Positions 1 to 37,050 of a stretch of DNA of 37,050 nucleotides are shown one piece after another. The translations under genes and the position numbers were made by a program. The notes beneath the pieces are model-generated. The model was given only the letters and a program-made list of their open reading frames with translations, was not told the origin of the DNA and did not search any database. Numbering within the stretch: the stretch's first letter is position 1; each line of letters opens with the position of its first letter. Origin of the DNA: an uncultured Monoglobus sp. (GTDB lineage: Bacteria > Bacillota > Clostridia > Monoglobales > Monoglobaceae); the NCBI GenBank assembly GCA_947585115.1, contig CANPWW010000018.1:1-37050 (forward strand), given 5' to 3'.

Positions 1-60
1 GTGAAATCGCAATTTTCACTCTCCCTGTATACTATTTAATCATTATTAGTCTTTTTTAAC

Positions 61-135
61 TTAATGACATTGGGCATGAGCGCTCGCTTTTTCTACCTCT
101 TGCATTTCTTCCGATAATCTGCCTAATATACTCAT
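61..135 (-). CDS. Possible 24-aa peptide (unrecognised)
   Basis: The minus strand carries an ATG ORF, MSILGRLSEEMQEVEKASAHA followed by QCH, preceded by a plausible GGGTGAG ribosome binding site about 6 nt upstream. A sigma-A-like promoter lies about 80 nt further upstream. The peptide is charged and possibly helical, with no signal peptide and one Cys near the C-terminus. I do not recognise a family. It is short enough to be chance; the promoter plus RBS is the only support. The rest of 136-348 is AT-rich and shows no other gene. Confidence 0.3.
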   Translation of the reverse strand: MSILGRLSEEMQEVEKASAHAQCH

Positions 136-214
136 TTTTCTCACCCTTTTTAAGTATATCATGTTTTTGGATTCTTTGGGTTACAATTTTATTTCAAAAT
201 TAGATTGACGTGTG

Positions 215-242
215 TCTATATATCATTATATTAATTTGTCAA
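215..242 (-). promoter_or_regulatory. Putative sigma-A promoter reading left
   Basis: On the minus strand TTGACA (242-237) is followed after 16 nt by TATAGA (220-215). It would drive the 24-aa ORF at 61-135. Confidence 0.4.
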
Positions 243-310
243 GCGTTTATTTCTGTATCAAATGATAACTCGGTTTTAATAATCGGTGAATACAAAAATT
301 GTATTGTCGT

Positions 311-340
311 TATAATAGATATAAATATGATTTAAAGGAG
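311..340 (+). promoter_or_regulatory. -10 element and RBS for the 349 gene
   Basis: A perfect TATAAT lies at 311-316, with no good -35 at the expected spacing, and AAAGGAG lies at 334-340, 8 nt before ATG 349. The RBS fixes this start. The leader between them would be very short. Confidence 0.4.
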
Positions 341-348
341 CCGATATT

Positions 349-1545
349 ATGGAGACACACAACACCGAGAAAACAGCGCCGTTTTTCTGGCTGCGTCTGG
401 GCTACGCCATGGGCGTCTGCGCCGAAAAGATCGGCGTGTGCCGCGACTGCGAGGACATATCGCGGCTGGCGGCCGACGCGATAAAGCTGGGCGCGGGCTT
501 TGCCGGGGCGAAGATCTGCGACTTCGGGGTGCAGAGCCTGCCGATAACGCGAAGCGGCGCGCGGTTCCACAAGACCGAAGCGACGGCCTACGCGGGCTTT
601 GACAAGGGCACAAACAGCCTGAAGATAACGCTGCTCGACGACCGCGGCATACACATGCCGCCCGAAAAGCTGCTGCGCGGCGGAGCCGAGATACTGAGCC
701 CCGATTTCTCGGGCTTTAAGATCACGCCCGGGCCCGAGTCCGAGGACTGCGGCGGCTACAAGAGCCACTACCTGCGCGAGATAATAAACGGGATAGCCAG
801 TGAGAAATTCGGGATAAACATGTGCCTTTCCACAAAATCAAAGACTGTGTCAGAGATAATCGAGGCGGCGCTCAAGGAGCTGTACCTGCGGCTCGACCCG
901 AAGGCGCGGGGCGTCTACGAGTTCCGCGGCATGATCAGCGACGACGGCGAGCGCATCGCTCTGCAGCGGGCGGACGGGACGTATCTCGGCCGCGAGCAGA
1001 CGCTGTCGCTTATGGTCTACGTGCTTTTGCGCGACAGCGGTGCGCGGACCTTTGTGCTGCCCGATTACGTTTCTAAACAGGTCGAGGAGGCCGTGCTGAA
1101 CTGGGGCGGAAACGTGGTGAGAGCCGAGGGAGACGACGGCGAGATCATGGCGAAGATACTCAAGCACGGCAGCCGAGAGCAGATGCTGATGCAGTATGAC
1201 GGGATATACGCCGCGCTGAAAATTCTGGACTTTCTGAACCGATTTGACATCTCGTTCGAGAGCCTGTGCGACCACCTGCCGCGCATATTCAAGGCGGAGG
1301 CCGAGGTGGAGTGCGGCCCCGAGCGGGCGCGGGATATTATGAACTCAATCAGAAAGAAGTACGGCGGAGCGGAGGAGCGGCGCGGGCTCAGGATCGCTGC
1401 CGAGGGCGGCGTCACGCTGATAATCCCCGAGGGGAGCGGCGTGATACGCATAATTTCCGAGTCGGAATCCTTTGAGGCGGCGGAGGAGATCTCGGCTTTG
1501 TTTAAAAATAAAATAAAAACACTTGCAAAAGGCGAAACATTGTGA
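349..1545 (+). CDS. Degenerate phosphohexomutase-like protein
   Basis: This 398-aa protein can be aligned by eye with the four-domain alpha-D-phosphohexomutase (PGM/PMM) fold, but its signature residues have decayed. Residues 30-110 resemble domain I, yet where the family has the TASHN phosphoserine loop this protein reads AGFDKGTNSLKI (82-93), without the catalytic Ser. The metal loop (normally DGDADR) corresponds to SDDGERIAL (197-205). The GE(M/Q)SGH sugar loop near 276-287 is unrecognisable. The C-terminal phosphate loop (normally RPSGTEP..R) reads PEGSGVIRI (360-368), followed by a typical ESESFEAAEEI helix. An active mutase therefore looks unlikely; a pseudoenzyme with binding or regulatory function is inferred. 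It is slightly short for the family (about 450). AAAGGAG precedes the ATG. The next gene, rnjA, has its own promoter at the 3' end of this gene. The family assignment is from pattern recognition and moderately sure. Confidence 0.6.
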   Translation: METHNTEKTAPFFWLRLGYAMGVCAEKIGVCRDCEDISRLAADAIKLGAGFAGAKICDFGVQSLPITRSGARFHKTEATAYAGFDKGTNSLKITLLDDRGIHMPPEKLLRGGAEILSPDFSGFKITPGPESEDCGGYKSHYLREIINGIASEKFGINMCLSTKSKTVSEIIEAALKELYLRLDPKARGVYEFRGMISDDGERIALQRADGTYLGREQTLSLMVYVLLRDSGARTFVLPDYVSKQVEEAVLNWGGNVVRAEGDDGEIMAKILKHGSREQMLMQYDGIYAALKILDFLNRFDISFESLCDHLPRIFKAEAEVECGPERARDIMNSIRKKYGGAEERRGLRIAAEGGVTLIIPEGSGVIRIISESESFEAAEEISALFKNKIKTLAKGETL

Positions 1546-1551
1546 TATAAT
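1523..1551 (+). promoter_or_regulatory. Sigma-A promoter for rnjA leader
   Basis: TTGCAA (1523-1528), a 17-nt spacer, then perfect TATAAT (1546-1551). It lies across the stop codon of the preceding gene and starts a transcript with a ~320-nt leader before rnjA. Confidence 0.75.
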
Positions 1552-1880
1552 AATTTGGATTTTGAGGGGCGCACGCGCTCCGATGTACGGACTTGCGGGC
1601 TTTTGCCCGACAATTTAATAATGCCCGAAGCAAACCGCGCGCACGGGTCGACAATGGTGCGCGCAAGATTTTTGCGGGCGATGCCGCGCGGCATGATATT
1701 CAAAAAAGCCCGGCCGCGGGCGGGGACGGAACATGCGCTCCGCTGTCGGAAGGAATTTTTGCCGTGCCGTTATAAGTTTTTGCGAAAACCTCTTGCCCAA
1801 GCGGGGAGGTCGTTTCGCGCAGTCGCCGAGCGCGCCGTTTGTCCGTGCCGAAATCTAATATATATTTCAGGAGGATAAGT
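1552..1880 (+). promoter_or_regulatory. Long hairpin-rich rnjA 5' leader or ncRNA
   Basis: About 330 nt without a credible gene separates the promoter from the rnjA start. It contains successive perfect or near-perfect hairpins: TCCG/CGGA around 1580-1591; CGGGC-TTTT-GCCCG at 1596-1609; GCGCGCAC/GTGCGCGC at 1637-1664 (8 bp, 12-nt loop), which could sit inside an outer GCCCG/CGGGC stem (1623-1627 with 1675-1679); the palindrome ATGCCGCGCGGCAT at 1681-1694; GCCCG/CGGGC at 1708-1721; and a long arm GCGAAA-ACCTC / GAGGT-CG-TTTCGC at 1782-1818. I could not match it to RNase P RNA, tmRNA, SRP RNA, T-box or a known riboswitch. A structured UTR used for autoregulation by RNase J, or an independent small RNA, are both possible. 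Confidence 0.5.
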
Positions 1881-3860
1881 TTGAAGACTAACAACAACGC
1901 ACGACAGAGCGGCAAGCAGCCGCAGAGCGCGGCCAACAAGATGGCGCAAAAGGTCGTGGGAAAGATCGCCAAGCTGGGTTCCGGAGGCCAGAAGCCTGCC
2001 GGAAAAACGAGCGGAAACCAAAAACCCCAAGCGAAGGCGGCGAACGAAAAGAAAAACGTTAAAAAGACAAATAAGAAGGCGGCCGAGGCCAAAAAGCCTT
2101 CAAAGACGACAAAAACGACAAAGACGACAAAAGCAGCGGTAAAGACAGCCAAAACAAAGGCGGCGAAAACGCCTAAGACAAAAGAGGCAAAGCCCGCGCT
2201 GCCGATACGGATAGTTCCGCTGGGCGGCCTTAACGAGATAGGAAAAAACCTGACCGTGTTTGAGTACGGAGCAGACGCGGTGATACTGGACTGCGGCATG
2301 GCGTTTCCCGATGAGGATATGCCGGGCGTTGACATAGTTATACCTGACATAACGTATCTGCACAAGATCGCCGAAAAGCTCCGCGGCATAGTGCTGACCC
2401 ACGGCCACGAGGACCATATCGGAGCGATACCCTATGTTTTAAAGGAATTCCCGCTGCCGGTATACGGCACGCGGCTGACGCTGGGCATACTTAAAAACAA
2501 GCTGAAGGAGCACGGCCTTGAGGACAAGGCGAAGCTCAACACCATAAGCGCGGGCGACAGGATAAAGCTGGGCGCGTTCACGGCCGAGTTTATCCACACC
2601 AATCATTCGATAGCCGACTCGGTTGCCATTGCGCTCCACACTCCCATCGGAGTTATCCTGCACACGGGCGACTTTAAGATCGACTCCACGCCGATAGACA
2701 GCGACATGATAGATCTGGCGCGCTTCGGCGAACTGGGCAGAGAGGGCGTGCTGGCGCTCCTGTCCGACAGCACCAACGCCGACCGCCCGGGCATAACATA
2801 CAGTGAGAAAAAAATAGGCAGAACGTTCGACAGCCTGTTCGAAAAAGCCGACAGCAACAAGCAGCGCATAATCGTGGCGACCTTCGCCTCGAACGTGCAC
2901 CGCGTTCAGCAGATAATAGACGCCGCCGTGAAGTACGGCAGAAAGGTCGCAGTCTCGGGACGCAGCATGGAGAACGTTATACAGGCCGCGATCGAGCTCA
3001 AGTACATGCACGTGCCCGACAAGACTCTCATAGCCCTTGACGAGATTGACAGGTACCCGAAGGACCGGTTGGTGGTAATAACCACCGGCAGTCAGGGCGA
3101 GTCGATGGCGGCTCTGACGCGCATGGCGTTCACCAGTCACAAGATGATAAACGTGGAGCCAGACGATCTGGTAATAATCTCGGCCAGCCCGATACCGGGC
3201 AACGAGAAGTCGGTGGCCAACGTGGTGAACGAGCTTTTAAAGCACGGCGCCGAGGTGGTTTACGAAAAGCAGGCCGACGTCCACGTTTCGGGCCACGCCT
3301 GTCAGGAGGAGCTCAAGATGATACTCTCCCTCGTGAAGCCCAGATTTTTCATACCCGTCCACGGCGAGTACCGCCATTTGTGCAAGCACCGCGAGCTGGC
3401 CATGGAGACCGGCATCGCGCGGAAAAATATTTTCGTGCTGGACATAGGCCATGTGCTTGAGATAACCCCGACGTCCGCCAAGGTGGTGGGCACGGTCCCC
3501 GCCGGAAAAGTTCTGGTCGACGGCCTGGGCGTGGGTGATGTGGGCAACATAGTCCTGCGCGACCGCAAGCACCTGGCCGAGGACGGCATAATCATAATCG
3601 TTATGACGATCGACCGCGACACAGGCGAGTGCGTGGCGGGCCCGGATATAATCTCCCGGGGCTTTGTGTACGTGAGAGAGTCGGAGGACATGATGGAGGA
3701 AGTGCGCCTCTGCGCCGAGGACGTCATAGACCGCTGTCTCTCGGGCAGAACGCTCGACTGGACCACCCTCAAAACGAGGGTCAAAAACGAGGTGGGCAAC
3801 CGCCTGTACATCAAAACAAAACGCAATCCCATGATACTCCCGATAATAATGGAAGTTTAA
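1881..3860 (+). CDS. rnjA: Ribonuclease J
   Basis: RNase J is a 5'-3' exo- and endoribonuclease of the metallo-beta-lactamase/beta-CASP family, central to mRNA decay and rRNA maturation in Firmicutes. The core begins near residue 107 (LPIRIVPLGGLNEIGKN) and carries the metal motif HGHEDH (about 174-179), then HTNHSIADS, the HTGDFK motif, the beta-CASP region and the HVSGHA motif, with the C-terminal RNase J domain to the end. I take TTG 1881 as the start because AGGAGG (1869-1874) sits 6 nt upstream; this gives 659 aa. In-frame codons further upstream have no RBS. Oddity: residues 1 to about 106 are a low-complexity Lys/Ala/Thr-rich basic extension (runs such as KTTKTTKTTK) not part of the usual ~555-aa enzyme. 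It is probably disordered and could bind RNA or partners. Confidence 0.95.
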   Translation: MKTNNNARQSGKQPQSAANKMAQKVVGKIAKLGSGGQKPAGKTSGNQKPQAKAANEKKNVKKTNKKAAEAKKPSKTTKTTKTTKAAVKTAKTKAAKTPKTKEAKPALPIRIVPLGGLNEIGKNLTVFEYGADAVILDCGMAFPDEDMPGVDIVIPDITYLHKIAEKLRGIVLTHGHEDHIGAIPYVLKEFPLPVYGTRLTLGILKNKLKEHGLEDKAKLNTISAGDRIKLGAFTAEFIHTNHSIADSVAIALHTPIGVILHTGDFKIDSTPIDSDMIDLARFGELGREGVLALLSDSTNADRPGITYSEKKIGRTFDSLFEKADSNKQRIIVATFASNVHRVQQIIDAAVKYGRKVAVSGRSMENVIQAAIELKYMHVPDKTLIALDEIDRYPKDRLVVITTGSQGESMAALTRMAFTSHKMINVEPDDLVIISASPIPGNEKSVANVVNELLKHGAEVVYEKQADVHVSGHACQEELKMILSLVKPRFFIPVHGEYRHLCKHRELAMETGIARKNIFVLDIGHVLEITPTSAKVVGTVPAGKVLVDGLGVGDVGNIVLRDRKHLAEDGIIIIVMTIDRDTGECVAGPDIISRGFVYVRESEDMMEEVRLCAEDVIDRCLSGRTLDWTTLKTRVKNEVGNRLYIKTKRNPMILPIIMEV

Positions 3861-3893
3861 AAAAGATCCCCCTTTTGTCAAGGGGGATCTTTT
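3861..3893. terminator. Bidirectional intrinsic terminator
   Basis: AAAAGATCCCCCTT pairs with AAGGGGGATCTTTT across a short loop, immediately after the rnjA stop. T-runs on both strands let it serve rnjA (+) and the convergent XRE gene (-), whose stop codon overlaps it. Confidence 0.9.
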
Positions 3894-4227
3894 ATTTTGC
3901 TGTGCTTTTATAGGTAATCAAAAGCTCATGCAGCATCATTTTTTCATTTTCGTCAAGGGTGTCGATAATTTCGGATATTTTATGCTCGGTCTGCCCGCCG
4001 CTCTCGGCCCGAGCGCAGACCGATGAAAACCCCAGCAGGTAATCGGCCGAAACATTAAGCTCGCGGCAGATGCCGCACAAAGTCTTTAGTGCCGGCGCCT
4101 TTCTGCCGTCCTCTATCTCCCAAAGAAAATTTCTCGAAATTCCGACCCGCTCGGAAAGCTTTTCAAGCGTCAGTTTTTGCTCGGCTCTGATACGCTTTAT
4201 CCTCTCGCCCATCAAAGACAGCTCCAT
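3892..4227 (-). CDS. XRE-family HTH transcriptional regulator
   Basis: The 111-aa protein has a Cro/CI-type helix-turn-helix at about residues 8-65 (GERIKRIRAEQKLTLEKLSE, then VGISRNFLWEIEDGRKAPAL and LNVSADYLLG). A short C-terminal helical tail follows (about 80-111: KISEIIDTLDENEKMMLHEL), likely for dimerisation. It is predicted to be a cytoplasmic DNA-binding repressor. GGGGTGA (4232-4238) lies upstream of ATG 4227; an internal Met at residue 6 is a weaker alternative. It stands alone, convergent with rnjA and divergent from the Rpn remnant. A TTGCAA pair at 4294-4311 could be its operator. The target is unknown. Confidence 0.85.
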   Translation of the reverse strand: MELSLMGERIKRIRAEQKLTLEKLSERVGISRNFLWEIEDGRKAPALKTLCGICRELNVSADYLLGFSSVCARAESGGQTEHKISEIIDTLDENEKMMLHELLITYKSTAK

Positions 4228-4293
4228 AATATCACCCCAATATTATTTTACAGCAACGGGCGATATAAAAAACCATCACGCAGATAGAAAAAT

Positions 4294-4311
4294 TTGCAAA
4301 AAGTCTTGCAA
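4294..4311. promoter_or_regulatory. Possible operator: paired TTGCAA
   Basis: Two TTGCAA hexamers (4294-4299 and 4306-4311, each self-complementary) are spaced 12 bp apart, upstream of the XRE regulator. They overlap a possible rightward promoter (TTGCAA at 4306, 17 nt, TAAAAT). Being on one helical face, they suit a dimeric HTH repressor. This is inference only. Confidence 0.25.
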
Positions 4312-4423
4312 TTAGCTGTAATATGTGTTAAAATATAGCTAACAGCGAGAAAAATGTTTGTTTTTAAATATTTTTATAAGACTGTTGTTTGCAAAATCGG
4401 TGAGTTGTGTTAAATATAAACAC

Positions 4424-4527
4424 CGCACAAAATTCGGTATTCGCAAAGCGGAACATACGAGGTCATGCCGCCGCGAAAACGCGATCTTCGCTTGCCGCGT
4501 ATCAACGCTTTGTGAAAATTTTGTGCG
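4424..4527. repeat. 104-nt imperfect inverted repeat (MITE-like or ncRNA hairpin)
   Basis: The outer arms CGCACAAAATT (4424-4434) and AATTTTGTGCG (4517-4527) are perfect 11-bp complements. In the correct nested order, CAAAGCG (4444-4450) pairs with CGCTTTG (4506-4512) and ATACG (4455-4459) with CGTAT (4498-4502). The apex contains CGCG-AAAA-CGCG. The element fills the otherwise gene-free stretch 4228-4639. It is followed by a weak terminator-like GCTCC/GGAGC stem with a T-run (about 4541-4567). No coding potential is convincing. Confidence 0.55.
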
Positions 4528-4586
4528 ACGCCTCTGCCACGCTCCTTTCGCCGGAGCCTATTTTTTTGCCCGCAGACAAAAATATC

Positions 4587-4615
4587 TTGTATTTATCAAT
4601 ATGATATGATATAAT
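4587..4615 (+). promoter_or_regulatory. Sigma-A promoter of the Rpn-family remnant
   Basis: TTGTAT (4587-4592), a 17-nt spacer and TATAAT (4610-4615), 25 nt upstream of ATG 4640. Confidence 0.6.
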
Positions 4616-4639
4616 AAGACTAAGAAGGGAGTGCCCGAT

Positions 4640-5447
4640 ATGAAAGAGATCGTTAAACCAAAGACCGATGTGGTATTCAAAATAATGTTTACCCGAAAGG
4701 ACAACGAAAAACTGCTCAAGCATTTATATCGGACATACTCGATATCGAATACGACAGCATAACCGATATTATTGTGGAAAACACCGAGATAACGCCAGAT
4801 GAGATAGACGGCAAGTTCACAAGATTTGACTTAAAGCTCACGGTGGATAATAAGCTCATCAACGTGGAAGTGCAGGTCAACAACTACGGAGCGTTCGCCG
4901 AGCGCAGCTTGTATTATTGGGCGCAGAGATACGGAACACAGCTCAAGAAAGGGCAGGGCTACGACGGATATGTCCGACGATCTCGATAAACATAGTTGAT
5001 TTCAAGATGTTTGAGACCGAATCGTTCGCGTCGACCTACACGATGGCGGATCTTGAGCATAACAGGATACTTACGGACACGTGCGCGATACACTTTTTCG
5101 AGCTGCCGAAGCTCGACAAGAAAATAGACGCGGGAGACAGGAAAAAGCTGTGGATGCAGCTTATCAATTCTGAAAGCGAGGGTGATCTGAATATGTTAAG
5201 ACAGAGTAATGTTGAATCGATACGCGAGGCGACCGACGTGATATTCAGGCTGAGCGACGAAAAAGACGTGAAGGACATAGCGGAGAGGCGCGAGGACGCG
5301 CTGAGAACGGAAAAGACGGCGCTGAACACCGCCAGAAAAGAAGGCATAGACATAGGCATGAACCTGGGCGTGAACTTAATGATAGAAAATCTGCGCAAGG
5401 CGGGCATCAGCGAGGATATCATACAAAACGCCGCCAAACAAAATTAA
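4640..5447 (+). pseudogene. Rpn-family nuclease/putative transposase, two frameshifts
   Basis: Three successive reading frames spell one protein of the Rpn (PDDEXK_2) family, recombination-promoting nucleases long annotated as transposases. Frame 1 from ATG 4640 (RBS AAGGGAG 4625-4631) gives MKEIVKPKTDVVFKIMFTRK and stops soon after. One base appears lost near 4720, after which frame 2 continues with SDILDIEYDSITDI and the nuclease core FDLKLTVDNKLINVEVQV (Asp plus ExQ residues). A second apparent 1-nt loss near 4972 moves the frame again, giving PTISINIVDFKMFETESF and the family's C-terminal helices up to residue 5447. The reconstructed length (about 268 aa) is normal for the family. Promoter, RBS and terminator remain, so inactivation looks recent, unless the indels are assembly errors. 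Confidence 0.8.
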
Positions 5448-5463
5448 ATCGCGGTCAAACTCG

Positions 5464-5486
5464 GCGGGGCTTAGGCTCCGCTTTTT
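5464..5486 (+). terminator. Intrinsic terminator after the Rpn remnant
   Basis: GCGGGGC-TTAG-GCTCCGC (7 bp with one G-U pair) followed by TTTTT. Confidence 0.75.
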
Positions 5487-5527
5487 AAATTATTTTGTTT
5501 TGAGCGGTTTTAATCCGTGAAAAAACA

Positions 5528-5556
5528 TTGACAAAAAAATCACGGTTTGCTATAAT
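5528..5556 (+). promoter_or_regulatory. Perfect-consensus sigma-A promoter for gatCAB
   Basis: TTGACA (5528-5533), 17-nt spacer, TATAAT (5551-5556), about 45 nt before gatC. Consensus hexamers with ideal spacing suggest strong constitutive expression. Confidence 0.85.
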
Positions 5557-5600
5557 TGACATGATATGTTTAAAACTATTTAATATGAAAGAGTGATATT

Positions 5601-5888
5601 ATGGAAATTACGAAGGATATGGTCGCTTACGTGGCGGAGCTGTCGCGGCTCAAGCTGAGCGATGATGAGGCCGAGACCGCCCGCAAGGGTCTGGGCGAGA
5701 TCATAGGCTACATGGATATTCTCAACAACATCGACACTGAGGGCGTCGAGCCGATGTCCCACGCGTTCGCTGTTAAGAACGTCATGCGCGACGACGTTGT
5801 GCGTCCGAGCCACGATCGGGCCGAGCTGCTCAAAAACGCGCCCAAGGCCGACGACGAGGCTATCATAGTGCCCAGAACAGTCGAATAA
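5601..5888 (+). CDS. gatC: Asp-tRNA(Asn)/Glu-tRNA(Gln) amidotransferase subunit C
   Basis: GatC is the small subunit that wraps between GatA and GatB and stabilises the heterotrimer. The 95-aa protein has the usual architecture: an N-terminal helical segment (EITKDMVAYVAELSRLKLS) and the extended C-terminal tail containing MRDDVVRPSHDR and PKADDEAIIVPRTVE. The length is normal. It is the first gene of gatC-gatA-gatB, which follow with short gaps. The RBS is modest (AAAGAG before TGATATT-ATG). Confidence 0.95.
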   Translation: MEITKDMVAYVAELSRLKLSDDEAETARKGLGEIIGYMDILNNIDTEGVEPMSHAFAVKNVMRDDVVRPSHDRAELLKNAPKADDEAIIVPRTVE

Positions 5889-5913
5889 GCGGAAACCGGA
5901 AAGGAAGTATAAT

Positions 5914-7407
5914 ATGAACATTTGTGAAATGACCGCCCTGGAACTGGGCGCGAAGATCAAGAGCGGCGAGATAAAAGCGCCCGACGCCGTCCGCGCCGTG
6001 CTTGACGAGATAAAAAAGAAGGATCCCTACTACAGCGGCGGCATAAACGCCTACCTGCTGACGATCGAGCGGGAGGCGCTGGAGCGCGCCGAGGACGTCC
6101 AGAAAAGGATAGAGGCCGGAGAGTTCGAGGATTCGCCTCTGGCGGGCGTCCCGATAGCTATCAAGGACAACATCTGCACAAAGGGCGTAAAGACCACCTG
6201 CGCTTCGAAAATATTGGGCGACTTCAAGCCGCCATATGACGCCACGGTGATCGAAAAGCTGAACGCCGCCGGAGCGGTGATGATCGGCAAGCTCAACATG
6301 GACGAGTTCGCCATGGGCAGCACCGGAGAGACCTCGTTCTACGGCGAGACCAAAAATCCGTGGGACCACGGCCGCGTTACCGGAGGCTCGTCCAGCGGAG
6401 CGGCGGCGGCGGTGGCGGCCTGCGAGGCGCCCTGCGCGCTGGGCTCCGACACGGGCGGCAGCATAAGGCAGCCCGCCTCGTTCTGCGGAGTCACCGGCAT
6501 GAAGCCGACCTACGGCGCGGTATCGCGCTACGGCCTCATAGCCTACGCCTCGTCTCTCGACCAGATAGGCCCGGTCGCCAAGGACGCGGCCGATTGCGCG
6601 GCTATCTTGGACATAATCTGCGGCAAGGACGAGATGGACGGCACGTCTCTCGACGTTGAGCACAAGAGCTATCTCGACGGGCTGAGCGGCGACGTGTCGG
6701 GTCTTAAGATCGGCATACCCAAACAGTGCTTCGGCGACGGCTTAAACGCCGACGTCAGGGCCGCGGTGCTGGGCGTCGCGGAGACGCTCAAGGCCAAGGG
6801 CGCCGAGACAGAGGAGTTCGACATGCCCCTTATCGACTACGCCGTTCCCACCTATTATATCATAGCGGCGGCCGAGGCCAGCTCCAACCTCTCAAGGTTC
6901 GACGGTGTGAAGTACGGATTCCGCGCCGAGAATTTCGAGGATCTGACCGACCTCTACATGAAGACCCGCAGCGAGGGCTTCGGCGAGGAGGTCAAGCGCA
7001 GGATCATGCTGGGAACCTTCGCGCTGTCCACCGGATACTATGACGCCTACTACAAAAAGGCGCTGCAGGTCAAGGCGCTGATTAAAAAAGCCTTCGACGA
7101 GGCCTACGAGAAATATGACGTTATCCTGTTCCCCGCGGCTCCGACTACCGCCCCGAAAATGGGCGAGAGCCTTTCCGACCCGCTGAAGATGTACCTGTCC
7201 GACATATACACCGTTTCGGTCAATCTGGCGGGACTGCCGGGAATTTCGGTGCCCTGCGGATTCGACAAGGACGGAATGCCGATCGGAGCGCAGCTTGTGG
7301 GCGCGCCCCTGGGGGACCATGTGATCCTGAACGCGGCGTACGCGTACCAGCAGCTGACCGATTATCACAAAAAAGCGGCCGAGAAATTCGGAAAGGAGGC
7401 GGAGTAA
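5914..7407 (+). CDS. gatA: Asp-tRNA(Asn)/Glu-tRNA(Gln) amidotransferase subunit A
   Basis: GatA is the amidase-signature subunit that hydrolyses glutamine and sends ammonia through a channel to GatB. The 497-aa protein shows the Ser-cisSer-Lys triad: K84 in VPIAIKDNIC, S159 in GGSSSGAAAA and S183 in GSDTGGSIRQP. GTEKNP-type and substrate loops are intact (STGETSFYGETKNPWDHGRVTG). The length matches the family (about 485). RBS GGAAAGGAAG lies upstream, 25 nt after the gatC stop. The complete operon implies indirect synthesis of Gln-tRNA, and perhaps Asn-tRNA, by transamidation. Confidence 0.97.
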   Translation: MNICEMTALELGAKIKSGEIKAPDAVRAVLDEIKKKDPYYSGGINAYLLTIEREALERAEDVQKRIEAGEFEDSPLAGVPIAIKDNICTKGVKTTCASKILGDFKPPYDATVIEKLNAAGAVMIGKLNMDEFAMGSTGETSFYGETKNPWDHGRVTGGSSSGAAAAVAACEAPCALGSDTGGSIRQPASFCGVTGMKPTYGAVSRYGLIAYASSLDQIGPVAKDAADCAAILDIICGKDEMDGTSLDVEHKSYLDGLSGDVSGLKIGIPKQCFGDGLNADVRAAVLGVAETLKAKGAETEEFDMPLIDYAVPTYYIIAAAEASSNLSRFDGVKYGFRAENFEDLTDLYMKTRSEGFGEEVKRRIMLGTFALSTGYYDAYYKKALQVKALIKKAFDEAYEKYDVILFPAAPTTAPKMGESLSDPLKMYLSDIYTVSVNLAGLPGISVPCGFDKDGMPIGAQLVGAPLGDHVILNAAYAYQQLTDYHKKAAEKFGKEAE

Positions 7408-7408
7408 T

Positions 7409-8842
7409 ATGGCATGGGAAACAGTAATGGGTCTTGAGGTCCACGTGGAGCTCGCGACCAAATCAAAGATATTCTGCTCGTGCACGACCGAGTTCGGAGG
7501 CGAGCCCAACACGCACTGCTGCCCCATCTGCACCGGAATGCCGGGCACTCTGCCCGTCGTCAACCGTCAGGTGGTGAACTTCGCCATGAAGGCGGGTATC
7601 GCGCTGAACTGCGATATCACGCGCTACAATAAATTCGACAGAAAGAACTACTTCTATCCCGACCTTCCGAAGGCCTACCAGATCTCGCAGCTCTATCTGC
7701 CGATCTGCAGAAACGGCAGAGTGCCGATAGAGACCGAGAGCGGCCTCAAGAAAGACATCAGGATACACGAGATACACATGGAGGAGGACGCCGGAAAGCT
7801 TATCCACGACGAGTTCAACGACGAGACCAAGTGCGACTACAACCGCTGCGGCGTGCCCCTTATCGAGATAGTCAGCGAGCCCGACTTCCGCAGCGCGGAG
7901 GAGGTCATCGCGTATCTGACAAAGCTCAAATCGACCCTTGAATATCTGGGCGTTTCCGACTGCAAGATGCAGGAGGGCTCCATGCGCGCCGACGTCAATC
8001 TGTCGGTGAGACAGGCGGGCTCCGAGGAATTCGGCACCAGAACCGAGATGAAGAATCTGAACTCGTTCAAGGCTATATCAAAGGCGATAAACTATGAGGC
8101 AAAGCGCCAGATCGACGTGATCGAGCGCGGCGGCAAGGTAATTCAGGAGACACGCCGTTGGGACGACAACAAGGACAAGAGCTACGCCATGCGCAGCAAG
8201 GAGAACGCTCAGGACTACAGATACTTCCCCGAGCCGGATCTGCCGCCCATCGAGATAGACGACGAGTGGTACGATGCCACAAAGGACAGCCTGCCCGAGC
8301 TGGCGGACGCCAAAAAACGGCGCTATATGGACGAGTTGGGTCTGCCCGAGTATGACGCCGACATGATAACGGGCCAGAAGGCGCTCGCCGATTTCTTTGA
8401 GGAGACGACCGCCCTGTGCGGCAATCCCAAGGAAGTTTCAAACTGGATCATGGGCGAGCTCATGCGCAAGCTGGGCGACGAGGGCATTGAGGCCAAGGAC
8501 ATGAAGCTGACGCCCAAGGCGTTGTCGACCCTGATCGGGCTGGTGGAAAAAAAGACCATCAACCGCAACAAGGCCAAGGAGATATTCGGAATAGCCTTCA
8601 AAGAGGATCTGGACGTTGAGAAATACGTCAAGGATAATAATCTGGAGCAGGTGAGCGACGAGGGGCTGGTGCTCGATATCGTAAAAAAGGTTATAGAGAA
8701 TAATCCCAAAGCCGTCGAGGATTACAACTCGGGCAACAAGAAGGCCAGCGGCTTCCTGATGGGACAGTGCATGAAGGAGCTCAAAGGCAAAGGCAACCCC
8801 GGCGTCGTGAACAAGCTTTTAAATCAGGAGCTTAATAAATAG
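7409..8842 (+). CDS. gatB: Asp-tRNA(Asn)/Glu-tRNA(Gln) amidotransferase subunit B
   Basis: GatB phosphorylates the mischarged tRNA-bound Glu or Asp and transfers ammonia. The 477-aa protein begins with the typical GLEVHVEL and has the zinc-site cysteines of the cradle domain (C23, C25, C38, C41 in FCSCTTEFG and CCPICTGMPG). The kinase region follows (YFYPDLPKAYQISQ, IRIHEIHMEEDAGKL). The C-terminal part is the helical plus YqeY/tail domain, which binds tRNA. Full length. The start lies 1 nt after the gatA stop and its SD (GGAGG) sits inside the gatA 3' end, so translation is probably coupled. Confidence 0.97.
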   Translation: MAWETVMGLEVHVELATKSKIFCSCTTEFGGEPNTHCCPICTGMPGTLPVVNRQVVNFAMKAGIALNCDITRYNKFDRKNYFYPDLPKAYQISQLYLPICRNGRVPIETESGLKKDIRIHEIHMEEDAGKLIHDEFNDETKCDYNRCGVPLIEIVSEPDFRSAEEVIAYLTKLKSTLEYLGVSDCKMQEGSMRADVNLSVRQAGSEEFGTRTEMKNLNSFKAISKAINYEAKRQIDVIERGGKVIQETRRWDDNKDKSYAMRSKENAQDYRYFPEPDLPPIEIDDEWYDATKDSLPELADAKKRRYMDELGLPEYDADMITGQKALADFFEETTALCGNPKEVSNWIMGELMRKLGDEGIEAKDMKLTPKALSTLIGLVEKKTINRNKAKEIFGIAFKEDLDVEKYVKDNNLEQVSDEGLVLDIVKKVIENNPKAVEDYNSGNKKASGFLMGQCMKELKGKGNPGVVNKLLNQELNK

Positions 8843-8852
8843 ACCAAATAAA

Positions 8853-9088
8853 CCCACCTCCGTCAGGCTACGCCTGACACCTCCTCCCGGGAGGAGGTAA
8901 AAATAGGCTCCCCCTCGGGGGAGCTGTCTGCGGCCGGAGCCGCGCAGCGGGTTCGTGGCACTATCGTATTCCGATTGCACACATAAACGAGGCCACAAAT
9001 CATTAACGTGAGCGAATATGGGGCAAAGCCCGACTGAGGGGGGATACTATTCGCTATTCGCTATTCACTAATCGCTAATCACTACGTT
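8853..9088. repeat. Mosaic palindromic repeat island 1 (between gatB and exonuclease)
   Basis: This 266-nt gene-free stretch is almost wholly repeat. Module A (8853-8897) is CCCACCTCCG, a GTCAGGC-TAC-GCCTGAC hairpin, ACA and the 18-bp palindrome CCTCCTCCCGGGAGGAGG. Module B follows: GCTCCCCC-TC-GGGGGAGC (about 8907-8924), then a second-hairpin region that looks enlarged or duplicated (8925-9033, including a GTGGC/GCCAC pairing and GGGC-AAA-GCCC), ending CTGAGGGGGGATA. Module E is six heptamers at 9047-9088: CTATTCG, CTATTCG, CTATTCA, CTAATCG, CTAATCA, CTACGTT. Similar modules occur in islands 2-4. Confidence 0.85.
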
Positions 9089-9108
9089 GAAAGGAAAATC
9101 AAAATCAA

Positions 9109-9654
9109 ATGCTGAATAAAACGTATGTTGTGTTCGACCTTGAGACGGTCTGCACGGGACCCGACGACAAGGAACTGCTTGAGATCGGCGCGGTAAAGCT
9201 GAAAAACGAAAAAATAACCGACAGCTTTGAGCAGCTCATAAACCCCGGATACAGCATACCCCAGATAATACGGGAGCTGACCGGGATAACCGACGAGATG
9301 GTCAAGGACATGCCGACATCCCGAACGGTTCTCAAGGATTTCAAAAAGTTCTGCGGAAACGCGGTGCTGGTGGGCCACGACGTGACTTATGATCTGAAGT
9401 TTCTCAACACCGTGGCGAAAAAGTACCGCATGAAGTTCGGAAACAAGACCTGTGACACGCTCAAAATGGCGCAGGAGATGTTTCCGAACGAAACCAAGCA
9501 CAACCTCGGTATCACGTGCGAGCGCCTGGGCGTCTCGAACGACCATCCCCACCGCGCGCTCGACGACGCCAAAGCCACCGCCGAGTGCTTTTTGAAAATG
9601 ATGAATAAAAACAAAGACAATAATAAAATAACCTACAATTTGCATATTATGTAG
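9109..9654 (+). CDS. DnaQ-family (DEDDh) 3'-5' exonuclease
   Basis: The stand-alone 181-aa exonuclease domain resembles the PolC/DNA polymerase III epsilon proofreading module. ExoI is FDLET (D10, E12), ExoII is GHDVTYDLKFL (H90, D95), and ExoIII is HPHRALDDAKAT (H148, D153), the DEDDh arrangement. The usual third Thr/Gly of DxETTG is replaced by Val-Cys. It lacks a polymerase, helicase or UvrC domain, so the role may be proofreading in trans, DNA repair or RNA trimming. Only AAAGGA at 9090-9095 resembles an RBS and it is about 13 nt from the ATG, so translation may be weak. The gene begins just after repeat island 1, with no obvious promoter of its own. Confidence 0.9.
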   Translation: MLNKTYVVFDLETVCTGPDDKELLEIGAVKLKNEKITDSFEQLINPGYSIPQIIRELTGITDEMVKDMPTSRTVLKDFKKFCGNAVLVGHDVTYDLKFLNTVAKKYRMKFGNKTCDTLKMAQEMFPNETKHNLGITCERLGVSNDHPHRALDDAKATAECFLKMMNKNKDNNKITYNLHIM

Positions 9655-9702
9655 AAAATTGAAGATTTTTCGGATTTTTGCGATATTTTTACCGTTATTC
9701 TC

Positions 9703-9731
9703 TTGATATTTCCGCAATATTTTGATATAAT
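9703..9731 (+). promoter_or_regulatory. Sigma-A promoter of the MBOAT operon
   Basis: TTGATA (9703-9708), 17-nt spacer, TATAAT (9726-9731), about 58 nt before the MBOAT start. Confidence 0.75.
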
Positions 9732-9789
9732 GTTTTGCATTGTGTGATAACGCGCAAATAATATTAAAGGGGTTAACGGAGAATCACAT

Positions 9790-11190
9790 ATGGTTTTTTC
9801 AAGTATTGTCTTTTTATTTTATTTTTTGATACCTGTGCTGATAATATATTATATATTACCGAAGGAAAGCGCGAAAAATGTTTTTCTGTTTGCCGCAAGC
9901 CTGATATTCTACGCTTGGGGCGAGCCGAAATACGTGTTTTTGATGCTGTTCTCGGTAGTGTTTAATTATCTGTCCGGGCTGGCGGTGCATAAAAAGCGCA
10001 GCAAATTGCTGATGGCTTTGAATGTGATCGTCAATATCGGAATACTCGGCGTGTTTAAATACACGAATTTTATGCTTGATATAGCGTCGTCCGTGTTCGG
10101 AGCCGAGATAAGGCATTTTGAAATATTGCTGCCCGTCGGCATTTCATTTTACACGTTCCAGGCGTTGTCGTATGTGATAGACGTGTACCGCGGAGAGGCG
10201 GACGTTCAGAGGAACCCCGTATTGTTCGGACTTTATCTTTCGCTGTTTCCGCAGCTTATCGCCGGTCCGATCGTAAAATATAAGGATATAGAAAAACAGC
10301 TTGTCGGCAGGACATACTCGTATCAGGGTTTCGTTAACGGATTTCTCCGTTTCTCGGCCGGTCTGTGCAAAAAAGTTCTGATAGCGAACAATGTCGGCGC
10401 GCTGTGGGACACTGTCTGCGGCATCCCCTTTTCGGAGCTGCACGCGGCTGACGCGTGGTTGGGTATAATCGCGTTCGCGCTCCAGATTTATTTTGACTTT
10501 TCGGGATACTCGGATATGGCGATCGGAATGGGCAAGATGCTTGGCTTTGACTTTTGCGAGAATTTTAACTATCCGTACATATCAAAAAGCGTGACGGAAT
10601 TCTGGCGCAGGTGGCACATAAGCCTGGGAACATGGTTCCGTGAATATATTTACATACCGCTTGGCGGAAGCCGAAAGGGCAAATTCCGCACATATGTCAA
10701 CATATTCGCGGTGTGGGCCCTGACCGGCTTGTGGCACGGCGCGGCGATGAATTTTGTGGTCTGGGGGCTGTATTTCGGAGTCGTTCTTGTAATCGAGAAA
10801 ACGCTGCGCGGTTTCTTGGAGGGCAGAGCCTTTTTCGAGAAGGTCCCCAAATGGCTCGGCGCGCTGTACACGCTGCCGATTGTGCTGATAAGCTGGGTGT
10901 TTTTCTCAGCCGATAATTTATCCGCCGCGGTCTCGTATATATCGGTGATGTTCGGCGCCGCGGGCGGCGGCGTTATGTCGCCCGGGTTTTTGTACAGATT
11001 GGCATCCTACGCCCCGTTGATCGCGGTGTCCGCGGTTATCGCTACGGGACTGCCGAAGAAGCTTTACGGAAGAATAAGCCGCGGAAAGATCGCCGCGGCG
11101 GCTTCGGTCTGCGCCGTTTTGGGGATCGCGGTGTGCTGCGCTTACTTGATCGGAGACTCATACAATCCGTTTTTGTATTTCAGGTTTTAG
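9790..11190 (+). CDS. MBOAT-family membrane O-acyltransferase (AlgI/DltB-like)
   Basis: This 466-aa polytopic membrane protein moves acyl groups from a cytoplasmic donor across the membrane for transfer to surface polymers. The N-terminus is a membrane segment (MVFSSIVFLFYFLIPVLI), followed by typical MBOAT motifs: ILLPVGISFYTFQ, FPQLIAGPIVKY, FDFSGYSDMAIG, WRRWHISLGTWFREYIYIPL and ALTGLWHGAAMNF, with the conserved His at residue 316. The length is typical of AlgI/PatA-like members. An SD (CGGAG, 8 nt spacing) and a promoter lie upstream. It is followed after 84 nt by the DHHW/SGNH fusion, the usual extracytoplasmic partner. Substrate polymer and acyl group (probably acetyl) cannot be read from the sequence. 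Confidence 0.93.
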   Translation: MVFSSIVFLFYFLIPVLIIYYILPKESAKNVFLFAASLIFYAWGEPKYVFLMLFSVVFNYLSGLAVHKKRSKLLMALNVIVNIGILGVFKYTNFMLDIASSVFGAEIRHFEILLPVGISFYTFQALSYVIDVYRGEADVQRNPVLFGLYLSLFPQLIAGPIVKYKDIEKQLVGRTYSYQGFVNGFLRFSAGLCKKVLIANNVGALWDTVCGIPFSELHAADAWLGIIAFALQIYFDFSGYSDMAIGMGKMLGFDFCENFNYPYISKSVTEFWRRWHISLGTWFREYIYIPLGGSRKGKFRTYVNIFAVWALTGLWHGAAMNFVVWGLYFGVVLVIEKTLRGFLEGRAFFEKVPKWLGALYTLPIVLISWVFFSADNLSAAVSYISVMFGAAGGGVMSPGFLYRLASYAPLIAVSAVIATGLPKKLYGRISRGKIAAAASVCAVLGIAVCCAYLIGDSYNPFLYFRF

Positions 11191-11274
11191 CGCCGCGGCA
11201 AGCGATGCGGAGCGGTAAGGCGTTATTTTATCAGCGTTTACCGCAAAGAGATCATAAGGAAGGCAGGTATCGGC

Positions 11275-13449
11275 ATGAGTAAAAAATATAAGATTATAAC
11301 CGCGTTTCTCGTCGTTACGATGGTCGGCTTTTTCTTGTTCAACGCGTTTAAGCCGAGGCGCGCCGTGTCGGCAGCCGAAAACAGAGAGCTGGCCGATTTT
11401 CCGAAACTGTCGGCCGAGACGCTGGAGGACGGCAGCTTTATGAGCGGCTTTGAGGAATACGCTTCGGATCAATTTATGTTTCGCGATTCGCTGATGGCGG
11501 TCAAGGCCAATATCGAGCGCCTTATAGGAAAAAAGGAAAACAACGGCGTGTATTTTGCCGATGACGGATACCTTGTGTCCGCGCCGCGGCCGTACGACGA
11601 AAGCGTTGTTGACGCCAACAACGGCGCGCTTAAAAGCCTGAGCGACACGGGAAAGTTCAACGTCACGCTGTCGGTTGTGCCCACCGCTTTCAATACTCTC
11701 GGCTTCAGGCTTCCCTCTGGGGTCACGAGCGGGGATTATTGGAACATGCGCGTGAAACTTTGGTCAATGTCCGACAACACCAATGTCAATCTTGCCGATC
11801 CGACGGACGAGCTCGCGCGGCACAACAGCGAGGATATATATTACAGAACCGATCATCATCAAACCTCGCTCGGAAGTTATTATCTTTATCGGTGCCTGGC
11901 GCCGTTTTTGGGCTACACGCCTTATAATATTGAAGATTTTAACGTTGAGACCGTCACGGAGGATTTTTACGGCACATGCTATTCCAAAGCGCCGGTTATT
12001 ACCGAGCCCGATAAGATCGAAAAATACACGTTGAAAAATCCGTTTAAATACACCGTTGAGTTCCCCGGCGAGGATTTGGTTTTAGACGGACTGTATAACG
12101 AGGAGAAGCTCAAAGAGCGCGACAAATACGCTTATTTTCTTGACGGAAACCATCCGCTGACCGTGATAAAAAGCAGCTGCGGAACAGGAAGGAACCTCGC
12201 CGTGATCAAGGACTCGTACGCCCACAGTCTGGCGCCGTTTCTCGCCAATCATTTTGACAATATTTATATGTTTGATTTGCGATATTATAACGACGATATA
12301 GTCAAGACTATGCGCGATAATAATATAGATACCGTGCTGGCTCTGTTTAACAGCGATACCTACGTTGAGGACGGCAATTTGAGCAAGCTGTCGTATTACG
12401 CTGAGAATTCCGACAGTTTGAAGGCGCCGCCTTTCGGATTGCTGAACGAGACAAAACCGGTCGGAGACGATTATTTCGCTGACGCGTATTTATTCGGCGA
12501 CTCGCTTATAGACGGCTTGGGCGTCTCGATGAGAGCGCCGTGCAACCTTATAACCAAGACCTCGACAAGCACCTTAAAAGTGAGAACCGATCCCGCGAAT
12601 AACGGAGAGGGAACACTGTTTGATCAACTGTTGTCGGCGGAAAACGTCGGAAAGGTGTACACCCTTTTGGGCCTGAACGAGATAGGGTTCCACAAGCCCG
12701 AGGACTATATAGCGGAATACCGCGGGCTGATACGCGAAATAAAGGCGGCGCATCCTAACGCCGTTGTGTATGTGAACTCGATGCTGCCCGTTGCGCAGTC
12801 GGTTGCCGACAGAGAGCAGGTCACTCTTGAGAGAATAAATAACTATAACGGCGCGCTCAGGAAAATGTGCGAGGAAGAGGGCTGCTACTATCTGGATATA
12901 TACAGCCTGTTCGCTATGGAGAACGGCTTTCTGCCCGAGGACGCCGCCTCGGACGGAGTGCATCTTGACACGGCGCATAACTACGTATGGGAGGATTACC
13001 TAAAGTGCCACGCCGTGCAGACGGGACTCGCTCCCGCCGCGCAGACGGCTCCGAGCGTGTTCACTGACAGCGCCAAGGCAGAGGAGCTGGCGGCGAAAAT
13101 TGTTTCCGGCGCGGCGTTCCCCTCGGAAATGTCGCCCATGAACGGCTCGATGACCGCGAAACTTTACAATATAGCGGCAGGCGAGGCAAAGGGCGGCTCG
13201 GCTTACACCGCGGGCGGAGCGGTTGCCGATGAATTGGCGGTGTTTGAGACCGACACGCCCGAGCAGGCAGAGGAGTTGAGAGAAAAGCTGACCGCCCGCG
13301 TCGAAAGCAAGAAACGTGATTTTGAAAATTACATACCCGAGGAAATGCCGAAACTCAACGAGCCCGTGATAATTGTAAAAGACAACTTTGCCGCGCTGTG
13401 TGTCGGCGGCGCCGATGCGGCGGATATTATCAACGAGGCGTTAAAATAA
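11275..13449 (+). CDS. DHHW + SGNH + DUF4358 fusion, surface acyltransfer protein
   Basis: The 724-aa protein has an N-terminal signal-anchor (YKIITAFLVVTMVGFFLFNA) and three extracellular domains. Residues about 35-385 form a DHHW/AlgJ-AlgX-like domain: ENRELADFP entry motif, D193 and H195 in TDHHQTSLGSYY (DHHW with Gln for Trp), and S314 in VIKDSYAHSL. Residues about 400-585 form an SGNH/GDSL domain: S410 in LFGDSLIDGLG, N468 in LLGLNEIG, and D560/H563 in SDGVHLD. Residues about 595-724 resemble DUF4358 (KAEELAAKIV to ADIINEALK). Such proteins accept acyl groups from MBOATs and add them to, or remove them from, glycans. It is probably cotranscribed with the MBOAT gene. RBS AAGGAAGG. Two complete catalytic sites in one chain is unusual; a transferase plus an esterase is my inference. 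Confidence 0.85.
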   Translation: MSKKYKIITAFLVVTMVGFFLFNAFKPRRAVSAAENRELADFPKLSAETLEDGSFMSGFEEYASDQFMFRDSLMAVKANIERLIGKKENNGVYFADDGYLVSAPRPYDESVVDANNGALKSLSDTGKFNVTLSVVPTAFNTLGFRLPSGVTSGDYWNMRVKLWSMSDNTNVNLADPTDELARHNSEDIYYRTDHHQTSLGSYYLYRCLAPFLGYTPYNIEDFNVETVTEDFYGTCYSKAPVITEPDKIEKYTLKNPFKYTVEFPGEDLVLDGLYNEEKLKERDKYAYFLDGNHPLTVIKSSCGTGRNLAVIKDSYAHSLAPFLANHFDNIYMFDLRYYNDDIVKTMRDNNIDTVLALFNSDTYVEDGNLSKLSYYAENSDSLKAPPFGLLNETKPVGDDYFADAYLFGDSLIDGLGVSMRAPCNLITKTSTSTLKVRTDPANNGEGTLFDQLLSAENVGKVYTLLGLNEIGFHKPEDYIAEYRGLIREIKAAHPNAVVYVNSMLPVAQSVADREQVTLERINNYNGALRKMCEEEGCYYLDIYSLFAMENGFLPEDAASDGVHLDTAHNYVWEDYLKCHAVQTGLAPAAQTAPSVFTDSAKAEELAAKIVSGAAFPSEMSPMNGSMTAKLYNIAAGEAKGGSAYTAGGAVADELAVFETDTPEQAEELREKLTARVESKKRDFENYIPEEMPKLNEPVIIVKDNFAALCVGGADAADIINEALK

Positions 13450-13502
13450 TCAATAATGATACATGAATATAAAAAATAATACTTAAAATCAGGAGGAAAG
13501 CT

Positions 13503-14813
13503 ATGTGGTACGAAAAAAGCGTGTTTTATCAGATATATCCGCTCGGATTTTGCGGAGCGCCCGCTTCCAATGACGGGGTTTACCAAAACCGCATCAAAAA
13601 GGTGATCGAATGGATCCCCCATATTAAAGAAACAGGCTGCGACGCGGTGTATTTCTCGCCCATATTCGAGTCGGACAATCACGGATACGACACAAGAGAC
13701 TATAAGAAAATAGACTGCCGTCTGGGCGGCAACGATGATTTCAAAGAGGTTTGCGGGGCCCTGCATGAAAACGGCATAAAGGTCGTGCTGGACGGCGTGT
13801 TCAACCATGTGGGCCGCGGATTCTGGGCGTTTAAGGACGTGCAGGAGAAAAAGTGGGATTCGCCCTATAAGGACTGGTTCCACATCAGCTTTGACGGCAA
13901 CAGCAATTATAACGACGGCTTCTGGTACGAGGGCTGGGAGGGTCACTTCGAGCTGGTAAAGCTCAACCTCAGGAACCCCGCCGTCGTGAACTATCTTTTG
14001 GAGTGCGTCGACTTCTGGAAAAACGAGTTCGATATCGACGGCCTGCGCCTCGATGTGGCGTACTGCCTGGATCAGGACTTTATCAGGACGCTGCGGCACC
14101 ACTGCAACTCTCTCAAAGAGGATTTTGTGCTTATAGGCGAGCTGCTCCACGGCGACTACAACCAATTCGTCTCGGATGACAAGCTCCACAGCTGCACAAA
14201 TTATGAGTGCTACAAGGGCCTTTATTCCAGTATGAACTCGCTCAATATGTTCGAGATCGTGCACTCGCTTCTGCGGCAGTTCGGCCCCGACAACTGGTGC
14301 CTGTACCGCGGCAAGCACCTGCTCTGCTTCGTCGACAACCACGACGTGACCCGCGTTGCGGACATACTGACCGACAAGAACCACCTGCCGCTGATCTACG
14401 GTGTGCTGTTCGGAATGCCCGGCGTGCCGTGCGTATACTACGGCAGCGAGTGGGGTGCCCTCGGCAAAAAGCAGGACGGCGATCCCGCGCTGAGGCCCTG
14501 CTTCGAGAAGCCCGAATTCAGCGATCTGACGGCGTTTATATCAAAGCTCGCCAAGGCCCACAAGGAGTCAAAGGCGCTGTGCTGCGGCGATTTCCGCTCG
14601 GTGGTGCTCACCAACAAGCAGGCGATCTTCGAGCGCAAGTGCGACGACGAGCGCGTTATGGTCGCGATCAATATTGAGGGCGCGCCCTACACCGCCCATT
14701 TCGACGCGGGCTGCGGCACCGCGGTGGACCTTATCACGGGCGAGACCCACGACTTCGGCGGCGGCAGCGAGCTCCCGCCCTACAGCGTGCAGTATTGGAA
14801 AATGGAAAAATAA
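13503..14813 (+). CDS. GH13 alpha-amylase-family glycoside hydrolase (cytoplasmic)
   Basis: This 436-aa (beta/alpha)8 enzyme of family GH13 has all four conserved regions: DGVFNH (97-102), GLRLDVA with nucleophile D184, GELL with acid/base E213, and FVDNHD with D281. A short C-terminal beta domain ends at residue 436. There is no signal peptide, so it should act on imported maltodextrins or internal glucan, like neopullulanase or maltodextrin glucosidase types. It lacks the N-terminal domain of many cyclomaltodextrinases. AGGAGG (13491-13496) precedes the ATG and only 53 nt separate it from the acyltransfer fusion gene, so it is probably in the same operon. A terminator follows. The exact substrate is not resolvable. 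Confidence 0.92.
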   Translation: MWYEKSVFYQIYPLGFCGAPASNDGVYQNRIKKVIEWIPHIKETGCDAVYFSPIFESDNHGYDTRDYKKIDCRLGGNDDFKEVCGALHENGIKVVLDGVFNHVGRGFWAFKDVQEKKWDSPYKDWFHISFDGNSNYNDGFWYEGWEGHFELVKLNLRNPAVVNYLLECVDFWKNEFDIDGLRLDVAYCLDQDFIRTLRHHCNSLKEDFVLIGELLHGDYNQFVSDDKLHSCTNYECYKGLYSSMNSLNMFEIVHSLLRQFGPDNWCLYRGKHLLCFVDNHDVTRVADILTDKNHLPLIYGVLFGMPGVPCVYYGSEWGALGKKQDGDPALRPCFEKPEFSDLTAFISKLAKAHKESKALCCGDFRSVVLTNKQAIFERKCDDERVMVAINIEGAPYTAHFDAGCGTAVDLITGETHDFGGGSELPPYSVQYWKMEK

Positions 14814-14824
14814 GTTTATGTATA

Positions 14825-14864
14825 ACACCTCATCAGTCAGCTTCGCAGACCGATGAGGTGTTTT
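14825..14864 (+). terminator. Intrinsic terminator of the MBOAT/GH13 operon
   Basis: ACACCTCATC pairs with GATGAGGTGT (10 bp), with an inner GTC-A-GC / GC-A-GAC arm, followed by a T-run. The inner arm recalls the second hairpin of the module B repeats. Confidence 0.85.
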
Positions 14865-14865
14865 C

Positions 14866-14992
14866 CTGGTCCCTAGAACCTATTCCCTAGTCCCTACGTT
14901 CCCACCTCCGTCTGCGGCAAGCCGCAGCCACCTCCTCCCGGGAGGAGGCAGTTGTTAGGCGCCGGAGCCTGTAGGGGCGGATATTATCCGCC
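14866..14992. repeat. Mosaic palindromic repeat island 2
   Basis: Five heptamers (CTGGTCC, CTAGAAC, CTATTCC, CTAGTCC, CTACGTT; 14866-14900) run directly into module A (14901-14948). Its hairpin is CTGCGGC-AA-GCCGCAG, ending in the palindrome CCTCCTCCCGGGAGGAGG. After GCGCCGGAGCC, module C follows: TGTAGGGGC leading into GGCGGATA-T-TATCCGCC (14976-14992), ending 2 nt before the nnrE stop codon. It separates two convergent operons. Confidence 0.85.
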
Positions 14993-14994
14993 AG

Positions 14995-15621
14995 CTATTC
15001 CCCTATGCCTATGTCGATAACCGTTATCTTGCCGCAATAATCCAGTGCGGAGACATGGGCGCGTTTCAGGTACTGCACGGCTATGGTGTGGTCGGCTTTT
15101 ACGGCGCCGTCGGCGGGGCTGCCCGAATCGGGCACGCCGCTGGGTATATCCATCGCGAACTTCACCGCGTCGCTGTCGTTTATAATGTCAAACAGCGGCC
15201 TCACGCTGTCTCTCAGCTCGCCGTGAAAGCCCGTGCCGTACACGCAGTCAACGATCACGTCGCAGCCGTAGATCACGGCCGCGCTTATCTTCGGGTCAAA
15301 TTTTATGATCTCGATCCCCATAGCCTTCGCCAGCTCGAAATTCTTTATCGCGTCGGGCGTTTTCGGCTCACCCGACGCCATCATGATTATGGGCGTGCCG
15401 CCGAAATCTTTTATGTGCCTGGCCGCCACATAGCCGTCGCCGCCGTTGTTGCCCGTTCCGGCGGCGATGAGGCACAGCTTGGTCTCAAAGTCCCTGGTGT
15501 TGTCTTTTATGTATTCCGCGGCGGCTCTGCCCGCGTTTTCCATCATTTCATAATACGACATGCCGCGCTCAAAGGCGGCTCTTTCTATTTCCCTCATCTC
15601 GGAGGCTGATACTATGCGCAC
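14995..15621 (-). CDS. nnrE: NAD(P)H-hydrate epimerase (YjeF N-terminal domain)
   Basis: The enzyme epimerises R- and S-forms of hydrated NAD(P)H so that the damaged cofactor can be repaired. The 208-aa protein has the YjeF_N fold markers: SASEMREIERAAFERG at the N-terminus, GTGNNGGDGYVAAR (about 55-68), the DCVYGTGFHGEL substrate loop and AMDIPSGV. In many bacteria this domain is fused to the ADP/ATP-dependent dehydratase (NnrD); here the dehydratase half is absent and must be encoded elsewhere if the pathway is complete. The start is GTG 15621 with GGAGG inside the end of the upstream gene, so it is translationally coupled to DUF6062 (2-nt gap). Confidence 0.92.
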   Translation of the reverse strand: MRIVSASEMREIERAAFERGMSYYEMMENAGRAAAEYIKDNTRDFETKLCLIAAGTGNNGGDGYVAARHIKDFGGTPIIMMASGEPKTPDAIKNFELAKAMGIEIIKFDPKISAAVIYGCDVIVDCVYGTGFHGELRDSVRPLFDIINDSDAVKFAMDIPSGVPDSGSPADGAVKADHTIAVQYLKRAHVSALDYCGKITVIDIGIGE

Positions 15622-15623
15622 GG

Positions 15624-16358
15624 TCAGTCCTCCACATCTATCGCGGCCAGCCGCTGTATGGCTCTCGGCAGCGCGTCCTTTGAGTTTTTCCAGGGCTCGT
15701 CCTTAAAGCGGTAGTCGAATTTCTGTATGAACCAGTCCACGTCCTCTTGAAGGGTGTCGAGCTGTTTCATCTCAAGGGGCGCTATGACGCTCAGCAGCTC
15801 GGCGTAATCCGCCGCGCTCAGCCGCTTTTTGCCCTCCGCCAGCAGCATGTTGAAGTGCTCCAGACAGAAGCCTTTGGAGTTCTTTATCTTCTCGATGAAC
15901 TCGGGCTCCTTTTTCCAGAGGTGGAAGAAGGTGCCGATGTAGCTTTTCATGCGGCCCTCCATGCGGTTGCAGGCGTAGCACGAGCCCTCAAGCTCGGTCA
16001 GGTACGTGTGGGCCGGCGAATCGCCCTCGTCCGCCTTTTTGAACAGACCCTTTTTCGCGGGCTTTTGAGCCGCCTCCTGATCAAGCAGCTTTTTTAGCTC
16101 GCCGCGGATGTGCTTCAGGTGCGTGCTCGCCATCAGCGCCACGCCCAGACGGTTCTGCTCGCCGTACATCTGTTCGTAGTGCTTTTTGCAGAAGCCCAGC
16201 TTGTCGGTCTCGCCTCTGATGTCCTCCTCCATGTAAGAGGGGCCTAGGATATAGTTCAGTATATCCGACTCCAGTTTTTTGTTCAGCGTGCAGAACAGAC
16301 ATTCCCCGTCCTGTTCAAGCGCCTCGTTCACAGGTATTGTGTAAAGTTCCTCTTTCAT
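15624..16358 (-). CDS. DUF6062 family protein
   Basis: The 244-aa soluble protein of unknown function is recognisable by its N-terminus (LYTIPVNEALEQDGECLFC), the GPSYMEEDIRGETDKLGFCKKH segment and the central CYAC-x-RME. Four paired metal-ligand-like motifs are visible: CLFC, FCKKH, CYAC and FCLEH. They suggest one or two zinc or Fe-S sites (inference). It sits 12 nt after mntP and 2 nt before nnrE in one operon. AGGGAGATGAG precedes the ATG. The family name is from recognition, the function unknown. Confidence 0.85.
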   Translation of the reverse strand: MKEELYTIPVNEALEQDGECLFCTLNKKLESDILNYILGPSYMEEDIRGETDKLGFCKKHYEQMYGEQNRLGVALMASTHLKHIRGELKKLLDQEAAQKPAKKGLFKKADEGDSPAHTYLTELEGSCYACNRMEGRMKSYIGTFFHLWKKEPEFIEKIKNSKGFCLEHFNMLLAEGKKRLSAADYAELLSVIAPLEMKQLDTLQEDVDWFIQKFDYRFKDEPWKNSKDALPRAIQRLAAIDVED

Positions 16359-16370
16359 TTTCTCATCTCC

Positions 16371-16940
16371 CTAAAAATTAATTATGCCAAGTCCTTCAAG
16401 CAGGATCTTAAGTCCTATTAAAATAAGTATCACGCCGCCCGCGACCTCGGCTTTGGTCTTGAACCTCATGCCGAAGCGGTTGCCTATCATCACCCCGACG
16501 ATCGACAGCAGAAAGGTTATAATTCCTATCGCCGAGACCGAGGGGATTATGCTGACCTCCAAGAAAGCGAACGACACGCCGACCGCAAGAGCGTCAATGC
16601 TGGTGGCGACCGCCAGCATGGTTATCTCCTTGAAGTCATAGACTATCGCGCTGTCGTCGGCCTCGTTTTCGTGCAGCGCGTCCCACACCATTTTGCCGCC
16701 GATAAACGCCAGCAGGATAAAAGCGATCCAGTGGTCGACGCTGTTTATATAACTCTCAAACTGCCGTCCCGCCAGCCAGCCTATCGCGGGCATCATCGCC
16801 TGGAAGAATCCGAAAAAGAACGCGATTATCAGCGTGTATTTGAAATCCACTCTGCGCATTTTAAGGCCCTTGCAGACCGACACCGCGAAGGCGTCCATCG
16901 CGAGACCCACCGCTATCAGAAACACCTCGTAAAAGCTCAT
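16371..16940 (-). CDS. mntP: Manganese efflux pump MntP/YtaF family
   Basis: This 189-aa, six-helix membrane protein exports Mn(II). The two-fold repeated DUF204 signature is present: GLAMDAFAVSVCKGL near the N-terminus and ATSIDALAVGVSFAF in the second half, each with the membrane Asp required for transport. The intracellular loop carries the acidic HENEADD stretch. The length is normal. AGGGGAG precedes the ATG and a minus-strand promoter at 16980-17008 starts the mntP-DUF6062-nnrE operon. The leader is only about 35 nt, too short for the yybP-ykoY Mn riboswitch often found before this family. Confidence 0.93.
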   Translation of the reverse strand: MSFYEVFLIAVGLAMDAFAVSVCKGLKMRRVDFKYTLIIAFFFGFFQAMMPAIGWLAGRQFESYINSVDHWIAFILLAFIGGKMVWDALHENEADDSAIVYDFKEITMLAVATSIDALAVGVSFAFLEVSIIPSVSAIGIITFLLSIVGVMIGNRFGMRFKTKAEVAGGVILILIGLKILLEGLGIINF

Positions 16941-16979
16941 AAAATCTCCCCTGTCAAAAAAACTGCGCTCATTTGTTTA

Positions 16980-17008
16980 ATTATACCACTTGCGCCGAGA
17001 TAAATCAA
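16980..17008 (-). promoter_or_regulatory. Sigma-A promoter for mntP operon
   Basis: Minus strand TTGATT (17008-17003), 17-nt spacer, TATAAT (16985-16980). Divergent from the promoter at 17022. Confidence 0.7.
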
Positions 17009-17021
17009 TATTTTTATTTGG

Positions 17022-17050
17022 TTGACAAATATTAAATCTAATGTTATAAT
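17022..17050 (+). promoter_or_regulatory. Perfect-consensus sigma-A promoter for SLH-MBL operon
   Basis: TTGACA (17022-17027), 17-nt spacer, TATAAT (17045-17050), about 74 nt before the ATG at 17124. Confidence 0.85.
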
Positions 17051-17123
17051 AGCGTAAATGACCCGAAATATATCAAAATAACAGTATAACAGTGAAAAAT
17101 AAACGCGAAAAGGAGACATTAAA

Positions 17124-18641
17124 ATGCGAAAAAACAAAATTGCCGCGGCATTTCTGATTATATCGCTGATATGCCTCAGCATGTTTTCGGCGTACGCCAC
17201 CGCGTTTTACGACGTGGCCGACGATTTTTGGGCGGCGCCCTATATCACCAGCCTCGAGGCGCGCGGAATCGTTTCGGGCTACGGCGACGGATATTTTCTG
17301 CCGAACAACAACGTTCAGCGCTGCGAGTACGCCAAAATGCTGGTAAACGCGGCGGGTATTCCCCTGTCGAGCGCCAGGACCAGCCCATACGCCGACCTTG
17401 ACGTGAACGAGTGGTACCTGCCGTATATCAACGCTATAACCGCGCAGATGCCCGGCTATCAGAGCACCACCGCGGGAGACTCCAGAATATACTTCAAGCC
17501 CGAGGACCCGGCCACCAGAGAGGACGTCACCGTGGCGCTGATGCGGGTTCTGAACTATGACCTGTCGTCGTATTATCCGATAAGAGACGATCTGCTGTCC
17601 GACGTGTTTTACGACTACGCCTCGATCCCCAAGCAGGACAGGCCGTACATAGCCGAGGCGGTAAAGCGCGGCTACATAACCGGAACGCAGCAGGGCACAT
17701 TTGAGGGCTCCGACCCTATCATCCGCTGCGAGGTCTGCGCCGTGCTGTGCAGAGCCTTCCCCGAAAGCGACACCGCGTATGTTGACGTGAGCGGTTTCGG
17801 CAGCGGAGAGGTGCTGCTGCACGAGAGCGATCAATCTGAAAACCAAATTCAAAAAGGAATGCCGGAAGAGATCGCCTCCGGCATTTCTGATATGAAAGTT
17901 TATTTTATAGACGTGGGCCAGGGCGATTCGGAGTTTATCGAGTTCCCCGACGGAAAGACCATGCTGATTGACGCGGGCACCGCGGAGCACGGCGCGGCGG
18001 TCTGCTCGTTTATAAAAGGACTGGGGCACTCGCGCATCGACTATGTGCTCACCACCCACCCGCATGCCGACCATATCGGCGGCATGCTCGACGTGCTTGA
18101 TAATTTCAGCATCGGAGTTTTCTATATGCCCGACGCGTCGGCGACCACGCGGACCTTTGAAAAAATGCTGCAAAAGCTTATAGACAAGCAGATCGTGACC
18201 TATCCGGCCTCGGCGGGAATGACGCTTGAGAACGGCTCGTACACGATAGAGTTTTTGGCTCCGATAACGATGTACGAGGACCTCAATAACTGCTCCGTAG
18301 TGACGCGGATAGCCTACGGCGGCAGCGTGTTCCTGTTCATGGGCGACGCGGAAAAGGAGGTCGAAAAGCAGCTCTGCGCCTCGGCCTATGACAAGCTCAG
18401 GGCGGACGTTTTAAAGGTGGGCCATCACGGCTCCTCGTCATCGAGTACAGCGGAGTTTTTGAGCGCGGTGCGCCCGGCCTACGCCGTGATCTCGGTAGGC
18501 GCGGGCAATCAGTACGGCCACCCCACCGAAAAGGCGCTGAGCCGTCTGGCGGCTGCCGAAGCGGCGGTGCTCAGGACCGACACGAACGGCACCGTGGCAT
18601 TCGGAGCGAGCCAAAGCGGCGTTTACAGACTTGACATTTAA
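17124..18641 (+). CDS. SLH-anchored ComEC-like metallo-beta-lactamase protein
   Basis: The 505-aa exported protein has a signal peptide (NKIAAAFLIISLICLSMFSA), three S-layer homology repeats (about 28-80, 87-150 and 158-212) and a linker (about 222-256). A metallo-beta-lactamase domain of the ComEC/Rec2 C-terminal type follows (257-505): FIDVGQGDS (261-269), THPHADH (311-317), NNCSVVTRI, FMGDAE (405-410) and GHHGSSSS (433-440). The metal ligands are intact. SLH repeats would tether it to the wall; the catalytic domain probably cleaves extracellular nucleic acid or another phosphoester (inference from ComEC-like nucleases). The following DUF3006 gene is a common companion of such MBL proteins. 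A perfect terminator-like hairpin is embedded in the linker codons (17856-17887), which may mark an ancient gene fusion. Confidence 0.9.
   Translation: MRKNKIAAAFLIISLICLSMFSAYATAFYDVADDFWAAPYITSLEARGIVSGYGDGYFLPNNNVQRCEYAKMLVNAAGIPLSSARTSPYADLDVNEWYLPYINAITAQMPGYQSTTAGDSRIYFKPEDPATREDVTVALMRVLNYDLSSYYPIRDDLLSDVFYDYASIPKQDRPYIAEAVKRGYITGTQQGTFEGSDPIIRCEVCAVLCRAFPESDTAYVDVSGFGSGEVLLHESDQSENQIQKGMPEEIASGISDMKVYFIDVGQGDSEFIEFPDGKTMLIDAGTAEHGAAVCSFIKGLGHSRIDYVLTTHPHADHIGGMLDVLDNFSIGVFYMPDASATTRTFEKMLQKLIDKQIVTYPASAGMTLENGSYTIEFLAPITMYEDLNNCSVVTRIAYGGSVFLFMGDAEKEVEKQLCASAYDKLRADVLKVGHHGSSSSSTAEFLSAVRPAYAVISVGAGNQYGHPTEKALSRLAAAEAAVLRTDTNGTVAFGASQSGVYRLDI
17856..17887 (+). other. Terminator-like hairpin inside the coding sequence
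   Basis: AATGCCGGA (17858-17866) and TCCGGCATT (17877-17885) are perfect complements with a 10-nt loop; G17857-T17886 and G17856-C17887 extend it to 11 bp. It lies exactly in the linker between the SLH and MBL domains. There is no long T-run. Confidence 0.6.
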
Positions 18642-18673
18642 TTATATAATATTTATGAACGGAGGCGGTATTT

Positions 18674-18904
18674 ATGCGCGGAATTATTGACAGATTCGAG
18701 GGCGGCTTCGCGGTCGTTGAGACCGACGGCGGCTTTGTGAACATCCCGAGGGAAAAGCTGCCCGCGGGAGCGGGAGAGGGCAGCGTGCTCAATATCGGCG
18801 CGGACGGTGGCGCAAGCCTTGACGAAAACGCCGCGGCCGACAGGGAGAAAATGATACGCGGAATGATGGATCAATTGTTTGACAGAAGCAAAGACAATGA
18901 TTAG
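18674..18904 (+). CDS. DUF3006 domain protein
   Basis: The 76-aa protein begins MRGIIDRFEGGFAVVETDGG, followed by VNIPREKLPAGAGEGSVL, the small beta-barrel-like DUF3006 signature, then an acidic helical tail. The function is unknown. It follows the MBL gene by 32 nt with CGGAGG upstream, a pairing seen often between DUF3006 and ComEC-like MBL proteins, so a joint role is likely. Its stop overlaps the AGGAG that serves the next gene. Confidence 0.85.
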   Translation: MRGIIDRFEGGFAVVETDGGFVNIPREKLPAGAGEGSVLNIGADGGASLDENAAADREKMIRGMMDQLFDRSKDND

Positions 18905-18915
18905 GAGCTGATAAA

Positions 18916-19452
18916 ATGAGTGATTATATTTTGACCTACAGCGGCGCGAAGGTGACGCCGCTTGAACCGAATCCCGACCAGATAAACATCACCGACATAG
19001 CCCACGCGCTGTCGCTGCTGCCGAGAGCTAATGGGCACCTGAAATATTTTTATTCCGTGGCGCAGCACAGCCTGAGCTGCGCGGTCGAGGCCGAGGCGAG
19101 AGGGTACTCGAAAAAGGTCTGCCTGGCCTGCCTGATACACGACGCCAGCGAGGCGTACCTCTCGGACATAGTGCGCCCGATAAAAGTCGTCCTCACCAAT
19201 TATCTCGAGGTTGAAAAGCTGCTCCAGGAGAGCATATACGAAAAATATCTGCCGGAGCCCCTCACGGACGACGAGCGGCAGCAGATAAAATCGGTGGACG
19301 ACGCGATACTTTACTACGAGTTTTTGAATATCAGCGGCGTCGAGATACAGGAGCTTGTGCCCGAGATATTCGGCGCGCATGATTTCAGCCACGAGCCCAC
19401 GCGGCTCATTGAGGAAAAGTTCAAGGAGAGGTTCGGCGAGCTCAGCAGGTAA
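18916..19452 (+). CDS. HD-domain phosphohydrolase
   Basis: The 178-aa HD-superfamily protein has H51-type ligand in SVAQHSLSCA, the HD pair in CLIHDASEAYLSDI (about 72-85), and a downstream acidic ligand in SVDDAILYYE. Proteins of this shape (YfbR-like) hydrolyse nucleoside monophosphates; that substrate is an inference. ATG 18916 has AGGAG at 18902-18906 that overlaps the DUF3006 stop, and the gene ends 2 nt before the TtcA-like gene. Operon with MBL, DUF3006 and TtcA-like. Confidence 0.85.
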   Translation: MSDYILTYSGAKVTPLEPNPDQINITDIAHALSLLPRANGHLKYFYSVAQHSLSCAVEAEARGYSKKVCLACLIHDASEAYLSDIVRPIKVVLTNYLEVEKLLQESIYEKYLPEPLTDDERQQIKSVDDAILYYEFLNISGVEIQELVPEIFGAHDFSHEPTRLIEEKFKERFGELSR

Positions 19453-19454
19453 AT

Positions 19455-20270
19455 ATGGAACGATACAGAGAAATAGAAAGATCAATAATCAAGACCTACA
19501 GAAAGACGATCTGGAAAAGGTTCGTGTCGGGCATCAACGAGTACAAAATGATAAACGAGGGCGACAGGATCGCGGTCTGCGTTTCGGGCGGCAAGGATTC
19601 CATGCTGATGGCCAAGTGCGTCCAGGAGATACACCGCCACGGCGTTGTGCCCTTTGAGGCCGAGTACATAGTGATGGACCCGGGCTACAGTCCCGAAAAT
19701 CTGGAGCTTATAAAAGCCAACGCCGAGCTGCTGAATATCCCCATAAAAATATTTGAGAGCCCGATATTCGATTCGGTCGCAAACGTCGGCGACCACCCGT
19801 GCTACCTGTGCGCCCGAATGAGGCGCGGTTATCTCTACGAGGAGGCGAAACGGCTGGGCTGCAACAAGATCGCCCTCGGCCACCATTTTGATGACGTTAT
19901 CGAGACGATACTCATGGGCATGCTGTACGGCGCCCAGATACAGACCATGATGCCCAAGCTCCACAGCACCAACCACCCGGGCATGGAGCTTATACGCCCG
20001 ATGTACATGGTGAAGGAGCACGATATAATCAACTGGGCGAACGGAAACGGGCTCAGATTTTTGCAGTGCGCCTGCCGGTTCACCGAGAACACCGAGAGCG
20101 GCATAGGCGATTCAAAGCGCCTTGAAATGAAGGCGCTTATCAAACATTTCAGGAAAACAAATCCGTATATAGATACGAATATTTTTAACAGCGTGCGCAA
20201 TATCAACCTGTCCACCGTGATAGGCTACCACAAAAACGGCGAGCGCCACAGCTTTATGGATGAATACTAA
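19455..20270 (+). CDS. TtcA/TilS-superfamily tRNA thiolation ATPase
   Basis: This 271-aa PP-loop ATPase resembles TtcA, which makes 2-thiocytidine in tRNA using an Fe-S cluster. The PP-loop is SGGKDS (44-49). The cluster cysteines would be C116 and C119 (HPCYLC) and C207 or C205 (FLQCACR). The adenylation region GHHFDDVIETILMG is intact. The length suits the TtcA family and is shorter than TilS (no C-terminal domains). The start is 2 nt past the HD gene stop with only a weak AGGT nearby, implying translational coupling. The stop codon runs straight into repeat island 3: the heptamer AACGTAG shares its two As. Precise target base (C32 or another) is not proven. Confidence 0.85.
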   Translation: MERYREIERSIIKTYRKTIWKRFVSGINEYKMINEGDRIAVCVSGGKDSMLMAKCVQEIHRHGVVPFEAEYIVMDPGYSPENLELIKANAELLNIPIKIFESPIFDSVANVGDHPCYLCARMRRGYLYEEAKRLGCNKIALGHHFDDVIETILMGMLYGAQIQTMMPKLHSTNHPGMELIRPMYMVKEHDIINWANGNGLRFLQCACRFTENTESGIGDSKRLEMKALIKHFRKTNPYIDTNIFNSVRNINLSTVIGYHKNGERHSFMDEY

Positions 20271-20444
20271 CGTAGGGACTAGGGAATAGGTACTAGGAAC
20301 TAGGCTCGCCCCTTGGGGGAGGGCGCGAAAAATAGGCGCCCCCTCGGGGGAGCTGCCGCCGAATGGCGGCTGAGGGGGGATACTAATCACTACGTTCCCA
20401 CCTCCGTCTGCGGCAAGCCGCAGCCACCTCCTCCCGGGAGGAGG
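20269..20444. repeat. Mosaic palindromic repeat island 3
   Basis: Five heptamers in inverted orientation (AACGTAG, GGACTAG, GGAATAG, GTACTAG, GAACTAG; 20269-20303) start at the ttcA-like stop codon. A partial module (CGCCCC-TTGGGG) follows. Module B is next: GCGCCCCC-TCGGGGGAGC, GCCGCC-GAAT-GGCGGC, then TGAGGGGGGATA (about 20336-20382). Two forward heptamers (CTAATCA, CTACGTT; 20383-20396) lead into module A (20397-20444), identical over 48 of 48 bases to the island 2 copy. Confidence 0.85.
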
Positions 20445-20454
20445 CAAATATTAA

Positions 20455-20479
20455 GGGCGGCCGGGGCCGCCCGTTTTTT
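20455..20479 (+). terminator. Intrinsic terminator (possibly bidirectional)
   Basis: GGGCGGCC-GG-GGCCGCCC followed by G and six T on the plus strand. It lies between the plus operon ending in the TtcA-like gene and the minus pfkA gene; the minus side has only TTAAT-type U content. Confidence 0.8.
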
Positions 20480-21554
20480 AATCTCCGAAGCAGATGCCCA
20501 TCTGGCGGGCGGTCACTACCTCGTTGCAGTCGGGGGTTACGACCTTGAGCTTGCCCGCCACATCCTTGAGGGGTATGGGAACTATCTCGTTTTTCTTGAG
20601 CGCTATCATATAGCCGTACTTCTTTTGGGCTATCATCTGCGCCGCGGTGGTTCCGATCCTTGTCGTCAGCACTCTGTCGTAGGGGCAGGGACTGCCGCCG
20701 CGCTGGAAGTGCCCGGGAACGCACACCCTGATCTCGTTGGGGTGCTTTTCGCGCAGCTCGTCGGCCACGCGGTAGGCGATCGAGGGCTGTTTCATCTTGG
20801 CTCTGTGCTTTTTGAATTCCTTTTTGCTCATGGCGGCCTCCTCTTTGGAGATCGCTCCCTCGGCCACCGCGATTATCGAAAAGCTCTTGCCTATGCTGGC
20901 GCGCTTGGCGAGCTCGCGGTTCACGCTGTCGATATCATAGGGTATCTCGGGCAAGAGAATAACGTCCGCGCCGCCCGCGATCCCCGCGTACAGCGTGAGC
21001 CAGCCCACCTTGTGGCCCATTATCTCAACGATGAACACGCGGCTGTGGGATGTGGCTGTGGTGTGGATGCGGTCAATAACGTCGGTCGCCACGTTCAGCG
21101 CGCTGTAAAAGCCGAAGGTCATGTCGGTGCCCCAGAGGTCGTTGTCGATCGTCTTGGGCAGACCGATAACGTTCATGCCCTCCTCGCTGAGCAGGTTGGC
21201 GGTCTTGTGCGTTCCGTTTCCGCCCAGCACCACCAGACAGTCCAGTTTCATCTTTTTATAGTTCTTTTTCATTTTATCGACCTTTGTCAGGCCGTCCTTG
21301 TCCTTGTCCAGCATGTACTTAAACGGCTGTCGCGAGGTGCCCAAAATCGTGCCGCCGCGTATCAGCAGGCCCGAAAAATCTATGGGCTCCATCTTGCGGT
21401 AAACCCCGTTGATGAGGCCGTAATATCCGTTCTTGATGCCGTAGATCTCAAGGTCCGCGCCGAAGTGCTCATACAGCGCCTTAGCCACGCCTCTGATCGC
21501 CGAGTTCAGACCCTGGCAGTCGCCGCCGCTGGTGAGAATACCTATTCTTTTCAT
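20478..21554 (-). CDS. pfkA: 6-phosphofructokinase
   Basis: The enzyme phosphorylates fructose 6-phosphate, the committed step of glycolysis. The 358-aa protein has TSGGDCQGLNSAIRG at the nucleotide end, LGGNGTHKTANLL (110-122), the catalytic PKTIDND (133-139), the EIMGHKVGWLT motif (177-187), and QRGGSPCPYDRVL near the C-terminus. Gly at the GGxGT position favours ATP over pyrophosphate. Two deviations from canonical PfkA: GGDGS is GGNGT (the Mg-contacting Asp is Asn) and MGRxAG is MGHKVG. These resemble a divergent group-III-like clade, so donor and allostery should not be assumed. It follows the DUF2344 gene by 24 nt on the minus strand with an AGGAGG site. Confidence 0.9.
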   Translation of the reverse strand: MKRIGILTSGGDCQGLNSAIRGVAKALYEHFGADLEIYGIKNGYYGLINGVYRKMEPIDFSGLLIRGGTILGTSRQPFKYMLDKDKDGLTKVDKMKKNYKKMKLDCLVVLGGNGTHKTANLLSEEGMNVIGLPKTIDNDLWGTDMTFGFYSALNVATDVIDRIHTTATSHSRVFIVEIMGHKVGWLTLYAGIAGGADVILLPEIPYDIDSVNRELAKRASIGKSFSIIAVAEGAISKEEAAMSKKEFKKHRAKMKQPSIAYRVADELREKHPNEIRVCVPGHFQRGGSPCPYDRVLTTRIGTTAAQMIAQKKYGYMIALKKNEIVPIPLKDVAGKLKVVTPDCNEVVTARQMGICFGD

Positions 21555-21578
21555 GTGAAAACCTCCTGTTTTGTATAA

Positions 21579-22241
21579 TTATTTAAATATTTTCGGATCG
21601 TTTATGTCGTAAAATATTTTGGTTCTGTGTATGTTGTAGCCCATAACGCGGACGCCCTCGTTTTCGGTCAGATACTTTATCAGCGCCTCGGCGGCGATCT
21701 CGGGTTTTAAGTTTTTCTGCCCGCCCGCCGACAGCGTGAGACAAATCTCGATCCCCTCGTCCGTGATCTTCGGGGCCCCGGCTCCGAGCACAAAGTCCAT
21801 AAGGTTGACCTCCATCTCGCCTTTCTTTTTGGTGCGCTTGATTATTTTGACCTCGGGCAGCGCGAAAAATTCTTTCACCGCTTTGAGAGCGTTTTCGTCC
21901 GCGCCGCCGCACAGCAGCGTCAGACGGTACTCCGCGCCGAAAATATCGTTGGCCGAGATTTTCGGGTCACCGACCGATATTATCCTGATGTCGGGCGGCA
22001 GCGCGCCGTTCAGCCGTTTCATGATCCCGCCGTCCGAGACACCGTCCTCAAACTCGATGTCCACGCACTCGCGCGAGCTTGTGACGCCAACCGAAAGCGG
22101 CAGCGAGAACGTCATTTTCATGTGCGGGTTAAAGCCTTGGCTGTAGACCGCGGGCAGCTCGGCGCGCATGATAGACCGCGTGAAGCAGCGCAGCAAATCC
22201 AGGTGGGATATATACTTCGCCATGCCGGTTTTGGAAAACAT
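21579..22241 (-). CDS. DUF2344 / TIGR03936 family radical SAM-linked protein
   Basis: The protein of about 220 aa starts MFSKTGMAKYISHLDLLRCF, the family signature, followed by YSQGFNPHMKMTFSLPLSVGV and ECVDIEF. I choose ATG 22241 because AGGAG lies 7 nt upstream, at the stop of the preceding gene. An in-frame GTG at 22292 has no RBS and would overlap that gene by 41 nt. The family is found next to or fused with TIGR03960 radical SAM proteins, as here, and is thought to work with them, perhaps in RNA modification (inference). The molecular function is undetermined. Confidence 0.88.
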   Translation of the reverse strand: MFSKTGMAKYISHLDLLRCFTRSIMRAELPAVYSQGFNPHMKMTFSLPLSVGVTSSRECVDIEFEDGVSDGGIMKRLNGALPPDIRIISVGDPKISANDIFGAEYRLTLLCGGADENALKAVKEFFALPEVKIIKRTKKKGEMEVNLMDFVLGAGAPKITDEGIEICLTLSAGGQKNLKPEIAAEALIKYLTENEGVRVMGYNIHRTKIFYDINDPKIFK

Positions 22242-22251
22242 GAGCCGTCTC

Positions 22252-24105
22252 CTACTCAAAGCAGACACCTCCTCCGAACGACGCCGCGCCACAGCCGCCG
22301 CATTTTTCGCGGCAGTCGGGAGTGGTCTTTTCCTCGTACGCCCTCTTGTGCTCTTTTATCAGATACGACTTGGGAACCCCGATGTCGGCGTAGTCCCAGG
22401 GCAGTATCTCATCGTATGGTATTCTGCGATTCGCGTAAAACGCGGGGTCTATGTTGTTTATCCTGAAAGCCTCCAGCCACTTTTCGTAATCGAAAAAGTC
22501 GCTCCAGCCGTCGAACTTGCATCCCAGCCCGTGGGCGGTGATAAGCACCTCCGACAGCCGTCTGTCGCCCTTGGCGAACACCGCCTCAAGCAGGCTGATG
22601 TCGCTGTTGTGCCAGTTGTACACGATCTTTTTCGAGCGGATATTCTCCTTCAAAAACCGCGCCTTGTCCTCCATTTCGGAGATAAGGTTCTGCGGCTCCC
22701 ACTGAAACGGCGTGAACGGCTTGGGCACAAAGAACGAGGTGCTGACGGTTATGCTGACGCTCCTGCCCCTGCGCTCCTCGGGCGGTATCGAGAAAAATCC
22801 CTCGTCGATCACCTTTTTGGCAAGATCGGCTATGCCCTTAACGTCGTCGTATGTCTCGGTTGGCAGGCCCAGCATAAAATAGAGCTTTATGCGGTTATAC
22901 CCGCCGCCGAAGGCGATCTTTGACGTTCTGATAAGGTCGCTCTCTATGACGTTTTTGTTTATAACGTCGCGGAGCCGCTGGGTGCCCGCCTCGGGAGCGA
23001 ATGTCAGACCGCTCTTTTTCACCTTCTGCACCTTTTCCATAAGCTCCATTGAAAAATTGTCCACCCTCAGCGAGGGCAGCGACAGATTGATGCGCTTATC
23101 GACCGTCATGCCGAGCAGCCTGTCGATCAGTTCCTGAAGCTCGCGATAGTCGCTGGTCGAGAGCGACGACAGCGACATCTCCTCATAGCCCGTGTTTCTG
23201 ATGCAGCCGTCGGCTATGCCGCACAGCCGATCAACCGACCGCTCGCGCACCGGGCGGTAGATATACCCCGCCTGACAGAAACGGCAGCCTCGGATACAGC
23301 CGCGGAACAGCTCGAGCATGATGCGGTCGTGGACCGTCTCCATAAACGGAACGATCAGCTTTTCGGGCGCGTAGCACTTGTCAAAATCAAGTATTATCCG
23401 CTTTCTGACCTGTTTCGGTACGCCGGTGCGATTGGGTTCAAAGCGCTTTATCGTGTTGTTGTCATTATATTCCACGTCATAGAATTTCGGCACGTATATG
23501 CCGCCGAGGGCGACCAGCGACATCAAGAAATCGTCGCGGCTCTTTCCGCTGCCTCGCCACTTTTTGTATTCGTCCATGATTTCGCCGTTGACTTCCTCGC
23601 CCTCGCCGAGTATAAAGAAATCAATCAGCTCGGCCAGAGGCTCGGCGTGATAGGCGCAGGGGCCGCCGCAGCAGACAAACGGGTCGCCCTCGCCGCGTTC
23701 GCGGGTCCTGAGCGGGATCCCGGCCAGATCGAGCATGTTCACCACGTTCGAGTAGCTCATCTCGTATTGCAGGGTAAAGCCCACAATGTCAAATTCCCTG
23801 ACGGGCGCGCAGCTTTCCATCGAGAGCAGAGGAATGTTCCGCTCCCGCATCAGCTTTTCCATGTCGTCCCAGGGCGCGAACACGCGCTCGCACACCGTGT
23901 CGTCCCTCTCGTTCAGCATGTGGTACAGTATTTTCATGCCCAGGTGCGACATTCCCACCTCGTACACGTCGGGAAAGCAGAAAGCGAACGACATCATATC
24001 GTCGGTCTTTTCCTTGTGGACGCTGCCGAACTCATTTCCAATATAGCGCGCGGGTTTCTGCACCCGACGCAGGCAGTCCTCATAATCGGTTCTGTAGTCT
24101 CTCAT
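22252..24105 (-). CDS. TIGR03960-family B12-binding-type radical SAM protein
   Basis: The 617-aa protein has an N-terminal B12-binding-like domain (about 35-190, SFAFCFPDVYEVGMSHLGMKIL). The radical SAM core has the CxxxCxxC cluster motif C270-C274-C277 (FRGCIRGCRFCQAGYIYRP). Core segments SLSSLSTSDY, LSLPSLRVD and FAPEAGTQRLRDVINK follow, with a C-terminal DUF2344-linking region. A Cys-rich tail (CREKCGGCGAASFGGG and a final CFE) suggests an extra metal site. It is predicted to modify RNA or protein by radical chemistry; substrate unknown. It is the first gene of a minus-strand operon with the DUF2344 gene and pfkA. RBS GAGGT before ATG 24105. In many Firmicutes this pair lies beside rplU-rpmA; here pfkA follows instead. 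Confidence 0.9.
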   Translation of the reverse strand: MRDYRTDYEDCLRRVQKPARYIGNEFGSVHKEKTDDMMSFAFCFPDVYEVGMSHLGMKILYHMLNERDDTVCERVFAPWDDMEKLMRERNIPLLSMESCAPVREFDIVGFTLQYEMSYSNVVNMLDLAGIPLRTRERGEGDPFVCCGGPCAYHAEPLAELIDFFILGEGEEVNGEIMDEYKKWRGSGKSRDDFLMSLVALGGIYVPKFYDVEYNDNNTIKRFEPNRTGVPKQVRKRIILDFDKCYAPEKLIVPFMETVHDRIMLELFRGCIRGCRFCQAGYIYRPVRERSVDRLCGIADGCIRNTGYEEMSLSSLSTSDYRELQELIDRLLGMTVDKRINLSLPSLRVDNFSMELMEKVQKVKKSGLTFAPEAGTQRLRDVINKNVIESDLIRTSKIAFGGGYNRIKLYFMLGLPTETYDDVKGIADLAKKVIDEGFFSIPPEERRGRSVSITVSTSFFVPKPFTPFQWEPQNLISEMEDKARFLKENIRSKKIVYNWHNSDISLLEAVFAKGDRRLSEVLITAHGLGCKFDGWSDFFDYEKWLEAFRINNIDPAFYANRRIPYDEILPWDYADIGVPKSYLIKEHKRAYEEKTTPDCREKCGGCGAASFGGGVCFE

Positions 24106-24136
24106 CTGTTACCTCGTAATTTTTTTGATTTATTTA

Positions 24137-24165
24137 AGCATAGCATAAATTTTTTGTAAAATCAA
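24137..24165 (-). promoter_or_regulatory. Sigma-A promoter for radical SAM/pfkA operon
   Basis: Minus strand TTGATT (24165-24160), 17-nt spacer, TATGCT (24142-24137). Confidence 0.6.
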
Positions 24166-24185
24166 TAATTTAGGCTGATTTTTTG

Positions 24186-24214
24186 TTGCAAAGGCGAAAA
24201 AAGAGTGGTATTAT
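24186..24214 (+). promoter_or_regulatory. Sigma-A promoter for glycosylase/GH5 operon
   Basis: TTGCAA (24186-24191), 17-nt spacer, TATTAT (24209-24214). An overlapping TATAAT at 24214-24219 has poorer spacing. Confidence 0.6.
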
Positions 24215-24234
24215 ATAATGCGAGGTGAGCGAGC

Positions 24235-24714
24235 GTGAGCGGAGTGGTCCATCCGATACCGTCGGTATTTGACAAAAACTCAAAAATATTGATACTCGGC
24301 AGCTTTCCGTCGGTCAAATCGCGGGAGGCGCGGTTTTTCTACGGCCATCCCCAAAACCGTTTCTGGAAAACCTTATCCGCCGTGCTGGGCGCTGACACGC
24401 CCGATACGGTTCCCGAAAAGAAGCGCTTTTTGCTTGAAAATAAGATCGCGCTGTGGGACGTGATACGCTCCTGCGAGATCAGCGGCTCGGCGGACAGCTC
24501 GATCAAAAACGCGGAGCCCAATGATTTTTCGGAGATATTCGCGGCCGCCGATATAGGCGCGGTGTTCGCCAACGGCGGAACGGCGTACGGACTGTACCGC
24601 AGGTTTTTCCCCGACAAAGAGATAACAAAGCTCCCCTCGACCAGCCCCGCAAATGCCGCGTTTTCCCTTGAGCGGCTTATCGGGGAGTGGAAAATTATTT
24701 TGGATTATTTATAA
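24235..24714 (+). CDS. DNA-deoxyinosine (hypoxanthine-DNA) glycosylase
   Basis: The 159-aa member of the uracil-DNA glycosylase superfamily removes hypoxanthine, the deamination product of adenine. Markers are LGSFPSVKSREARFFYGHP (motif A), QNRFWKTL, LWDVIRSCEISGSADSSIKN (the family's deaminated-base motif), FANGGTAYGLYRRF and LPSTSPANA (motif B). The GTG start at 24235 follows a GAGGTGAG site; the protein has no signal peptide. It is followed after 12 nt by an exported cellulase gene, an odd operon partner that probably reflects shared transcription rather than function. Confidence 0.9.
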   Translation: MSGVVHPIPSVFDKNSKILILGSFPSVKSREARFFYGHPQNRFWKTLSAVLGADTPDTVPEKKRFLLENKIALWDVIRSCEISGSADSSIKNAEPNDFSEIFAAADIGAVFANGGTAYGLYRRFFPDKEITKLPSTSPANAAFSLERLIGEWKIILDYL

Positions 24715-24726
24715 AGGAGACCCCCA

Positions 24727-26274
24727 ATGAAAAAAAGCGCGAGGATCACCGCCGCTCTTCTGGCGGCCTGCATGGCGCTGCTCGGCGCGGCGTTCACGTT
24801 TCCCGACGTGCGCCCCGGCGAGTGGTACACCGAAAATATAGAAGCGATGGCGTCAAGCGGCCTGCTCAATGGCTACGAGGACGGAAGTTTCAGACCGGGC
24901 GGCACGATAACATACGCCGAGTTTATCAGCGTGGCGGCCAGGTGCGTAGGCGCGGACGCGCCGCAAAGCGGCTCCCACTGGGCGTCGGGCTATATGAAGC
25001 GCGCCTATGAGAGCGGCTGGTACGACTACGACGAGATCTACGAGGCGGACTTCGACAAGCCGATAACCCGACAAATGGCAGTCAAGATAGTCGATCTGGC
25101 GTTTGATATTCCGCAGAACGAGCAGGCGAACAACGCCTATTACAAATACATGACGTCGATCAAGGATTTTAATGATATACCCGGGCGGTACGGGTACTTG
25201 GTTGTGCGCGCATACAACAACGGAATTCTGACCGGAGACGAAAACGGTAATTTCAATCCGCTCTCGAACCTGACCCGGGCCGAGGCCTGCGCGATTATCA
25301 TGCGCGCGAGAGGAAAGGGCGCGGCGCCCTTTCCGCAGGCGGCGCCGACAAACACGGAGCCGCCGAAGGCCGCGGCGATAAGCGGCGGCGTTTCGCAAAA
25401 CGGAAAGCTGTCTGTTTCGGGCGTCGATCTCGTCAACCAAAACGGCGAGCCGATAGTGCTCCGCGGCATGAGCAGCCACGGCATACAGTGGTACGGGAAC
25501 TTCACGTCCTATAACGCGATAAAGAACACCGCGGACTTCGGAGCTAACCTGTTCCGCGTCGCTATGTACACCGGGGAGGGCGGCTATTTAAGCAATCCCG
25601 ACAGCGTGAAAAGCGCGGCGTACGCGGCGGTCGACAGCGCGGTCTCAAACGATATGTACGTTATACTCGACTGGCATATACTGAGCGACGGCGACCCGAT
25701 GGCGCACGTGAGCGAGGCGGCGGAGTTTTTCGCCGAGGCGTCAAAAAAATACGCGGGCGTGCCCAACGTGATATTCGAGATATGCAACGAGCCCAACGGA
25801 AACATAAGCTGGAGCGGAAACGTCAAGCCCTACGCCGAGACGATAATCCCGATAATCAGGCAAAACAGCGACGCGGTGATACTTGTGGGCTCTCCCACCT
25901 GGAGCCAGGACATAGACAAGGTGGCCGACGATCCGCTGAGTTTTTTGAACATAATGTACACCTGCCATTTCTACGCGGGCACCCACGGCGCGTGGCTGCG
26001 CGACCGCGTAGACTACGCCCGCTCAAAGGGCGCCCCGATATTTATAAGCGAGTGGGGCACAAGCGCGGCTAACGGCAGCGGCGGCGTGTTCCTCAGCGAC
26101 GCGGCCGAGTGGCTTGACTTTCTGGCGCAGAGGAACATCAGCTGGGCGAACTGGTCATTGTGCGACAAGGGCGAGACCTCGGCGGCGCTGAATCCCGGAA
26201 CGAGCCCCGACGGAGCGTGGAGCGACGCGGATCTGAGCGAGTCGGGAAAATTCGTTTTCTCGCGGCTTAGATAA
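24727..26274 (+). CDS. SLH-domain GH5 endoglucanase (cellulase)
   Basis: The 515-aa exported enzyme has a signal peptide (about 1-24), SLH repeats (about 25-75, 80-130 and 145-195) that hold it to the cell wall, and a Pro/Ala linker (about 197-220). The GH5 (beta/alpha)8 domain resembles the GH5_2 endoglucanases: LRGMSSHGIQWYG, LDWHILSDG, acid/base E355 in EICNEPNG, CHFYAGTHG and nucleophile E442 in ISEWGTS. It should cleave beta-1,4-glucan at the cell surface. RBS AAAGGAG. Its architecture parallels the SLH-MBL protein of this window (N-terminal SLH, C-terminal enzyme). Confidence 0.93.
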   Translation: MKKSARITAALLAACMALLGAAFTFPDVRPGEWYTENIEAMASSGLLNGYEDGSFRPGGTITYAEFISVAARCVGADAPQSGSHWASGYMKRAYESGWYDYDEIYEADFDKPITRQMAVKIVDLAFDIPQNEQANNAYYKYMTSIKDFNDIPGRYGYLVVRAYNNGILTGDENGNFNPLSNLTRAEACAIIMRARGKGAAPFPQAAPTNTEPPKAAAISGGVSQNGKLSVSGVDLVNQNGEPIVLRGMSSHGIQWYGNFTSYNAIKNTADFGANLFRVAMYTGEGGYLSNPDSVKSAAYAAVDSAVSNDMYVILDWHILSDGDPMAHVSEAAEFFAEASKKYAGVPNVIFEICNEPNGNISWSGNVKPYAETIIPIIRQNSDAVILVGSPTWSQDIDKVADDPLSFLNIMYTCHFYAGTHGAWLRDRVDYARSKGAPIFISEWGTSAANGSGGVFLSDAAEWLDFLAQRNISWANWSLCDKGETSAALNPGTSPDGAWSDADLSESGKFVFSRLR

Positions 26275-26292
26275 TTTCGGCCGCGGCCCGGC

Positions 26293-26321
26293 TTGACTGC
26301 TTAGAAAAAATATACTATAAT
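26293..26321 (+). promoter_or_regulatory. Sigma-A promoter for the ATPase gene
   Basis: TTGACT (26293-26298), 17-nt spacer, TATAAT (26316-26321). Confidence 0.75.
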
Positions 26322-26349
26322 ATATACGCGTTTTGAAAGAGGCATAATA

Positions 26350-27288
26350 ATGAGCGAGACAAAAACAACAGATTTTTTTGAATGTTTGACCGATGACGGC
26401 AAAGTATCGTCCGTCGCGCTCCGAGGCTGTATCCAAAGCGCCGTTGAGAACAAAATGTTCGCTTTCGACGGCGTGTGCCCAAAGCTGAGATTCACGGATA
26501 TGGGCGATTTTGTTATGAAAGACTTTGAGGACAGCTTTTTCGAGGCGCATGATACATACGAGTATATCCTTGAAAACGAGAAACTGTCGCGGAACGGCCA
26601 AAGCGTTATACAAAGATCAATGTCGTCTCTCGGCGGCTTCTACCTGAGAGCCAGGAACCTGACCGAGCTTTCGCATACAGCGGGCATTGACAATATGAAG
26701 CTTGAACCCATTGATCTCGCCGAATACGCGGCGCAGTTTGTGGAATATCTGCGCTCGCTGTTTCCCGACAAGGCCGGAAAAGCGATAAGGCTTGTCCGCG
26801 GGACCAGAAAAAGCCTGATGTGCGCCGCTGAGAGAACGATGCTGACCTTGATACTGGTTAACTTTGTGCATAACGCGCTGAGGCACAGCCGCTCGGAGGA
26901 CGGCCGCATAGACATAGCGGTCAGCAGGCTCGGCAAATATAACCGCGCCGCGCTGTCGGTGATAGACTACGGCATAGGCGTTGACGTCAAAAAGCTGCGC
27001 GGCGTTATGGAGCGCAATATTGTCCGCGCGGAGGGCGGTTTTATAAGGCTCAGAAAGTATCAAGGCTGTGGTCTGATCGCGTGCGGGCGGATGGCGGACG
27101 CGCTCGGCGGAAATATTATGGTCGGAAACGTGGCCGGAGGCGGCGCGATCTTCTCGCTTATAATGCCCGATCCGGGCGAGATCAGGGACCGCGTTCCTTT
27201 GAGCATGAGCGACGTGCCCGCGGACGCGGGGCCCGATAAGAAACTGATCAAAATAGTGCTGCAAAATTTTGCGGGATATGAGAAATAA
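26350..27288 (+). CDS. Orphan histidine-kinase-like ATP-binding protein
   Basis: The 312-aa protein has a GHKL ATPase domain in its C-terminal half: N-box LTLILVNFVHNALRHS (N171/N175), G1 box VIDYGIGVD (D206), a G2-like YQGCGLIACGRMADALGGN, and GGGAIFSLIMP. The N-terminal half (about 1-120) is soluble and helical, with DHp-like spacing (RSMSSLGGFYLRARNLTELS). I see no membrane segment, PAS domain or obvious HExx phosphoacceptor. No response regulator gene lies nearby. It could be a cytosolic kinase lacking autophosphorylation, or a sensor working with a distant partner. It lies 24 nt upstream of a lipoprotein gene, with which it probably forms an operon. Confidence 0.75.
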   Translation: MSETKTTDFFECLTDDGKVSSVALRGCIQSAVENKMFAFDGVCPKLRFTDMGDFVMKDFEDSFFEAHDTYEYILENEKLSRNGQSVIQRSMSSLGGFYLRARNLTELSHTAGIDNMKLEPIDLAEYAAQFVEYLRSLFPDKAGKAIRLVRGTRKSLMCAAERTMLTLILVNFVHNALRHSRSEDGRIDIAVSRLGKYNRAALSVIDYGIGVDVKKLRGVMERNIVRAEGGFIRLRKYQGCGLIACGRMADALGGNIMVGNVAGGGAIFSLIMPDPGEIRDRVPLSMSDVPADAGPDKKLIKIVLQNFAGYEK

Positions 27289-27312
27289 ATATTAGAACAG
27301 GAGTGTTTGATT

Positions 27313-27891
27313 ATGAGAAAAACATTAAGGCTTTTGGCCGCGTCGGCCGCGGCGGTGTCGCTGCTGACTTTGGCGTCGTGCGGCGGAGACAGCGCGCAGA
27401 AGGCGCAGGAGGCGCAGCAGGCCTTCGGAACCGTTATGGACGGTTTCAAAAACGGCGACACGGCGGCGATAGAGGAATACGTGGACATGAGCGCCGATCC
27501 GGAGCTGAGCGCGGCTCTTGCGGCGTCGCTCGGCAATATTTCGTATGAGGTCAAGTCGGTGACGGCCGACGGGAACAAGGCGACCGTCAACGTGTCCGTA
27601 ACCTCGCTCGACACGTCGCAGGTGATGCAGAAGTATATCGAGAGCGTGGTGGCGCTGGTGTCAAGCCCCGACTATCAGAGCAGGGTCGACACCATGACCA
27701 AAGAGGAATACGACGCGCTGATGAACGATCAGCTTGAAAAGATATTGTCAAGCGGCGAGATAGGCACTGTCACGAGCGACGAAACAATAGAGATGACAAA
27801 AGAGGACGGCAAATGGAAGCTCAGCGACAGCGCGCTGCCCGACAAGCTGATAGGCAACACTTTGAGCGCGATAGATCAGATAAAGCAATAA
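27313..27891 (+). CDS. Small exported lipoprotein, unknown function
   Basis: The 192-aa protein has a signal peptide with lipobox LTLASC (lipidated C23), then a helical segment and an alpha+beta body with EEYVDMSADPELSAALA, SYEVKSVTADGNKATVNVSV and MTKEDGKWKLSDSALPDKL, reminiscent of NTF2-like DUF4878/DUF5105 lipoproteins. I start it at ATG 27313 (AGGAG, 9 nt spacing); a TTG at 27307 would sit too close to the RBS. Expected location: outer face of the cell membrane. Ligand unknown. Confidence 0.8.
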   Translation: MRKTLRLLAASAAAVSLLTLASCGGDSAQKAQEAQQAFGTVMDGFKNGDTAAIEEYVDMSADPELSAALAASLGNISYEVKSVTADGNKATVNVSVTSLDTSQVMQKYIESVVALVSSPDYQSRVDTMTKEEYDALMNDQLEKILSSGEIGTVTSDETIEMTKEDGKWKLSDSALPDKLIGNTLSAIDQIKQ

Positions 27892-27896
27892 AACCC

Positions 27897-27925
27897 TTGC
27901 AATAATATTCTTATTGAGGTATAAT
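27897..27925 (+). promoter_or_regulatory. Sigma-A promoter for secA-prfB-prfA
   Basis: TTGCAA (27897-27902), 17-nt spacer, TATAAT (27920-27925), about 40 nt upstream of secA. Confidence 0.75.
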
Positions 27926-27966
27926 AGAACAGTTAAGCATAGAATAAGATTTGGAGGTTAACTTTA

Positions 27967-30744
<2,778 letters not shown>

Positions 30745-30778
30745 ACACGGACATAATATAAAATCAAGAGGTGATCAA

Positions 30779-31892
30779 GTGATAGCATTCGATGAATACA
30801 AGCTCGGGCTTGAAAACATGCAAAAAGATATTACGGAACTGAGGGATTCACTTTAACCTGGCCGCGCTGAGCGACGAGATAGCAGCCCTTGAGAAAGAGA
30901 GCTTCGAGCCCGATTTTTATTCCGACATGGAAAAGGCGGGGCGCACCCTTCAAAAAATAAAGGGCCTTAAAGACAAGGTCGCGGCCTTTGACGACTTGTA
31001 CTCAAAGTGGGAGGACCTCACCGCCCTTGTGGAGCTGGGCAACGAGGAGGAGGACGAGAGCCTGCTCGACGAGGTAAAGCCCGGATATAAGGAGCTCAGG
31101 CAGGCGATCGACGCCATGAAGCTGGACACGCTGCTCTCGGGCAAATACGACAGACTGAACGCCATAGTGACCCTGCACTCGGGCGCGGGCGGCACCGAGG
31201 CTCAGGACTGGTGCGAGATGCTTTACCGCATGTACAACATGTGGGCCGACCGCCGCGGCTTTAAAACCGAGGTCATAGACTATCTGGACGGCGAGGAGGC
31301 GGGCATCAAGAGCGTCACTTTTTCGGTGAGCGGTCTCAACGCCTACGGATATATGCAGTCCGAAAAGGGCGTCCACCGTCTGGTGCGCATATCCCCGTTC
31401 GATTCGGCTGCGAGACGGCACACGTCTTTCGCGTCCTGCGAGGTGGTGCCCGAGCTCGACGAGGAGCTGGACGTTGAGATAAACCCCGACGATCTGAGGA
31501 TCGACACCTACCGCTCAAGCGGAGCGGGCGGACAGCACATCAACAAGACCGAGTCGGCCATAAGGATAACTCATATTCCCACAGGCATTGTGGTGACCTG
31601 CCAGAACGAGCGCAGCCAGCACAAGAACAAGGAGACCGCCATGAAGGTCCTAAAGTCCAAGCTGGTGGAGATAGCCGAGCGCGAACAGAAGGACAAAATC
31701 GACGACTTAAAGGGCGTCCAGACCGAGATCGCGTGGGGCAGCCAGATACGCTCCTATGTGTTCCACCCCTACACAATGGTAAAGGACCACAGAACGGGCT
31801 ACGAGGTCGGCAACGTGAACGCGGTCATGAACGGCGACATCAACGGATTCATCAACGCCTACCTGAAGGCGAAATCCAAAGGCGAGATTTAA
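30779..31892 (+). CDS. prfB: Peptide chain release factor 2 (programmed +1 frameshift)
   Basis: RF2 ends translation at UGA and UAA. The gene opens at GTG 30779 (RBS AGAGGTGAT), encodes 25 residues (MIAFDEYKLGLENMQKDITE then LRDSL) and meets an in-frame stop. A +1 shift at CTT-TAA-C (30851-30857) continues with NLAALSDEIAALEKE to 31892, giving about 370 aa, the usual RF2 length. RF2 markers: SPF anticodon-like tripeptide (VRISPFDSAARRH), GGQ in [14 protein letters not shown], and the C-terminal MVKDHRTGYEVGN. Oddity: the shift-site stop is TAA, where autoregulated prfB genes nearly always have TGA, and the shifted codon is AAC (Asn) instead of GAC (Asp). prfA follows after 12 nt. Confidence 0.95.
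30841..30857 (+). promoter_or_regulatory. prfB programmed frameshift site with UAA
   Basis: GAGGG (30841-30845) is the internal SD-like stimulator; CTT (30851-30853) is the slippery Leu codon; TAA (30854-30856) is the zero-frame stop; the +1 frame resumes at AAC (30855-30857). The frames flanking the site were checked: 30779 to 30851 is 24 codons, and 30855 joins the frame ending at 31892. Confidence 0.9.
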
Positions 31893-31904
31893 AGGAGTTA
31901 ATAT

Positions 31905-32975
31905 ATGTTTGAAAAGCTTTCATTCTTAGAGGAGCAGTTCGAGGAGCTTGCGCGCAAGATCAGCGACCCCGAGGTCATAGCCGATCAGGAGACGTGGCGC
32001 AAGCTGTGTAAGGAGCATTCCGACCTGACCCCGATAGTTGAAAAATACAGAGAGTATAAAAAGAACAAAGAGACGATAGACGACGCGGCCGCAATGATGG
32101 ACGACCCGGAGACCGACAAGGAATTCCGCGAGATGCTCATGGAGGAGACCAAAGAGGCCAAGGCCAATATCGAGAAAATAGAGGAGGAGCTCAAGATCCT
32201 GCTGCTGCCCAAGGACCCCAACGACGACAAAAACGTTATGGTCGAGATCCGCGGCGGAGCGGGCGGCGACGAGGCCGCGCTGTTCGCGGGAGACCTCTAC
32301 AGGATGTATTCCATGTACGCCGACTCAAAGCGGTGGAAAACCGAGGTGCTGAGCCTTAATGAGATCGGCATCGGCGGCATAAAAGAGATAACGTTTATGA
32401 TAAACGGCGAGGGCGCCTACAGCCGCCTGAAGTTCGAGAGCGGCGTCCACCGCGTTCAGCGTGTGCCCGAAACCGAGTCGAGCGGCAGGATACACACCTC
32501 GACCGTGACCGTGGCGGTGCTGCCCGAGGTGGACGACGTGGAGGTCGAGATAAACCCCGACGATCTGGAGATCGACACCTACCGCTCAAGCGGTGCGGGC
32601 GGCCAGCATATCAACAAGACCGAGTCGGCCATAAGAATAACCCACAAGCCCACGGGCATCGTGGTGACCTGCCAGGACGAGCGGAGCCAGCACAAGAACC
32701 GCGAGGCGGCCATGAAGATGCTGCGCTCAAGACTGTACGACAAGATGGAGCAGGAGCGCAACGCGGCGATCGCGGCCGACAGAAAGAGCCAGGTGGGAAC
32801 CGGCGACCGCAGCGAGCGCATCAGGACATACAACTACCCCCAGGGCAGAATGACCGACCACAGGATCGGCCTGACGCTGTATAAGCTGGAGCAGATATTA
32901 AACGGCGACCTTGACGAGATCATCGACGCCCTTATAACCACCGACCAAAGCGAAAAACTGAAACGCACAGAATAG
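31905..32975 (+). CDS. prfA: Peptide chain release factor 1
   Basis: RF1 ends translation at UAG and UAA. The 356-aa protein has the PxT recognition tripeptide as PET in [20 protein letters not shown] in [14 protein letters not shown], and [18 protein letters not shown] near the C-terminus. AAAGGAG precedes ATG 31905, 12 nt after the prfB stop. Over the GGQ domain it is almost the same as the adjacent prfB at both protein and DNA level (see findings). The stop is followed 5 nt later by repeat island 4; no prmC gene follows, unlike many Firmicutes. Confidence 0.97.
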
Positions 32976-32980
32976 TGTTG

Positions 32981-33184
32981 CCTCCTCCCGGGAGGAGGTG
33001 TCAGGCGTAAGCCTGACGGAGGTGGGAACATAGCGAATAGGGCGGGCGGATAATATCCGCCCCTACGGGGTTGATGCAATCCGCGGAAATTTCGCCAAAC
33101 TTGTAGGGGCGGCAATCTGCCGCACGTGCCTCGCCCTCCTTTAGGAGGGAGAGGTGGCGCCGAAGGCGACTGAGAGGGAGGGGA
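32981..33184. repeat. Mosaic palindromic repeat island 4
   Basis: Inverted module A (32981-33026: palindrome, GTCAGGC-GTAA-GCCTGAC hairpin, GGAGGTGGG) is followed by two inverted heptamers (AACATAG, CGAATAG; 33027-33040). Two module C copies stand head to head: GGGCGGATA-A-TATCCGCCC then CTAC (33044-33066), and GTAGGGGC leading into GCGGCA-ATC-TGCCGC (33103-33123). Last comes a module B-like unit (33131-33184) with GCCCTCC-TTTA-GGAGGGA, a GGCGCC-GAA-GGCGAC arm and a purine-rich end GAGAGGGAGGGGA that may supply the RBS of the next gene. Confidence 0.85.
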
Positions 33185-33194
33185 ACAACATATC

Positions 33195-34709
33195 ATGAAA
33201 ACACTTTTACTCACAAACAAAACATCCGATCTGCAAACGGCGGCGGATCTTATTCGGTCGGGACAAACCGTGGTTTTCCCGACCGAAACGGTTTACGGCA
33301 TCGGCGCCGACGCCAAAGACCCCGCGGCCGTTAAAAAAATATTTGAGGCAAAGGGCCGTCCGTCGGACAACCCTTTGATCGTGCATGTTTTTGACAAATC
33401 CCAAATTTCCGACATAGCCGCCGAGGTGCCCGAGGACGCGCAAAAGCTGATCGACGCCTTCATGCCCGGCCCGATAACGGTCATATTAAAAAAACGCTCC
33501 GATATCCCGAGCGAGGTGACGGCGGGGCTTGACACAGTGGGCATACGCATGCCGTCAAACAAAACCGCGGCTGAGTTCCTGCGTCTCTGCGGCAGACCTG
33601 TCGCGGCGCCCAGCGCCAATATTTCCGGAAAGCCCAGCCCCACGCGGTTCGAGCATTGCGTCGAGGACATGGACGGCAGGACGGCGGCGATAATTGACGG
33701 CGGCCCCTGCGATGTGGGCATCGAATCGACCGTTATCGACATGAGCGGCGAGCCGATCATATACCGACCGGGCCGCGTGAGCCGCGGTCAGATCGAACAG
33801 ACGCTTGGCAAAAAGGTGAGCCTTGCCGCCTCTTTAAAGGACGGCGAAAGGCCCAAGTCTCCGGGGCTCAAATACAAGCACTATTCCCCGAAGGCGAAAG
33901 TTGTGATCATAAAAGGCACCCTCGACGAGGCGGCAAACTGCGTCAACTCGCAGACAAAGCCGACGGGCGTCATTTTGTTTGATGAGATATTAAAGGAGAT
34001 AAAGCCTAAGCTCAAAGAGGGCGTGATCTGCCTGTCTCTGGGCGGCGTAAACAAGCCCGACGAGGCGGCCGCGGCCCTGTTCGCCGCGCTGCGCAGAATG
34101 GACGAGTTGGGCGCGGAGATCGTTTTCGCACCCGAGATACCCGACACCGACAGGTGGGCGGGCGTCCGCAACCGCCTCTACCGCGCCGCCGGAAATGAGG
34201 TGCGCGAGGCTTCCGAGCTTGCCGAAAGCGAGAGATCGGGCGTTGAAACTCCGATAAAAAATGTTTTGTTTGTTTGTTCGGGCAATACCTGCCGCAGCCC
34301 GATGGCCGAGGGGCTGTTCAATTATTACGCGAAAGAGCGCGGCATGAGCGTTTCCGCCAAGTCGGCGGGGCTGTTTGTGTTCCCCGGCTCAAAGGTTTCA
34401 GAAAATTCGGTCAAGGCGCTCGCGGAGCTTGATATTGACATAAGCGGCCACGAGCCGACGCAGCTCGATCTTGGCCTGATCGGCGGCGCGGACTTGATAC
34501 TCGCCATGTCGGGCAGCCACAAGAGCGCGATTTGCGCGGCGGCGCCCGAGGCGAAGAATAAGACCTTCACCCTCAAAGAATACGCGGGCGCAGTCGGAGA
34601 AATTTCCGACCCGTTCGGCGGCGGCATTCAGATATATAAAAGCTGCATGCTTGAGATAAAGGACTGCGTCAAAAAAATTATCGCGAGGCTTGACGATCAT
34701 GAAAATTAA
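33195..34709 (+). CDS. TsaC/Sua5 threonylcarbamoyl-AMP synthase fused to YwlE-like arginine phosphatase
   Basis: This 504-aa protein combines two enzymes. Residues 1 to about 205 form the YrdC domain (TVVFPTETVYGIGADA, KGRPSDNPLIVHV, RMPSNKTAAEF, APSANISGKPSPT), which makes threonylcarbamoyl-AMP for tRNA t6A. Residues about 206-340 are the Sua5 linker and domain, including SPGLKYKHYSPKA. Residues about 355-504 are a low-molecular-weight phosphatase with the P-loop CSGNTCRSP (C361, R367) and general acid D472 in SDPFGGG. T365 matches the Thr that gives B. subtilis YwlE its phosphoarginine preference. In B. subtilis ywlC and ywlE are separate genes of one cluster. The start ATG 33195 is preceded by a GGGAGGGG tract 10 nt away that belongs to repeat island 4. 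The end overlaps rimI by 11 nt. Confidence 0.92.
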   Translation: MKTLLLTNKTSDLQTAADLIRSGQTVVFPTETVYGIGADAKDPAAVKKIFEAKGRPSDNPLIVHVFDKSQISDIAAEVPEDAQKLIDAFMPGPITVILKKRSDIPSEVTAGLDTVGIRMPSNKTAAEFLRLCGRPVAAPSANISGKPSPTRFEHCVEDMDGRTAAIIDGGPCDVGIESTVIDMSGEPIIYRPGRVSRGQIEQTLGKKVSLAASLKDGERPKSPGLKYKHYSPKAKVVIIKGTLDEAANCVNSQTKPTGVILFDEILKEIKPKLKEGVICLSLGGVNKPDEAAAALFAALRRMDELGAEIVFAPEIPDTDRWAGVRNRLYRAAGNEVREASELAESERSGVETPIKNVLFVCSGNTCRSPMAEGLFNYYAKERGMSVSAKSAGLFVFPGSKVSENSVKALAELDIDISGHEPTQLDLGLIGGADLILAMSGSHKSAICAAAPEAKNKTFTLKEYAGAVGEISDPFGGGIQIYKSCMLEIKDCVKKIIARLDDHEN

Positions 34710-35142
34710 GTTTGAGCTCATGAACGAGAGCCATATCGACGACATGCTCAAGATCGAGAAAAAGTGCTTCCCCGACGAGCCGTGGACGCGAAAAATGTTT
34801 GAGAGCGAGCTTGAAAACATGATCTCGGCGTTTTTGGTCGGCGTGGATGAAAGCGGAGCCGCGGTCTGCTTCGGCGGAATGTGGCTGATCGCTGACATTG
34901 CTGAGATCACCAACATCGCGGTCGACCCCGATCATCGGCGGCTGGGCCTCGGCCAAAAGACGCTGAGCCTGCTTTGCGGCATCTGCCGCGAGAGAGGCGT
35001 GCCGCAGATAAATCTTGAGGTCCGCGACGGCAACGACGCGGCGATAGGGCTTTATGAAAAATTCGGATTTGAGCCCATGGGCAGGCGGAAAAAATATTAT
35101 GACAATAAATTTGACGCGATACTTATGACAAAAAAATTATAG
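34699..35142 (+). CDS. rimI: Ribosomal protein alanine N-acetyltransferase (GNAT)
   Basis: The 147-aa GNAT-fold enzyme is of the RimI type, which acetylates the N-terminal alanine of ribosomal protein bS18 in other bacteria. It shows the family order: [38 protein letters not shown] (acetyl-CoA pyrophosphate loop, R/Q-x-x-G-x-G/A variant), and [20 protein letters not shown] with [16 protein letters not shown] start at ATG 34699, which overlaps the previous gene; a TTG 9 nt upstream is less likely. It sits between tsaC and tsaD, the common place for rimI in t6A clusters. Confidence 0.9.
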
Positions 35143-35152
35143 AGGTGGTATT

Positions 35153-36169
35153 TTGAAAATTCTTGCGATAGAGAGTTCCTGCGACGAGACCGCGGCGGCG
35201 GTGGTGGAGGACGGGACGAATGTTCTCTCAAACGTGATAAATACCCAGATAGAGCTGCATAAGCTCTACGGCGGCGTGGTGCCCGAGATCGCGTCGCGGA
35301 AGCATATCGAGAACATAAGCGCGGTGGTCGACAAGGCGCTCGACGACGCGGGCGTTGCGTTAGAAGAGATCGACGCGGTGGCGGTGACATACGCCCCGGG
35401 TCTTATCGGGGCGCTGCTTGTGGGAGTGTCGTACGCCAAAGGCCTGAGCTTCGCCGCCGGCAAGCCGCTGATCCCCGTTCACCATATCCGCGGCCACATC
35501 TGCGCCAACTACATAGAGACCCCCGACCTTGAGCCGCCCTTTGTTTGCCTCGTGGCGTCGGGCGGCCACAGCAATATCGTGCATGTGAAGTCACGGACGG
35601 ATTACGAGGTCATAGCCTCGACCAACGACGACGCGGCGGGCGAGGCCTTCGACAAGGTATCGCGAGTGCTGGGTCTCGGCTATCCGGGCGGCCCCGCCAT
35701 ACAGAAGGCGGCGGAGAGCGGAAACAGCGGGGCGGTGCGCTTCCCCATGGTCAACATGGGTGAGGGCGGTCTCGATTTCAGTTTCAGCGGAGTAAAGACC
35801 GCGGTGCTGAATTATATACACAATCTTGAGCAGCGCGGCGAGGAGATCAACAAAAACGACATAGCGGCCTCGTTCCAGCAGGCCGTGATCGACGTGCTCT
35901 CGGATCATCTCATAACCGCGGCCGAGGAGCGGAGCGTCAAAACTCTCGCGTTGGCAGGAGGCGTGGCGTCAAACCTGCCCCTTCGGGAGCTGATACAAAA
36001 AAAGGCGTTATCGCGCGGCTTTGAGCTCTATTATCCGAGACCCCTGCTCTGCACCGACAACGCGGCCATGATCGGCTGCGCCGCATACTATGAGTATCTG
36101 GCGGGCAGACGGGCCGATCTGAGCCTCAACGCGTACGCCAATATGGACATCGAGAACCCGATTGCGTGA
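35153..36169 (+). CDS. tsaD: tRNA N6-adenosine threonylcarbamoyltransferase TsaD
   Basis: TsaD transfers the threonylcarbamoyl group to A37 of ANN-decoding tRNAs. The 338-aa ASKHA protein has [19 protein letters not shown], metal ligands H111 and H115 in [16 protein letters not shown], a phosphate-2 region [23 protein letters not shown], and [14 protein letters not shown]. Start TTG 35153 has AGAGGTGG upstream, 10 nt after rimI. TsaB and TsaE, required with TsaD in most bacteria, are not in the window. Confidence 0.97.
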
Positions 36170-36228
36170 AATTCGGCATGTAATATTGTGCAAAACACAT
36201 AAATTAGGTATAAAATTTCAATTTATTA

Positions 36229-36257
36229 TTGACGTTTTCTATAATTTATGTTATTAT
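36229..36257 (+). promoter_or_regulatory. Sigma-A promoter for the GltA/NfnB-like gene
   Basis: TTGACG (36229-36234), 17-nt spacer, TATTAT (36252-36257); an overlapping TATAAT lies 3 nt downstream. Confidence 0.6.
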
Positions 36258-36303
36258 AATTTTAAATATATTTTTGTGTATTTAAAAATCGGAGGTGTTT
36301 TTT

Positions 36304-37050
36304 ATGGCATTTAATATTATAAGCGAGGCGAAGCGCTGCCTGCACTGCAAAAAACCGATGTGCAGAGAGGGCTGCCCCATACATACTAATATTCCCGACA
36401 TGATCCAGATGTTTTTAAACGGCAAGATGAACGACGCGGGCAAAATGCTTTTTGACAACAATCCGCTGTCGGTTGTCTGCTCGCTCGTGTGCAACCACGA
36501 GAACCAGTGCCAGGGCCATTGCGTGCTGGGAATAAAGAGCCATCCGGTGCATATCAGCAGCATAGAGAACTATATCTCGTCGGCGTATCTTGAGCGCCTC
36601 GAGTACGAGAAGCCTGAGCCCAACGGCAAAATGGTGGGCATCGTCGGATCGGGCCCGGCCGGAATCACGATCGCGATCGAGCTTGCAAAGCGCGGCTACG
36701 CGGTCACAATCTTTGAGGCCAAGGACAAGATCGGCGGCGTGCTGCGCTACGGCATACCCGAGTTCAGGCTGCCGAAAGTCATTCTCGACAAATACAAAAA
36801 GCTGCTGCTTGAGCTGGGCATAAAAATCAGACCCAACGCCACGATCGGCGGCGCGGTCAGCATCGAGGATATTTTCAGAGACGGATATGACGCGCTGTTC
36901 ATCGGCACGGGCGTGTGGAAGCCCAACAGCCTCAAGATCAAGGGCGAGAGCCTTGGCAACGTGCATTACGCCATAGCCTATCTGATAAATCCCGACGAGT
37001 ACGATCTGGGCAACAGTTTGAATATAATCGGCGCGGGCAATGCGGCCATG
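36304..37050 (+). CDS. GltA/NfnB-type NADPH-dependent flavoprotein, N-terminal part (cut by window end)
   Basis: The visible 249 residues belong to the glutamate synthase small-subunit-like flavoproteins. C12, C15, C20 and C24 in CLHCKKPMCREGCP ligate a [4Fe-4S] cluster with a second Cys group in VCSLVCNHENQCQGHC. The FAD site is VGIVGSGPAGITIAIELAKR. GVLRYGIPEFRLPK and a start of the NADPH site (NIIGAGNAAM) follow. Two related functions are possible: homotetrameric NADPH-GOGAT (TIGR01316 type) or the NfnB subunit of electron-bifurcating transhydrogenase. The N-terminal part does not decide. RBS GGAGG at ATG 36304, own promoter. The frame is open to the last base. Confidence 0.88.
   Translation, partial: MAFNIISEAKRCLHCKKPMCREGCPIHTNIPDMIQMFLNGKMNDAGKMLFDNNPLSVVCSLVCNHENQCQGHCVLGIKSHPVHISSIENYISSAYLERLEYEKPEPNGKMVGIVGSGPAGITIAIELAKRGYAVTIFEAKDKIGGVLRYGIPEFRLPKVILDKYKKLLLELGIKIRPNATIGGAVSIEDIFRDGYDALFIGTGVWKPNSLKIKGESLGNVHYAIAYLINPDEYDLGNSLNIIGAGNAAM

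What the first reader, a model, noticed from the sequence alone, without database searches (positions are those of the whole stretch)
30841..30857. prfB frameshift site uses UAA rather than UGA
The site reads CTT-TAA-C. RF2 autoregulation normally depends on UGA because only RF2 reads it; UAA is read by RF1 and RF2. Here prfA lies 12 nt downstream, so a UAA sensor could respond to both release factors and set the output of a two-gene operon. The stimulatory GAGGG is also 5 nt from CTT instead of the 3 nt seen in E. coli.
Basis: partly seen in the sequence, partly recalled or inferred. Interest (0 to 1): 0.78.

Follow-up and report, generated by a model that had tools for sequence, protein, structure and literature searches.

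The report
Release-factor gene frameshift with changed stop
In a family of gut bacteria, the built-in stop signal that throttles production of one protein-release factor has changed so that the other release factor can also, and in one genus apparently only the other can, read it, in a gene pair that makes both factors.

Summary
In detail: prfB needs a +1 frameshift at CTT TAA C (30851-30857), GAGGG lies 5 nt upstream, and prfA starts 12 nt after prfB. It is not an error: all 11 Monoglobus prfB sites read have it (12 genomes searched), including a single-contig genome.

TAA alone is known: 1.4% of motif genomes in Prince et al. 2025. The 5-nt spacing is ordinary: 34 of 50 sampled phylum sites share it.

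Two things look new. (1) In the window's order TAA is the rule: 31 TAA, 5 TAG, 7 TGA, 1 lost in 44 loci read, with prfA after prfB in 44 of 44. Of 60 other families sampled, 0 have it. (2) All 5 prfB sites of one related genus read CTT TAG C, an RF1-only stop; Prince et al. found none in 8,164 genomes. There, UAG ends core genes, and RF1 and RF2 keep their recognition motifs.

Best reading: a prfB-type sensor rewired from RF2-only to either factor (TAA), then to RF1-only (TAG), heading an RF2-RF1 gene pair. Frameshifting, regulation and coupling to prfA are inferred. Drift of a tolerated codon is the main rival.

The parts
27967..30744 (+). secA, gene before prfB in the apparent transcription unit
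   Evidence: ORF; NCBIfam PRK12904.1 1227 bits, cutoff 814
30768..30776 (+). Shine-Dalgarno sequence GAGGTGATC for the prfB start
   Evidence: sequence
30779..30856 (+). prfB zero-frame leader, 25 codons from GTG, ending at TAA
   Evidence: sequence; similar peptide across the family
30841..30845 (+). internal SD-like stimulator GAGGG, 5 nt before CTT
   Evidence: sequence; same register in 34 of 50 phylum sites
30851..30857 (+). shift site CTT TAA C; UAA in the A site is the sensed stop
   Evidence: sequence; TAA in 31 of 44 order loci
30855..31892 (+). prfB +1-frame body (RF2, SPF and GGQ motifs), TAA stop
   Evidence: the only RF2 match in this assembly, which is 90% complete
31893..31897 (+). 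AGGAG, SD of prfA, in the 12-nt gap
   Evidence: sequence
31905..32975 (+). prfA (RF1, PET recognition motif, GGQ)
   Evidence: NCBIfam TIGR00019 556.9 bits, cutoff 423; motif

Best explanation
This is a prfB +1 programmed frameshift whose sensed stop codon has been changed. SHOWN from sequence: RF2 with its N-terminal helix cannot be made without a +1 shift at CUU URR C; the stop is UAA across the family and UAG in one of its genera; prfA follows prfB. INFERRED: ribosomes that translate the 25-codon leader pause at the stop with the internal SD paired to 16S rRNA; if release is slow, tRNA-Leu slips from CUU to UUU and RF2 is made. With UAA, either RF1 or RF2 shuts the gate; with UAG, only RF1 does. 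INFERRED, weaker: because prfA is the next gene (gap -1 to 84 nt in 42 of 44 loci), ribosomes that pass the gate reach the prfA start and also protect the message, so the gate sets RF1 output too. The unit would then work as a joint release-factor thermostat (UAA), or as an RF1 feedback loop that also sets RF2 (UAG). My odds: +1 frameshifting used, 0.95; gate answers to RF1 as well as RF2, 0.5; gate also sets prfA output, 0.3.
For: Reading frames and motif. TAA in 31 and TAG in 5 of 44 order loci; prfA downstream in 44 of 44. 0 of 60 sampled phylum families, and 0 of 39 other named loci with at least 800 nt downstream, have prfA there. The five TAG loci form one supported group (98*) inside the TAA clade on a SecA+RF2 tree (RF2 alone, agrees with weaker support); three diverged TAG lineages differ at 36-47% of silent A/G sites per pair. 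RF1 PET and RF2 SPF motifs are intact in all five. TAG ends 21 of 122 long ORFs in two of these genomes, and ends mnmG, leuC, trpS and other known families at their profile ends. No plus-strand terminator-like or promoter-like match lies between prfB and prfA in the window. A CUU UAG C shift in a release-factor gene is on record in Mimivirus (PMC3521657, passages).
Against: No expression, profiling or frameshift data for any of these organisms. Adjacency needs only one change on the SecA+RF2 tree, so its association with the changed stop is close to n = 1; seven order loci with adjacency keep TGA and one lost the site. One phylum family has TAA without adjacency (L188, CTT TAA G). In the TAG genus, agreement of three lineages is what drift would often give (45 of 117 comparable silent sites also agree). 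Two of the three TAG lineages checked (L104, L110) have an ATG in the +1 frame 16 codons after the stop, with an A-rich leader, so internal initiation is not excluded there; the third (L107) has none before the ATG corresponding to window 30927. prfA has a recognisable SD of its own in most loci, which weakens the need for coupling. Prince et al. cite evidence that TAA is mostly read by RF2 in most bacteria. The 0 of 391 result came from a pattern unsuited to this phylum and says nothing.
Confidence: 0.5

Rival explanations
1. Drift of a tolerated codon. TGA, TAA and TAG before C give Asp, Asn and Ser at the RF2 junction, all acceptable there; in this order the demand for RF2-specific sensing is relaxed, the shift runs at a fixed sufficient level, and stop identity carries no regulatory meaning.
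For: Stops vary TGA/TAA/TAG and one family lost the site. TAG agreement in three lineages is no better than at silent sites (45 of 117 agree). Removing autoregulation had no detectable fitness effect in P. fluorescens (abstract of PMC13245932).
Against: Elsewhere TGA is 98.6% of 8,164 (PMC12421855), so drift is not generally tolerated. TAA is kept in 29 of 29 TAA loci of f1 and f5 compared, while 0 of 64 conserved K/E/Q codons kept their third base across them; but those rows were picked for having TAA, the five TAG loci of the same family being set apart, and a change in the stop also changes RF2, so this contrast is weak.
Confidence: 0.32
2. Ordinary RF2 autoregulation: UAA is read mainly by RF2, so the TAA site works like a TGA site, and only the TAG genus is odd.
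For: Prince et al. [quoted passage not shown] RF2 has its SPF motif in every RF2 that displayed.
Against: It cannot explain TAG, which only RF1 should read, nor the concentration of TAA and TAG in the order with prfA adjacent.
Confidence: 0.14
3. In the TAG genus UAG is not a plain stop: a suppressor tRNA or an RF2 of widened specificity reads it.
For: No tRNA list was made for these genomes.
Against: UAG ends core genes at their profile ends and 21 of 122 long ORFs; RF1 is present with PET and RF2 keeps SPF. In-frame reading of UAG would not give RF2, which is in +1.
Confidence: 0.03
4. In the TAG genus RF2 is made by internal initiation after the stop, not by frameshifting.
For: An ATG lies in the +1 frame 16 codons after the stop in L104 and L110.
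Against: L107 of the same genus lacks it; neither leader holds a GGAG-type SD; the zero-frame leader, the internal SD and the slip site are conserved; RF2 so made would lack its first helix.
Confidence: 0.02
5. Sequencing or assembly error at the stop codon.
For: Most named relatives are metagenome bins.
Against: Same base in 11 Monoglobus genomes including a single-contig one, TAA in 8 genera of the family, and TAG in 5 bins of one genus in three different flanking contexts.
Confidence: 0.01

Closest known systems
prfB +1 programmed frameshift (RF2 autoregulation), E. coli type CUU UGA C
   Same: Zero-frame leader of about 25 codons, internal SD, CUU_U slip site, C after the stop, RF2 in the +1 frame
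   Different: Stop is UAA (UAG in a related genus) instead of RF2-specific UGA; prfA is the next gene
The 1.4% of prfB motifs with TAA in Prince et al. 2025 (PMC12421855)
   Same: CTT TAA as premature stop
   Different: There described as in multiple phyla and not broadly fixed in particular clades; here in 28 of 33 loci of one family, the other five having TAG, which they found in 0 of 8,164. Adjacency to prfA is not discussed in the parts I read
Class-I release factor genes of Mimivirus (CUU UAG C) and Megavirus (CUU UAA C), PMC3521657 (passages)
   Same: Same heptamers at a frameshift site in a release-factor gene
   Different: Eukaryote/archaea-type factor in giant viruses, with a second, readthrough stop; no RF1/RF2 split of labour

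Membership tests
prfB +1 programmed frameshift motif | Short zero frame with in-frame stop; RF2 body in +1 frame | tested here: met
prfB +1 programmed frameshift motif | Slip site CTT T before the stop and C after it | tested here: met
   CTT TAA C at 30851-30857
prfB +1 programmed frameshift motif | Upstream SD-like stimulator, in the register usual for the phylum | tested here: met
   GAGGG, 5 nt; same in 34 of 50 phylum sites; the bacteria-wide consensus of Prince et al. is AGGGGG at 3 nt
prfB +1 programmed frameshift motif | Premature stop readable by RF2 | tested here: met
   UAA in the window; not met in the TAG genus (5 of 5), by the standard specificities of RF1 and RF2
RF2-specific autoregulation | Premature stop is UGA, read by RF2 alone | tested here: not met
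   TAA in the window; 31 TAA, 5 TAG, 7 TGA, 1 lost in 44 order loci
RF2-specific autoregulation | Frameshifting occurs and falls as RF2 rises | not testable with these tools
   needs reporters or ribosome profiling
prfB-prfA transcription unit | prfA next downstream on the same strand, no terminator between | tested here: met
   gap 12 nt; prfA downstream in 44 of 44 order loci; no plus-strand terminator-like match between in the window; transcription itself not tested

The most novel reading that the evidence does not exclude
In the TAG genus the prfB frameshift senses RF1, not RF2, and gates an RF2-RF1 transcription unit: RF1 would control its own synthesis and that of its partner through a frameshift in the partner's gene. 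The TAA family would be the either-factor intermediate on the way from the ancestral RF2-only sensor.
Probability: 0.3. Interest if true: 0.85.

Novelty: new variant of a known kind. Interest (0 to 1): 0.62.

Why it matters
The prfB frameshift is the textbook bacterial frameshift, and its use of an RF2-readable stop in every genome surveyed is a main comparative argument that it exists for RF2 autoregulation (PMC12421855). A family with TAA throughout and a genus with TAG is a natural test of that argument. It also offers a candidate for release-factor-1 feedback: the authors of PMC8073009 (2021) wrote that they knew of no report of RF1 autoregulation. One reporter experiment with three stop codons in a laboratory strain would show which factor the gate senses.

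Tried and rejected
1. Canonical-motif search of the class (AGGGGGTNTCTTTARC, 0 of 391 genomes): rejected as uninformative, because sampled phylum sites mostly have TGAGGG in another register. 2. A better pattern, TGAGGGNNTMNCTTTARC, hit G000 and one other of 299 genomes; the other (G475, contig 7, L218) shows no release factor by tblastn and is taken as chance. This pattern covers only 25 of 50 known phylum sites, so TAA or TAG outside it may be missed. 3. Spacing as an oddity: rejected. 4. SD pairing energies: -8.4 kcal/mol for the window and TAG sites, -7.0 for a common phylum form, -12.6 for an E. coli-like one; not used in the argument. 5. Third-base conservation as proof of selection on the stop: kept only as weak evidence, since the same bases code Asp/Asn/Ser in RF2 and the rows were chosen by their stop. 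6. Other phyla were not sampled: the one attempt failed. 7. The supplement of Prince et al. was not read; Baranov et al. 2002 is not held.

Rows left out of counts: in the order, 51 genomes were searched, 45 had an RF2 match and 44 were read; G026 is cut at residue 43. In the phylum, 60 of 179 searched genomes were fetched, one per family, picked from a match list that the tool cut short. Of 80 named loci, 48 were used as outside controls (9 of them too short downstream) and 32 were left out as members or duplicates of the order. That the 48 lie outside the order was judged from missing adjacency and lower identity, not from taxonomy, so for them 'no adjacency' is partly circular; the 60-family sample is free of this. 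On the RF2 tree several of these loci (L049, L050 and others) fall among families of the order with weak support. The SecA+RF2 tree left out 10 of 64 rows for lack of SecA, among them all six phylum outgroup rows, so it is unrooted.

Full report
OBSERVATION. The window's prfB begins at GTG 30779 behind GAGGTGATC (30768-30776), runs 25 codons, and meets TAA at 30854-30856 directly after CTT; C follows. The rest of RF2 is in the +1 frame, from AAC 30855 to the stop at 31890-31892; its part from 30927 scores 499.5 bits against the NCBIfam prfB model (cutoff 370). RF2 with its N-terminal helix therefore needs a +1 shift. In the window no start codon occurs in the +1 frame until ATG 30927, which lacks an SD-like leader. 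prfA (RF1; 556.9 bits) starts 12 nt after prfB. An RF2 search of the assembly (90% complete) finds only this prfB and this prfA.

NOT AN ERROR, AND WHO IT IS. Named relatives at 84-99% identity are titled Monoglobus or Clostridia bins. All 11 prfB sites read in the genus show CTTTAAC in the right frame, including one genome that is a single contig of 2.76 Mb; the 12th genome, G011, gave no prfB match.

STOP IDENTITY IN THE ORDER. Of 51 genomes of the order, 45 gave an RF2 match at 1e-85 and 44 could be read at the shift site. Result: TAA 31, TAG 5, TGA 7, site lost 1. By group (the tool's family and genus codes): family f1 has TAA in 28 of 28 loci of genera g1-g8 and TAG in 5 of 5 of g9; f5 has TAA (1 genome); f6 TAA (2); f2 TGA (6); f3 TGA followed by T (1); f4 an in-frame RF2 without the site (1). 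On a SecA+RF2 tree of 54 rows, f1 with f5 is one group (99*), the TAG loci are one group (98*) beside genus g6 inside it, and the f6 TAA pair is elsewhere, set apart from f1 and f5 by TGA families (unrooted; support is weaker on RF2 alone). If TGA is ancestral, the likely order is TGA to TAA to TAG in f1, with a separate TGA-to-TAA change in f6.

THE TAG GENUS. The five genomes correspond, by contig number and site sequence, to bins titled uncultured Ruminococcus sp. RUG13671, RUG12270, RUG11189, RUG14314 and RUG10604 (L033, L034, L036, L037, L097). Three are near-identical in protein, so there are three diverged lineages; between them 36-47% of silent A/G third positions of K, E and Q codons differ. 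RF2 keeps SPF and RF1 keeps PET in all five (what these motifs do is established knowledge, recalled). UAG is a working stop there: in 197 kb of two genomes it ends 21 of 122 ORFs of at least 150 aa. Of 18 TAG-ended ORFs scanned, mnmG, leuC and trpS score above their cutoffs and end where the profile ends; a YycF-type regulator, a polyamine transporter ATPase and a MobT-type relaxase also end at or near the profile end, the regulator and the relaxase below their equivalog cutoffs; five have partial or weak matches and seven none at the thresholds used. By the standard specificities, only RF1 can release at this shift site. Against a simple story, L104 and L110 have an ATG in the +1 frame 16 codons after the stop, with A-rich leaders and no GGAG; L107 does not.

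prfA ADJACENCY. In all 44 order loci read, prfA lies downstream of prfB on the same strand: gap -1 to 84 nt in 42, 151 in one and 458 in f5. One genome from each of 60 other families of the phylum showed no prfA downstream (0 of 60), with 49 TGA, 1 TAA (L188, CTT TAA G) and 10 without a recognised site. Among 39 further named loci with at least 800 nt downstream, 26 had TGA, 13 no recognised site, and 0 had prfA; these were set apart partly because they lacked it, so they count for less. Non-TGA stops thus concentrate where prfA is the next gene, but adjacency does not force the change (f2 and f3 keep TGA), and adjacency needs one change only on the tree, so there is little independent replication. 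No plus-strand terminator-like or promoter-like match lies between prfB and prfA in the window.

SPACING. GAGGG 5 nt before CTT is the common form in the phylum sample: 34 of 50 sites have it in the same register. This part of the finding is ordinary for the phylum. Prince et al. give a consensus approaching AGGGGG three nt before CTTT across bacteria (PMC12421855, Results part 1).

SELECTION OR DRIFT. Across the 29 TAA loci of f1 and f5, 0 of 64 conserved K/E/Q codons kept one third base, while the stop has A in all 29. Those rows were chosen by having TAA, but the whole family is 28 TAA to 5 TAG to 0 TGA. In the window, called ORFs have GC3 0.73, so base composition does not favour TAA. Yet in the +1 frame the same bases decide Asp, Asn or Ser in RF2, so protein constraint could explain the conservation. 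For the TAG genus, three lineages agreeing is unremarkable (45 of 117 silent sites agree).

MECHANISM. Shown by sequence: an obligatory +1 shift for the whole protein; a stop not specific to RF2; prfA next. Inferred: the shift competes with release by whichever factor reads the stop, as established for UGA and RF2. With UAA both factors compete; with UAG only RF1. Inferred and weaker: passage of ribosomes through prfB raises prfA translation, by coupling (overlap TAATG in G037, G013 and G014; gaps of 2 to 25 nt in 29 of the other 41) or by message protection. Together these give a release-factor thermostat for both genes.

LITERATURE. Prince et al. 2025 (PMC12421855; abstract, Results part 1 of 2 and passages): 98.6% TGA, 1.4% TAA, no TAG in 8,164 genomes; [quoted passage not shown] no compelling programmed frameshift in prfA. 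Lim et al. 2026 (PMC13245932; abstract, passages, section 8): describes UGA, 818 species. Antonov et al. 2013 (PMC3711429, passages) gives the prfB consensus YTT_TRA_C. PMC8073009, 2021 (passages): no reports of RF1 autoregulation to the authors' knowledge. PMC3521657 (passages): CUU UAG C and CUU UAA C in Mimivirus and Megavirus release-factor genes, with experimental support for recoding. PMC5009743, PMC5373646 and PMC6321510 were seen in passages only and add background. Searches for a bacterial UAG prfB site, for RF1 autoregulation, for prfA with prfB in operons, and for Monoglobus with release factors (listings) showed no earlier report; they cover only openly licensed PMC papers.

VERDICT. 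The given feature is real and conserved but of a recorded kind. The extension (a family with TAA, a genus in it with TAG, all with prfA adjacent) is, as far as these searches show, new, and it turns an assumption about the textbook frameshift into something testable.

Noticed in passing
L104, L105, L106, L107, L110 (shift sites): CTT TAG C, an RF1-specific stop, in prfB of all five genomes held of a related genus.
   Followed up: yes
L188: CTT TAA G in prfB of another family of the phylum, without prfA downstream: a counterexample to the link with adjacency.
   Followed up: partly
L133 (G047): One family of the order (one genome) has lost the shift site and reads RF2 in one frame although prfA stays adjacent.
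   Followed up: no
L127-L132 (family f2): prfA appears to start with TTG in all six loci of this family, against ATG in 37 of the other 38 order loci.
   Followed up: no
window 33195-34709: TsaC/Sua5-type synthase (TIGR00057, above cutoff) fused to a low-molecular-weight phosphatase-like domain (below cutoffs).
   Followed up: no
window 32976-33194: Stretch between prfA and the next gene with a palindromic CCTCCCGGGAGG and similar G+C-rich motifs (by eye).
   Followed up: no
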